In this document: piece by piece, positions 1 to 38,488 of the stretch | Position numbering within the stretch: the stretch's first letter is position 1 | Layout of the letters: every line of letters starts with the position of its first letter | Source of the DNA: Candidatus Gastranaerophilales bacterium | GTDB taxonomy: Bacteria > Cyanobacteriota > Vampirovibrionia > Gastranaerophilales > Gastranaerophilaceae | Assembly: GCA_944322835.1 (NCBI GenBank) | Contig: CALUQF010000002.1 | Coordinates: 1-38,488 of the forward strand | Direction of reading: 5' to 3' | Length of the DNA stretch: 38,488 bases | Notes under the pieces: model-generated | The model's database searches: none | What the model saw: only the letters and a program-made list of their open reading frames with translations | What the model was told of the DNA's origin: nothing | Made by a program: the position numbers and the translations under genes

Positions 1-2
1 AA

Positions 3-68
3 GAACGCGGGGTTGAATATTACTGTGTCGGCGCGCAAACAGATGCCAAGCTGTATAGTCTAACATAA
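3..68 (+). CDS. 3' end of an unidentified gene (partial)
   Basis: A reading frame open from the window edge ends in TAA at 66-68. The last residues read VEYYCVGAQTDAKLYSLT, which looks like real protein rather than noise and loosely recalls the C-terminus of a secreted or pilin-like protein. A strong hairpin follows at 92-128, as expected at a gene end. Another frame is open from base 1 to a TAA at 61-63, so the assignment is tentative. Confidence 0.3.
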   Translation, partial: ERGVEYYCVGAQTDAKLYSLT

Positions 69-91
69 ATAACAAATATTTTTGCTCTAAC

Positions 92-128
92 TTAAACACC
101 CCTCGGCACATGCCCGAGGGGTGTTTAA
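92..128. terminator. Strong hairpin, probable bidirectional terminator
   Basis: A perfect 15-bp inverted repeat (arms 92-106 and 114-128, 7-base loop) with A/T at the base and a GC core. It lies between the partial plus-strand gene and the minus-strand tRNA, so it could end transcription from both sides. Confidence 0.7.
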
Positions 129-147
129 ATTCATAATTCTAAAGATT

Positions 148-220
148 CTGGGGCGGAAGGATTCGAACCTCCGGGATGGCTGGACCAAAACCAGCTGCCT
201 TACCACTTGGCGACGCCCCA
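148..220 (-). tRNA. tRNA-Gln (anticodon TTG)
   Basis: A 73-base cloverleaf reads on the minus strand. The 7-bp acceptor stem starts TGGGGCG and pairs with CGCCCCA, followed by discriminator G. The anticodon stem GCTGG/CCAGC encloses loop TTTTGGT, giving anticodon TTG (glutamine, CAA/CAG). The T-arm contains GGTTCGAATCC. The T-A first pair and G discriminator match bacterial tRNA-Gln. The 3' CCA is not encoded. Confidence 0.97.
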
Positions 221-228
221 CCACATCT

Positions 229-259
229 ATTATAATAAAATATCAAGATTAGATGTCAA
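229..259 (-). promoter_or_regulatory. Promoter of the tRNA-Gln gene
   Basis: On the minus strand a perfect TTGACA (259-254) is followed by overlapping -10 candidates: TATTAT at 237-232 (16-base spacer) or TATAAT at 234-229 (19-base spacer). The tRNA 5' end is only 9 bases beyond. Confidence 0.5.
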
Positions 260-273
260 GATTTTTTGGCATG

Positions 274-302
274 CAAAAAGTCCGGTTTATAAAAACCGGA
301 CT
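274..302 (-). terminator. Rho-independent terminator of the 331-1173 gene
   Basis: Inverted repeat AGTCCGGTTT (279-288) with AAACCGGACT (293-302). Read on the minus strand the hairpin is followed by TTTTT, 29 bases after the stop codon of the upstream gene. Confidence 0.7.
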
Positions 303-330
303 ATATATAAGATTTATAGGAGGAGAACTT

Positions 331-1173
331 TTATGCTCTTGAACTTTGCCACATTAAGTCGCCAATTGCCAATGCTGCTGCACCTATCCAGCCGGCTTTA
401 GGTAATTTCTTTAACCCGGGTAATAATTTGAATGCTACAGCTCCGGTTAAACCTGCAAGGCCGGCTTCTGTAACCTTTGCGGCAGCAGCTCCGTAGCCCT
501 CCATTCTGTCTTTGCCAGCTTTGTTATCAACTCTGGTATCGTAGATATAGCTTAAAGTTTCTTCCGAATACTTGTCATGGTAATCTTTACCGTGAACGTT
601 CTTCCAAAAACCATGTTCAAACGGAGTTTGTCCAAACTTCTTGATATCATTTCTTAAATCAACAACTTCATCTCTTTGTTTAGAAATTATTTGATTATAT
701 AATATTTCTATCCAGTTTGTTACACTGTCTCGAGGATCAAGTTTATCGCTATTAGCTTTGAAATAATCATTGTATTTAGTATAAAGAGTATGTTTAAGTG
801 CATCAAATTCTTCACAAATACCATCCTGATCACCTTCTTGAATTTTTGCTGCTAAGTTTTGCACCCCTTTATTAACTCCGGCATCAACCATCGCTTTTTC
901 AAACAAGGCTCTATCTTGGGCAGTAAAAGCCTTGGTTTCATTTTCAAGCATCATCTCATGCATTGCGCTTGTATGATTTAACATCGACTTTTCAACGTTT
1001 TGCATCTGGCTTGCCATAAATGTCGGATTATAATATCCGCCGAGCATTCCCATACCCATTCCCATCATTGCCGGATTATAGTATGAGCTATATGCTCCTC
1101 CGTATCCGCCAAGTCCGTACATCCCGAGCGGGCTTGTATATGGGCTTATTCCTGTTATGCCGTAACCTAGCAT
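331..1173 (-). CDS. Unknown Gly/Met/Tyr-rich protein, 280 aa, member of the shared-promoter group
   Basis: I do not recognise this family. The first ~50 residues are low-complexity Gly, Tyr, Met and Pro (runs such as MGMGMGMLGGYY). The middle (60-210) is charged, predicted helical and globular. The C-terminal ~45 residues are Ala/Gly/Leu-rich with a basic segment (KLLPGLKKLPKAGW), possibly amphipathic or membrane-inserting. There is no Sec signal peptide. The start follows a strong AGGAGGT Shine-Dalgarno 6 bases upstream. It is a single-gene unit, with its own terminator at 274-302 and a copy of the compound promoter element at 1211-1273. It is likely exported or surface-associated by a non-Sec route, but that rests on composition and promoter sharing only. 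Confidence 0.85.
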   Translation of the reverse strand: MLGYGITGISPYTSPLGMYGLGGYGGAYSSYYNPAMMGMGMGMLGGYYNPTFMASQMQNVEKSMLNHTSAMHEMMLENETKAFTAQDRALFEKAMVDAGVNKGVQNLAAKIQEGDQDGICEEFDALKHTLYTKYNDYFKANSDKLDPRDSVTNWIEILYNQIISKQRDEVVDLRNDIKKFGQTPFEHGFWKNVHGKDYHDKYSEETLSYIYDTRVDNKAGKDRMEGYGAAAAKVTEAGLAGLTGAVAFKLLPGLKKLPKAGWIGAAALAIGDLMWQSSRA

Positions 1174-1210
1174 GGCTGTTACCTCCTACAAAATTTTAAC
1201 CTTTTTTAAC

Positions 1211-1273
1211 CTTACATATTAATAAAGTATTTTTACCGTTGAAAATTGCTTTTTTTTATCGATTATCTTTACA
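1211..1273 (-). promoter_or_regulatory. Compound promoter element, copy A (variant)
   Basis: On the minus strand: TGTAAA (1273-1268), 37-base spacer containing GCAAT, 14 bases, then ATACTTTATTAATATGTAAG (1230-1211). It matches the three other copies (10438-10498, 14228-14288, 19082-19142) except for the first box, a 2-base longer spacer and a few changes. It sits 37 bases before the start codon at 1173. Confidence 0.5.
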
Positions 1274-1319
1274 AAAGTTTACAAAGTTTAACCGGTTGTA
1301 ACTATTCATTTATTTTAAC

Positions 1320-1334
1320 TTACTTTTGTTGTAT
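1320..1334 (+). promoter_or_regulatory. Possible promoter core upstream of lptB
   Basis: TTACTTTTGTTGTAT is followed by TATTAT-like sequence, about 33 bases before lptB. The same 15 bases with one change occur at 8052-8066 upstream of flagellin. The role is inferred from position and similarity only. Confidence 0.3.
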
Positions 1335-1367
1335 TATTAATTAAACAGTGTATTTCAGGGAGTCAGA

Positions 1368-2093
1368 ATGAGAATAGAGGCAAAAAATTTAGTTAAAATA
1401 TACAGTGACAGAAGCGTTGTTAATGATGTAACTTTTTATATGGATAAAGGTGAGGTTGTTTGTCTTTTAGGACCGAATGGTGCGGGCAAAACAACTACTT
1501 TTTATATGATTGTCGGGCTTGTTAAGCCTAATACGGGCAGCGTATTTATTGATGACAAAGAGATTACTAACTGGCCGATGAACCTCAGAGCTAAAGCGGG
1601 TATTGGATATTTACCCCAGGAAAACTCTATTTTCAGAAAACTTACCGTAGAAGATAATATTCAGCTTGTATTGGAAATGAACGATAAACTGACGGTTAAT
1701 GAGAAAAAAATGAAGTTAGAAGAGCTTCTAACAGAATTTGGCGTTATGAAACTCAGGAAATCTCCGGCTGTTGCTTTATCAGGGGGTGAAAGGAGGCGTG
1801 TAGAAATCGCACGTGCACTTGCCGCAAGCCCTGATTTTATGCTTTTGGACGAACCTTTTGCCGGTATTGACCCGATTGCGATTGGCGAAATTAAGGATAA
1901 TATTAGAAAAATTTCAGAGGATAAGGGGCTTGGAGTTCTTATAACAGACCACAATCCAAAGGCTACGCTTTCTATCACCGATAGAGCTTATGTAATATTT
2001 GACGGAAAAATTAAAATTCAGGGTAAAAGTGTGGATGTTGCTAATGACCCTGTTGCAAAAGAGTTCTATTTAGGGAAGGATTTCAAACTATAG
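1368..2093 (+). CDS. lptB: LPS export ABC transporter ATP-binding protein LptB
   Basis: Cytoplasmic ATPase of the LptB2FG complex, which extracts lipopolysaccharide from the inner membrane for transport to the outer membrane. The 241 aa is full length for LptB. Walker A GPNGAGKTT is at 35-43, the Q-loop Gln at 84, the signature LSGGERRRVEIARA at 137-150, Walker B FMLLDEP at 157-163 and the switch His at 195. The LSGGERRR signature and DEPFAGIDP stretch are typical of LptB. The start follows AGGGAG. The downstream lptF/G-type gene begins 1 base after the TAG stop, so the two are translationally coupled. Confidence 0.95.
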   Translation: MRIEAKNLVKIYSDRSVVNDVTFYMDKGEVVCLLGPNGAGKTTTFYMIVGLVKPNTGSVFIDDKEITNWPMNLRAKAGIGYLPQENSIFRKLTVEDNIQLVLEMNDKLTVNEKKMKLEELLTEFGVMKLRKSPAVALSGGERRRVEIARALAASPDFMLLDEPFAGIDPIAIGEIKDNIRKISEDKGLGVLITDHNPKATLSITDRAYVIFDGKIKIQGKSVDVANDPVAKEFYLGKDFKL

Positions 2094-2094
2094 T

Positions 2095-3219
2095 ATGAAA
2101 AAGCTTTTCACTGTATACGATAGATATATTTTTACTCAGGTTTTAATTACCACAATTGTTGCAATCTTGCTTTTTACAATTGTATGGATAGCGCCTGAAA
2201 TGCTTTTGAATACTATTAAGAAAGTGCTGGAAGGTGTTTATACCGTAAAAACCGGCGTTTTGGTGCTTATATATGAAATGCCAAAAATTCTCGGAAAAGC
2301 TTTTCCTGTCGGTTTACTGCTGGGTTCTTTATTTACATTTGATAAATTAAGTAAAGATTCAGAATTAACTATATTCAGAGCAGTTGGAATGTCTTTTTTC
2401 AGAATTCTTGCTCCGGTATTTGTTCTCAGCCTGATTGTTACATATTTATGTTTTGTAACTTATGATAAGTGGATTCCCATATCATGTCAGAAACTGAATG
2501 AAATTAAAGGAGGAGAGACGCTTACCCAGTACATTTACACGAAGAAAGATGAAAATAATTATCCAGAACAGGCTGTTGTTGTATCAAGGTTTTTTCAGGA
2601 TGAAATGACTGATGTTATCGTCATGAATTTTTCTAAACAAATATTTAATGATTTGCATGGACTTGAAAATATTTTAGTAGCAAAAACCGGGCATAAAGGC
2701 CTGGATTCAAAAGGTGAGCCGTGCTGGTCTCTTGAAGATGTGACATCGTATGATATTAATGAAGAAGGAATCTTTAAAAGGATTACTAAAAAGGATAAGG
2801 CGGAAATTCTGAACGGAGATGATGCCGAAGAAGCTTATACAATAATGATTAATTCCACAAAGCGTGACAGGGATATAGAAAATAAAGATTTAAAGTATTA
2901 TGTTTCATTATTGAAAAAGGCAAATCTGGACGAGGACTATAGATTAATGATGAATAAGTATTATCAACGCTTTTTCCATCCGTTTGTTTGCGTTCTTTTG
3001 GCAATTATGGGTTGTTTGTTAGGGTTTAGTAAACCGCGTGAGCAGAGATTAATCGGGTTTACAATTGCAATTGGATGTATTTTTGTTTACTATATAACTC
3101 TTCCGTTCTTTGACCTGTTAGCAGAAAAAGGTGTTTTACCGCCTCTTGTAACGGCGGCATTCCCACCTATGGCTTTCTTAGCGGCAATTGTTATGTTTTA
3201 TAAATCGAGGGATCTTTAA
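2095..3219 (+). CDS. LptF/LptG (YjgP/YjgQ) family LPS export permease
   Basis: Membrane partner of LptB. At 374 aa it fits the family: transmembrane helices in the first ~115 residues, a soluble periplasmic beta-rich domain (~130-275), then three hydrophobic segments (~295-370). The N-terminal DRYIFTQVLITT stretch and the late PFVCVLLAIMGCLLG segment are typical of LptF/G. Only one lptF/G-type gene is present here; the partner subunit would lie elsewhere, or a single type may serve both roles as is seen in cyanobacteria-related lineages. I cannot tell F from G. It is coupled to lptB and followed after 2 bases by the 3222 gene. Confidence 0.9.
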   Translation: MKKLFTVYDRYIFTQVLITTIVAILLFTIVWIAPEMLLNTIKKVLEGVYTVKTGVLVLIYEMPKILGKAFPVGLLLGSLFTFDKLSKDSELTIFRAVGMSFFRILAPVFVLSLIVTYLCFVTYDKWIPISCQKLNEIKGGETLTQYIYTKKDENNYPEQAVVVSRFFQDEMTDVIVMNFSKQIFNDLHGLENILVAKTGHKGLDSKGEPCWSLEDVTSYDINEEGIFKRITKKDKAEILNGDDAEEAYTIMINSTKRDRDIENKDLKYYVSLLKKANLDEDYRLMMNKYYQRFFHPFVCVLLAIMGCLLGFSKPREQRLIGFTIAIGCIFVYYITLPFFDLLAEKGVLPPLVTAAFPPMAFLAAIVMFYKSRDL

Positions 3220-3221
3220 TT

Positions 3222-4043
3222 ATGAAAAAATTTTTTGTATTAGGAGCTTTACTTATTACCGGGGCAGTTATGGCAGCAGCGCCTATAAATGTCGAATATA
3301 ATGATGGGATTTATCATGCTGTATTGTCCGGCGATAAAATAAAAAAACAAGTGCAGTTTGTTTCTTCACCTAATCTCATTACTAATAAAGAAGCTCATAA
3401 TGCCAGAGGCTCATTATTGACTATAAATGCGGGATTTTTTGATCCTCAAAACCAGAAATCAATGTCATATATTGTAAATGATTCTCAAACAGTTGAAGAT
3501 CCAATTTTTAATGAAGCACTTATGGCGAATCCTGTTTTAAGACAAAACATGAAAAAAATCTTAAATCGTACTGAATTTAGGGTTTTGGATTGTGATAGTA
3601 AACTAAAATACGAAATCGCACAACATAATTCAAAAGTTGATTTTCTGTGCTCGATAGAGACTTCTGCACAAGGGGGGCCGCAGCTTCTGCCTAACTTAAG
3701 ATTAGAAGAAGAATTTTTTATACAAAAAGATGCCGAAGGGAATATTATACGTGAAACTGCATCTGTTTTGCATAAAACTCCAAGAACGCTTATTGGTATA
3801 AAAAACCTTCCGGAAGGCAAACAAGAACTGCATATTTTTATCGTGACAAATGAGCACCCGATGGATATATATGAGGCGAGGGATTTGTGCGCAAGTTACG
3901 GGCTGGATAGTGCAATGGCTTTTGACGGCGGAAGCTCAACCTCTTTTAACTATAAAAAAATAAATGTCGTATCAACAGAAGATAGCGGCGGAACCGGCAG
4001 GGGACTTAAATCTTTTATGATTGTTACAAAAAATAGAATATAA
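3222..4043 (+). CDS. Secreted phosphodiester glycosidase-like (NAGPA-domain) protein
   Basis: A 273-aa protein with a signal peptide (MKKFFVLGALLITGAVMAAA, cleavage near 19-20). The rest matches the phosphodiester glycosidase / exopolysaccharide-biosynthesis NAGPA domain: INAGFFD (~68-74), the RTLIGI strand, and the C-terminal AMAFDGGSSTSF with a GGTGRGLKSF end. Family members cleave or handle GlcNAc-1-phosphodiester bonds in surface glycans. It is third in the lptB operon with a 2-base gap, which links it to envelope glycolipid maturation. The substrate is unknown. Its 3' end lies 14 bases from the convergent XRE gene, with no hairpin between. Confidence 0.88.
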   Translation: MKKFFVLGALLITGAVMAAAPINVEYNDGIYHAVLSGDKIKKQVQFVSSPNLITNKEAHNARGSLLTINAGFFDPQNQKSMSYIVNDSQTVEDPIFNEALMANPVLRQNMKKILNRTEFRVLDCDSKLKYEIAQHNSKVDFLCSIETSAQGGPQLLPNLRLEEEFFIQKDAEGNIIRETASVLHKTPRTLIGIKNLPEGKQELHIFIVTNEHPMDIYEARDLCASYGLDSAMAFDGGSSTSFNYKKINVVSTEDSGGTGRGLKSFMIVTKNRI

Positions 4044-4057
4044 TAAAAATATGGGCA

Positions 4058-4282
4058 TCAAAAAGTAAAGTCAAAAAGTTCATGCATTTCTACTCCAAGT
4101 GCATCGGCGAGTATTTTCATTGTCTTAATTGTAACATTAGCCTCTCCTCGTTCAATTTGTCCGATATAATTAAAATTCATATCAACTTTCTCGGCAAGCT
4201 TCATTTGGGAAAGTTTTTTAGATTTTCTTATATAAGCCAGTTTTGCACCAAACTTTTTTTCTAAATTGTCATTAACGCTCAT
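4058..4282 (-). CDS. XRE-family helix-turn-helix regulator, 74 aa
   Basis: A one-domain HTH_3 DNA-binding protein. The core IRKSKKLSQMKLAEKVDMNF followed by YIGQIERGEANVTIKTMKILADALGVEMHELF is the classic five-helix XRE fold, resembling small controller proteins of restriction systems and SinR-type repressors. No partner toxin or restriction gene is adjacent; the nearest methyltransferase is about 6.7 kb away. The start has no Shine-Dalgarno, and a TACTAT -10-like box lies 7 bases upstream on the minus strand (4295-4290), so the mRNA may be leaderless. It is divergent from the glucanotransferase at 4472. Confidence 0.85.
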   Translation of the reverse strand: MSVNDNLEKKFGAKLAYIRKSKKLSQMKLAEKVDMNFNYIGQIERGEANVTIKTMKILADALGVEMHELFDFTF

Positions 4283-4471
4283 AATAAGTATAGTATTAGC
4301 ATTAACATTAACCTATTTCTAATTGTTTTGAACCAACTTTTACTAGTTAATAACTGTTAAGATTTGTAAAACTTTAAAATAAAAATAACAAAATTTATTT
4401 TCTTTGTATTTTAATAGTTTATGAATATGAAATAATAGTTGATAGCTATTAATCAGAAAGGACATATAAGT

Positions 4472-5137
4472 ATGAAAGTTTTACCAATCACAAGTTTAGC
4501 GCCGGTTACACCGAAATATTCCGTTAAAAACAGCGGATTAAAGTTTGACACTCCGATTGATACTTTTGAAAAAGAAGAGAATGAGTATAAAAACGCTGTT
4601 TCTTTTCAAGGATTAAATGCCCGCGGTATAGTCAAGCAGCGCGGACTTTTGTTCCATATTACAAGCCTTCCCGCTCATCGTTCTTATTGTGGACAGTTTG
4701 GTGACCCTCAAACGACAAAATTTATTAACTGGTTGAAAGATGCAAAACAGACTCACTGGATAATGAATCCGTTGAATGCTTTAGATAACTCTCTTTGTCC
4801 GTACGGCTCACGCGGACGTTTTAGCAGAAATAAATTTATTGTTAATCTGAACAAACTGACAGGAAAAGAGTATGGAAAAATTTTGAAACCCAAAGAGCTT
4901 CCTGACGATATTACAGCGCCGGAATTTACGCTGGAAATGTTGGAAAAACAAAAAAATCCGAGATTTGAACTTGCTTTTTCCAGATTTAAAAAATTGCCGA
5001 ATGATGCGCCAATAAAAAGAGAATATAATAAGTTCTCTGAACAAAATGAGAGCCTCTGGCTTGACGATTATGCTAATTATGAGGCGTTATCTCACAGTTT
5101 CGGTCCGTACTGGACAAAATGGCAAAAAGATTTGTAG
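4472..5137 (+). CDS. N-terminal fragment of the MalQ-like gene (221 aa)
   Basis: The part before the TAG. It carries the N-terminal extension and the first part of the GH77 barrel with substrate-binding loops, but none of the three catalytic acids, so alone it cannot be active. The chosen ATG has AAAGGA 9 bases upstream; an upstream in-frame TTG at 4439 has no such site. Confidence 0.6.
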   Translation: MKVLPITSLAPVTPKYSVKNSGLKFDTPIDTFEKEENEYKNAVSFQGLNARGIVKQRGLLFHITSLPAHRSYCGQFGDPQTTKFINWLKDAKQTHWIMNPLNALDNSLCPYGSRGRFSRNKFIVNLNKLTGKEYGKILKPKELPDDITAPEFTLEMLEKQKNPRFELAFSRFKKLPNDAPIKREYNKFSEQNESLWLDDYANYEALSHSFGPYWTKWQKDL

Positions 5138-5242
5138 ACTGCACCGGAGGCTGCAAAAAAAGCAGGGGTAAGTCTCCAGGATAGAATTTTAAAAGTCTTA
5201 GACGGGAAAGTTTCTAAAGAAGAATATGAATATCGCGTTAAT

Positions 5243-6409
5243 TTGTATAAATTTGAGCAGTTTTTATATGATAAGCAATTTAATGAAATGACAGAAGAGT
5301 TAAATAAAAACGATATTCGTTTAATTTTAGATTTGCCTGTAGGCATAGGTTCAGAGGGACCTGATGTTTGGGGCAAAAAAAATATGTTTCTTCTGGATAA
5401 GAATTTTAAGCCGGCTAAATTAAGCGGCTGTCCCCCGGAAGAAGCATATCCATATACTCAGGTATGGGGACAACCGTTGTATAATTATGATTCTTCTGAT
5501 TTATGGGATTATCAGGAAGCCTCAATAAAACAACTTCTCAAAAATGCTGATTTACGATTAGATCATTTTGTCGGATACATTAATAGAGCGGCTATTCCTA
5601 CAGAGTATAAAAAAGCAGACGGAACCATCTTAAAAGGCAATGATATCTTTAAGCCAGTGGAAGAAGGCGGTATGGGAAGCGGATTCTTTGATAATAGCTG
5701 GATTGAGGATATTTATAATAAAAGAAGTCCGAAAGGCGAAAATATTTTTGAAATATTCGTAAGAGTAGCAAAAGAATTAGGCAAAAAACCTGAGGATACC
5801 TATATATTAGAAGATTTTGGCCCATTAGGAAATACAAAATTATACAAAGATTTTTATAAAAAATACGGTAAAAATTTTACGAGCCAGCAGGTTCCTGTCG
5901 GGATGAATATTTGCGACCCGAAAAATCGTAAGGCAATGAAGCCAAATGTTGCCATTCTGACCGGAAATCACGATATGCCACCATTAAGAGAATTTGTAGA
6001 TAAACTTACCTCTGAGACTAAAACAAAACAGGATAAAAAACTGCAAAAACAGTTTGAGACATTCTGCAAGGATGAATTGAAGCTTACAGATGAAGAAATG
6101 AAAAATAAAGATTCAATATTCAGTAATCTTATGAAATGGCATTATACAATGAATGTAAAACAGGTTCAGACAACGCTTCAAGACGCTCTGGGAATATATT
6201 TCAGACCGAATATCCCTGGATTCTGGAATGGTTCGACAGATAAATTTTTGATGAAAACAACGCCAGAGGCTTTACTGCCGTTTTGGAGCAGAGTTTTTCC
6301 GAAAGATTTTCTTTCACGTGATAATCAAAGCGGTATCAATCCTGGATACAAGAAGCTGGCTGATAAATTTATTCAAATGATGAAAGATTTATATCCGAAG
6401 GAAAAATAG
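5243..6409 (+). CDS. C-terminal fragment of the MalQ-like gene (388 aa)
   Basis: The first ATG after the internal stop opens this fragment, but it has no Shine-Dalgarno sequence, so independent translation is doubtful. It holds all three GH77 catalytic residues but lacks the N-terminal barrel strands. It is best seen as part of the interrupted gene. It ends in TAG and is followed by a terminator. Confidence 0.55.
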   Translation: MYKFEQFLYDKQFNEMTEELNKNDIRLILDLPVGIGSEGPDVWGKKNMFLLDKNFKPAKLSGCPPEEAYPYTQVWGQPLYNYDSSDLWDYQEASIKQLLKNADLRLDHFVGYINRAAIPTEYKKADGTILKGNDIFKPVEEGGMGSGFFDNSWIEDIYNKRSPKGENIFEIFVRVAKELGKKPEDTYILEDFGPLGNTKLYKDFYKKYGKNFTSQQVPVGMNICDPKNRKAMKPNVAILTGNHDMPPLREFVDKLTSETKTKQDKKLQKQFETFCKDELKLTDEEMKNKDSIFSNLMKWHYTMNVKQVQTTLQDALGIYFRPNIPGFWNGSTDKFLMKTTPEALLPFWSRVFPKDFLSRDNQSGINPGYKKLADKFIQMMKDLYPKEK

Positions 6410-6466
6410 GATTCTGAACGGTATTATTCTACACAAGACAAAGCTTAAGAATATACAGCTTAGGGG

Positions 6467-6504
6467 TTAACAGTTATTAGTATTTCTAATAGCTGTTAAT
6501 TTTT
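6467..6504 (+). terminator. Terminator downstream of the MalQ-like gene
   Basis: A 14-bp inverted repeat TTAACAGTTATTAG (6467-6480) and CTAATAGCTGTTAA (6486-6499) with one G-T wobble and a 5-base loop, followed by TTTTT on the plus strand. Confidence 0.75.
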
Positions 6505-6551
6505 ATGTAATTTGTGTCGTTATTTTTGTCAAAAAGATGAGAAAAGTTATT

Positions 6552-6568
6552 GTCAGGCAATGCCTGAC
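6552..6568. repeat. Small palindrome GTCAGGC-AAT-GCCTGAC
   Basis: A 7-bp perfect stem with a 3-base loop lying between two convergent terminators. It resembles short dispersed intergenic palindromes seen in many bacterial genomes. Only one copy is in the window, so its repeat nature is inferred. Confidence 0.35.
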
Positions 6569-6616
6569 CTGCTAATGGCGGTTAATTATTAATTAGAGAG
6601 CAGTGCCTTTAACTAA

Positions 6617-6650
6617 AAAACGACCCCGTTTTTTCAAACAGGGCCGTTTT
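6617..6650 (-). terminator. Terminator of the rplJ-rplL unit
   Basis: Inverted repeat AAAACGACCCCGTTT (6617-6631) with AAACAGGGCCGTTTT (6636-6650), two wobble-type mismatches and a short loop. Read on the minus strand it ends in a T run (plus-strand A run at 6615-6620), 17 bases after the rplL stop. Confidence 0.7.
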
Positions 6651-6666
6651 ATCGTAAAATGTCAAA

Positions 6667-7041
6667 CTACTTGATTTCAACAACAGCGCCGGCAGCTTCA
6701 AGCTGTTTCTTAAGTGCTTCAGCTTCATCTTTCTTAACGCCTTCTTTAACAGCCTTAGGAGCAGCTTCAACTAAATCTTTAGCTTCTTTTAAACCAAGAC
6801 CTGTGATAGCTCTAACTTCTTTAAGAACTGCGATTTTCTTATCAGCAGGAACAGAAGCTAAAACTACGTTAACAGCAGCATCAGCATCTTCAGCCGGAGC
6901 AGCAGCGGCAGCTGGAGCAGCAGCAACAGCTACAGGAGCAGCAGCAGATACGCCGAATTTTTCTTCCATAGCTTTTACTAATTCAGCTGCTTCTAATAAT
7001 GTTAATTTTTCAATTGATTCTAAAATTGATTCGATACTCAT
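6667..7041 (-). CDS. rplL: Large ribosomal subunit protein bL12 (L7/L12)
   Basis: The stalk protein of the 50S subunit that recruits translation factors. At 124 aa it is full length: N-terminal dimerisation helices (1-30), an Ala/Pro hinge (~33-52), and the C-terminal domain with [27 protein letters not shown]. The start follows AAGGAG. It lies 124 bases downstream of rplJ in the same unit and is followed by a terminator; rpoB does not follow. Confidence 0.98.
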
Positions 7042-7165
7042 TGTTTTTTCTCCTTTATTCTTAAATTTTTAGTGTAATACATTTTTTGTTTTTGCTTAGC
7101 CGAGTTATTTAGGCGGATAACTTGGAGCATTTCCTTATTTACCCCTTCACCCATTTACTCCTACC

Positions 7166-7687
7166 CTAAGCGGCTTTTTGATCTCTAACAGCAGCAATAG
7201 CTCTGACAAGAGATGACATAACAGCATTGACAGAGTTTGCAATACCAGAAGCCGGAGAGTTGATACATCCAAGCATTTTTGCGTAAATTTCTTCTTTTGA
7301 AGGAAGAGTTGCAAGAGCTTTTGCTTCTTCTGCGCTCATTAATCTGCCATCCATTGCAGCTGCAATGATTTCGCCTTTTTTTGTTTCTTTGATAAATTGT
7401 GATAAAGCCTTAGCCGGTGCTACCTGATCTTCAAAACCAAATGCTATTGCAATCGGGCCTTCAAGCTTTTCAGCTAACACTTCGTAAGGAGTGCCTTTGA
7501 TAGCGATTTTTGCAAGGGTGTTTTTTGTAACCATATAGTCACCACCATCTTTTTGAAGAGCTCTTCTAAGCTTGGTGATTTCTTCTACTGTCATTCCCTT
7601 GTATTCGGTAACAATTGCAACTTGTGCTTTATCAATTTTTTCTCTGATAAGTGCAACCTTATCTTCTTTGAAAGCTTTTGTTGACAT
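7166..7687 (-). CDS. rplJ: Large ribosomal subunit protein uL10
   Basis: The stalk base protein that binds 23S rRNA and carries L7/L12 dimers on its C-terminal helix. At 173 aa it is typical; the N-terminal half has the AIVTEYKGMTVEEITKLRRAL pattern and VTKNTLAKIAIK, and the C-terminal helix ends AVMSSLVRAIAAVRDQKAA. The start follows AAAGGAG. The expected rplK and rplA are not upstream; instead a leader with an attenuator lies there. Confidence 0.98.
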   Translation of the reverse strand: MSTKAFKEDKVALIREKIDKAQVAIVTEYKGMTVEEITKLRRALQKDGGDYMVTKNTLAKIAIKGTPYEVLAEKLEGPIAIAFGFEDQVAPAKALSQFIKETKKGEIIAAAMDGRLMSAEEAKALATLPSKEEIYAKMLGCINSPASGIANSVNAVMSSLVRAIAAVRDQKAA

Positions 7688-7733
7688 TTTTTGCTCCTTT
7701 GTTTGTATATTTATTTTCGACCTTAATCATACT

Positions 7734-7944
7734 AAAAAGATTTTGCAATCTTTTATTTTCTAATCGCAAAATCTACACTAACTTAAGCTATTTATATTTA
7801 TTTAAGCCTTGGGGAGAAATTCGAATCACATATTTAGAATAAGACCTATCTAGTTTTTCCGTCTTTCCCGCCCGGGTGTAATCTCGGCTAGCTTGTTTTC
7901 AATTTAAATCCTAACGAAAGGATACTAACTGTCTGCGATTATAT
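7734..7944 (-). promoter_or_regulatory. Ribosomal L10-type leader with promoter and attenuator
   Basis: On the minus strand a TATAAT -10 box (7944-7939) is followed by GCAGACAGTTAG, a small hairpin (TATCC/GGATT), and then GCTAGCCGAGATTACACCCGG. AGACAG and GCCGAG resemble the conserved core of L10 leaders, where free L10(L12)4 binds to repress its own operon. The leader ends in a hairpin AAAGATT-GCAA-AATCTTT followed by TTTTT (7754-7734), a likely intrinsic terminator used for attenuation, 46 bases before the rplJ start. The leader call rests on position and these short motifs. Confidence 0.55.
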
Positions 7945-8051
7945 TAATAATTTAACAAAAGCAAAATCTTAAGTCAAGAGGATTAAAGCTGCGTAATTGT
8001 TAAGTTTTATAAATTTCTATAAAGATTTGTAAAAAAATCACAAGAAACAGT

Positions 8052-8066
8052 TTACTTTTGTTATAT
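8052..8066 (+). promoter_or_regulatory. Possible promoter core upstream of flagellin
   Basis: TTACTTTTGTTATAT is followed by AGTG, giving a TATAGT -10-like hexamer. It differs by one base from the block upstream of lptB at 1320-1334. A TTTGTAAA box lies ~18 bases upstream. A sigma28-like site nearer the gene (around 8735-8760) is only a weak match. Confidence 0.3.
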
Positions 8067-8326
8067 AGTGTTGCAATAATGTTATTGTAAGAAGTATATA
8101 TCACAAATCTAATAAGTAACGAATATTTATGCAATATTCGGAAGTACATGGAATGTACGTTTTGATTAAGTGGCGCAGGCAAAGGATGCAGGCAAGCTTA
8201 TGAAAAAATGTGTAGAGAATCGTTTAAAAAACAAGGGTAACTAAACGGGATAAACTTATTAGAAGAGAGGGTATATCAAGAAAGCCTCGATGGAGGCAAA
8301 GGTGAGGGCAAGGTCCGAACCTGAAT

Positions 8327-8339
8327 AAGTACATATCAA
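8327..8339 (+). repeat. Direct repeat AAGTACATATCAA, copy 1
   Basis: 13 bases identical to 8845-8857, followed here by AAGGAGA but by no start codon. At the second copy the same arrangement leads directly into flagellin. Confidence 0.6.
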
Positions 8340-8470
8340 TAATAAGGAGAGAAATCTAAGAGAAAAAGAGAAGAAGCCGTTGAAATACTATACATATTTT
8401 CGGATATCGGTGGGTGTTAAGGATTAATCAGGGACAGTAATCCGCAAGGAGTTTTCCTGTATGTTCGCAG

Positions 8471-8546
8471 ACCGTCATTCTGAGGCTGGTGGAATAAAGC
8501 GTTTTTCGTTTAGGCGTAATTTATTGAAAGCCGAAGAATCTCGGGG
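8471..8546. repeat. Dispersed-repeat-like block (GTCATTCTGAG ... CCGAAGAATCTCG)
   Basis: The outer segments GTCATTCTGAG and CCGAAGAATCTCGG resemble the widespread REP/MITE-like intergenic repeats that read roughly CATTCTGAGCG...CGAAGAATCTC. Here the two halves are split by ~45 bases. Only one copy is in the window. Confidence 0.4.
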
Positions 8547-8558
8547 TTAAGATAGAGA

Positions 8559-8634
8559 CCCCTCACCCGCATCCGTAGCTTTCGCCTCAAGGCTCAAGCA
8601 CGCCTGCTCCCTCTCCCGCAGGGGGCGAGGGGAG
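8559..8634. repeat. GC-rich inverted-repeat block (CCCCTCACCC ... CTCTCCCGCAGGGGGCGAGGGG)
   Basis: Much more GC-rich than its surroundings and able to form a strong hairpin at 8607-8634 (CTCCCTCTCCC with GGGGGCGAGGGGAG). It resembles another class of common intergenic dispersed repeat. It lies directly after the 8471-8546 block. Confidence 0.4.
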
Positions 8635-8844
8635 ATGCAAGCTAGTAGGAAGTGATAGGTATAGTAGTTCAAAAGGGCTTAGTTCAGGCTGTCTGTTTTT
8701 CTAAAAACAAACAGTCACGGGGAAAACTGCGCCAAAATTCGGTGTATGTATTCCGACTATCGCAAATATAACGAGTGCTGCACAACGGATGTGCAGTTTG
8801 GGGTAAGCTGCGCCTTTTGTTTGGGGGCGTAATTTGCTCCGCCA

Positions 8845-8857
8845 AAGTACATATCAA
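8845..8857 (+). repeat. Direct repeat AAGTACATATCAA, copy 2
   Basis: The second copy of the 13-base segment, here followed by AAAGGAGA and the flagellin ATG at 8883. Confidence 0.6.
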
Positions 8858-8882
8858 AGAAAGAGAGAAAGGAGATTCAACT

Positions 8883-9944
8883 ATGGCACTCACAATCAAC
8901 ACAAACATTTCGTCAATCATTGCTCAAAGAAGTTTGAACAGTGCGACAACCAACTTGAACACATCTTTAGAGAGGATGTCGACAGGTTACAAAATCAACC
9001 ACGCAAAGGATAACGCTGCCGGTTATTCAATTGCAAGTATGTGGGAAACTCAATTAGGTTCATTAGATGTTGCTGCTGATAACGCAGCTACTGGTTCTGA
9101 CTTACTTACTACTGCTGAACAAAGCTACGGTTTGTTATCAGACCACTTGCAGCGTATCAGAGACTTGACCGAACAAGCTGCAAACGGAACTTATGCTTCT
9201 GCTTCATTAAAGGCTATTCAATCAGAAATTGAAGCAAGATTAGATGAAATTACACGTGTGGCTCTAAACTCTGAATTTAACGGTATTAAATTAATGGCTT
9301 ACCAATCTGACGGCGTTCCCGCCGGTGTTGGTATTACATTATCCGGTATTAACTTACAGGTTGGTCTTTATGCTGAAGAAAACAGTGTAATCAATTTGGA
9401 TGTAAGCTTATTCACAAGTGCTACCATTAGCGGATTATTTTCAAAGATTGCCAAGGCCGGAACTCCAAGTGATAGTACTACTCCTGCCACTCTGGATGAA
9501 ATGATAGAGCAGGCAAGCAACGGGAAATATGGCAACCTTGAAGCAGCTGTTACTGCTGACGAAACCGATAATTTATTAAACAGAGTCTTTGCAGCAGCAT
9601 GCAGTTCATTAGTTTATGATGCTGATACAGGTGAATATTCTCTTGCATCTGATAGTGATACGCACTTTGGAGCTAAAGAGATGTTAGGTTTCTTGGATGC
9701 TGCAATAGATGATATTTCATCACGTGTAACCAGAATCGGTGCTGCTCAAAACAGGGTAGAATCAGCTATCACAGCTCTGGATGTACAGTCACAAAACCTG
9801 ACATCATCATTATCTACTCTAAGAGATACTGATGTTGCAGAAGAATCTTCTAACTACATTCAGTCCCAGATTCTACAGCAAGCTTCAGCAACTCTGTTAG
9901 CAACTGCAAACCAGACACCAAGTATTGCATTGAACTTAGTGTAA
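8883..9944 (+). CDS. Flagellin
   Basis: The filament subunit, exported by the flagellar type III apparatus. At 353 aa it is a short flagellin. The conserved N-terminal D0/D1 helices (MALTINTNISSIIAQRSLNS, ERMSTGYKINHAKDNAAGYSI, LQRIRDLTEQAANGT) and C-terminal helices (SRVTRIGAAQNRVESAI, LRDTDVAEESSNYIQSQIL, LLATANQ) are intact, around a ~120-residue variable middle (~145-265). LQRIRDL overlaps the region recognised by TLR5 in other flagellins. The ATG is chosen because of AAAGGAGATTCAACT and the family's MAxxINxN start. A terminator follows at 10015. No other flagellar gene is in the window. Confidence 0.96.
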   Translation: MALTINTNISSIIAQRSLNSATTNLNTSLERMSTGYKINHAKDNAAGYSIASMWETQLGSLDVAADNAATGSDLLTTAEQSYGLLSDHLQRIRDLTEQAANGTYASASLKAIQSEIEARLDEITRVALNSEFNGIKLMAYQSDGVPAGVGITLSGINLQVGLYAEENSVINLDVSLFTSATISGLFSKIAKAGTPSDSTTPATLDEMIEQASNGKYGNLEAAVTADETDNLLNRVFAAACSSLVYDADTGEYSLASDSDTHFGAKEMLGFLDAAIDDISSRVTRIGAAQNRVESAITALDVQSQNLTSSLSTLRDTDVAEESSNYIQSQILQQASATLLATANQTPSIALNLV

Positions 9945-10014
9945 CGGCAGGTGATTTATGGAGAAAGCTAAAATTTCTCGTGCGGTTGTTGGTTAGGGAG
10001 TTGATGATAAAGGA

Positions 10015-10044
10015 GAGCATCGTTTATAACGGTGCTCTTTTTTT
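10015..10044 (+). terminator. Flagellin terminator
   Basis: Stem GAGCATCGTT (10015-10024) pairs with AACGGTGCTC (10028-10037, one G-T pair), followed by TTTTTTT. Confidence 0.8.
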
Positions 10045-10176
10045 ATTTATAAATTTGACTAAGTTCTATGCTAATATCAGTAATTATTTGTAACAATAAT
10101 TTACGATTAGTACTTGTAAAATAAAACCTTTTAAGGTAGACTGAAATTACACTGGTAGAAAGAAGGAAATAGAATT

Positions 10177-10368
10177 ATGTCAAAACAATGTGAAGTATGC
10201 GGCAAAAAGCCTTTAAAAGCAGCTAAATTAACATTTTCTCATAAACAAATCGTAAAAAGGCAAACGCCAAATTTACAAGAAATTAGAGTTAATGTAAATG
10301 GTCAAGCAAAGAAAATGACAGTTTGTACCTCTTGTTTAAAAGCTGGTAAAGTACAAAAAGCTGTATAG
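10177..10368 (+). CDS. rpmB: Large ribosomal subunit protein bL28
   Basis: A 63-aa structural protein of the 50S subunit. It begins MSKQCEVCGKKP with FSHKQIVKRQTPNLQ and ends VCTSCLKAGKV. The two CxxC pairs form a zinc-ribbon-like pattern, the C+ type of L28. An AAGGAA Shine-Dalgarno precedes the ATG. It is a monocistronic unit followed by a terminator. Confidence 0.95.
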   Translation: MSKQCEVCGKKPLKAAKLTFSHKQIVKRQTPNLQEIRVNVNGQAKKMTVCTSCLKAGKVQKAV

Positions 10369-10392
10369 TCAACTTTGGTAAATTTGTATGCT

Positions 10393-10429
10393 AATAAACC
10401 TCTAAGTAAAAGCTTGGAGGTTTATTTTG
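10393..10429 (+). terminator. rpmB terminator
   Basis: AATAAACCTCTAAG (10393-10406) pairs with CTTGGAGGTTTATT (10413-10426), 6-base loop, then TTTG; located 24 bases after the rpmB stop. Confidence 0.7.
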
Positions 10430-10437
10430 TTAAGTTT

Positions 10438-10498
10438 TGTAACGATTTTTATAATTTATGAAATTTGATAAAATTTATATACTTTATATACATGTAAG
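10438..10498 (+). promoter_or_regulatory. Compound promoter element, copy D
   Basis: TGTAAC (10438-10443), a 35-base spacer with GAAAT at its positions 17-21, then ATACTTTATATACATGTAAG (10479-10498). The start codon of the small acidic protein is 27 bases on. Box order and the 35-base spacing are identical in copies B and C. Confidence 0.6.
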
Positions 10499-10525
10499 AT
10501 GAATAAAAAAATAAGGAGACTCGAT

Positions 10526-10819
10526 ATGTCAACAGAAGTAAATGCAAATGTATTAAAGACTTTTTTATCAAATAATCTTGGTATTCGTAAATTGGATCAA
10601 AACCAGGCACAAAAATATGATATAGATGCTGATAAGTATGCAGAAGTTGATAAAGACGAAAATGGTATTGAAATAGATGAAATACTTCAAGATAGTGATT
10701 TGTATGAACAATTTGCAACACTCTATCTGGAAGAACAAGATAAAGCGAATTCTGCAGATGCAGAGAAAGAGAAAGAAGAAGAGGCTAAAGTAAAGGACAA
10801 AGGCGAGAGCAAAGCATAA
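10526..10819 (+). CDS. Small acidic protein with EF-hand-like segment, 97 aa
   Basis: Family not recognised. An N-terminal helix (VNANVLKTFLSNNL) is followed by YDIDADKYAEVDKDENGIEIDEIL (~30-53). Within it DKDENGIEIDE resembles an EF-hand loop but is one residue short, so calcium binding is uncertain. The C-terminal third is a highly charged Glu/Lys tail. No signal peptide is seen. The ATG is chosen for AAGGAGA 6-7 bases upstream; an earlier in-frame ATG at 10499 lies inside the promoter element. It is monocistronic, with a terminator at 10846, and belongs to the shared-promoter group. Confidence 0.85.
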   Translation: MSTEVNANVLKTFLSNNLGIRKLDQNQAQKYDIDADKYAEVDKDENGIEIDEILQDSDLYEQFATLYLEEQDKANSADAEKEKEEEAKVKDKGESKA

Positions 10820-10845
10820 AAGAGAATTATAAGGTATTTGTATTT

Positions 10846-10872
10846 AAGCGGGAAATGTATTCCCGCTTTTTT
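10846..10872 (+). terminator. Terminator of the 10526-10819 gene
   Basis: AAGCGGGAA (10846-10854) pairs with TTCCCGCTT (10860-10868), followed by TTTT. Confidence 0.85.
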
Positions 10873-10949
10873 ATTATTTATTCTCCTCTATTCGTTTGAT
10901 TACAAATTTGAATAAATATTTTAAACTTATATTGTTAATGGGGAGAGAT

Positions 10950-11822
10950 ATGGTTAAATCAAATTTAAAAGAGAAAAAAAATAAAGCAGCAGTTCTTAAG
11001 ATTGTAGATGAAAATGCAGTAAAAACAACTGCATACAGTGATATTAATCTTAAAAAATGGCGTGATTATGAACATATTAAAACAGATACTTTATGGGAGT
11101 TTCCTGTACGCTTAAAAGAGGGCGGGCATTCAAATGAGTATCATGGTAATTATATTCCTCAAATTGCCCAGCAAATATATGAACGGTTTACAAAAAAGAA
11201 TGATATCGTCTTAGACTTATTTTTTGGCTCCGGAACTTCGGGAATAGAAGCTGTAAATATGAATAGGCGTTGCATAGGTGTTGAATTAAAAGAGGATTTG
11301 GCAGAAAAAGTCTCTGAAAAATTCACTCCAAAACAGCTTGTAACTGATGTAAATATTATTTGTGCAGATTCTGCAAGCGAGCTGGCTAAAGATAAAATCC
11401 AAGCCAGACTGGATATTATGGGGAGTAAGCAGGCCCAGCTTTTAATGCTTCATCCGCCATATGACGATATTATAAAGTTTTCTGATAAAAAGGAAGATTT
11501 ATCCAATTGCGCAACTACGGAAGAATTTTACGAGCTTTTTGAAAAAGTTGCAAGAAATGGCTATGATTTGTTGGAAAAAGGTCGTTTTGCCTGTTTGATA
11601 ATTGGTGATAAATATGCAAATTCGCAGCATATTCCTTTAGGATTTGAATGTATGGCACGTATGAATAAACTGGGGTTTATAACTAAAGCTATTATAGTAA
11701 AAGACGTTCAAGGCAATGAAAGAGCAAAGGGCAAGACTGCTAATCTTTGGCGTTATAGAGCTTTAGCCGGTGGATTTTATATTTTTAAGCATGAATATGT
11801 TATGGTATTTCAAAAGATATGA
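10950..11822 (+). CDS. Orphan N4/N6 DNA methyltransferase
   Basis: An amino-methyltransferase acting on adenine N6 or cytosine N4 in DNA. At 290 aa it has the SAM-binding motif I DLFFGSGTSG (~89-98) before the catalytic motif IV HPPY (~168-171), with His replacing the usual Asp/Asn/Ser. An N-terminal block LWEFPVRLKEGG...HGNYIPQIAQQ is typical of the N4/N6 methylase family found as solitary or phage-borne enzymes. No restriction endonuclease is nearby. The ATG is chosen for GGGGAG 4-5 bases upstream; an earlier ATG at 10896 lacks a site. Its TGA overlaps the next ATG (ATGA), linking it to the DUF167 gene. The target sequence cannot be read from the sequence. Confidence 0.88.
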   Translation: MVKSNLKEKKNKAAVLKIVDENAVKTTAYSDINLKKWRDYEHIKTDTLWEFPVRLKEGGHSNEYHGNYIPQIAQQIYERFTKKNDIVLDLFFGSGTSGIEAVNMNRRCIGVELKEDLAEKVSEKFTPKQLVTDVNIICADSASELAKDKIQARLDIMGSKQAQLLMLHPPYDDIIKFSDKKEDLSNCATTEEFYELFEKVARNGYDLLEKGRFACLIIGDKYANSQHIPLGFECMARMNKLGFITKAIIVKDVQGNERAKGKTANLWRYRALAGGFYIFKHEYVMVFQKI

Positions 11823-12106
11823 TAAAACAAGTTGATGACGGTATTTTGGTGCGAATTAGAATTTTGCCCGGAGCTTCCAGAAATGAAATTGTATTTGATG
11901 AAGATTTTGTAAAAATCAAAATCGCGGCTCAGCCGGTAGAAAATAAAGCAAATAAAGCTCTGATAGAATTTTTATCAAAACATTTTAGACTTCCCAAATC
12001 CAGTATAAAGATAATAAAGGGCGAGAATACTAAAGAAAAAACACTTTTATTTTCTACTGATGATTCAGAGAAGAAAAATTTTATAATTTCTCAATTGACA
12101 AAATAG
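11819..12106 (+). CDS. DUF167 (YggU) family protein
   Basis: A 95-aa conserved protein of unknown function. The family pattern is clear: VRIRILPGASRNEI, then KIKIAAQPVENKANKALIEF and IKIIKGENTKEKTLLF. It overlaps the methyltransferase by 4 bases (ATGA), so translation is coupled. The family is widespread and often sits near YggT; here it does not. Confidence 0.93.
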   Translation: MIKQVDDGILVRIRILPGASRNEIVFDEDFVKIKIAAQPVENKANKALIEFLSKHFRLPKSSIKIIKGENTKEKTLLFSTDDSEKKNFIISQLTK

Positions 12107-12145
12107 CTTAAAAAATATACTATAGATATAAAAGGAAAATTTTGT

Positions 12146-12448
12146 ATGTATAAGCGCTGGTATGATGTAGATCCTACAATAAGTTTAGCAGTAAGTTTAA
12201 TGCGTAATGCAAATATAATGACGCAGTATAAATGTGCAGATTTAATTGTGCAGAAATCTAAAGAAAATGGGATTGATTTGGCAGATAATATTTTGGCAGA
12301 TGCGTTTACTTATGTGCTTAGGCGTTGGTATGATACGGATCAAAAGATTGCTGAAGCTTTTGAATATTTGAAGTGTTTGCCGCTGGAAATCCAAAAAGAA
12401 GTTGCGCTTGAAATAATAAATCTATTACAGGAAGAGGAAGTAAAGTAG
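12146..12448 (+). CDS. Unknown 100-aa protein with duplicated RWYD motif
   Basis: Not recognised. Mostly helical, with two similar segments: KRWYDVDPTISLAVSLMRN (~3-21) and RRWYDTDQKIAEAFEYLKC (~58-76). This suggests an internal duplication with the motif RWYDxDxxIxxA. No signal peptide or membrane segment. The start follows AAAGGA. The transporter gene begins 4 bases after its stop, so the two are probably cotranscribed. Confidence 0.8.
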   Translation: MYKRWYDVDPTISLAVSLMRNANIMTQYKCADLIVQKSKENGIDLADNILADAFTYVLRRWYDTDQKIAEAFEYLKCLPLEIQKEVALEIINLLQEEEVK

Positions 12449-12452
12449 TTTA

Positions 12453-13772
12453 ATGAGTTCTCTTTGGCACATCTGCTTGAATCCGGCGTTTATATCAGTA
12501 GTATTACTTTGTATTTTATGCCTAAAAAAAGTAAATGTACTTTTGGCAATAATTATTTCAACTTTGGTGGCTGGATTGGTAGCCGGAATTAATGTAAAAG
12601 ATGTCATGCATATATTTATTTCCGGTATGGGTGATAATTCTGAAACTGCATTAAGTTATATTTTATTAGGTGCTTTTGCTGCTACAATGGCGCATTCGGG
12701 GTTTACAGATGTAATTTCTACTAAAATTACAAATGTAGTCTCTGGTAATAAGGTGGTGTTATTACTAATTCTAACACTAATAGCAATGGCTTCACAAAAT
12801 ATAATACCTATTCATATAGCTTTTATCCCCATTATTATTCCGCCATTGTTAGGAATAATGAATAAGCTTAAAATTGACCGGCGTGCTGTTGCCTGCGTAC
12901 TTGCTTTTGGCCTTAAAATGCCTTATATTACTATTCCTGCCGGCTTTGGTTTGATATTCCAAAATCTTATTGCTGATAATATGATTCAAAATGGAGTTTA
13001 TGTTATGAGAAATGATATTTGGAAGTATAATTCAATTTTAGGCTTGGGTATGGTTGCAGGGCTTTTGATTGCTGTATTTATAAGTTATAGAAAACCGCGT
13101 ATATATGAGGATAAACCTCTTGCTAATATTGTTTCTGGCGGTAATAATAAATTTTTACCCAAACATTGGATTGTATTACTTGCGGCATTGGCTACTTTTA
13201 TTGTGCAGCTTTTAACACAATCATTGCCATTAGGTGCTTTGGTCGGTTTGGGCATAATTTTTACATGTCGTGTTGTACCTCAGGATAAAATGGATCATAT
13301 GATGAATGAAGGTATTTATTTGATGGGATATGTTGCCTTCGTTATGCTTGTTGCTGCCGGCTTTGCATCCGTTTTAAAAGAGTCTGGTGCTATTAATTCT
13401 CTTATATCTTCTGTGGTTACTTTTATGCCGGAAAATATTCTAATAACCTCTTTAGTAATTCTTATAATGGGCTTATTTATTACTATTGGTATAGGAACGT
13501 CTTTTGGCACCATTCCTATACTTGCAGTGTTGTTTATTCCTGTATGTATTCATATGGGATTTAACACAGCCCAAATAGTTATTTTATTATCAGCAGCAGC
13601 TGCTTTAGGTGATGCTGGTTCTCCGGCTTCGGATACAACGTTAGGCCCCACAGCAGGTTTAAATGCTGATGGTCAGCATAACCATATTTTTGATACCTGT
13701 ATTCCGACTTTTCTCCATTATAATATTGCTTTAATTTTATTTGCGCTTCTAGGTATCTGGATTTTTGCTTAA
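12453..13772 (+). CDS. YuiF-like Na+/H+ antiporter-superfamily permease
   Basis: An inner-membrane secondary transporter of 439 aa with about 10-12 hydrophobic helices. The C-terminal signature GDAGSPASDTTLGPTAGLNADGQHNH followed by DTCIPTFLHYN is characteristic of the NhaC-like group that includes Bacillus YuiF, a histidine permease. The substrate here is therefore likely an amino acid (histidine possible) or Na+/H+, and cannot be decided from sequence. It is coupled to the preceding small gene (4-base gap) and ends 3 bases from a convergent gene. Confidence 0.88.
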   Translation: MSSLWHICLNPAFISVVLLCILCLKKVNVLLAIIISTLVAGLVAGINVKDVMHIFISGMGDNSETALSYILLGAFAATMAHSGFTDVISTKITNVVSGNKVVLLLILTLIAMASQNIIPIHIAFIPIIIPPLLGIMNKLKIDRRAVACVLAFGLKMPYITIPAGFGLIFQNLIADNMIQNGVYVMRNDIWKYNSILGLGMVAGLLIAVFISYRKPRIYEDKPLANIVSGGNNKFLPKHWIVLLAALATFIVQLLTQSLPLGALVGLGIIFTCRVVPQDKMDHMMNEGIYLMGYVAFVMLVAAGFASVLKESGAINSLISSVVTFMPENILITSLVILIMGLFITIGIGTSFGTIPILAVLFIPVCIHMGFNTAQIVILLSAAAALGDAGSPASDTTLGPTAGLNADGQHNHIFDTCIPTFLHYNIALILFALLGIWIFA

Positions 13773-13775
13773 TTA

Positions 13776-14204
13776 TTAGTTCAATCCATAATCAAAGTCT
13801 TCTTGGATGTTACTTGAAAGCATTGATTGAAGTGATTCCATATACGCATTAACTTCTTCTAATTCAGCACTATTTGTAGTAATTTGTGAGTCAATTACTG
13901 TTTCCCAAGCAGTTAGCTCGTCGAACTGTTCTTGGTATTTTGCAGTAATTTTATCAATTTCTTCTTCAAACTCAGGGATTTCAGTATAGTCTGTATATTC
14001 GCCTTGTAAACTTTCATCTTCTTCAAATAAAGTTTTAAAATAATCTCTAACAGAATGAGATTCTGCATTTTTCAAAGATTGAGCATCTGCCTGAGAATAT
14101 GTTGCGAGTGATTTTTTGTTCTGAAGCTCGGTAATCTCAAGGTTAAGAGCGTTTCTTCTTAACTTATAGCTTAATAATGTTTCGTGTAAATTTGCGATTG
14201 CCAT
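13776..14204 (-). CDS. Unknown coiled-coil protein, 142 aa, shared-promoter group
   Basis: Not recognised. The N-terminus (MAIANLHETLLSYKLRRNAL... LATYSQADAQ) and C-terminal half are predicted coiled-coil, separated by an acidic stretch (FEEDESLQGEYTDYTEIPEFEEEIDK). No cysteines, no signal peptide, no membrane segment. The N-terminal ~35 residues align loosely with those of the 17735-18883 protein (LL, R, E, Q, K, LAT in the same order with a small gap). Copy B of the compound promoter ends 24 bases before the ATG. The Shine-Dalgarno is weak (GGTGA). Confidence 0.83.
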   Translation of the reverse strand: MAIANLHETLLSYKLRRNALNLEITELQNKKSLATYSQADAQSLKNAESHSVRDYFKTLFEEDESLQGEYTDYTEIPEFEEEIDKITAKYQEQFDELTAWETVIDSQITTNSAELEEVNAYMESLQSMLSSNIQEDFDYGLN

Positions 14205-14227
14205 CTTTGTTCACCATCATTTTAAAT

Positions 14228-14288
14228 CTTACATATATATAAAGTATTTAAAATTTATTTGATTTCACAAAGAATAAAAACTGTTACA
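14228..14288 (-). promoter_or_regulatory. Compound promoter element, copy B
   Basis: On the minus strand: TGTAAC (14288-14283), a 35-base spacer with GAAAT at positions 17-21, then ATACTTTATATATATGTAAG (14247-14228). Spacing is identical to copies C and D. Confidence 0.6.
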
Positions 14289-14293
14289 TTTCT

Positions 14294-14776
14294 TTACATT
14301 ATCTTTTCTTTAAGATTCAGAGACTTAGAAGCATTTACAGCCAGAGTATCACATCTTTCATTAAATTCATGACCGGCATGCCCTTTTACCCAAATAAATT
14401 CCACATTATGCGGCTCTTTTGCTTTCAAAAGTCTTTGCCAAAGCTCAATATTTTTTACCGGAGATTTGCCAGCCGTTCTCCACCCTTTCTTTATCCAGCT
14501 GTCAATCCAATTGTTATTAAAAGCATCTACGACATATTTACTATCAGAATATAGAGTAACATCACAGGGCTTTTTGAGAGCTTCAAGCCCTGAAATAACT
14601 GCAAGGAGTTCCATTTGATTATTGGTTACACTTTTAAAGCCTTCTGAAAGCTCTTTTTCATGCTTAATTCCATTTTTATCAATATGTACCAAAATTGTAC
14701 CAAAACCTCCGGGACCGGGATTACCGCTGCAAGCCCCATCAGTATATATATTTACATGAATTCTATTATCTGCCAC
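14294..14776 (-). CDS. rnhA: Ribonuclease HI
   Basis: Cleaves RNA in RNA-DNA hybrids. At 160 aa it is full length. The catalytic acids are Asp13 ([15 protein letters not shown]), Glu56 (NNQMEL), Asp78 (LYSDSKYV) and Asp143 (NERCDTLA), with histidines in KGHAGHEFN. The gene begins 2 bases after the stop of the HEAT-like gene and ends just before the promoter element of the next gene. Confidence 0.97.
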
Positions 14777-14778
14777 TT

Positions 14779-15060
14779 TTACGCTGCAACACCTTTTATT
14801 TCAGATATAAGGTATTTAGCAACCCATTCAAAATCCTTATTGTTGTTAGCGGCTTTTTTTAGATATTCAACAGAAGCCTCGCCAATTCTGATAAGTGTCA
14901 TAGCAACGACACCGCGCTTAACGCCTTTTACAACCTGTAGTTGATTAACAAGTTCCGGAACAACAGCCGTACCTTTATCTACTAAAATATTTTCAATTTT
15001 GTTTTTAGTTGTGTTGTCTGCTGTTTCTAATTTGCCAAGCATTTCTTCTACTGATTGCAT
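14779..15060 (-). CDS. Small HEAT-repeat-like protein, 93 aa
   Basis: An all-helical protein whose segments ([45 protein letters not shown]) resemble HEAT/PBS-lyase repeats, usually protein-interaction surfaces. Function unknown. The internal ATG is chosen because AAGGAG lies 6 bases upstream; the ATG 15 bases earlier overlaps that site. It is coupled to rnhA (2-base gap). Confidence 0.8.
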
Positions 15061-15140
15061 ATCTTTCTCCTTCATATTTCATTCGTTCTTTGCATTATTA
15101 TTATAGACTAAATTTTTTCTAAACTAAGATTTCCTTATAT

Positions 15141-15164
15141 AATCTTAATATCCATATTAAGATT
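15141..15164. repeat. Perfect AT-rich palindrome AATCTTAATAT-CC-ATATTAAGATT
   Basis: 11-bp arms with a 2-base centre, between the GT-C stop and the HEAT-like gene start. It has no T run on the minus strand, so it is either a weak terminator of the GT-C gene or an operator for the HEAT-rnhA unit. Confidence 0.5.
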
Positions 15165-15190
15165 ACTTAAAATATGTAAAGAAAGACTGT

Positions 15191-16642
15191 TTATTTTTTT
15201 TCTGCAGTTATAATAGTCCAGGCACCCTGTGTATCGACGTTGTAATTTGTATAATTTGTATCCAATTCTTTTATTAAACAGTTTTTTATATGTGAAAATG
15301 TCAAAAACATTTCCGGAATTTTTGAATTATTAGAATTTAAATTAATAAAATTTTCATTAAAAAAACTTACACTGTCTAAAAAAATAACGGAAACTAGCTG
15401 ACCTTTATTTATGTTGTTTAGAATTTTTGCCGGATTGTCTTTATATTCATGACGATTAATTTTGCTTATAAAATATGTGTTTTTGCATGTTAAATCAATA
15501 TAGCGTAAGAATCTGTCAGGTTCATAATATGTGAATACTATGCAGTCAGGATTCCTATGTTTAAGAATTTCTGCAGGAATCTTATGGCCTTCGCTGCGTT
15601 GTATTTTAGTTACATAATAGGGGCTAAAAAATGCCGCTGTGTGTATAGAAAGAAATAAGAGGAATAGTATAATTCCCGTTTTTTTTATTGTATTAAAACC
15701 TAAAGACAGTATTAAAATAAATGCCGGAAGTATTTCTATTGAATATTTTGTTATAAAAACGATTTTGCCTGTTATAGATAAGATTGACATTACCAATATT
15801 GTAAACAGACAAACAATACTTAACCCCTTTAATTTCCTGATTCCGGCTGCAAACGGTATAATAGCAGTCAATAATGAAAGAATCATCCAGACGGATTTAG
15901 CTTTATGATAGAAAAAAACAGGTGGTGCATTAACATTATTTGTAAGTATAGGTGAGAAAAAGTCAGAGAATAAAAATAAAATATTTGTATAACTGAAATT
16001 CCCCCACCATTGCGAAGCTGGAAGCATTCTTAGAATATTTATTCCCCAAAAACAGCATAATATTGCGCAAAATAGGCCTGTCAACAAAATTACAGCTGTT
16101 ATCTTTTTTTTCTTGTAAATAATATATATAGTATTAAAAAAAACAAAAACTATGCCAAGAACATGTGTTGTAACGATTAAAGCACATGAGATAATGTAGC
16201 CCGTAATATTTAACTTGGAATTTGTTTTAAGTAGTCGTATCGTGAAAAGAAGTAATAGAGTTGTAAATAGAAATAATAATGAATAAAATCGAACTTCTTG
16301 TGAGTAATAAATTAAAAATGACAGCACTGATGTTATAGAAGCAGCAATTAACCCTATTTTTTTTGAAAATTCTTTTCCTGCAAGATACATAACCGGAATC
16401 GCCAGTACTCCAGGAATTAGTGATGTTAACCTGAGTATTAAATCTGAACAGTGAGAAAAAGGTTTAAGGTATAAATAATAGAGCGGCATATGGCATTGTT
16501 TAAGCACTTCTTCCCAAAAGCCGCTATTAAACGGTGTGTTTGCAACATACCAGCTCACATATTCATCGTTCCATAAACCTTCGGGTTTATTTATGAAAGT
16601 CAATCTTAATAATAAGCCCAGAAATATTATAAAAAATAGCAA
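15191..16642 (-). CDS. GT-C fold membrane glycosyltransferase (PMT/ArnT-like)
   Basis: A polytopic membrane enzyme of 483 aa with about 10-11 helices over residues 1-335, then a soluble C-terminal part. It transfers a sugar from a polyprenyl-phosphate donor to a lipid or protein acceptor on the outer face of the membrane. The acidic first-loop motif GLWNDEYVSW (~22-31) and SQEVRFYSLLFL (~113-124) are typical of the PMT_2/GT83 group. The start codon is TTG, supported by GAGGGGAG just upstream. It is divergent from the GT2 gene, 37 bases apart, suggesting that GT2 makes its lipid-linked donor. Confidence 0.85.
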   Translation of the reverse strand: MLFFIIFLGLLLRLTFINKPEGLWNDEYVSWYVANTPFNSGFWEEVLKQCHMPLYYLYLKPFSHCSDLILRLTSLIPGVLAIPVMYLAGKEFSKKIGLIAASITSVLSFLIYYSQEVRFYSLLFLFTTLLLLFTIRLLKTNSKLNITGYIISCALIVTTHVLGIVFVFFNTIYIIYKKKKITAVILLTGLFCAILCCFWGINILRMLPASQWWGNFSYTNILFLFSDFFSPILTNNVNAPPVFFYHKAKSVWMILSLLTAIIPFAAGIRKLKGLSIVCLFTILVMSILSITGKIVFITKYSIEILPAFILILSLGFNTIKKTGIILFLLFLSIHTAAFFSPYYVTKIQRSEGHKIPAEILKHRNPDCIVFTYYEPDRFLRYIDLTCKNTYFISKINRHEYKDNPAKILNNINKGQLVSVIFLDSVSFFNENFINLNSNNSKIPEMFLTFSHIKNCLIKELDTNYTNYNVDTQGAWTIITAEKK

Positions 16643-16643
16643 C

Positions 16644-16672
16644 TTGCTCCCCTCTTAATATTTATATATAAT
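16644..16672 (+). promoter_or_regulatory. Promoter of the GT2 gene, leaderless arrangement
   Basis: TTGCTC (16644-16649), a 17-base spacer and a perfect TATAAT (16667-16672), only 7 bases before the ATG at 16680. The expected transcription start is at or next to the start codon, and there is no Shine-Dalgarno. Confidence 0.5.
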
Positions 16673-16679
16673 ATTTTAC

Positions 16680-17621
16680 ATGACCAAGCTGATTATTCAA
16701 ATACCTTGTTTTAATGAGGAGAGCACATTATTAACAACACTAAACGCTCTCCCCAAAAAAATTCAAGATATTGACGAAATTGAAGTTCTCGTGATTGATG
16801 ACGGGTCTGAGGATAAATCTGCAAAAATTGCTGCTGATTGGGGTGCAAGTGTTCTTGAAATCAAACCGAACAGAGGACTTGCCAATGCGTTTAGAAGTGG
16901 AATTGCAGAGGCTTTAAGGCTAGGTGCAGATATTATTGTTAATACTGATGCTGATAACCAGTATTGTGCAGATGATATTGAAAAACTTGTTAAGCCGATT
17001 CTTGTGGGGAAGGCTGATATTGTAATTGGTGCAAGAGATATTTATTCAATAAAAGAATTTTCTCCAATGAAAAAGCTTTTTCAAAAAATAGGTTCCGCTG
17101 CTTTAAGGCTCTTGTCCTCTGCTCCTGTAGAAGATGCACCCAGCGGATTTAGAGCTTTTTCTAAACAAGCGGCAATTAGATTAAATGTTTTTGATAATTA
17201 TACTTATACGATGGAAACACTGCTTCAGGCGGGTGCAAAAGGACTAAAGATTGTATCTGTGCCTGTTAGGGTAAATTCTATGCTGCGTAAATCCCGATTG
17301 GTAAAAAACATATTTGATTATATTTTTAAATCAATGAAAACTACAATAAGGATGTTTATTGTTTACCGCCCTTTTAGATTTTTTATATCAATAGCTTCGA
17401 TTTTAGGTATTGTTGGTTTAATGCTTGTTACAAGATTTTTATATTTTTATATTCAAGGTAACGGTAACGGACATATTCAGTCACTTATTTTTGCTGCAAT
17501 ATTCTTAATTTCAGCTGTTCAAATCGGAATTATAGCAATTCTGGGTGATTTGCTTTCTATTAATAGAAAATTAATTGAAGATATTCAGACAAGAATAAAG
17601 AAAATTGAGCTTAATAAATAA
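16680..17621 (+). CDS. GT2 glycosyltransferase, polyprenyl-phosphate sugar synthase-like
   Basis: A 313-aa DPM1/GtrB-like enzyme that would load a sugar onto polyprenyl phosphate at the cytoplasmic face. The GT-A domain has QIPCFNEESTLL (7-18), VIDDGSEDKS (~39-47), NRGLANAFRSGI, and the metal-binding DAD at 90-92. Two hydrophobic helices (~230-255 and ~263-288) anchor it, as in GtrB/ArnC. It is paired divergently with the GT-C enzyme. The sugar is unknown. Confidence 0.9.
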   Translation: MTKLIIQIPCFNEESTLLTTLNALPKKIQDIDEIEVLVIDDGSEDKSAKIAADWGASVLEIKPNRGLANAFRSGIAEALRLGADIIVNTDADNQYCADDIEKLVKPILVGKADIVIGARDIYSIKEFSPMKKLFQKIGSAALRLLSSAPVEDAPSGFRAFSKQAAIRLNVFDNYTYTMETLLQAGAKGLKIVSVPVRVNSMLRKSRLVKNIFDYIFKSMKTTIRMFIVYRPFRFFISIASILGIVGLMLVTRFLYFYIQGNGNGHIQSLIFAAIFLISAVQIGIIAILGDLLSINRKLIEDIQTRIKKIELNK

Positions 17622-17622
17622 G

Positions 17623-17647
17623 AAAAAACCGCTTTGGGAAGAAGCGG
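17623..17647 (-). terminator. Terminator of the 17735-18883 gene
   Basis: CCGCTT-loop-GAAGCGG hairpin; on the minus strand it is followed by TTTTTT. It lies immediately after the convergent GT2 stop codon. Confidence 0.75.
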
Positions 17648-17734
17648 CTAAAGAAAAGGGAAAAAGGGAAATGGGAATTTGGGGTGAAAATAAGTAGAAT
17701 AAGTTTTTATTTACTACCCCGGTTTGTAAACTTA

Positions 17735-18883
17735 TTAACTAAATATACCAAAGGTTCTTTCAATGTTGTCATCTCTTACCTTGCTGATTGATTCCATTTC
17801 TGTAGTAATAGATGTTCTTTCTGTTTCTAATTTACTTAAATCATTATCAAATTTGGTATCTTTTGTATTTATATCACTTAATTCACGTTCATATTCTAAT
17901 TCTGCTTTCTTTAAATCTGTTTCATCAGATACTTCTTGTAGATAACTTGAACCTGTACTTGTTGCTACGCTTGTGTCATCCCATTCATTAGTATCCGGAT
18001 TAAACTCAGAAATAAGTACGCGGCCTGATTGTACCATGTTATTGAACCATTCATTTGCTTCTTTACCTGAAACGTATTGTGGTTCTATTACTTGGCAGCC
18101 TCCATTTTCCTGAATTGCTGCGTATAATGATACATAATAATTAAACTTTTCCTCTATTGACTGCCAGGTCATATCATCATAAACCTTGTTATTTTCCTGA
18201 TCTGCCAATACGACTTCCTGACTATCATTTTTGTTTAAGTTCATGTAATTAAAGATTTCATCACCATACTTCTCATAAAGCATATCTCTAAAATTGGTCA
18301 AAGCTTGACTCTTTGAAGCAAGATCTTCGGAATTTTCAATTTCATCATATGCTGCAACTAAGTCTGTATCATCTTGATGCTCACTAAATACTAATTCTTC
18401 CATATCAGACATTGTTACAAAATCATTGTCATATTGATTAGTGCCACCAATAAATTCCGCATTACCAACGGTATCTCCGCCAGCTGCTCCCTCATCAAAA
18501 CAGAAACAACCATCAAAGCCTACCATCGCCCAAGCAAATGTATATTTGTCTGATTCATATTTTTCATACATTTCTGCAGTATTTTCATCAACAATAAGCT
18601 TACCTGTTTTTGCATCTGTCAAAATATATTGAGTGCATCTGCTGCTATCGTATCCGCAGACAGTAGAAAAATTTGCATCTACAAAATTTTTGGAACCGTC
18701 ACTATTATAGAATGCGACTTGAATTTTCTTGGCATCTAATGCATCACAATAGGCTTGGTACACTTCGTCTTTTTGTGTAGCCAAAGCTATTTTCTGGCTC
18801 TCGATATTTTGTGCTTTGTACTCAATATCATGGAGTCGGCTCGTTAGAGTTAATAATCTAGCTTGTGATGCTGCCATTCCCAT
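17735..18883 (-). CDS. Unknown acidic coiled-coil protein, 382 aa, shared-promoter group
   Basis: Not a named family to me; proteins opening MGMAASQARLLTLTSRLHD are, from memory, multi-copy in gut Gastranaerophilales. Coiled-coil helices at the N-terminus (~1-50) and C-terminus (~300-375, KKAELEYERELSDINTKDTKFDNDLSKLE) flank an acidic globular middle rich in Asp, Asn, Tyr and Gly. The middle contains several cysteines (VCGYDSSRC, GCFCF). The helix-globule-helix plan, without a Sec signal, recalls flagellar or type III export substrates; this is inference. The start at 18883 is chosen for AAGGA upstream (12 bases, rather far); an in-frame ATG at 18937 would add 18 residues but has no site. Copy C of the promoter is ~200 bases upstream with a terminator in between. 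Confidence 0.82.
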   Translation of the reverse strand: MGMAASQARLLTLTSRLHDIEYKAQNIESQKIALATQKDEVYQAYCDALDAKKIQVAFYNSDGSKNFVDANFSTVCGYDSSRCTQYILTDAKTGKLIVDENTAEMYEKYESDKYTFAWAMVGFDGCFCFDEGAAGGDTVGNAEFIGGTNQYDNDFVTMSDMEELVFSEHQDDTDLVAAYDEIENSEDLASKSQALTNFRDMLYEKYGDEIFNYMNLNKNDSQEVVLADQENNKVYDDMTWQSIEEKFNYYVSLYAAIQENGGCQVIEPQYVSGKEANEWFNNMVQSGRVLISEFNPDTNEWDDTSVATSTGSSYLQEVSDETDLKKAELEYERELSDINTKDTKFDNDLSKLETERTSITTEMESISKVRDDNIERTFGIFS

Positions 18884-19004
18884 TGTTGTTCGTAGTCCTT
18901 TGTTTATTTTTCCCTTGTTTAATATTGTTAACGGCATAATTGCATTAAAACTTTAGCTTTTTATAAAATATTGTTACAAATCTTTACATGTCATATAAAA
19001 TTGC

Positions 19005-19029
19005 AAAAAAAAACTTCTCAAATGAGAAG
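19005..19029 (-). terminator. Rho-independent terminator between the radical SAM gene and the 17735-18883 gene
   Basis: CTTCTCA (19014-19020) pairs with TGAGAAG (19023-19029); on the minus strand a run of nine T follows. It lies 124 bases after the radical SAM stop but also downstream of compound promoter copy C. Confidence 0.8.
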
Positions 19030-19081
19030 CCAGAAAATTAGTTAGGAAGGGATTTTAGGGATTAATTTTTTTTATTTACAT

Positions 19082-19142
19082 CTTACATGTATATAAAGTA
19101 TATAAAATATCCCCAATTTCGCCAGTTGTTTTATTTGTTACA
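19082..19142 (-). promoter_or_regulatory. Compound promoter element, copy C
   Basis: On the minus strand: TGTAAC (19142-19137), a 35-base spacer with GAAAT at positions 17-21, then ATACTTTATATACATGTAAG (19101-19082), identical over 20 bases to copy D. A partial second core, TTTTATATGACATGTAAAG, lies nearer the gene at about 18987-19005. Confidence 0.6.
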
Positions 19143-19153
19143 ATTCTTAATAT

Positions 19154-20647
19154 TTATATGCGGCTTAATAACCTTTTGTATTCGTTTATTAGTAAATTTT
19201 TGGGCGGATAATTTTCTACTATATCCCAGGGGAGGGCCTCTTGCAGCTCAAATCCGTTTATAGCTTTAAAAATATCCGGCTTAGTTTCTTTTAAAGCTTT
19301 TTTATATGCTCCGATATTTTCACCATTTTTGTATACAGCAGTCAGAAATTCCGCAAGATTTTCATCTCCCCTTGAAAGAATTGTTTGCCAGTAATCCCAT
19401 TTAATACTGGAGAATTTTGATTTTACTCCGATTTTTGCAAGTTCTTTTTCCAGAAACTTTTGTTTTTTTTCTAATGTTTTGGACTCTTCTCTTTTTGCCC
19501 ATTGAAAAGGCGTTTGCGGTTTGGGAACGAACGTGGAAAATGAAAATTCTATACTAAACCCTTTATTCTCAGCTTTTATTTTTTTTGCAAGATTTAAAAA
19601 TTCTTGAATATCATCATCTGTTTCATTCGGAATCCCTATCATAGAATATATTTTGAGCCCTTTTAAGCCGTTTTCACGTGCAATTTTAACCGCATTTAAT
19701 ATTTGTTCTTCTTTTAAATTCTTGTTAATAAATTTTCTTAAGCGTTCACTCGCAGCCTCAATAGCAATTGTGGAATGCTTTTGGCCTCCTTTAACAAGAA
19801 TTTGCACCATTTTAGGAGTTACAGAGTCTGTTCTTAGAGAGGAAATCCCGAGCTCAATATTTATTCCGCTGTCGATTTTTTGTTCGATATATTCCATAAT
19901 GTTTTCAAATTGCGGATGTGCACTTATTTGCGCTCCGAGAAGTGCTATCTTATTTGTATAATTTAAACCCAGTTCTATTGCATCAATGATTTTTTCGTAT
20001 TCATAATATCTGAAAGGCAGGTTTATATATGAGGCTGTGCAAAAAGCACATCTATTCATACATCCCCGTGCTATTTCTATAATAAATGTGTCTTTAAAAT
20101 AGCTTTTATCGCTAAGAATTGGGGTATATATTACATTATCCAGCTTTGCAGTATATTTTTTTACCGATTTTTGCGGGATATAAATCCCATCAACGTCAGC
20201 TAATAATTCCAGAGCGTGTTTTTTGTTGTTGCTTTTCAATATATCTAATACCCTTGTAAACGTATTTTCTCCATCTCCTGCAATCATAAAGTCAAAAAAT
20301 TTCTCATATGGGCGCGGATTTGTAGTGATTACAGGACCGCCGGCAAATATAAGCGGATGGGATTCGTCTCTTGAGTTAGAATAAAAAGGAATGTCTAATT
20401 TTTCCAGAATATTAAAAACTCCGATAAAATCAAAATCGAACGACATTGAAAAGGCTATAGCATTAATACTACGAATAGACGGAATATTGTCGGTATATGC
20501 CCTTATTGCATTTATTCCGTCTCTCATATCAGCCTCTCTATAAAGCCATAAATACCCGAGAGAGGCCATTGCAAAAGATTCCGGCGCCGGATAGGCCATT
20601 AATAGGTTATAATTTCCGGTATTTGGAGTGTATAAAAACTTTTCCAT
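19154..20647 (-). CDS. Radical SAM protein with N-terminal B12-binding-like domain
   Basis: A 497-aa iron-sulfur enzyme. The first ~135 residues resemble a cobalamin-binding-like Rossmann region (AIAFSMSFDFDFIGVFNIL, LIFAGGPVITTNP, FMIAGDGENTF). The radical SAM cluster motif is C196-x3-C200-x2-C203 in ARGCMNRCAFCTA, followed by the usual barrel segments. It most resembles the TIGR03960-type B12-binding radical SAM family (from memory); the reaction is unknown. Its ATG shares one base with the stop of the upstream exporter gene (TGATG), so the two are coupled. Confidence 0.87.
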   Translation of the reverse strand: MEKFLYTPNTGNYNLLMAYPAPESFAMASLGYLWLYREADMRDGINAIRAYTDNIPSIRSINAIAFSMSFDFDFIGVFNILEKLDIPFYSNSRDESHPLIFAGGPVITTNPRPYEKFFDFMIAGDGENTFTRVLDILKSNNKKHALELLADVDGIYIPQKSVKKYTAKLDNVIYTPILSDKSYFKDTFIIEIARGCMNRCAFCTASYINLPFRYYEYEKIIDAIELGLNYTNKIALLGAQISAHPQFENIMEYIEQKIDSGINIELGISSLRTDSVTPKMVQILVKGGQKHSTIAIEAASERLRKFINKNLKEEQILNAVKIARENGLKGLKIYSMIGIPNETDDDIQEFLNLAKKIKAENKGFSIEFSFSTFVPKPQTPFQWAKREESKTLEKKQKFLEKELAKIGVKSKFSSIKWDYWQTILSRGDENLAEFLTAVYKNGENIGAYKKALKETKPDIFKAINGFELQEALPWDIVENYPPKNLLINEYKRLLSRI

Positions 20648-21675
20648 CAGTTAATATTCTTTATGTACAATTCTTCTATTAGCACGCATACGGTAGCAGC
20701 AATTGCCGGTGCAAAGATTACACCTATTACACCCAGATATTGTGCTGTAACAAATAAAAAGAAATATATAATAAGCGGATGTAAATCGAGAAATTTACCG
20801 AATATATACGGTCTTATCAAATTGTTTTCCGCCCATTGTGCAATCATAAAAACGACAATAATCATGGCAATAGTGAAAGGTCCCATCTTATATGCCATAA
20901 GTATTGCAATTAAAAGTCCTATAGCCGGACCTATTACAGGGATTAGGTCTAATACTGCATTTATAATACCGAGTATAAGCGCATAATCGACTCTCAATAT
21001 CATAAGTCCGATTGTCATAATTATACCAACGCTTGCTATTGTCACTATTTGCGCCAGAACATAACCGCCGATTTTTTTAGAGATAACCTCTATTATATCA
21101 TCAGCCTTGCTTTTCAACTGACGCGGGAAAAGGCTCAGGTATGTCTTTTTTACAACCTCTTTATCAGACATGAAATAGTAAATTATAATACAAGCGGCCA
21201 AAAAGTATACAATAGCAGAGGCAAAACCCATACTAAAATCAATAGAGCTGTTTACAAATTTTGTCGTAAAATTTGATGTAGATGATATTACCGCGCCTAA
21301 GTCAAGCTGGCTTAGCATTGTCTTATTAAGAAGAGGCGTAGAAACCAAAAATTCTTTGACTGTCGCAATATGCTCCGGTAGTTGTACAAGGAATGATTTT
21401 ATCTGGTGCCCTCCCATAACAAACATTGGAACAAGAAACAAAGCTGATACTAAAAGCACACCGCCTAAAACAAGACTTGAAGCCAAAGGGCGTTTAATTT
21501 TTTTTGTACAAATTTTATCTACAAGAGGATTCAAAGAGCAAGCTATTACGTATGATGCAAAAAACAGTATTGCAATATCTTTGATTTTAGTAACAAAGAT
21601 CAAAAACAGTATAGCTATTATAAAAAAAATTATATTTTTTACTGTAATATATTTTTTTACAAAAACATCAAACAT
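20647..21675 (-). CDS. AI-2E family (PerM/YdiK-like) transporter
   Basis: An inner-membrane protein of 342 aa with about 8 helices. Family hallmarks are the early SLNPLVDKI segment, IIYYFMSDKE mid-protein, and the C-terminal DLIPVIGPAIG, AQWAENNLIRPYIFGKFLDLHP and FLFVTAQYLGVIGVIFAPAIAA. The substrate is uncertain for most members (AI-2, Na+/H+ and others have been proposed). The ATG at 21675 is chosen because AAGGAG lies 7 bases upstream. It is the first gene of a two-gene unit with the radical SAM gene and is divergent from the ABC gene. Confidence 0.93.
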   Translation of the reverse strand: MFDVFVKKYITVKNIIFFIIAILFLIFVTKIKDIAILFFASYVIACSLNPLVDKICTKKIKRPLASSLVLGGVLLVSALFLVPMFVMGGHQIKSFLVQLPEHIATVKEFLVSTPLLNKTMLSQLDLGAVISSTSNFTTKFVNSSIDFSMGFASAIVYFLAACIIIYYFMSDKEVVKKTYLSLFPRQLKSKADDIIEVISKKIGGYVLAQIVTIASVGIIMTIGLMILRVDYALILGIINAVLDLIPVIGPAIGLLIAILMAYKMGPFTIAMIIVVFMIAQWAENNLIRPYIFGKFLDLHPLIIYFFLFVTAQYLGVIGVIFAPAIAATVCVLIEELYIKNIN

Positions 21676-21737
21676 AACCGCGCTCCTTATCCTTTTTGAT
21701 GATTTTATCATAAAATCATCTATGTTAAAATGTTTGC

Positions 21738-22520
21738 ATGGATAATTTATTAGAAATAAAGAATTTGACAGTTGAATATAAGAGTATTTCTAACGGAGAT
21801 ACCAATATTGTGAGAGCTGTTGATGATGTTTCACTAAACATACATCAGGGAGAAATCTATGCTCTTGCCGGTGAATCCGGCTGCGGGAAATCTACACTTT
21901 CAAAAGCAATAGTAAAACTTATGAAACCGCTCTCTGGCGAAATATTATTTGAAGGAAATGATATTTATAAGCAGACAATAGAAGAGAAAAAACAGTACCC
22001 GTCTAAGGTCCAGATGGTTTTCCAGAATCCTTACTCAAGTCTGAATCCTAAAATGAAGATAAAAGATATATTAATTGAGCCTTTAGATATAAATACAAAA
22101 TATTCCAAAATGAGAAAAAAGGCCTTAATTAAGCAGGTTTTAGAAGATGTAGGACTAAGTGAGAGCGCATTAGACTTGTATCCTCATGAGTTTTCAGGCG
22201 GACAAAGACAGAGAATTGCAATAGCCCGGGCTCTTGTATTAAACCCAAAACTCCTCATAGCAGATGAGCCGGTAAGCGCTCTGGATGCAAGTATTCAGGC
22301 ACAGATAATAAATCTCTTAAAGGGACTTAAGGAAGAGCGGAATTTAACAATTTTATTTATTTCTCATGATTTGAATGTTATAAGATATCTGGCTGACAGG
22401 GTTGGAATAATGTATTTTGGCAGGCTTATAGAAGAAAATATTACAAGTTCAATATTTAATTTCCCGCATGAAGAATATACCAGAACCCTTTTAAATTCGG
22501 CTCCCGTTTTAAATTATTAA
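21738..22520 (+). CDS. Oligopeptide-type ABC transporter ATPase (OppF/DppF-like), orphan
   Basis: A 260-aa ATPase. Walker A GESGCGKST is at 45-53, the Q-loop is in VFQNPYSSLNPKMKI, the signature is FSGGQRQRIAIARAL, Walker B LLIADEPVSALD and the switch His is in FISHDLNVIRYLAD. The VFQNPYSSLNP stretch is diagnostic of the Opp/Dpp/nickel group. It would pair with a second ATPase, permeases and a binding protein, none of which is nearby. There is no Shine-Dalgarno; a TAAAAT box (21726-21731) lies 6 bases before the ATG, suggesting a leaderless mRNA. Confidence 0.92.
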   Translation: MDNLLEIKNLTVEYKSISNGDTNIVRAVDDVSLNIHQGEIYALAGESGCGKSTLSKAIVKLMKPLSGEILFEGNDIYKQTIEEKKQYPSKVQMVFQNPYSSLNPKMKIKDILIEPLDINTKYSKMRKKALIKQVLEDVGLSESALDLYPHEFSGGQRQRIAIARALVLNPKLLIADEPVSALDASIQAQIINLLKGLKEERNLTILFISHDLNVIRYLADRVGIMYFGRLIEENITSSIFNFPHEEYTRTLLNSAPVLNY

Positions 22521-22602
22521 GCTTTGTAAATTTTTTTTATAAAATCCTAAAGTTTTTACAAAAAATGCCGATATTAATATTGTAGATAATTAAGGATGGG
22601 TT

Positions 22603-24258
22603 ATGCGAAAACTAAAAGGAATTACAATTGATGGAGTGTGGCTGGGTGATAATGTCCGGATTAATGGACTGTTTAGGGCAATTTGTTCTCTTGCACCATT
22701 TGTTATGCCTGAATTTATCAGAACAATTAATTCTATTGATAAATTAGATGAGGCTATAAGTATAAATAAATTTAGTTTTCCAGATAATAATACTATAGAA
22801 ATAGAGTTTTCTAACAGTTCTATAAGCGGCTTAGCGGATTTGTATTTCCGTCTTGAAAATGGTGCTCCAAAGTTTGCGAATAGCAGACTAGTGCTCAATA
22901 ATACCGGGGTAAATGAGGGGGTAAATGGGGTAAAAGAAGAGGAAAATGCCGTAAGTGAAGATAATGTGTCTTTAAAAGAAACTGAAATTATTGATGCGGA
23001 GCAAAAGAACAATGTAATCTCTGCTACCAAGCAGGTGGAAGAAGATCGTTCGGAACCTGAACAAGAGGAATTAGAAGCTGCTGTGAATTTACCGGAAGAA
23101 TCTTGTGGAAATCAAGATTTTGAGGAGAATGCAATCAAGGAAGAGGTTGAGACAATAGAAAAAGTTGAAGATATTGCTGTTGAAAATATAGAAAATGATA
23201 TTAAACAGCAGGATGATATTGTTCAAACAAATAATGATGCAGGAATAACAAGAGATATGATATCCGGCATGGTTGATGAAATAATCGCAAAAGCGCCTAA
23301 TTTTACTCCTGCACCTATTCAGATACAGTTAATCCAGCCGGAGAGCGCAAATATACAGCAGCCAATTGTTATACAAAATACTGTTGAAAAGGAATCTCGG
23401 CCAGAAATAACAAACAGCATACCGGAAAAACAGCCTGAAAAGCAGGAAGAATCTCTTGAAGAGACTAAACAAACGGACGAAAATACAGATGTTTATGAGA
23501 TTATTGAGTCTCCGGCTGAAATATCCGATGAGCCCATAGAAGATGCAGCAGCAGCAGAAGAAGAAGAAGAAGAAGAAGAAGATATTCAAGCACAGGAAGA
23601 TGAGGTATTTAATGACGATGCCGAAGAGGAGTCTGATAATGGGTTAATAGAAGAGCCTCAAGAAACTATTTCAGAAGAGCCCGAAGAAGTTTCTGAAGAA
23701 ATGGATGCTGATGATACAGAAGAAATATCTGATGAAATAGAAGAAGATTTTGATGAGCCAATAGATATAGAAGATGAAGCAGTCGATATTGATACGGATG
23801 CTGACAATGGCATTGAGTGTGGAAACATTGAAAACGATTTAGAAGAAGACAATGATATTTTGGATTCAGCAAATGAAGAAGAAATTGGAGAATATCTTGC
23901 TGATTTCTATAAATCCGAAGATGATAGCGAGCAAGAAAATTCTATTCTGGATGAAAAGGCTAAAGATAATATTGCAATGCAAGCAATGCTTACAGAAATG
24001 ATGATGCTTAAGGAAGAGTTAAATAAGCTCAAGTCTGAGGCAGAAGAGACTGCTGAAAACAAAGAAAGTGTAAAGCCAACTCTGAGCGAGTTTTTTGGAG
24101 ACAATGAACCTCTATATAACGATATTGAAGATGAAGATGCCGATTTTAAGATTATGGCAGGCGGTACAAGAATAAATGCGAGTATATTGGATGAAGATAT
24201 GTTTATAGCAGGAAACAAATTATACAGATGGGGCGATACTCTCTATTTAGATGAATAA
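22603..24258 (+). CDS. Unknown, extremely acidic 551-aa protein
   Basis: Not recognised. A short folded N-terminal part (~1-100: LKGITIDGVWLGDNVRING, FSNSSISGLADLYFRLENGAP) and a compact C-terminal part (~500-551: LSEFFGDNEPLYNDIEDE, AGNKLYRWGDTLYLDE) enclose about 400 residues of Glu/Asp-rich, probably disordered sequence. A (GCA)4(GAA)8 triplet tract at 23545-23580 encodes four Ala and eight Glu. No signal peptide. The start follows AAGGATGGGTT. It overlaps the convergent TPR gene by 16 bases at their 3' ends. Confidence 0.8.
   Translation: MRKLKGITIDGVWLGDNVRINGLFRAICSLAPFVMPEFIRTINSIDKLDEAISINKFSFPDNNTIEIEFSNSSISGLADLYFRLENGAPKFANSRLVLNNTGVNEGVNGVKEEENAVSEDNVSLKETEIIDAEQKNNVISATKQVEEDRSEPEQEELEAAVNLPEESCGNQDFEENAIKEEVETIEKVEDIAVENIENDIKQQDDIVQTNNDAGITRDMISGMVDEIIAKAPNFTPAPIQIQLIQPESANIQQPIVIQNTVEKESRPEITNSIPEKQPEKQEESLEETKQTDENTDVYEIIESPAEISDEPIEDAAAAEEEEEEEEDIQAQEDEVFNDDAEEESDNGLIEEPQETISEEPEEVSEEMDADDTEEISDEIEEDFDEPIDIEDEAVDIDTDADNGIECGNIENDLEEDNDILDSANEEEIGEYLADFYKSEDDSEQENSILDEKAKDNIAMQAMLTEMMMLKEELNKLKSEAEETAENKESVKPTLSEFFGDNEPLYNDIEDEDADFKIMAGGTRINASILDEDMFIAGNKLYRWGDTLYLDE
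23545..23580 (+). repeat. Triplet microsatellite (GCA)4(GAA)8 inside the acidic gene
   Basis: Twelve perfect trinucleotide units in frame. Slippage would change the number of Ala/Glu residues without shifting the frame. Confidence 0.8.
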
Positions 24259-25571
24259 ATGGACTTTAACGGCACTTTCATTGTTCCTGCAAGTGTCTTA
24301 TATTTTTCATCTTTGTATAGGTAAATATCTATAACATATTGTTCCAGCTCTTTTTTAGTAAATATATTTTTGCCAAATACAATTTCCATATCCGGAGTTT
24401 CTCCGCCATTAGAATATAATGGAGATTTAGGGTTTGCATAAGTTATAGTTTTTGTCTCCCTGATTCTATCTTTTTGTCTTAATACAAAATCCGCTTTCAA
24501 ATGTTTGATATCATTATTTGAAATATTTTTTAATTTGTATTGTGCTCTCAATTTGTACTTAAACCAGAGCTTACGGACAATAAATGAATCCAGTTGTATT
24601 TCAATATCGTTCTTGTATATTACTTTGTTGTCTACGAAAATATCAATAGAATGAATTTTATATCTGTAATATTTTGCTAAAGCAGGTTTTCCTTCTAAAT
24701 CTGCAATATTAGCAGCTTTCATTAATGCTTTACTGTAAACTCCATAGTCGATATATTGTGGAATCTCATTCAAAAGCGGCTCAAAATATTTCACTGATTG
24801 AATAGGGTCTAAATCTGAATATACTATAGCAAGTTTGTATTCTATCTCATAATTATCTGGAGAGTATTCGGCAGCTTTTTTCAAAAATCTTACCGCATCA
24901 GAATTATATCCATTTTTTACCATAATGTTTGCTGTTTCTATATAGGCATTTGCAGCTCTTACATTGATTGATTTTTCAACCTCTTTATCTTTTTTTGAAA
25001 ACTTATCATAGTAAAAATCCGCTTTTTCGTAGCATTTTGCTGCGCTTAAGAATTTTCCGACAGAATAATATTTATCCCCTAGTACAATATATGCTCTAGT
25101 TTTAAACTTTATTAACGGTTTTGTTTGTAAATCTTTGATTGATTTTAATACCTCTATTGCCTCGTCAAATTTTTCCTGCTCAGCATAAACTTCTATTAGT
25201 CTTAAATATGGTGTATAAACGCCTGTTTTGGCTTTTTCTATTGCTAATTTATACGCATATTCCGCATTAAAGAAATCATTGGCTGTTGCATATAGATTCC
25301 CTACTTGCAAACAAACCGCATATTTTTTCGTTCTTAAATCCTTAGTTAAATCGGATTGAGTTACTATTTGCTTTGCCACCTTTTCATCCATTTTTAATTG
25401 TTCTTCCGGATTTACGTAAAGATTTTTAATCATTTCGCTTCTGGCATGCAATGATAGTAATATTGTGAATACAAGAGCACAGCCAAACGATATTGCTATG
25501 GTCCTTGCATATTCCATGAAGATAGCAGTAATTGTTTTTCTCTTAACTTTTTTTTTGTTATCCCTAATCAT
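24243..25571 (-). CDS. Membrane-anchored TPR protein, 442 aa
   Basis: A basic cytoplasmic N-terminus (DNKKKVKRKTITA), one membrane helix (~21-43, TIAISFGCALVFTILLSLHA), then tetratricopeptide-type repeats from ~80 to ~300 (e.g. VGNLYATANDFFNAEYAYKLA, GDKYYSVGKFLSAAKCYEKA). The last ~120 residues look like a beta-rich domain (IEIQLDSFIVRKLWFKYKLRAQYKLKN). Likely a protein-protein scaffold; partner unknown. It overlaps the MgtC gene by 8 bases upstream and the acidic gene by 16 bases downstream. Confidence 0.82.
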   Translation of the reverse strand: MIRDNKKKVKRKTITAIFMEYARTIAISFGCALVFTILLSLHARSEMIKNLYVNPEEQLKMDEKVAKQIVTQSDLTKDLRTKKYAVCLQVGNLYATANDFFNAEYAYKLAIEKAKTGVYTPYLRLIEVYAEQEKFDEAIEVLKSIKDLQTKPLIKFKTRAYIVLGDKYYSVGKFLSAAKCYEKADFYYDKFSKKDKEVEKSINVRAANAYIETANIMVKNGYNSDAVRFLKKAAEYSPDNYEIEYKLAIVYSDLDPIQSVKYFEPLLNEIPQYIDYGVYSKALMKAANIADLEGKPALAKYYRYKIHSIDIFVDNKVIYKNDIEIQLDSFIVRKLWFKYKLRAQYKLKNISNNDIKHLKADFVLRQKDRIRETKTITYANPKSPLYSNGGETPDMEIVFGKNIFTKKELEQYVIDIYLYKDEKYKTLAGTMKVPLKSIYSSK

Positions 25572-26286
25572 TTAGTTCCTGTAAGGTTATTGAAACCGGA
25601 TTAACTACACTTGTAATTAATTCATCGTACAATTCTTTCATTACATTTTTATTATTAAGAATGAAAAGCACGGTAACCTTGGATTTGTCCGGATTTTCAA
25701 TTAATTTCTTTGATGAAAAATCTGTTATATCACTAACTTTTGTCGATATTAAACCATAAACTTGTTTTACATCATCACTATTACAGTACACAGTGATTTT
25801 ACACCTTCTGATTTGTTTGCCGCTAGATGGTAAAAACTGTCTTTCAAAAATTCTGATAAGTGTTAATACGGCAACACTCAGAACTGTAGCTGTAACTGCA
25901 ATTCCATACATACCGGCTCCGCAGGCCATACCGATACTTGCTGCAATCCATAGAGTTGCTGCTGTAGTAAGCCCAAATACCATAGGGCCGTTACGCAGAA
26001 CTGTTCCGGCGCCGATAAAACCGATACCGGTTACAATTTGTGCCGCAACACGTGATGTATCACGAATACCGGTTGCATTGCTTATTATAATATTATCTCC
26101 TTGAGCAAAAGTTGGGAAGCCGTATATTGAAATTAACGTAAAAATACAGGCGCCAAGACAAACCAGTATATGAGTTCTTAAGCCTGCATATTTGTTTGTA
26201 AGTTCTCTTTCCAGTCCAAGCAAAAAGCCAAGCCCGAGCGCCATAAACAATCTTATTACAAATTCAGCGTTAAAAAATGATTCCAT
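25564..26286 (-). CDS. MgtC/SapB family membrane protein
   Basis: A 240-aa inner-membrane protein. The N-terminal MgtC domain has LGFLLGLERELTNKYAGLRTHILVCLGA, IRDTSRVAAQIVTGIGFIGAGTVL and GLTTAATLWIAASIGMACGAG. The soluble C-terminal ~85 residues resemble the ACT-like tail of longer MgtC proteins. Family members help survival at low Mg2+ and can inhibit ATP synthase in some pathogens; the role here is open. The start follows GGAGAG. It is the first gene of a unit with the TPR gene. Confidence 0.93.
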   Translation of the reverse strand: MESFFNAEFVIRLFMALGLGFLLGLERELTNKYAGLRTHILVCLGACIFTLISIYGFPTFAQGDNIIISNATGIRDTSRVAAQIVTGIGFIGAGTVLRNGPMVFGLTTAATLWIAASIGMACGAGMYGIAVTATVLSVAVLTLIRIFERQFLPSSGKQIRRCKITVYCNSDDVKQVYGLISTKVSDITDFSSKKLIENPDKSKVTVLFILNNKNVMKELYDELITSVVNPVSITLQELND

Positions 26287-26347
26287 TATTCTCTCTCTCC
26301 ATATGGAATATGATACACTATATAGAGTTAAAATACAATCTTAAGAG

Positions 26348-26376
26348 TAGTCAAATAATGGGATTTTGTGTATAAT
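26348..26376 (+). promoter_or_regulatory. Promoter of the dNTPase gene, leaderless arrangement
   Basis: TAGTCA (26348-26353), a 17-base spacer and TATAAT (26371-26376), with the ATG 6 bases further on. No Shine-Dalgarno lies between. Confidence 0.5.
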
Positions 26377-26382
26377 TTAGCT

Positions 26383-27414
26383 ATGGGAACAGAGTGTAAG
26401 ACAATAAAAGAAAGTTTAGAGCAGAGGGAATTAGAAATTTTAAGTCCTTATGCTACCAAGTGTCTTAATTCAAAAGGCAGAAAACGCCCGAGACAGGAAC
26501 ATTTTGAGATAAGAACCGCATTCCAGCGCGATAGGGATAAGATTCTTCATTCTAAATCTTTTAGACGGCTTAAACATAAGACACAAGTATTCTTAGCCCC
26601 TTATAATGACCATTTTAGAACCCGTCTTACTCATACGCTTGAAGTTGCCCAAATCGGAAGAACTATGGCAAGAGCTCTAAGGCTTAATGAGGATTTAGTA
26701 GAAGCGATTGCGCTCGGGCATGATTTGGGGCATACGGCATTTGGGCATTGCGGGGAGGGAACTCTTGATGAGCTTCTTCCTAACGGTTTTCATCATAATT
26801 TGCAGAGTGTAAGGGTTGTAGAAGTTTTAGAGGATATGAATCTTTGCAGGGAAACCGTTGATGGGATTTTAACCCATACTTGGGGGTATAAACCCAAAAC
26901 TCCTGAAGCACAGATTGTTCAGTACGCAGATAAAATTGCTTATATTAACCATGATATTGAGGATTCCATAAGAGCCGGTATAATTTCAGAGAATGATTTG
27001 CCGGAAGATTGCATAAAATACTTTTCTTCTAACCAGTCGGAAAGGCTCGGGAAAATGATTACAGATGTAATCGAAAGTTCAATGGATAAACCGAAGGTTA
27101 CGATGTCCGAGGAGGGGTGGTTTTACGTCACTAAACTAAGAACCTGGATGTTTGATAATGTTTATCTCGACCCTATTGCAAAGGCGGAAGAAAAAAAAGC
27201 TAAAAATATTATAAAATCACTGTTTGAGTATTATACAGATATGCTTGCGTCCTACTATGATAAAGAAGAAATTCCGCAGATTGTAACTGATTATATTTCC
27301 GGTATGACAGACCAGTATGCTATAAGAAGGTATAAGGATTTATTTATTCCGATGCCGTTTGCAGAAAAAACAAGTGATGATGCTTTGTTGAAGAAAGCGC
27401 GTGAGAGAAAATGA
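26383..27414 (+). CDS. dgt: Deoxyguanosinetriphosphate triphosphohydrolase-like HD protein
   Basis: A cytosolic HD-domain dNTP triphosphohydrolase that would release PPPi from dNTPs. At 343 aa it is the short form. The metal ligands follow the family pattern: His84 in RTRLTHTLEVAQ, His113-Asp114 in LGHDLGHTAFGH, and a later Asp in YADKIAYINHDIEDSIRAG. The N-terminal DRDKILHSKSFRRLKHKTQVF is also diagnostic. The ATG at 26383 is preferred over an in-frame ATG at 26368, which lies upstream of the -10 box. It overlaps the LipM-like gene by ATGA. Confidence 0.94.
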   Translation: MGTECKTIKESLEQRELEILSPYATKCLNSKGRKRPRQEHFEIRTAFQRDRDKILHSKSFRRLKHKTQVFLAPYNDHFRTRLTHTLEVAQIGRTMARALRLNEDLVEAIALGHDLGHTAFGHCGEGTLDELLPNGFHHNLQSVRVVEVLEDMNLCRETVDGILTHTWGYKPKTPEAQIVQYADKIAYINHDIEDSIRAGIISENDLPEDCIKYFSSNQSERLGKMITDVIESSMDKPKVTMSEEGWFYVTKLRTWMFDNVYLDPIAKAEEKKAKNIIKSLFEYYTDMLASYYDKEEIPQIVTDYISGMTDQYAIRRYKDLFIPMPFAEKTSDDALLKKARERK

Positions 27415-28055
27415 AATATCTTGGATACAGCATAAATTCTGGTGCTGAAAATATGCGCTTAGATTCTCTTATGCTTGAAAAAGCTATAGAAAATCAGCTT
27501 GAAGAGTCTCAAATTAGACTTTACGGCTGGGCGCCAAGGTGCATTTCTCTTGGAAGAAATCAAAAAGGAGATTTTTTAACCGGCGAAGTCGATATCGTAA
27601 GAAGATTAACAGGCGGAAGGGCATTATTGCATGATAATGAAATTACTTACTGTTATGTGGGAAAAGCCGGAGATAAAGAAAGTGTATTAGAGTCATATAA
27701 AAAAATATCTTCTATATTGATAGATTTTTTTAAGACATTAGGGCTTGAGCTTGAAATTGGCGGAAACAAAAAGGTTTCTACCCATTATGATTATTGCATG
27801 CTTTTATCAACCGGCGCCGATGTCTGTTATCAGGGGGAAAAGATTATCGGCTCAGCCCAATGCCGCAAAAATGGTTATATTTTGCAGCACGGCTCAATTT
27901 TGTTCGGGTATGATAAAGAATTCCTTGAAAAGCTTTTTCATGAAGAAGTTAAGGGCATAATAACCGTAAAAGAATTACTCCCTGAAATTACCAAAGAAGA
28001 ATTTGTGGAAAAATTCTCCCTATTTCTTACTAACCCAGTTTTCCAGAATTCTTAA
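27411..28055 (+). CDS. LipM-like octanoyltransferase / lipoate-protein ligase family
   Basis: A biotin/lipoate A/B ligase-family protein of 214 aa. RRLTGGRALLH (64-74) and GEKIIGSAQ (142-150, with conserved Lys144) followed by QHGSIL form the lipoyl-binding pocket. Cys129 aligns with the acyl-carrying cysteine of Bacillus LipM when KIIGSAQ is used as anchor, favouring octanoyl transfer from acyl carrier protein over ATP-dependent lipoate ligation. No lipA is nearby. It is coupled to the dNTPase gene, and its 3' end overlaps convergent glmU by 36 bases. Confidence 0.85.
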   Translation: MKYLGYSINSGAENMRLDSLMLEKAIENQLEESQIRLYGWAPRCISLGRNQKGDFLTGEVDIVRRLTGGRALLHDNEITYCYVGKAGDKESVLESYKKISSILIDFFKTLGLELEIGGNKKVSTHYDYCMLLSTGADVCYQGEKIIGSAQCRKNGYILQHGSILFGYDKEFLEKLFHEEVKGIITVKELLPEITKEEFVEKFSLFLTNPVFQNS

Positions 28056-29294
28056 CGGCGCTCTCGTTATTGCAAGAGCCCAGGCGGGTAAATCCTTGGT
28101 TATGACACTTAATGCCCCGACATTAGCACCTTCTTCAATTGTTACAGGTGCTACAAGAACCGAGTTTGAACCTATTTTTACATTATCTTTGATAATCGTT
28201 TTGCTTTTAACTTTGGTTAGCGGATTGTAATTTGCCGTAATCGTTCCCGCGCCCACATTTACATTTGAGCCGATTTCGCTGTCGCCTAAATATGTTAAGT
28301 GGCAGGCATTTGTATGTGATTTAATAGTTGTCTTTTTGACTTCTACAAAGTTTCCGACTTTTACATAATCCTCCAGAACAACATCTCCTCTCAGGTGCGC
28401 ATAAGGCCCTATTTTACAGTGAGAGCCGATTTTATTTTTGCCGTTTATATAACATGAGGGGTAAATTACAGTATCTGCTCCGATTTCTGTTTCGGGACTT
28501 ATCCAGGTTGTTTCAGGATCAATGATTGTAACACCGTTATCAAGGTGATGTTTTACGACTCTGCGGTTTAATAATTTATACGCTTCTGCTAAGTTTGCCT
28601 TAGAATTTATACCAAAAATTTCTTCGTTATTTTTTAGAGTATAAGCATTTACCCTAAGTTTATTTTCATTTCCCCATTTGATAATATCTGTTAAATAATA
28701 TTCACCCTGTGCGTTATTAGTCTTTAGCTCTGAAAATGCAGCCTTAATTTTCCCCCAGTTTACGCAATAAATACCAGCGTTGATTTCTTTAACGGCTTTT
28801 TGTTCAGCCGTAGCGTCTTTTTCTTCAACTATTGAATTAAGCGTTCCGTCAGAATTTCTTATGATTCTTCCGTAATTTGCAGGATTATCAAAAATCGCAC
28901 TCATTACAGTAATATCAGAATTATTACTTTTATGAAATTCAATGAACTCCTTTAAAGTTTCAGATGTAATAAGAGGGGTATCTCCGCATAAAATAACAGC
29001 TTCGCCAACAAATTCGCTAAGGTAAGGAAGAACCATGCTTACAGCGTGACCTGTTCCTAATTGAGGACTTTGGAGAACACATTTTGAATTCTCATAATTA
29101 GATTTTACATAATTTTCAACTTCTTCTGCCTGATGTCCGACAATAATATAATTTTCATCAACAAGTTTTGTGCCATTTACCGCATCAATTACATATCCTA
29201 AAAGCGCTTTATCAAAAATAGTATGCAAAACCTTAGGCGTATCGGATTTCATTCTTGTACCTTTACCAGCCCCTAAAATTATTGATTTAATCAT
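28020..29294 (-). CDS. glmU: Bifunctional GlcNAc-1-phosphate uridyltransferase / GlcN-1-phosphate acetyltransferase GlmU
   Basis: Makes UDP-GlcNAc for peptidoglycan and LPS. The N-terminal nucleotidyltransferase shows LGAGKGTRMKSDTPKVLH (7-24), QLGTGHA and LCGDTPLI; the C-terminal part is a left-handed beta-helix with NACHLTYLGDSEIGSNVNVGAG. That His matches the catalytic His of E. coli GlmU. At 424 aa it is a little shorter than the usual ~455. GGAG precedes the ATG. Confidence 0.96.
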   Translation of the reverse strand: MIKSIILGAGKGTRMKSDTPKVLHTIFDKALLGYVIDAVNGTKLVDENYIIVGHQAEEVENYVKSNYENSKCVLQSPQLGTGHAVSMVLPYLSEFVGEAVILCGDTPLITSETLKEFIEFHKSNNSDITVMSAIFDNPANYGRIIRNSDGTLNSIVEEKDATAEQKAVKEINAGIYCVNWGKIKAAFSELKTNNAQGEYYLTDIIKWGNENKLRVNAYTLKNNEEIFGINSKANLAEAYKLLNRRVVKHHLDNGVTIIDPETTWISPETEIGADTVIYPSCYINGKNKIGSHCKIGPYAHLRGDVVLEDYVKVGNFVEVKKTTIKSHTNACHLTYLGDSEIGSNVNVGAGTITANYNPLTKVKSKTIIKDNVKIGSNSVLVAPVTIEEGANVGALSVITKDLPAWALAITRAPLRILENWVSKK

Positions 29295-29369
29295 GATTTG
29301 TCTCCTCTATAGCTTTATCATAGCATAAAGCAGTTTTATTTTTATACATAATGGAAAACTAATGTTTTA

Positions 29370-30671
29370 TTATAAATCATCTGCAAGATCAAATTCTTCA
29401 TCATTAACTTCTCTAAGAAAATTTGTCCAGCTGTTGTAATACTCTGCTAGGGCCTGTGAATACCCGATTATTATTGATTTATATGACTGTTTCATAACAA
29501 TCAATGATGTTATATCAGATTTTCCTGTTTCATAACTTTCTTTTGAAGTTTCTATGAGTTGTTCAGAACCTTTAACAATTTTGGTTTCATAATGATTTAA
29601 GTTGTCAGCGGCTGTTAAAAATCTTTCATAGGCTGCACTAACATCTTTTATTGCTTTATTTTTTACCGAGTTGTATTTGAGTTCCGCTTGTTTTAACTGT
29701 AATGCTGCATTTTGAATCTCGGGAGAATAGTTGTAAAATAAAGGAATATTAACAATACTGGCTCCTGCATATGCTCCATTATTAAAATTGCCATTATCAG
29801 CATATTGAGACGGTTTATATGCATATCCTCCGGTTAATTGTATATCCGGGATTCTTTGTCTTGCAACCACTGTTAGATTTTTTTCTGCTATATCAATCTG
29901 TTGTTTACTTATTTTGATGTCGAATCTGTTCTCTAAAGCTTTTTGTATAATCTCATCAAAGCTTGGGAAATTATAATCTGGCGGCGGAGTAAGCATTTCT
30001 TCAAAATTATTTTCTTCTGAAAAAATTTTATCCATACTATCATAAATTATATTATTGGGATCATTAATTACTTTATTAAAATTCGATAACGCGCTGTTTA
30101 CATTTACTTTTGCCGTGTTTACCTGTGTAATAAGCTGATTAAGCGCAATTTCGGCCTGAATTGAATCTATATCAGGTGCATTATGTGCTTTTACCCGATT
30201 TTTTGCAATGCTTAATAATTCCTCTTGAAGTTCTTTTTGCTGTTCAAGAGTATAAAGTATGGATTTTGCTGCAACTAGATTTATATAAGCCTCTCTTACA
30301 TCCATCTTTAAGTCAAATGTTGTATAATCCAGATTTTTTTCTGCAAGTTTTAGAGTTGATTCTGCAAGATTCTTTCTGGCTTTTCTTTTAGCAATTTCAA
30401 TATTTTCGCTAAATCCTAACTGCCTGGGCTCACTCCGACCGGCTGCTCCCATAAAATAAAAGGCATCAAAAGATGGGTTTTGTAACCGGTTTGCTGCTCT
30501 TATATTGTTTTTTGCGATATTTACATTAATAGATGCAGCTTGTAAATCAATATTATTTTTTAAAGCTGCTTGAATTGCTTCATTCAAATAAACCTTTTGA
30601 ACACTTTCTGCTGCTATTACAGAAGGCACAATAAAAAGTATAAATATAATTGAACAAAGCACTTTCTTCAT
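29370..30671 (-). CDS. TolC-family outer-membrane efflux protein (CzcC/CusC-like)
   Basis: A 433-aa protein with a signal peptide (MKKVLCSIIFILFIVPSVIA). Two similar halves of long alpha-helices (VYLNEAIQAALKNNIDLQAA in the first, FDEIIQKALENRFDIKISKQQ in the second) are typical of trimeric TolC channels that take substrates across the outer membrane. The RxxARxNLAES and late GKSDITSLI segments recall the CzcC-type subgroup. It stands alone, away from a pump gene. A TATAAT box (30685-30680) lies 8 bases before the ATG with no Shine-Dalgarno, so its mRNA may be leaderless or nearly so. Confidence 0.88.
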   Translation of the reverse strand: MKKVLCSIIFILFIVPSVIAAESVQKVYLNEAIQAALKNNIDLQAASINVNIAKNNIRAANRLQNPSFDAFYFMGAAGRSEPRQLGFSENIEIAKRKARKNLAESTLKLAEKNLDYTTFDLKMDVREAYINLVAAKSILYTLEQQKELQEELLSIAKNRVKAHNAPDIDSIQAEIALNQLITQVNTAKVNVNSALSNFNKVINDPNNIIYDSMDKIFSEENNFEEMLTPPPDYNFPSFDEIIQKALENRFDIKISKQQIDIAEKNLTVVARQRIPDIQLTGGYAYKPSQYADNGNFNNGAYAGASIVNIPLFYNYSPEIQNAALQLKQAELKYNSVKNKAIKDVSAAYERFLTAADNLNHYETKIVKGSEQLIETSKESYETGKSDITSLIVMKQSYKSIIIGYSQALAEYYNSWTNFLREVNDEEFDLADDL

Positions 30672-30714
30672 AATATTTAATTATATCATGAGAAATTTTC
30701 CTCAAAAAATAAAC

Positions 30715-31047
30715 TTAGATTCGACTTACAACTAAAGCAAACAGTGAAAGCAGAATAGAACCTATAAGTGCGCTTAAAAATCCTTCAACCGCAAACCCAG
30801 GCGCTATCCAGCCTGCAAGCATAAGCATCAGAGCATTTATTACAAGACTAAACAGACCGAGGGTAATTACTGTTACAGGCAGCGCGATTAATTGTATCAA
30901 TGGTTTTATGAATGTATTAATCAATGCAAGTATGATACATACAAACATAGCGCTAATAAAATTATCAACCTCAATCCCCGGTACTATCCATGAAACAAAA
31001 ACTATTAATAATGCATAAATAACCCATTTGAAAAATATGTTAACCAT
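30715..31047 (-). CDS. Phage holin family 4 (PF04020, YvlD-like) membrane protein
   Basis: A 110-aa, four-helix membrane protein. The family pattern is clear: SWIVPGIEVDNFISAMFVCIILALINTFIKPL and LPVTVITLGLFSLVINALMLMLAGWIAPGFAV. Most members are chromosomal proteins of unknown function, not phage holins. AGGAGG precedes the start. No phage genes are nearby. Confidence 0.93.
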   Translation of the reverse strand: MVNIFFKWVIYALLIVFVSWIVPGIEVDNFISAMFVCIILALINTFIKPLIQLIALPVTVITLGLFSLVINALMLMLAGWIAPGFAVEGFLSALIGSILLSLFALVVSRI

Positions 31048-31110
31048 TTTATCCTCCTATATTTTAATTTTTAGACAAAGATAAATAATTTCAATGGCCT
31101 TTTAGATATA

Positions 31111-31141
31111 AAAAAAGACATCCTTAAGGATGTCTTTTTTT
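31111..31141. terminator. Bidirectional terminator
   Basis: Palindrome GACATCCTTAAGGATGTC (31117-31134) flanked by A6 and T7, directly after the stop of the 31144-31434 gene. Confidence 0.85.
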
Positions 31142-31143
31142 AG

Positions 31144-31434
31144 TTATTTTTTTTCACCTATTGGAGCAAAAGGAGTAAAATAGTCTTTCCCGTAATCTTT
31201 TTTCTCGGGAGAAGGCATGTTTTTCATAACGTTTCTATTTTCTGTATATTGCTTTATATAAGTGTCTGAGCTTTCTGTTTTTGGAGCGTTAATAGCTGTT
31301 CTAGGCGGATAAAATTCGTACATTCCTTTCTCGTTATGAATAAATTCTTCCATCGGATTTACGGCTTTTTTTACTTCCTTTGGTGTAATTTTCTTTGCCT
31401 GGAAGTTCATGAATGATACTTTTGAAATTTGCAT
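31144..31434 (-). CDS. Unknown 96-aa protein with VSFxxFQA-type N-terminus
   Basis: Not recognised. It opens MQISKVSFMNFQAKKITPKE, then a charged, proline-containing chain without membrane segments or cysteines. The opening resembles the AVSFQG segment at the end of the N-terminal extension of the MalQ-like protein. The ATG is chosen for AAAGGA 7 bases upstream; an earlier in-frame ATG at 31512 lies in the terminator of the neighbouring gene. A terminator follows at once. Confidence 0.75.
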   Translation of the reverse strand: MQISKVSFMNFQAKKITPKEVKKAVNPMEEFIHNEKGMYEFYPPRTAINAPKTESSDTYIKQYTENRNVMKNMPSPEKKDYGKDYFTPFAPIGEKK

Positions 31435-31490
31435 TGTTTTTTCCTTTCTTTTTGTACTTAGATTAAAACTCAAAAAAATAAAATTTGCTA

Positions 31491-31552
31491 AAAAAAGAAA
31501 AAGATTTATCAAAACTTAACATTGAATTGATATTGTTGATAAATCTTTTTCT
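31491..31552 (-). terminator. Terminator of the 31570-31818 gene
   Basis: A perfect 16-bp stem, AGAAAAAGATTTATCA (31496-31511) with TGATAAATCTTTTTCT (31537-31552), and a 25-base loop. On the minus strand a T run follows. The stem is AT-rich but long. Confidence 0.65.
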
Positions 31553-31569
31553 ACTTCTTTGATAAAAAT

Positions 31570-31818
31570 TTATTCTTCTATTGATAAATTTTCGTTTTCG
31601 TTAGCTACTTCAAGCAGCCTATATGCAAGATATGCGCCAAGTGCTACAGCTTTTAGATCAATACTTTCATCATGCTTTGCAACTTCTAATATTGCAGAGT
31701 TAATTTCTGGATTTTCTTCTTTTAGGTATTGTACCATATTTTTCCGCCAGGCTTGAACATCTTGAAATGCTTCGGAAAAAATCTCTGTTGACATATCTTC
31801 TGTTATGATTGGAAGCAT
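31570..31818 (-). CDS. Unknown 82-aa acidic helical protein
   Basis: Not recognised. MLPIITEDMSTEIFSEAFQDVQAWRKNMVQYLKEENPEIN is followed by a helix DLKAVALGAYLAYRLLEVANEN; no signal peptide or clear membrane span. AGGAGA precedes the ATG by 9 bases. It is monocistronic, with a terminator, upstream of the efflux operon end. Confidence 0.78.
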   Translation of the reverse strand: MLPIITEDMSTEIFSEAFQDVQAWRKNMVQYLKEENPEINSAILEVAKHDESIDLKAVALGAYLAYRLLEVANENENLSIEE

Positions 31819-31885
31819 ACTTCTCTTCTCCTATTTTCTTTTAATTATATATTATACTCGAATCATAGGCAATACTCTATATATA

Positions 31886-33358
31886 TTAAGAATTCTTATT
31901 TTGTTTATGTTTTGTTTTTTGTTTTTTACATTTGTCTGTTTCTAGGCTGACTTCTCCGCTAGCAATGTTTTTACCAATAACTTTCTCTAATGTTGCGCGT
32001 GCAGTATTATAGTCATACATTGTCTGGTAATAAGTCAGCATAGCATTTTGATATTGTACCTGAGCATCTTGAAGCTCGATAGGGTTTCCTACACCGACTT
32101 TGTATCTGCCATATGAAAGTTCATAATTTTCTTTTGCCTGTTTAAGTCCTAATGTTGCAACAGGGATTTTATTTTTTTGTTCTGTTAGAGAATAATATGA
32201 TTCTTGAACTTCATAGTAGATATTGTTTTTGGTGTTTATCGCATTTGCCTGTTCTTTGGAGTGCAGTGCTTTTGCTTCTTTTATTTCGTTTTTAATAAGC
32301 ATTCCGTTTATTGTCGGGAAATTTAAATAACCACCGAAATTATAACCATAATTTGAAGCCGGAGAACGTCCTCCTACCTGAAATTGTCCTTCAAGTGTTA
32401 TTTGAGGGAAATATGATTTTTTGACTAACTTTACATTCTGCCTGGCTTCTTCAACTTTTACTTCCGCTAGTTGGAATTCAGGACGGCATTCCTGAGCAGT
32501 CTTTATAGCCCCGTCTAAAGTTATATCACAGGCTTCATATTTTAAATTTTCGCTTATTTTATACTTGTTAGTATAAGGAAGTCCTATTGTATTATTGAGT
32601 TTTGCCATGGCAATATCTACTGCATTTTCTGCCTGAATTAATTGTAATTTAGCATTACTCAAATTTACTTCGGCAATTGTCACATCAACTTTTGGCCTCG
32701 TACCAGCCTGATAAAAAGCCTTTGCCTGATTATAAAATGCTGTATATTTTACAACAGTATCCTCGGCAACCCTTTTTGCCTCAATTGCATATTGGAGGTT
32801 GTAATAGGCTTTTTTTACTTCGCATATAACATCATTTACAGTTCCTGTTAAAGTAATCTTATATCCCTGATTATCCAAACGCCTTATTGTTGCCTGATTC
32901 TGTGTAACACCAAAGTCATAAAGCATTTGTGATGCGCCAATCTGACCTAGAACAAAGTAGTTGAATACTAAATTTCTTCTAAAAACATCAGATAATTGAA
33001 GCTGTCTTATTCTTGTATATCCGGTCTGCCAGTTAAACTGTGGGAAGTAAGATGCCCATGCCTGTCTTATTCTTGCATCAGACGCAAATACGTCCTGCAT
33101 TGCTGCCATAATTCTAGGATTATTTCCCAACGCAAACTTGAGACAATCTTCAAGAGTTATATCAAGAGTGTTTTCGACTCCCCCCTTAATTACAGTTACC
33201 TCTTCCTGATTTATTTTTGGTTCAACATCTTCACTTTCAGGATATTCTTCTTGTTTTATCTGGTTGCCTAAATTATTCGTTTTGTGCAAAAATGCGGCAC
33301 TACAAATGTTTTGAGTGATTAAGAAAAATATAAAAACTATTGAGATTAATTTTTTCAT
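31886..33358 (-). CDS. TolC-family outer-membrane efflux protein of the RND operon
   Basis: A 490-aa protein with a signal peptide (MKKLISIVFIFFLITQNICSA) and the two-fold helical TolC repeat: LEDCLKFALGNNPRIMAAMQDV in the first half, LDGAIKTAQECRPEFQLAEVKVEEARQ in the second, and YKVGVGNPIELQDAQVQYQNAMLTYYQ near the end. The C-terminal ~20 residues are very Lys-rich. Its ATG overlaps the stop of the RND gene (ATGA), so it is the outer-membrane channel of that tripartite pump. Confidence 0.92.
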   Translation of the reverse strand: MKKLISIVFIFFLITQNICSAAFLHKTNNLGNQIKQEEYPESEDVEPKINQEEVTVIKGGVENTLDITLEDCLKFALGNNPRIMAAMQDVFASDARIRQAWASYFPQFNWQTGYTRIRQLQLSDVFRRNLVFNYFVLGQIGASQMLYDFGVTQNQATIRRLDNQGYKITLTGTVNDVICEVKKAYYNLQYAIEAKRVAEDTVVKYTAFYNQAKAFYQAGTRPKVDVTIAEVNLSNAKLQLIQAENAVDIAMAKLNNTIGLPYTNKYKISENLKYEACDITLDGAIKTAQECRPEFQLAEVKVEEARQNVKLVKKSYFPQITLEGQFQVGGRSPASNYGYNFGGYLNFPTINGMLIKNEIKEAKALHSKEQANAINTKNNIYYEVQESYYSLTEQKNKIPVATLGLKQAKENYELSYGRYKVGVGNPIELQDAQVQYQNAMLTYYQTMYDYNTARATLEKVIGKNIASGEVSLETDKCKKQKTKHKQNKNS

Positions 33359-35169
33359 TTTTTTCTGTTCCTCAATTTTGTGACAAGCTCTCCGGTTTTT
33401 TGTTTCATAAGGTTAGTTAACACAAAGAATGCCGGAACAAGAATGCTTCCGATAAACGCAACAGCAAGCATTCCGCCGAATACTGAAACTCCGATTGAGT
33501 GTCTGCTTCCTGCACCGGCGCCTTTTGCAAATACTAAAGGCAAAAGTCTCAAAATAAATGCAATATTTGTCATCATAACAGCTCTAAATCTCAATTTAGC
33601 AGCCTGAAGTGCTGCTTCTCTAAAGTTAAGTCCGTCTTTTTCCATTGCATCTTTTGCAAATTCTACAATCAAGATAGCTTGTTTTGTACTTAAGCCTATT
33701 AACATAACGAGTCCGACTTGAGCATAAATATCAAGTGAAAGCCCTGATACATACTGGAAGAACAATGCTCCTAATAATGCAACAGGAGAAATTAATAGTA
33801 CAGCAACCGGAAGAGTCCAGCTTTCATAGAGTGCAACAAGGAATAAGTAAACGAAAGTTAACGCCATTGTAAGTACCGGACCGATTTGTCCTGCTGATTG
33901 CTGCTCCTGTAGCGATGTTCCGGACCAAGCAAAGTCCATATCCTTAGGAAGAACTTTGTCTGATATTTCGGTCATTGCTTTCATTGCATCACCGGAGCTG
34001 ACTCCGTTTGCAGGGTTTCCGTTGATAACGATTGACGGATACATATTAAATCTGTTCAATAAATACGGTCCGACAATGTTTTCAGTTGTAACCACTGCAT
34101 TTAAAGGTACCATTTTACCCTGATTATTTTTTACATAAACTTTGCTTAAATCGCTCATTACAGCTCTGTAAGGCGCATCAGCCTGCATATAAACACGGTA
34201 AACACGTCCGTATTTATTAAAGTCATTTATATAAGTTCCGCCAAACTGTGCCGCAAGAGTTGAATATATTTCTGCAATAGAAACCCCTTGTGCCATAGCT
34301 TTTTCTTCTTCAATTTTTACAATTACTTGTGGTAGAGAAGATGTAAATGATGTATATAAGCTTGAAAATGCCGGATCTTGTCTTGCGGCTCTAAGGAGTT
34401 CTTGGGCTTGCGCATACAATTCATCAGAACTTCTGTCTCCTTTATCAAGAAGCTGGTATTCAAAACCGCCGAACATACCCATACCGCTTATTGCAGGAGG
34501 CTGTGTTACGAAGGTATTGGCTTCTGTGTATTTTGCAGTAATAGCATTTGCCTGTTTCATAATGTTATTAATAGATAACTTAGCTGATTTTCTCTGTGAC
34601 CATGGTTCAAGCCTTACTACTACAAATGCCGTGTTTTCACCGGAAAAACCGTTAACCTGCATAACTGAAACTACGCCGGGAATTTGTGTAAGCTCATCAG
34701 AAAGCTTATGTACAACATTTGCAGTCCTTGTTAAAGTAGCTCCGTCAGGAAGTTGTACCTGTATAAACAAAGCTCCTCTATCTTCATCAGGTAAGAAGCC
34801 TGTAGGAGTAATTTTGAACATAAAGAGAATAAATAATACTACACTTAATAGTACCAATAGTGTTTTTTTCGGTGCATTTACAAAGTATTCAACAGTATGA
34901 AGATACTTATCTCTTACACTATTAAACCAATCTTCAAATTTTTGAATAAATTCAAAATCTGTTTTCTCATCTCCTGATTTAAGAATAATAGAGCAGAGAG
35001 CCGGTGAAAGCGTAAGCGCAACGATTGTTGATAACCCGATAGAAGTTGCAATACAAACGGCGAATTGTCTGTACATCTGCCCTGTAATACCTGTCATAAA
35101 TGAAACCGGAACGAATACTGCCATAAGTACGAGAGATGTTGCAACAACAGCTCCGAAAACTTCCTGCAT
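33355..35169 (-). CDS. C-terminal fragment of the RND pump gene (604 aa)
   Basis: The part after the lesion, from an internal Met in TMQEVFGAVVATSLVL. It contains the second periplasmic half and TM5-12. The frame is open about 30 codons further upstream through the VVDD relay, showing this Met is not the natural start. Confidence 0.6.
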   Translation of the reverse strand: MQEVFGAVVATSLVLMAVFVPVSFMTGITGQMYRQFAVCIATSIGLSTIVALTLSPALCSIILKSGDEKTDFEFIQKFEDWFNSVRDKYLHTVEYFVNAPKKTLLVLLSVVLFILFMFKITPTGFLPDEDRGALFIQVQLPDGATLTRTANVVHKLSDELTQIPGVVSVMQVNGFSGENTAFVVVRLEPWSQRKSAKLSINNIMKQANAITAKYTEANTFVTQPPAISGMGMFGGFEYQLLDKGDRSSDELYAQAQELLRAARQDPAFSSLYTSFTSSLPQVIVKIEEEKAMAQGVSIAEIYSTLAAQFGGTYINDFNKYGRVYRVYMQADAPYRAVMSDLSKVYVKNNQGKMVPLNAVVTTENIVGPYLLNRFNMYPSIVINGNPANGVSSGDAMKAMTEISDKVLPKDMDFAWSGTSLQEQQSAGQIGPVLTMALTFVYLFLVALYESWTLPVAVLLISPVALLGALFFQYVSGLSLDIYAQVGLVMLIGLSTKQAILIVEFAKDAMEKDGLNFREAALQAAKLRFRAVMMTNIAFILRLLPLVFAKGAGAGSRHSIGVSVFGGMLAVAFIGSILVPAFFVLTNLMKQKTGELVTKLRNRKK

Positions 35170-35261
35170 TGTAATTTCAGTAGCTTCTTTTGGACTTTTA
35201 CCGTCCTGAATATGCCGTTGGGTGTTTTCAAGTACAACAATAGCATCGTCTACAACAAGAC

Positions 35262-36458
35262 CTACCGCAAGATTAAAAGGTTTATTGAAAATCCCATCAG
35301 TGCCATAAATATAAATACGCCGATAAGTGATACCGGTATTGCACAGAAAGGAATAAGAGCCGCCCTTGCAGTTCCCAAAAACAGATAAGTTACAGCACTA
35401 ACAAGTATAATAGCCAGAATAATAGCGCTTATAACCTCGTGTATAGATTCACGTACAAATTCAGTAATATCATACTGAACATGATATTCCATATCGCTCG
35501 GGAATTTCTTGCTAAGCTCCTTCATTTTCTTTTCAACACGATTAACTAAATCAATAGTGTTTGCTTCCGGTAATTGCGCAATAGAAATCATTGCAGCGCT
35601 ATTTTCACCGATAGTTACTGATGAGTTATAGTTTTCAGCTCCGAGTTCAATTCTTGCAACATCTTTGAGTTTTACATTTGAACCGTCAATATTTGATTTT
35701 ACAATAATATCTTCAAACTCTTCTACCGTCTTAAGCCGGCCTTTTGTTCTCAATGTAAACTTGAGTAACTGCGGATCGTCCATAGGTTCAACACCTATAT
35801 TACCAGCAGGTGACTGAATATTTTGGGCTGTTACTGCATTATTTATATCAGTTACGGAGACCCCTAAACTTGCCATTCTGTCGGGTTTTAGCCAAATTCT
35901 CATTGAATAATCGCCGGCTCCGAATATTGAAACGCTTCCGCACCCTTTTATACGCGCAAGTTCATCTTTAATAAACATTGTCGCATAGTTTGCAAGGAAT
36001 AGAGAGTTATATGTTCCATTCGGCGAGGATAGCGACATCAAAAGACAGCCGGCACCGCCTGTAGATTTTCTAACCGTTAAACCGTACCGCCGGACTTCCT
36101 CCGGAAGTCTAGGAGTTACCAGTTGGAGCTGGTTTTGTACGTTTACAAGCGCCATATCAGGGTCAGAACCTACTTCAAAAAACAGTGTGAGTTTATATGA
36201 GCCGTTTTTTGATTCGGAGTACATATAAATCATATCCTCAATTCCGTTCAATTGAAGTTCAACCGGAGCCGCTATGGTAGAAGTTATAACATCAGAACTT
36301 GCACCGCTGTAGGTTGCATTTACAATTACCTGCGGAGGTGTAATGGACGGGTATTCCTCTAACGGTAATGTTGTTAGAGAAATTAAGCCTGCAAGTATTA
36401 TTGCTAATGATATTACTATTGCCAACTTAGGGCGTCTTATGAATAAATTACCTGCCAT
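35262..36458 (-). CDS. N-terminal fragment of the RND pump gene (398 aa)
   Basis: TM1 and the first periplasmic (porter) domain up to TM4. Its ATG shares one base with the TAA stop of the adaptor gene (TAATG), so the natural start is clear. It stops prematurely at the lesion. Confidence 0.6.
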   Translation of the reverse strand: MAGNLFIRRPKLAIVISLAIILAGLISLTTLPLEEYPSITPPQVIVNATYSGASSDVITSTIAAPVELQLNGIEDMIYMYSESKNGSYKLTLFFEVGSDPDMALVNVQNQLQLVTPRLPEEVRRYGLTVRKSTGGAGCLLMSLSSPNGTYNSLFLANYATMFIKDELARIKGCGSVSIFGAGDYSMRIWLKPDRMASLGVSVTDINNAVTAQNIQSPAGNIGVEPMDDPQLLKFTLRTKGRLKTVEEFEDIIVKSNIDGSNVKLKDVARIELGAENYNSSVTIGENSAAMISIAQLPEANTIDLVNRVEKKMKELSKKFPSDMEYHVQYDITEFVRESIHEVISAIILAIILVSAVTYLFLGTARAALIPFCAIPVSLIGVFIFMALMGFSINLLILR

Positions 36459-37666
36459 TATTCACCCTTTTTAAACATTCTCTTTATTTTGCCGTAAGCT
36501 CTCTGGAAAAGTCCTTGTTTTTTCTGCGGGGCTTTCTCTGTAACAGCACTTTCTACGATTCTTACAGGATTTCCCGGAATAACTTTTTGCAATCCGCTTG
36601 TTAAAATTCTATCTCCTGCTTTTACTCCGGACATTACAAGCCATTTGCCATCATGTTCTCCCATAGTTTTTATATATGTCATTCTAGGAAGGTCATCTTT
36701 ATCAAGAACAAATACATAACGTCCTTCCTGGTTTTCCATTGTTGCTGTCTGCGGAATTACAGGAACCGCGTCTTTTTCTTTTGAATATAAAATAACACGT
36801 CCAAAGTCCCCCTGAATTAACTGATCATCAGGGTTAGGAAATGTCGCACGCATTGTAATTGTACCGGTTCCTTCATCAATTTTGTTGTCATGAAAATCTT
36901 GTATTCCTTTATATTTATACTTTTGGCCGGTACTAAAAATATATTCAACTTCTCTGTTTATATTTGCTGTTTTATCAATTCTAACAAGTTCAGCGTAATT
37001 TTGTGACTCAAGCGGGAATGTTACATACATTGGCTCATAACTGTTTATTGTAGTTAAAGGACCGCTGTTCATTGAAACATAGTTTCCTTCTGTTACAGAT
37101 ATCATACCGACACGGCCGTTAACCGGAGATTTTACATGTGTGTAGCCGAGATTTCTCTGCGCGTCTCTATAGGCACTCTCCAAACTCTCAACCTGCGCTT
37201 TATACGCATCTCTTTGGGAGAGCATATTATCATAATCCGATTTTGCAATGTAATCCTGCTTTACAAGCTGCTGATATCGTGCAAGCTGCTTTTGATAATA
37301 TGCATACTGAGATTTTGCATTCTCTAAATTAGCCTTAGCCCTGTCTGCCGCATACTGGTATTCTTGCGGTTCGATTTCAAACAGAAGCTGTCCGGCCTTA
37401 ACATAATCCCCTTCTTTAAAATAGCTTTTTGTAAGATATCCGCTTATACGTGCAAGGACATCAACTCTGTATTTAGCCGCAACCCTTGCTGTCGCCTGGA
37501 ACTGTCTTTGCACCTCTTCTGTCCCAACTGTTGTTACCGTTACAGAAGGAGTTTTTGCTAGCATACGCTGTTTTGCGGTCTTTGTCTTATCGAGATTAGA
37601 TAAAAGCATTCTTCCGAATATCAAACCAAATACTATTGCGACAATAATTATGATTTTTTTTCTCAT
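36458..37666 (-). CDS. RND efflux periplasmic adaptor (AcrA/membrane fusion family)
   Basis: A 402-aa adaptor joining pump and TolC channel. It has an N-terminal membrane anchor (~3-22) without a lipobox, a barrel-sandwich half (VLARISGYLTKSYFKEGDYVKAGQLLFEIEP), a hairpin of coiled-coil (~100-165), then GYTHVKSPVNGRVGMISVTEGNYV and beta-barrel/MP domains (VPVIPQTATMENQEGRYVFVLD). The C-terminal tail is basic (RAYGKIKRMFKKGE). It is the first gene of the operon; no regulator gene is adjacent. Confidence 0.94.
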   Translation of the reverse strand: MRKKIIIIVAIVFGLIFGRMLLSNLDKTKTAKQRMLAKTPSVTVTTVGTEEVQRQFQATARVAAKYRVDVLARISGYLTKSYFKEGDYVKAGQLLFEIEPQEYQYAADRAKANLENAKSQYAYYQKQLARYQQLVKQDYIAKSDYDNMLSQRDAYKAQVESLESAYRDAQRNLGYTHVKSPVNGRVGMISVTEGNYVSMNSGPLTTINSYEPMYVTFPLESQNYAELVRIDKTANINREVEYIFSTGQKYKYKGIQDFHDNKIDEGTGTITMRATFPNPDDQLIQGDFGRVILYSKEKDAVPVIPQTATMENQEGRYVFVLDKDDLPRMTYIKTMGEHDGKWLVMSGVKAGDRILTSGLQKVIPGNPVRIVESAVTEKAPQKKQGLFQRAYGKIKRMFKKGE

Positions 37667-37840
37667 TCCCTCTCCAAGTGGTATATATCAATGTTTTGTG
37701 TATAGCTAATGTATTATTTTAATCTTCTGAATAATGTTAACAAAAACCATAAAACAAATCAAGAATCCAATTGGGCAGGGGTAAAAAGAGGAACTTCCAT
37801 AATTTCCCACAATATTGCATAATGCATTATTAGTAGATTT

Positions 37841-37869
37841 AGCCGGAGCATTAAATACATACTCCGGCT
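37841..37869. terminator. GC-rich hairpin in the 37667-37927 intergenic space
   Basis: AGCCGGAG (37841-37848) pairs with CTCCGGCT (37862-37869), 13-base loop. It lies downstream of the small exported-protein gene on the minus strand, but no T run follows, so it is a weak terminator candidate. Confidence 0.4.
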
Positions 37870-37927
37870 ATTTTAAAGAAAATGAACTTTCTGCGCTTAG
37901 ATAAATACATAAGCGATATTACAAATC

Positions 37928-38284
37928 CTAATCATCCTTAAGCAGAAGATATCCAGCTACTCCTATTATACCGAACGCTCCCAGCGTTGCTAACAACATA
38001 GTCTTCATCTTTTTTGCTCTTGCTTGTTGCAATTGCTGCAGGTTATCTTTGCTAATTATAATAATATCACCGCATTGTCCCGTGCACCCAAAATGCATTG
38101 TTCTTCCGCTGTGTCTATTCTTCGACATGTGAATACTGTTAGAAGCACTCGTTGCAGCCGATATTGCAGATGTTGCAGGTACAACTATAGCTCCGGCAGT
38201 AACTGATGCTGCGCCTAAAAGCCCTATCATCGCTGTACGTCTCAGTTTCTGCTGAACATTTGAAAAACCTAAAATTTTATTCAT
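37928..38284 (-). CDS. Unknown small exported or membrane protein, 118 aa
   Basis: Not recognised. After MNKILGFSNVQQKLRRT comes a hydrophobic stretch AMIGLLGAASVTAGAIVV with an Ala/Ser-rich region that could be a signal peptide (cleavage near SAISAATSA). A polar middle holds a close Cys pair (GCTGQCG) with His and Arg, and a second membrane helix TMLLATLGAFGIIGVAGYLLL ends in KDD. The internal ATG at 38284 is chosen for GAGGA 7 bases upstream; an earlier frame-open ATG at 38389 has no support. It is monocistronic. Confidence 0.72.
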   Translation of the reverse strand: MNKILGFSNVQQKLRRTAMIGLLGAASVTAGAIVVPATSAISAATSASNSIHMSKNRHSGRTMHFGCTGQCGDIIIISKDNLQQLQQARAKKMKTMLLATLGAFGIIGVAGYLLLKDD

Positions 38285-38488
38285 TACCTTATCCTCTTTA
38301 AAAAGTACAACACATTTTTTATGAAACCTATAATATATTTTTTTGCTAGCAGAGAAGTGTTTATTAAGAAATATTACAATATGTGGCAATTTTCAATGGT
38401 TTAAAGCAAAAATTTGCAGTTGTTATAATAAAAAAGTTGACCTGACAATAAAATAGACATCTTGCAAGATTTTTCTGTCATCCTGAAA

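What the first reader, a model, noticed from the sequence alone, without database searches (positions are those of the whole stretch)
10438..19142. A compound promoter-like element shared by unknown non-Sec proteins: a possible new regulon
Four places carry TGTAAC, a spacer, GAAAT, 14 bases, then ATACTTTATATACATGTAAG: 10438-10498 (+), 14228-14288 (-), 19082-19142 (-) and, looser, 1211-1273 (-). In the first three the distance from TGTAAC to the long block is exactly 35 bases and GAAAT is at the same offset; the 20-base block is identical in two of them. Such length and fixed spacing in AT-rich DNA are unlikely by chance. Each is oriented toward an unknown protein without a Sec signal (97, 142, 382 and 280 aa). 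No ordinary housekeeping gene in the window has the element. It could be an activator site plus a special sigma promoter.
Basis: seen in the sequence. Interest (0 to 1): 0.82.

Follow-up and report, generated by a model that had tools for sequence, protein, structure and literature searches.

The report
Family-wide compound promoter of gut bacteria
The repeated DNA element is very probably a special type of gene switch used about sixty times in this gut bacterium and shared by its close relatives, turning on mostly unknown proteins and several small RNAs, probably through a sigma factor of its own and a regulator that photosynthetic cyanobacteria use to respond to light.

Summary
The element is a compound promoter: core G(C/A)AATT-17 nt-TTTATA(A/T)A, with an 18-bp direct repeat upstream matching HLR1, the cyanobacterial RpaB site, at the distance where RpaB activates. 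The genome has 64 core matches (control 4). Of 68 sites examined, 61 lie outside called genes, although about 90% of the DNA is coding. The core exceeds its control at least twofold in each of 52 same-family genomes scanned (gut Gastranaerophilales, inferred), but not in 94 genomes of eight other families. A divergent sigma factor follows the same distribution (52/52, 0/94); a second nearly does. Two tests not selected by the promoter support it: the best matrix match lies at a fixed place before 119 of 120 copies of an ultra-conserved small RNA (102 score above 14 bits), and 21 of 29 homologues of one regulon protein in other genomes have it upstream. Correction: the third window copy runs into a terminator and probably makes a small RNA, not the 382-aa protein. 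RpaA/RpaB homologues of unknown purpose are published for this non-photosynthetic lineage; this gives them candidate targets. Promoter function is strongly supported; sigma factor, regulator and direction of control are inferred. No expression data were available.

The parts
10426..10443 (-). HLR1-like direct repeat (15 of 16 scored positions), upstream of copy 1
10460..10465 (+). -35-like box GAAATT of copy 1
   Evidence: box defined from 61 sites
10483..10488 (+). -10-like box TTTATA of copy 1; start of transcription predicted at about 10495-10497
   Evidence: start inferred from the conserved small RNA
10526..10819 (+). 97-aa protein, no Pfam match over cut-off, start codon 32 nt after the 33-base core
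14283..14300 (-). HLR1-like direct repeat (16 of 16), upstream of copy 2
14261..14266 (-). -35-like box GAAATC of copy 2
14238..14243 (-). -10-like box TTTATA of copy 2; start predicted at about 14229-14231
13776..14204 (-). 142-aa protein, no Pfam match over cut-off, start codon 28 nt after the core
19137..19154 (-). HLR1-like direct repeat (14 of 16), upstream of copy 3
19115..19120 (-). -35-like box GAAATT of copy 3
19092..19097 (-). -10-like box TTTATA of copy 3; start predicted at about 19083-19085
19005..19085 (-). predicted small RNA of about 80 nt with a C-rich single-stranded stretch (ATCCCTTCCTAAC); no ORF of 60 aa or more listed on this strand between copy 3 and the terminator
   Evidence: existence as an RNA is inferred
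19012..19031 (-). intrinsic-terminator-like hairpin followed by T run, between copy 3 and the 382-aa gene
1268..1285 (-). HLR1-like direct repeat (16 of 16), upstream of copy 4
1244..1249 (-). -35-like box GCAATT of copy 4
1221..1226 (-). -10-like box TTTATT of copy 4; start predicted at about 1212-1214
331..1173 (-). 280-aa protein, start codon 42 nt after the core; only a below-cut-off match to DUF4400
17735..18883 (-). 382-aa protein; probably not a direct target of copy 3 (terminator between); has an HLR1-like repeat (18973-18990) but no core upstream (best matrix score -14.7)

Best explanation
The element is a two-part promoter. Core: a -35-like box G(C/A)AATT and a -10-like box TTTATA(A/T)A, 17 nt apart (shown as conserved sequence; box names inferred). 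Upstream lies HLR1, two KTTACAWW half-sites 10 bp apart in either orientation, with centres about 48-62 nt before the predicted start. Inferred mechanism: an OmpR-type response regulator of the RpaA/RpaB kind binds the repeat and activates RNA polymerase carrying a lineage-specific sigma factor (best candidate the 297-aa group-2-like protein at G000:C28:4508-5398) that reads the core. This switches on about 60 transcription units together: mostly unknown proteins plus several small RNAs.
For: Enrichment and place: own genome 64 against 4 control; 61 of 68 sites outside called ORFs against a coding fraction of 0.896; clear gap in scores in 438 kb, 11 sites above 25 bits, then 17.2 and 15.0. A start codon with a ribosome-site-like sequence follows at 12-48 nt in 46 of 57 downstream ORFs. 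A position outside the search pattern is conserved: G at -1 in 53 of 61. HLR1: >=14 of 16 positions in 39 of 61 sites against about 2 expected in shuffles; the 2-nt gap of HLR1 stands out (39 sites; other gaps 4-14, each with 1.2-2.5 expected); main offsets 10-11 bp apart. In photosynthetic relatives RpaB activates from HLR1 at about -45 to -66 (PMC13421787, passages). Distribution: each of 52 same-family genomes has 23-64 matches, at least 2.1 times its control (1768 against 294 in all), while 94 others have 0-9 matches with controls 0-14. Sigma candidate 52/52 and 0/94 at E<=1e-62, with TKECIRQTE in region 4.2 where the own RpoD has TRERIRQIE, in the 6 sequences read, own included. RpaA-like regulator: best PDB match RpaA, E 1.2e-79, 270 bits, next 144. 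Tests not selected by the promoter: best matrix match at -42 or -44 from an ultra-conserved small RNA in 119 of 120 distinct (related) copies among 90 possible positions, 102 of them above 14 bits; matrix score >14 upstream of 22 of 30 ribbon-helix-helix genes, one per genome, 21 of 29 without the own training site.
Against: No expression data. A second divergent sigma (G000:C104) is also confined to the family (47/52, 0/94 at E<=1e-95), so co-occurrence does not single out one sigma. HLR1 matches also occur without the core: of 10 perfect intergenic ones in 438 kb, 4 lie near a core, so the repeat is not exclusive to these promoters. Half-sites at other gaps also exceed shuffles. 7 of 61 sites score <=12 of 16 for HLR1, chance level. 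8 of 30 ribbon-helix-helix promoters score under 14 (related variants by eye), 18 of 120 small-RNA promoters likewise, and the small RNA's core in the own genome is degenerate. A crude TTGACA-TATAAT scan showed no excess over permuted hexamers (34 against 36 and 34), so a contrast with ordinary promoters was not shown. Short leaders at some sites (12-17 nt from the core) sit uneasily with a start at about position 35; TACTTT as -10 box with a start near position 31 is not excluded.
Confidence: 0.62

Rival explanations
1. The housekeeping RpoD polymerase, helped by an RpaB/RpaA-type activator, reads a weak core; no special sigma is involved (an ordinary activator-dependent promoter class).
For: Core geometry is sigma-70 like (17-nt spacing, TATA-rich -10); group-2 sigmas overlap RpoD in specificity (recalled). 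HLR1 occurs beside the core at most of the 61 sites.
Against: The GCAATT box is highly conserved (G -1 in 53/61, not in the search pattern; AA 61/61 and T 58/61, partly fixed by the pattern) and differs from TTGACA; restriction to one family, while RpaA/RpaB orthologues are reported across all three Melainabacteria orders (PMC4040986, passages), fits a family-specific reader better.
Confidence: 0.2
2. The second family-specific sigma (C104, 309 aa) or a group 3/ECF sigma reads the core instead of the C28 sigma.
For: C104 sigma is also family-confined; the genome has 8 sigma-70 region 2 hits, whose best family matches include SigF/B-type, FliA-type and ECF-type.
Against: C28 is found in all 52 family genomes (351-396 bits in the 51 others); C104 falls below the cut in 5 genomes of genus g7 that keep the element at 23-48 matches, though a weaker orthologue may be there; 40 of 52 genomes keep the C28 sigma within 2.5 kb of the element-driven small RNA, none of the 9 g7 genomes and not the own one. 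All of this is indirect.
Confidence: 0.15
3. The block is a dispersed repeat, a transcribed leader (RNA) element or an operator for a repressor rather than a promoter.
For: Long conserved 3' part (TTTATATATATGTAAG) reaches close to the ribosome site in some genes.
Against: Flanks differ between copies; the element precedes stretches without a good ORF that end in terminator-like hairpins; boxes at fixed 17-nt spacing with an upstream activator-type repeat.
Confidence: 0.03

Closest known systems
RpaB/NblS regulon of photosynthetic cyanobacteria (HLR1 element)
   Same: Same 18-bp consensus KTTACAWW-N2-KTTACAWW (8 of 61 sites perfect) at the activating distance; RpaA-like gene present, and an RpaB-like regulator next to a histidine kinase.
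   Different: Organism group is non-photosynthetic; targets here are mostly unknown proteins and predicted small RNAs; the core promoter sequence was found in none of the papers I saw; which regulator binds is untested.
Group 2/alternative sigma promoters of cyanobacteria (types 2 and 3, SigF pilA1-type)
   Same: Two-box core at sigma-70-like spacing; genome has group 2-like, SigF/B-like, FliA-like and ECF-like sigma factors.
   Different: Core G(C/A)AATT-17-TTTATA does not match TTGACA/TATAAT, the SigF (TAGGC) or SigB (RGGNTTRA-N14-GGGTAT) promoters described in the passages read (PMC2758279).
PhoB/OmpR-type activator promoters
   Same: Direct-repeat activator site upstream of the -35 box, at positions about one helical turn apart.
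   Different: Half-site sequence is that of RpaB, both orientations are used, and a conserved -35-like box is kept (comparison recalled).

Membership tests
RpaB (HLR1) regulon | HLR1 consensus with 10-bp period | tested here: met
   39/61 sites >=14 of 16 against about 2 expected; other gaps 4-14 sites
RpaB (HLR1) regulon | HLR1 at about -45 to -66 for activation | tested here: met
   main offsets -35/-33 and -25/-22 from the core put repeat centres at about -62 to -48 if the start is near position 35; the start itself is inferred
RpaB (HLR1) regulon | an RpaB orthologue and NblS kinase in the genome | tested here: inconclusive
   RpaA orthologue clear; second regulator beside a histidine kinase is RpaB-like by position only; RpaB and NblS reported for the group (PMC3787301, passages)
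RpaB (HLR1) regulon | binding of RpaB/RpaA to the sites | not testable with these tools
   needs EMSA, DAP-seq or ChIP
Alternative-sigma regulon | shared non-housekeeping core at fixed spacing before many operons | tested here: met
Alternative-sigma regulon | a cognate sigma with the same distribution | tested here: inconclusive
   C28 sigma 52/52 family genomes, 0/94 others; but C104 47/52 and 0/94, so the cognate one is not singled out
Alternative-sigma regulon | transcription by that sigma | not testable with these tools
   needs in vitro transcription
Sigma-70 housekeeping (TTGACA-17-TATAAT) promoter | TTGACA -35 and TATAAT -10 with T at the last position | tested here: not met
   -35 consensus G(C/A)AATT, -10 TTTATA
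FliA/sigma-28 promoter | TAAA-N15-GCCGATAA (recalled) | tested here: not met
   consensus differs; the window flagellin gene has no element above 14 bits

The most novel reading that the evidence does not exclude
In gut Gastranaerophilales, the RpaA/RpaB regulators that photosynthetic cyanobacteria use for light and clock control work with a lineage-specific sigma factor to run a host-niche regulon of about 60 units (cytosolic-looking unknown proteins, cell-wall enzymes, a putative ADP-ribosyltransferase, small RNAs), possibly the cargo of the type III-like export apparatus found in this family; the ancestral role of these regulators would then be independent of photosynthesis.
Probability: 0.2. 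Interest if true: 0.85.

Novelty: new variant of a known kind. Interest (0 to 1): 0.7.

Why it matters
Published genomes note RpaA, RpaB and NblS homologues in this non-photosynthetic lineage and say they may have another function (PMC3787301, passages). The element supplies about 60 candidate target promoters in this genome and an address for each predicted transcription start, so the question becomes directly testable. It also groups, by a shared regulon, many genes that sequence comparison leaves blank, and brings a small RNA with a 28-nt stretch kept in all 52 family genomes scanned that reached no Rfam gathering score in the loci scanned.

Tried and rejected
(1) Dispersed-repeat or chance reading: rejected by varied flanks, intergenic placement and score gap. 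(2) 382-aa gene as the direct target of copy 3: rejected because of the terminator and no core directly upstream of the gene. (3) Pairing of the conserved small RNA with regulon start regions: no difference from other genes (43 against 277 start regions, medians -8.7 and -8.3 kcal/mol, p = 0.37). (4) Contrast with TTGACA-TATAAT promoters by counting: uninformative. (5) Sigma co-occurrence as a discriminator between C28 and C104: weak. (6) Element before the type III-like operon of two relatives (L327, L328): no site above 20 bits. (7) tblastn of regulon proteins on 182 loci held, chiefly of relatives (one, L137, is of the own genome): hits in other genomes for only four queries at E<=1e-5; those loci are a small sample. 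(8) Literature: searches for Gastranaerophilales + promoter, Melainabacteria + sigma factor, Melainabacteria + regulon, Vampirovibrionia + sigma factor, Gastranaerophilales + small RNA gave listings (15 of 41 papers, 4, 5, 0 and 2) in which I saw nothing on this element (listings only). Not tested: signal peptides; protein structures; whether the small RNAs exist.

Counts: the two patterns give 70 places together; two with 3 mismatches (C18:10981, C66:1614) were not fetched, leaving 68. Of 68 sites, 7 overlapped called ORFs; two of these (C183:1358, C195:874) were kept and C114:5466 and C140:2135 were dropped by hand, leaving 61 for the matrix and HLR1 counts. The matrix sites were chosen by pattern, so core letters inside the pattern are conserved by construction. 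One site (C21) counted as intergenic is the one called genic. The HLR1 control for the small RNAs was a single-base shuffle.
Full report
Observation. The window is contig C2 (38,488 bases) of a 1.985-Mb, 212-contig genome, 90.2% complete.

Genome scale. The 18-base block at <=3 mismatches gives 32 matches against 8 for the pattern read backwards. MAATTN15ACTTTATANANRT at <=1 mismatch gives 64 against 4; the longer form at <=3 gives 53 against 11. Of the 70 places together I fetched the surroundings of 68: 61 lie outside ORFs called at 80 aa or more, 7 overlap one. In 438 kb not chosen for the element the coding fraction is 0.896 and the matrix finds 13 sites above 14 bits (1 called genic, reversed matrix 0); 11 of these exceed 25 bits, the other two score 17.2 and 15.0; ten of the 11 were in the training set. 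Of 57 downstream ORFs, 46 start 12-48 nt after the 33-base core with a ribosome-site-like sequence.

Anatomy. From 61 sites: G at -1 (53/61), C or A at 0, AATT, then at +20 ACTTTATA(T)A, then a weaker AYATRTAAG. Variants before homologous genes in relatives (such as GCACTT...GTTTTTATA) suggest by eye that the most constant parts are GCA and TTTATA, whose boxes are 17 nt apart, the usual distance between -35 and -10 boxes. The conserved small RNA suggests a start near position 35; a start near 31 with TACTTT as -10 box is not excluded. Upstream, an 18-bp direct repeat matches HLR1 (consensus in PMC11633204 and PMC13421787, passages): 54 of 61 sites have >=13 of 16 positions against about 11 in shuffles, 39 have >=14 against about 2, 8 are perfect. 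Gaps other than 2 nt give 4-14 sites, themselves above the 1.2-2.5 of shuffles, so half-sites are generally frequent but the HLR1 gap stands out. The repeat is found in both orientations mainly at offsets -33/-22 and -35/-25 from the core, 10-11 bp apart, which fits binding on one face of the helix.

Distribution. In each of 52 genomes of the same family the core has 23-64 matches, at least 2.1 times its own control of 0-18 (1768 against 294 in all); the 94 genomes of eight other families of the class have 0-9 with controls 0-14. A divergent sigma-70 protein (C28:4508-5398, 297 aa; 38% identical to the own RpoD) has one copy in each of the 52 and none in the 94 at E<=1e-62. A second (C104) has 47/52 and 0/94 at E<=1e-95; the five misses are all in genus g7, which keeps the element. 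So co-occurrence supports a family-specific sigma, with C28 slightly favoured.

Regulators. Of three OmpR-type regulators over the cut-off, the one on C114 is RpaA-like (PDB RpaA 9dvt, E 1.2e-79, 270 bits, next 144) and the one on C8, next to a histidine kinase, is RpaB-like by position. RpaA, RpaB and in part NblS homologues are published for the group, with function open (PMC3787301, PMC4040986, PMC5877343, passages).

Small RNAs. Copy 3 in the window leads into a terminator-like hairpin 50-70 nt on, with no ORF of 60 aa or more listed on that strand in between; I predict an RNA of about 80 nt. Five other own sites (C13:6415, C122:3120, C101:214, C126:3948, C32:9437) lack a convincing nearby ORF and run into T-rich hairpins, read by eye; C126 and C32 share sequence. 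In relatives a site stands before a ~65-nt stretch ending in a hairpin and T run, whose 28 nt CTCTCTCTTCTTATTTAAACGGATAGGC are present once in each of 52 family genomes (50 exact, 2 with one mismatch) and in none of 94 others at <=3 mismatches. A scan of named genomes gave 115 stretches with an exact match before its limit; the 80 listed are titled mostly Candidatus Gastranaerophilales, Melainabacteria or uncultured bacterium, with a few other labels such as Fusobacterium, Heliobacteriaceae and Brachyspira. On 120 distinct copies, which are related to one another, the best matrix match lies at -42 or -44 in 119 among 90 possible positions; 102 of 120 score above 14 bits, and the exception scores -19.4. 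HLR1 at >=14 of 16 occurs in 56 of 120 against 1.8 in single-base shuffles. In 40 of 52 genomes this RNA lies within 2.5 kb of the C28-type sigma gene; in the own genome and genus g7 it does not. No Rfam family reached its gathering score in the five relatives' loci scanned; one sub-threshold match to the L20 leader (30 bits, gathering 58.7, E 0.048) overlaps the RNA in L175. In the own genome the RNA is present (C130) but its core is degenerate.

Homologue test. Two own targets are 62-aa ribbon-helix-helix proteins. Searching 40 family genomes by protein found them in 39; in the 30 loci returned, one per genome, 22 have a matrix score above 14 in the 220 nt upstream (21 of 29 without the own locus, which is a training site), while of 792 windows of 225 nt from the same loci, both strands, 24 do, the upstream regions themselves included. 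The other 8 have, by eye, a GCACTT or otherwise related core at a similar distance.

Targets. Of 20 larger regulon proteins scanned one by one, 6 have a match over Pfam's cut-off: LysM, HEAT repeats, LysM with amidase_3 and phage lysozyme, ADP-ribosyltransferase, glucosaminidase and a coiled-coil KIF21A-like domain; two more targets are ribbon-helix-helix proteins; the four window proteins have none. All 52 family genomes carry a match to FHIPEP, the export-gate protein of flagella and type III secretion, though at least one (G088) shows only the short form, so export of Sec-less proteins by such a route is possible but untested; in two relatives the FHIPEP operon itself has no element above 20 bits.

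Mechanism, shown and inferred. Shown by sequence: a two-box core at constant spacing; an HLR1 repeat upstream of most sites; intergenic placement before genes and RNA-like stretches; confinement to one family among those scanned; conservation before homologues. Inferred: that the boxes are -35/-10, the start position, activation rather than repression, RpaA/RpaB as binder, C28 sigma as reader. Confidence: promoter 0.95; HLR1 bound by an RpaA/RpaB-type regulator 0.65; dedicated sigma 0.65; C28 in particular 0.5; statement as a whole 0.62.

Noticed in passing
relatives L172-L176, L293-L321; own L292 (C130:3603-3630): Ultra-conserved ~65-nt small-RNA-like stretch with 28 nt kept in 52 of 52 family genomes; no Rfam gathering-level match in the five relatives' loci scanned.
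   Followed up: partly
G000:C77:7255-8304 (L325:6859-8337) and relatives: About 495-aa protein matching only the C-terminal half (positions ~310-655) of FHIPEP, seen in many family genomes, mostly beside a full-length FHIPEP (listing cut short).
   Followed up: no
L327, L328 (unnamed relatives): Full-length FHIPEP gene in an operon with proteins that look by eye like FliE, FliF and a further basal-body protein; no element above 20 bits in front.
   Followed up: partly
G000:C43:6813-8796 (L326): Own flagellar FlhA-like gene is split over two frames (608 and 123 aa), a frameshift or an assembly error.
   Followed up: no
G000:C106:1534 (L097:382-1503) and G000:C54:594: Element in front of a protein with an ADP-ribosyltransferase domain (E 3.6e-16); a second copy of the element at C54 precedes what looks like a decayed copy of the same gene start.
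   Followed up: partly
window 18973-18990: HLR1-like repeat (15 of 16) upstream of the 382-aa gene without a recognisable core; other perfect HLR1 matches without core exist in the genome, so the regulator's targets may be wider.
   Followed up: partly
G000:C104:6270-7196: Second divergent sigma factor confined to the family (47/52 at E<=1e-95), with an isoleucine where the own RpoD has threonine in region 2.4.
   Followed up: partly
G000 contigs C41 end, C171 end, C123 start: Same element plus gene start at three contig ends, suggesting a multi-copy gene that broke the assembly.
   Followed up: no
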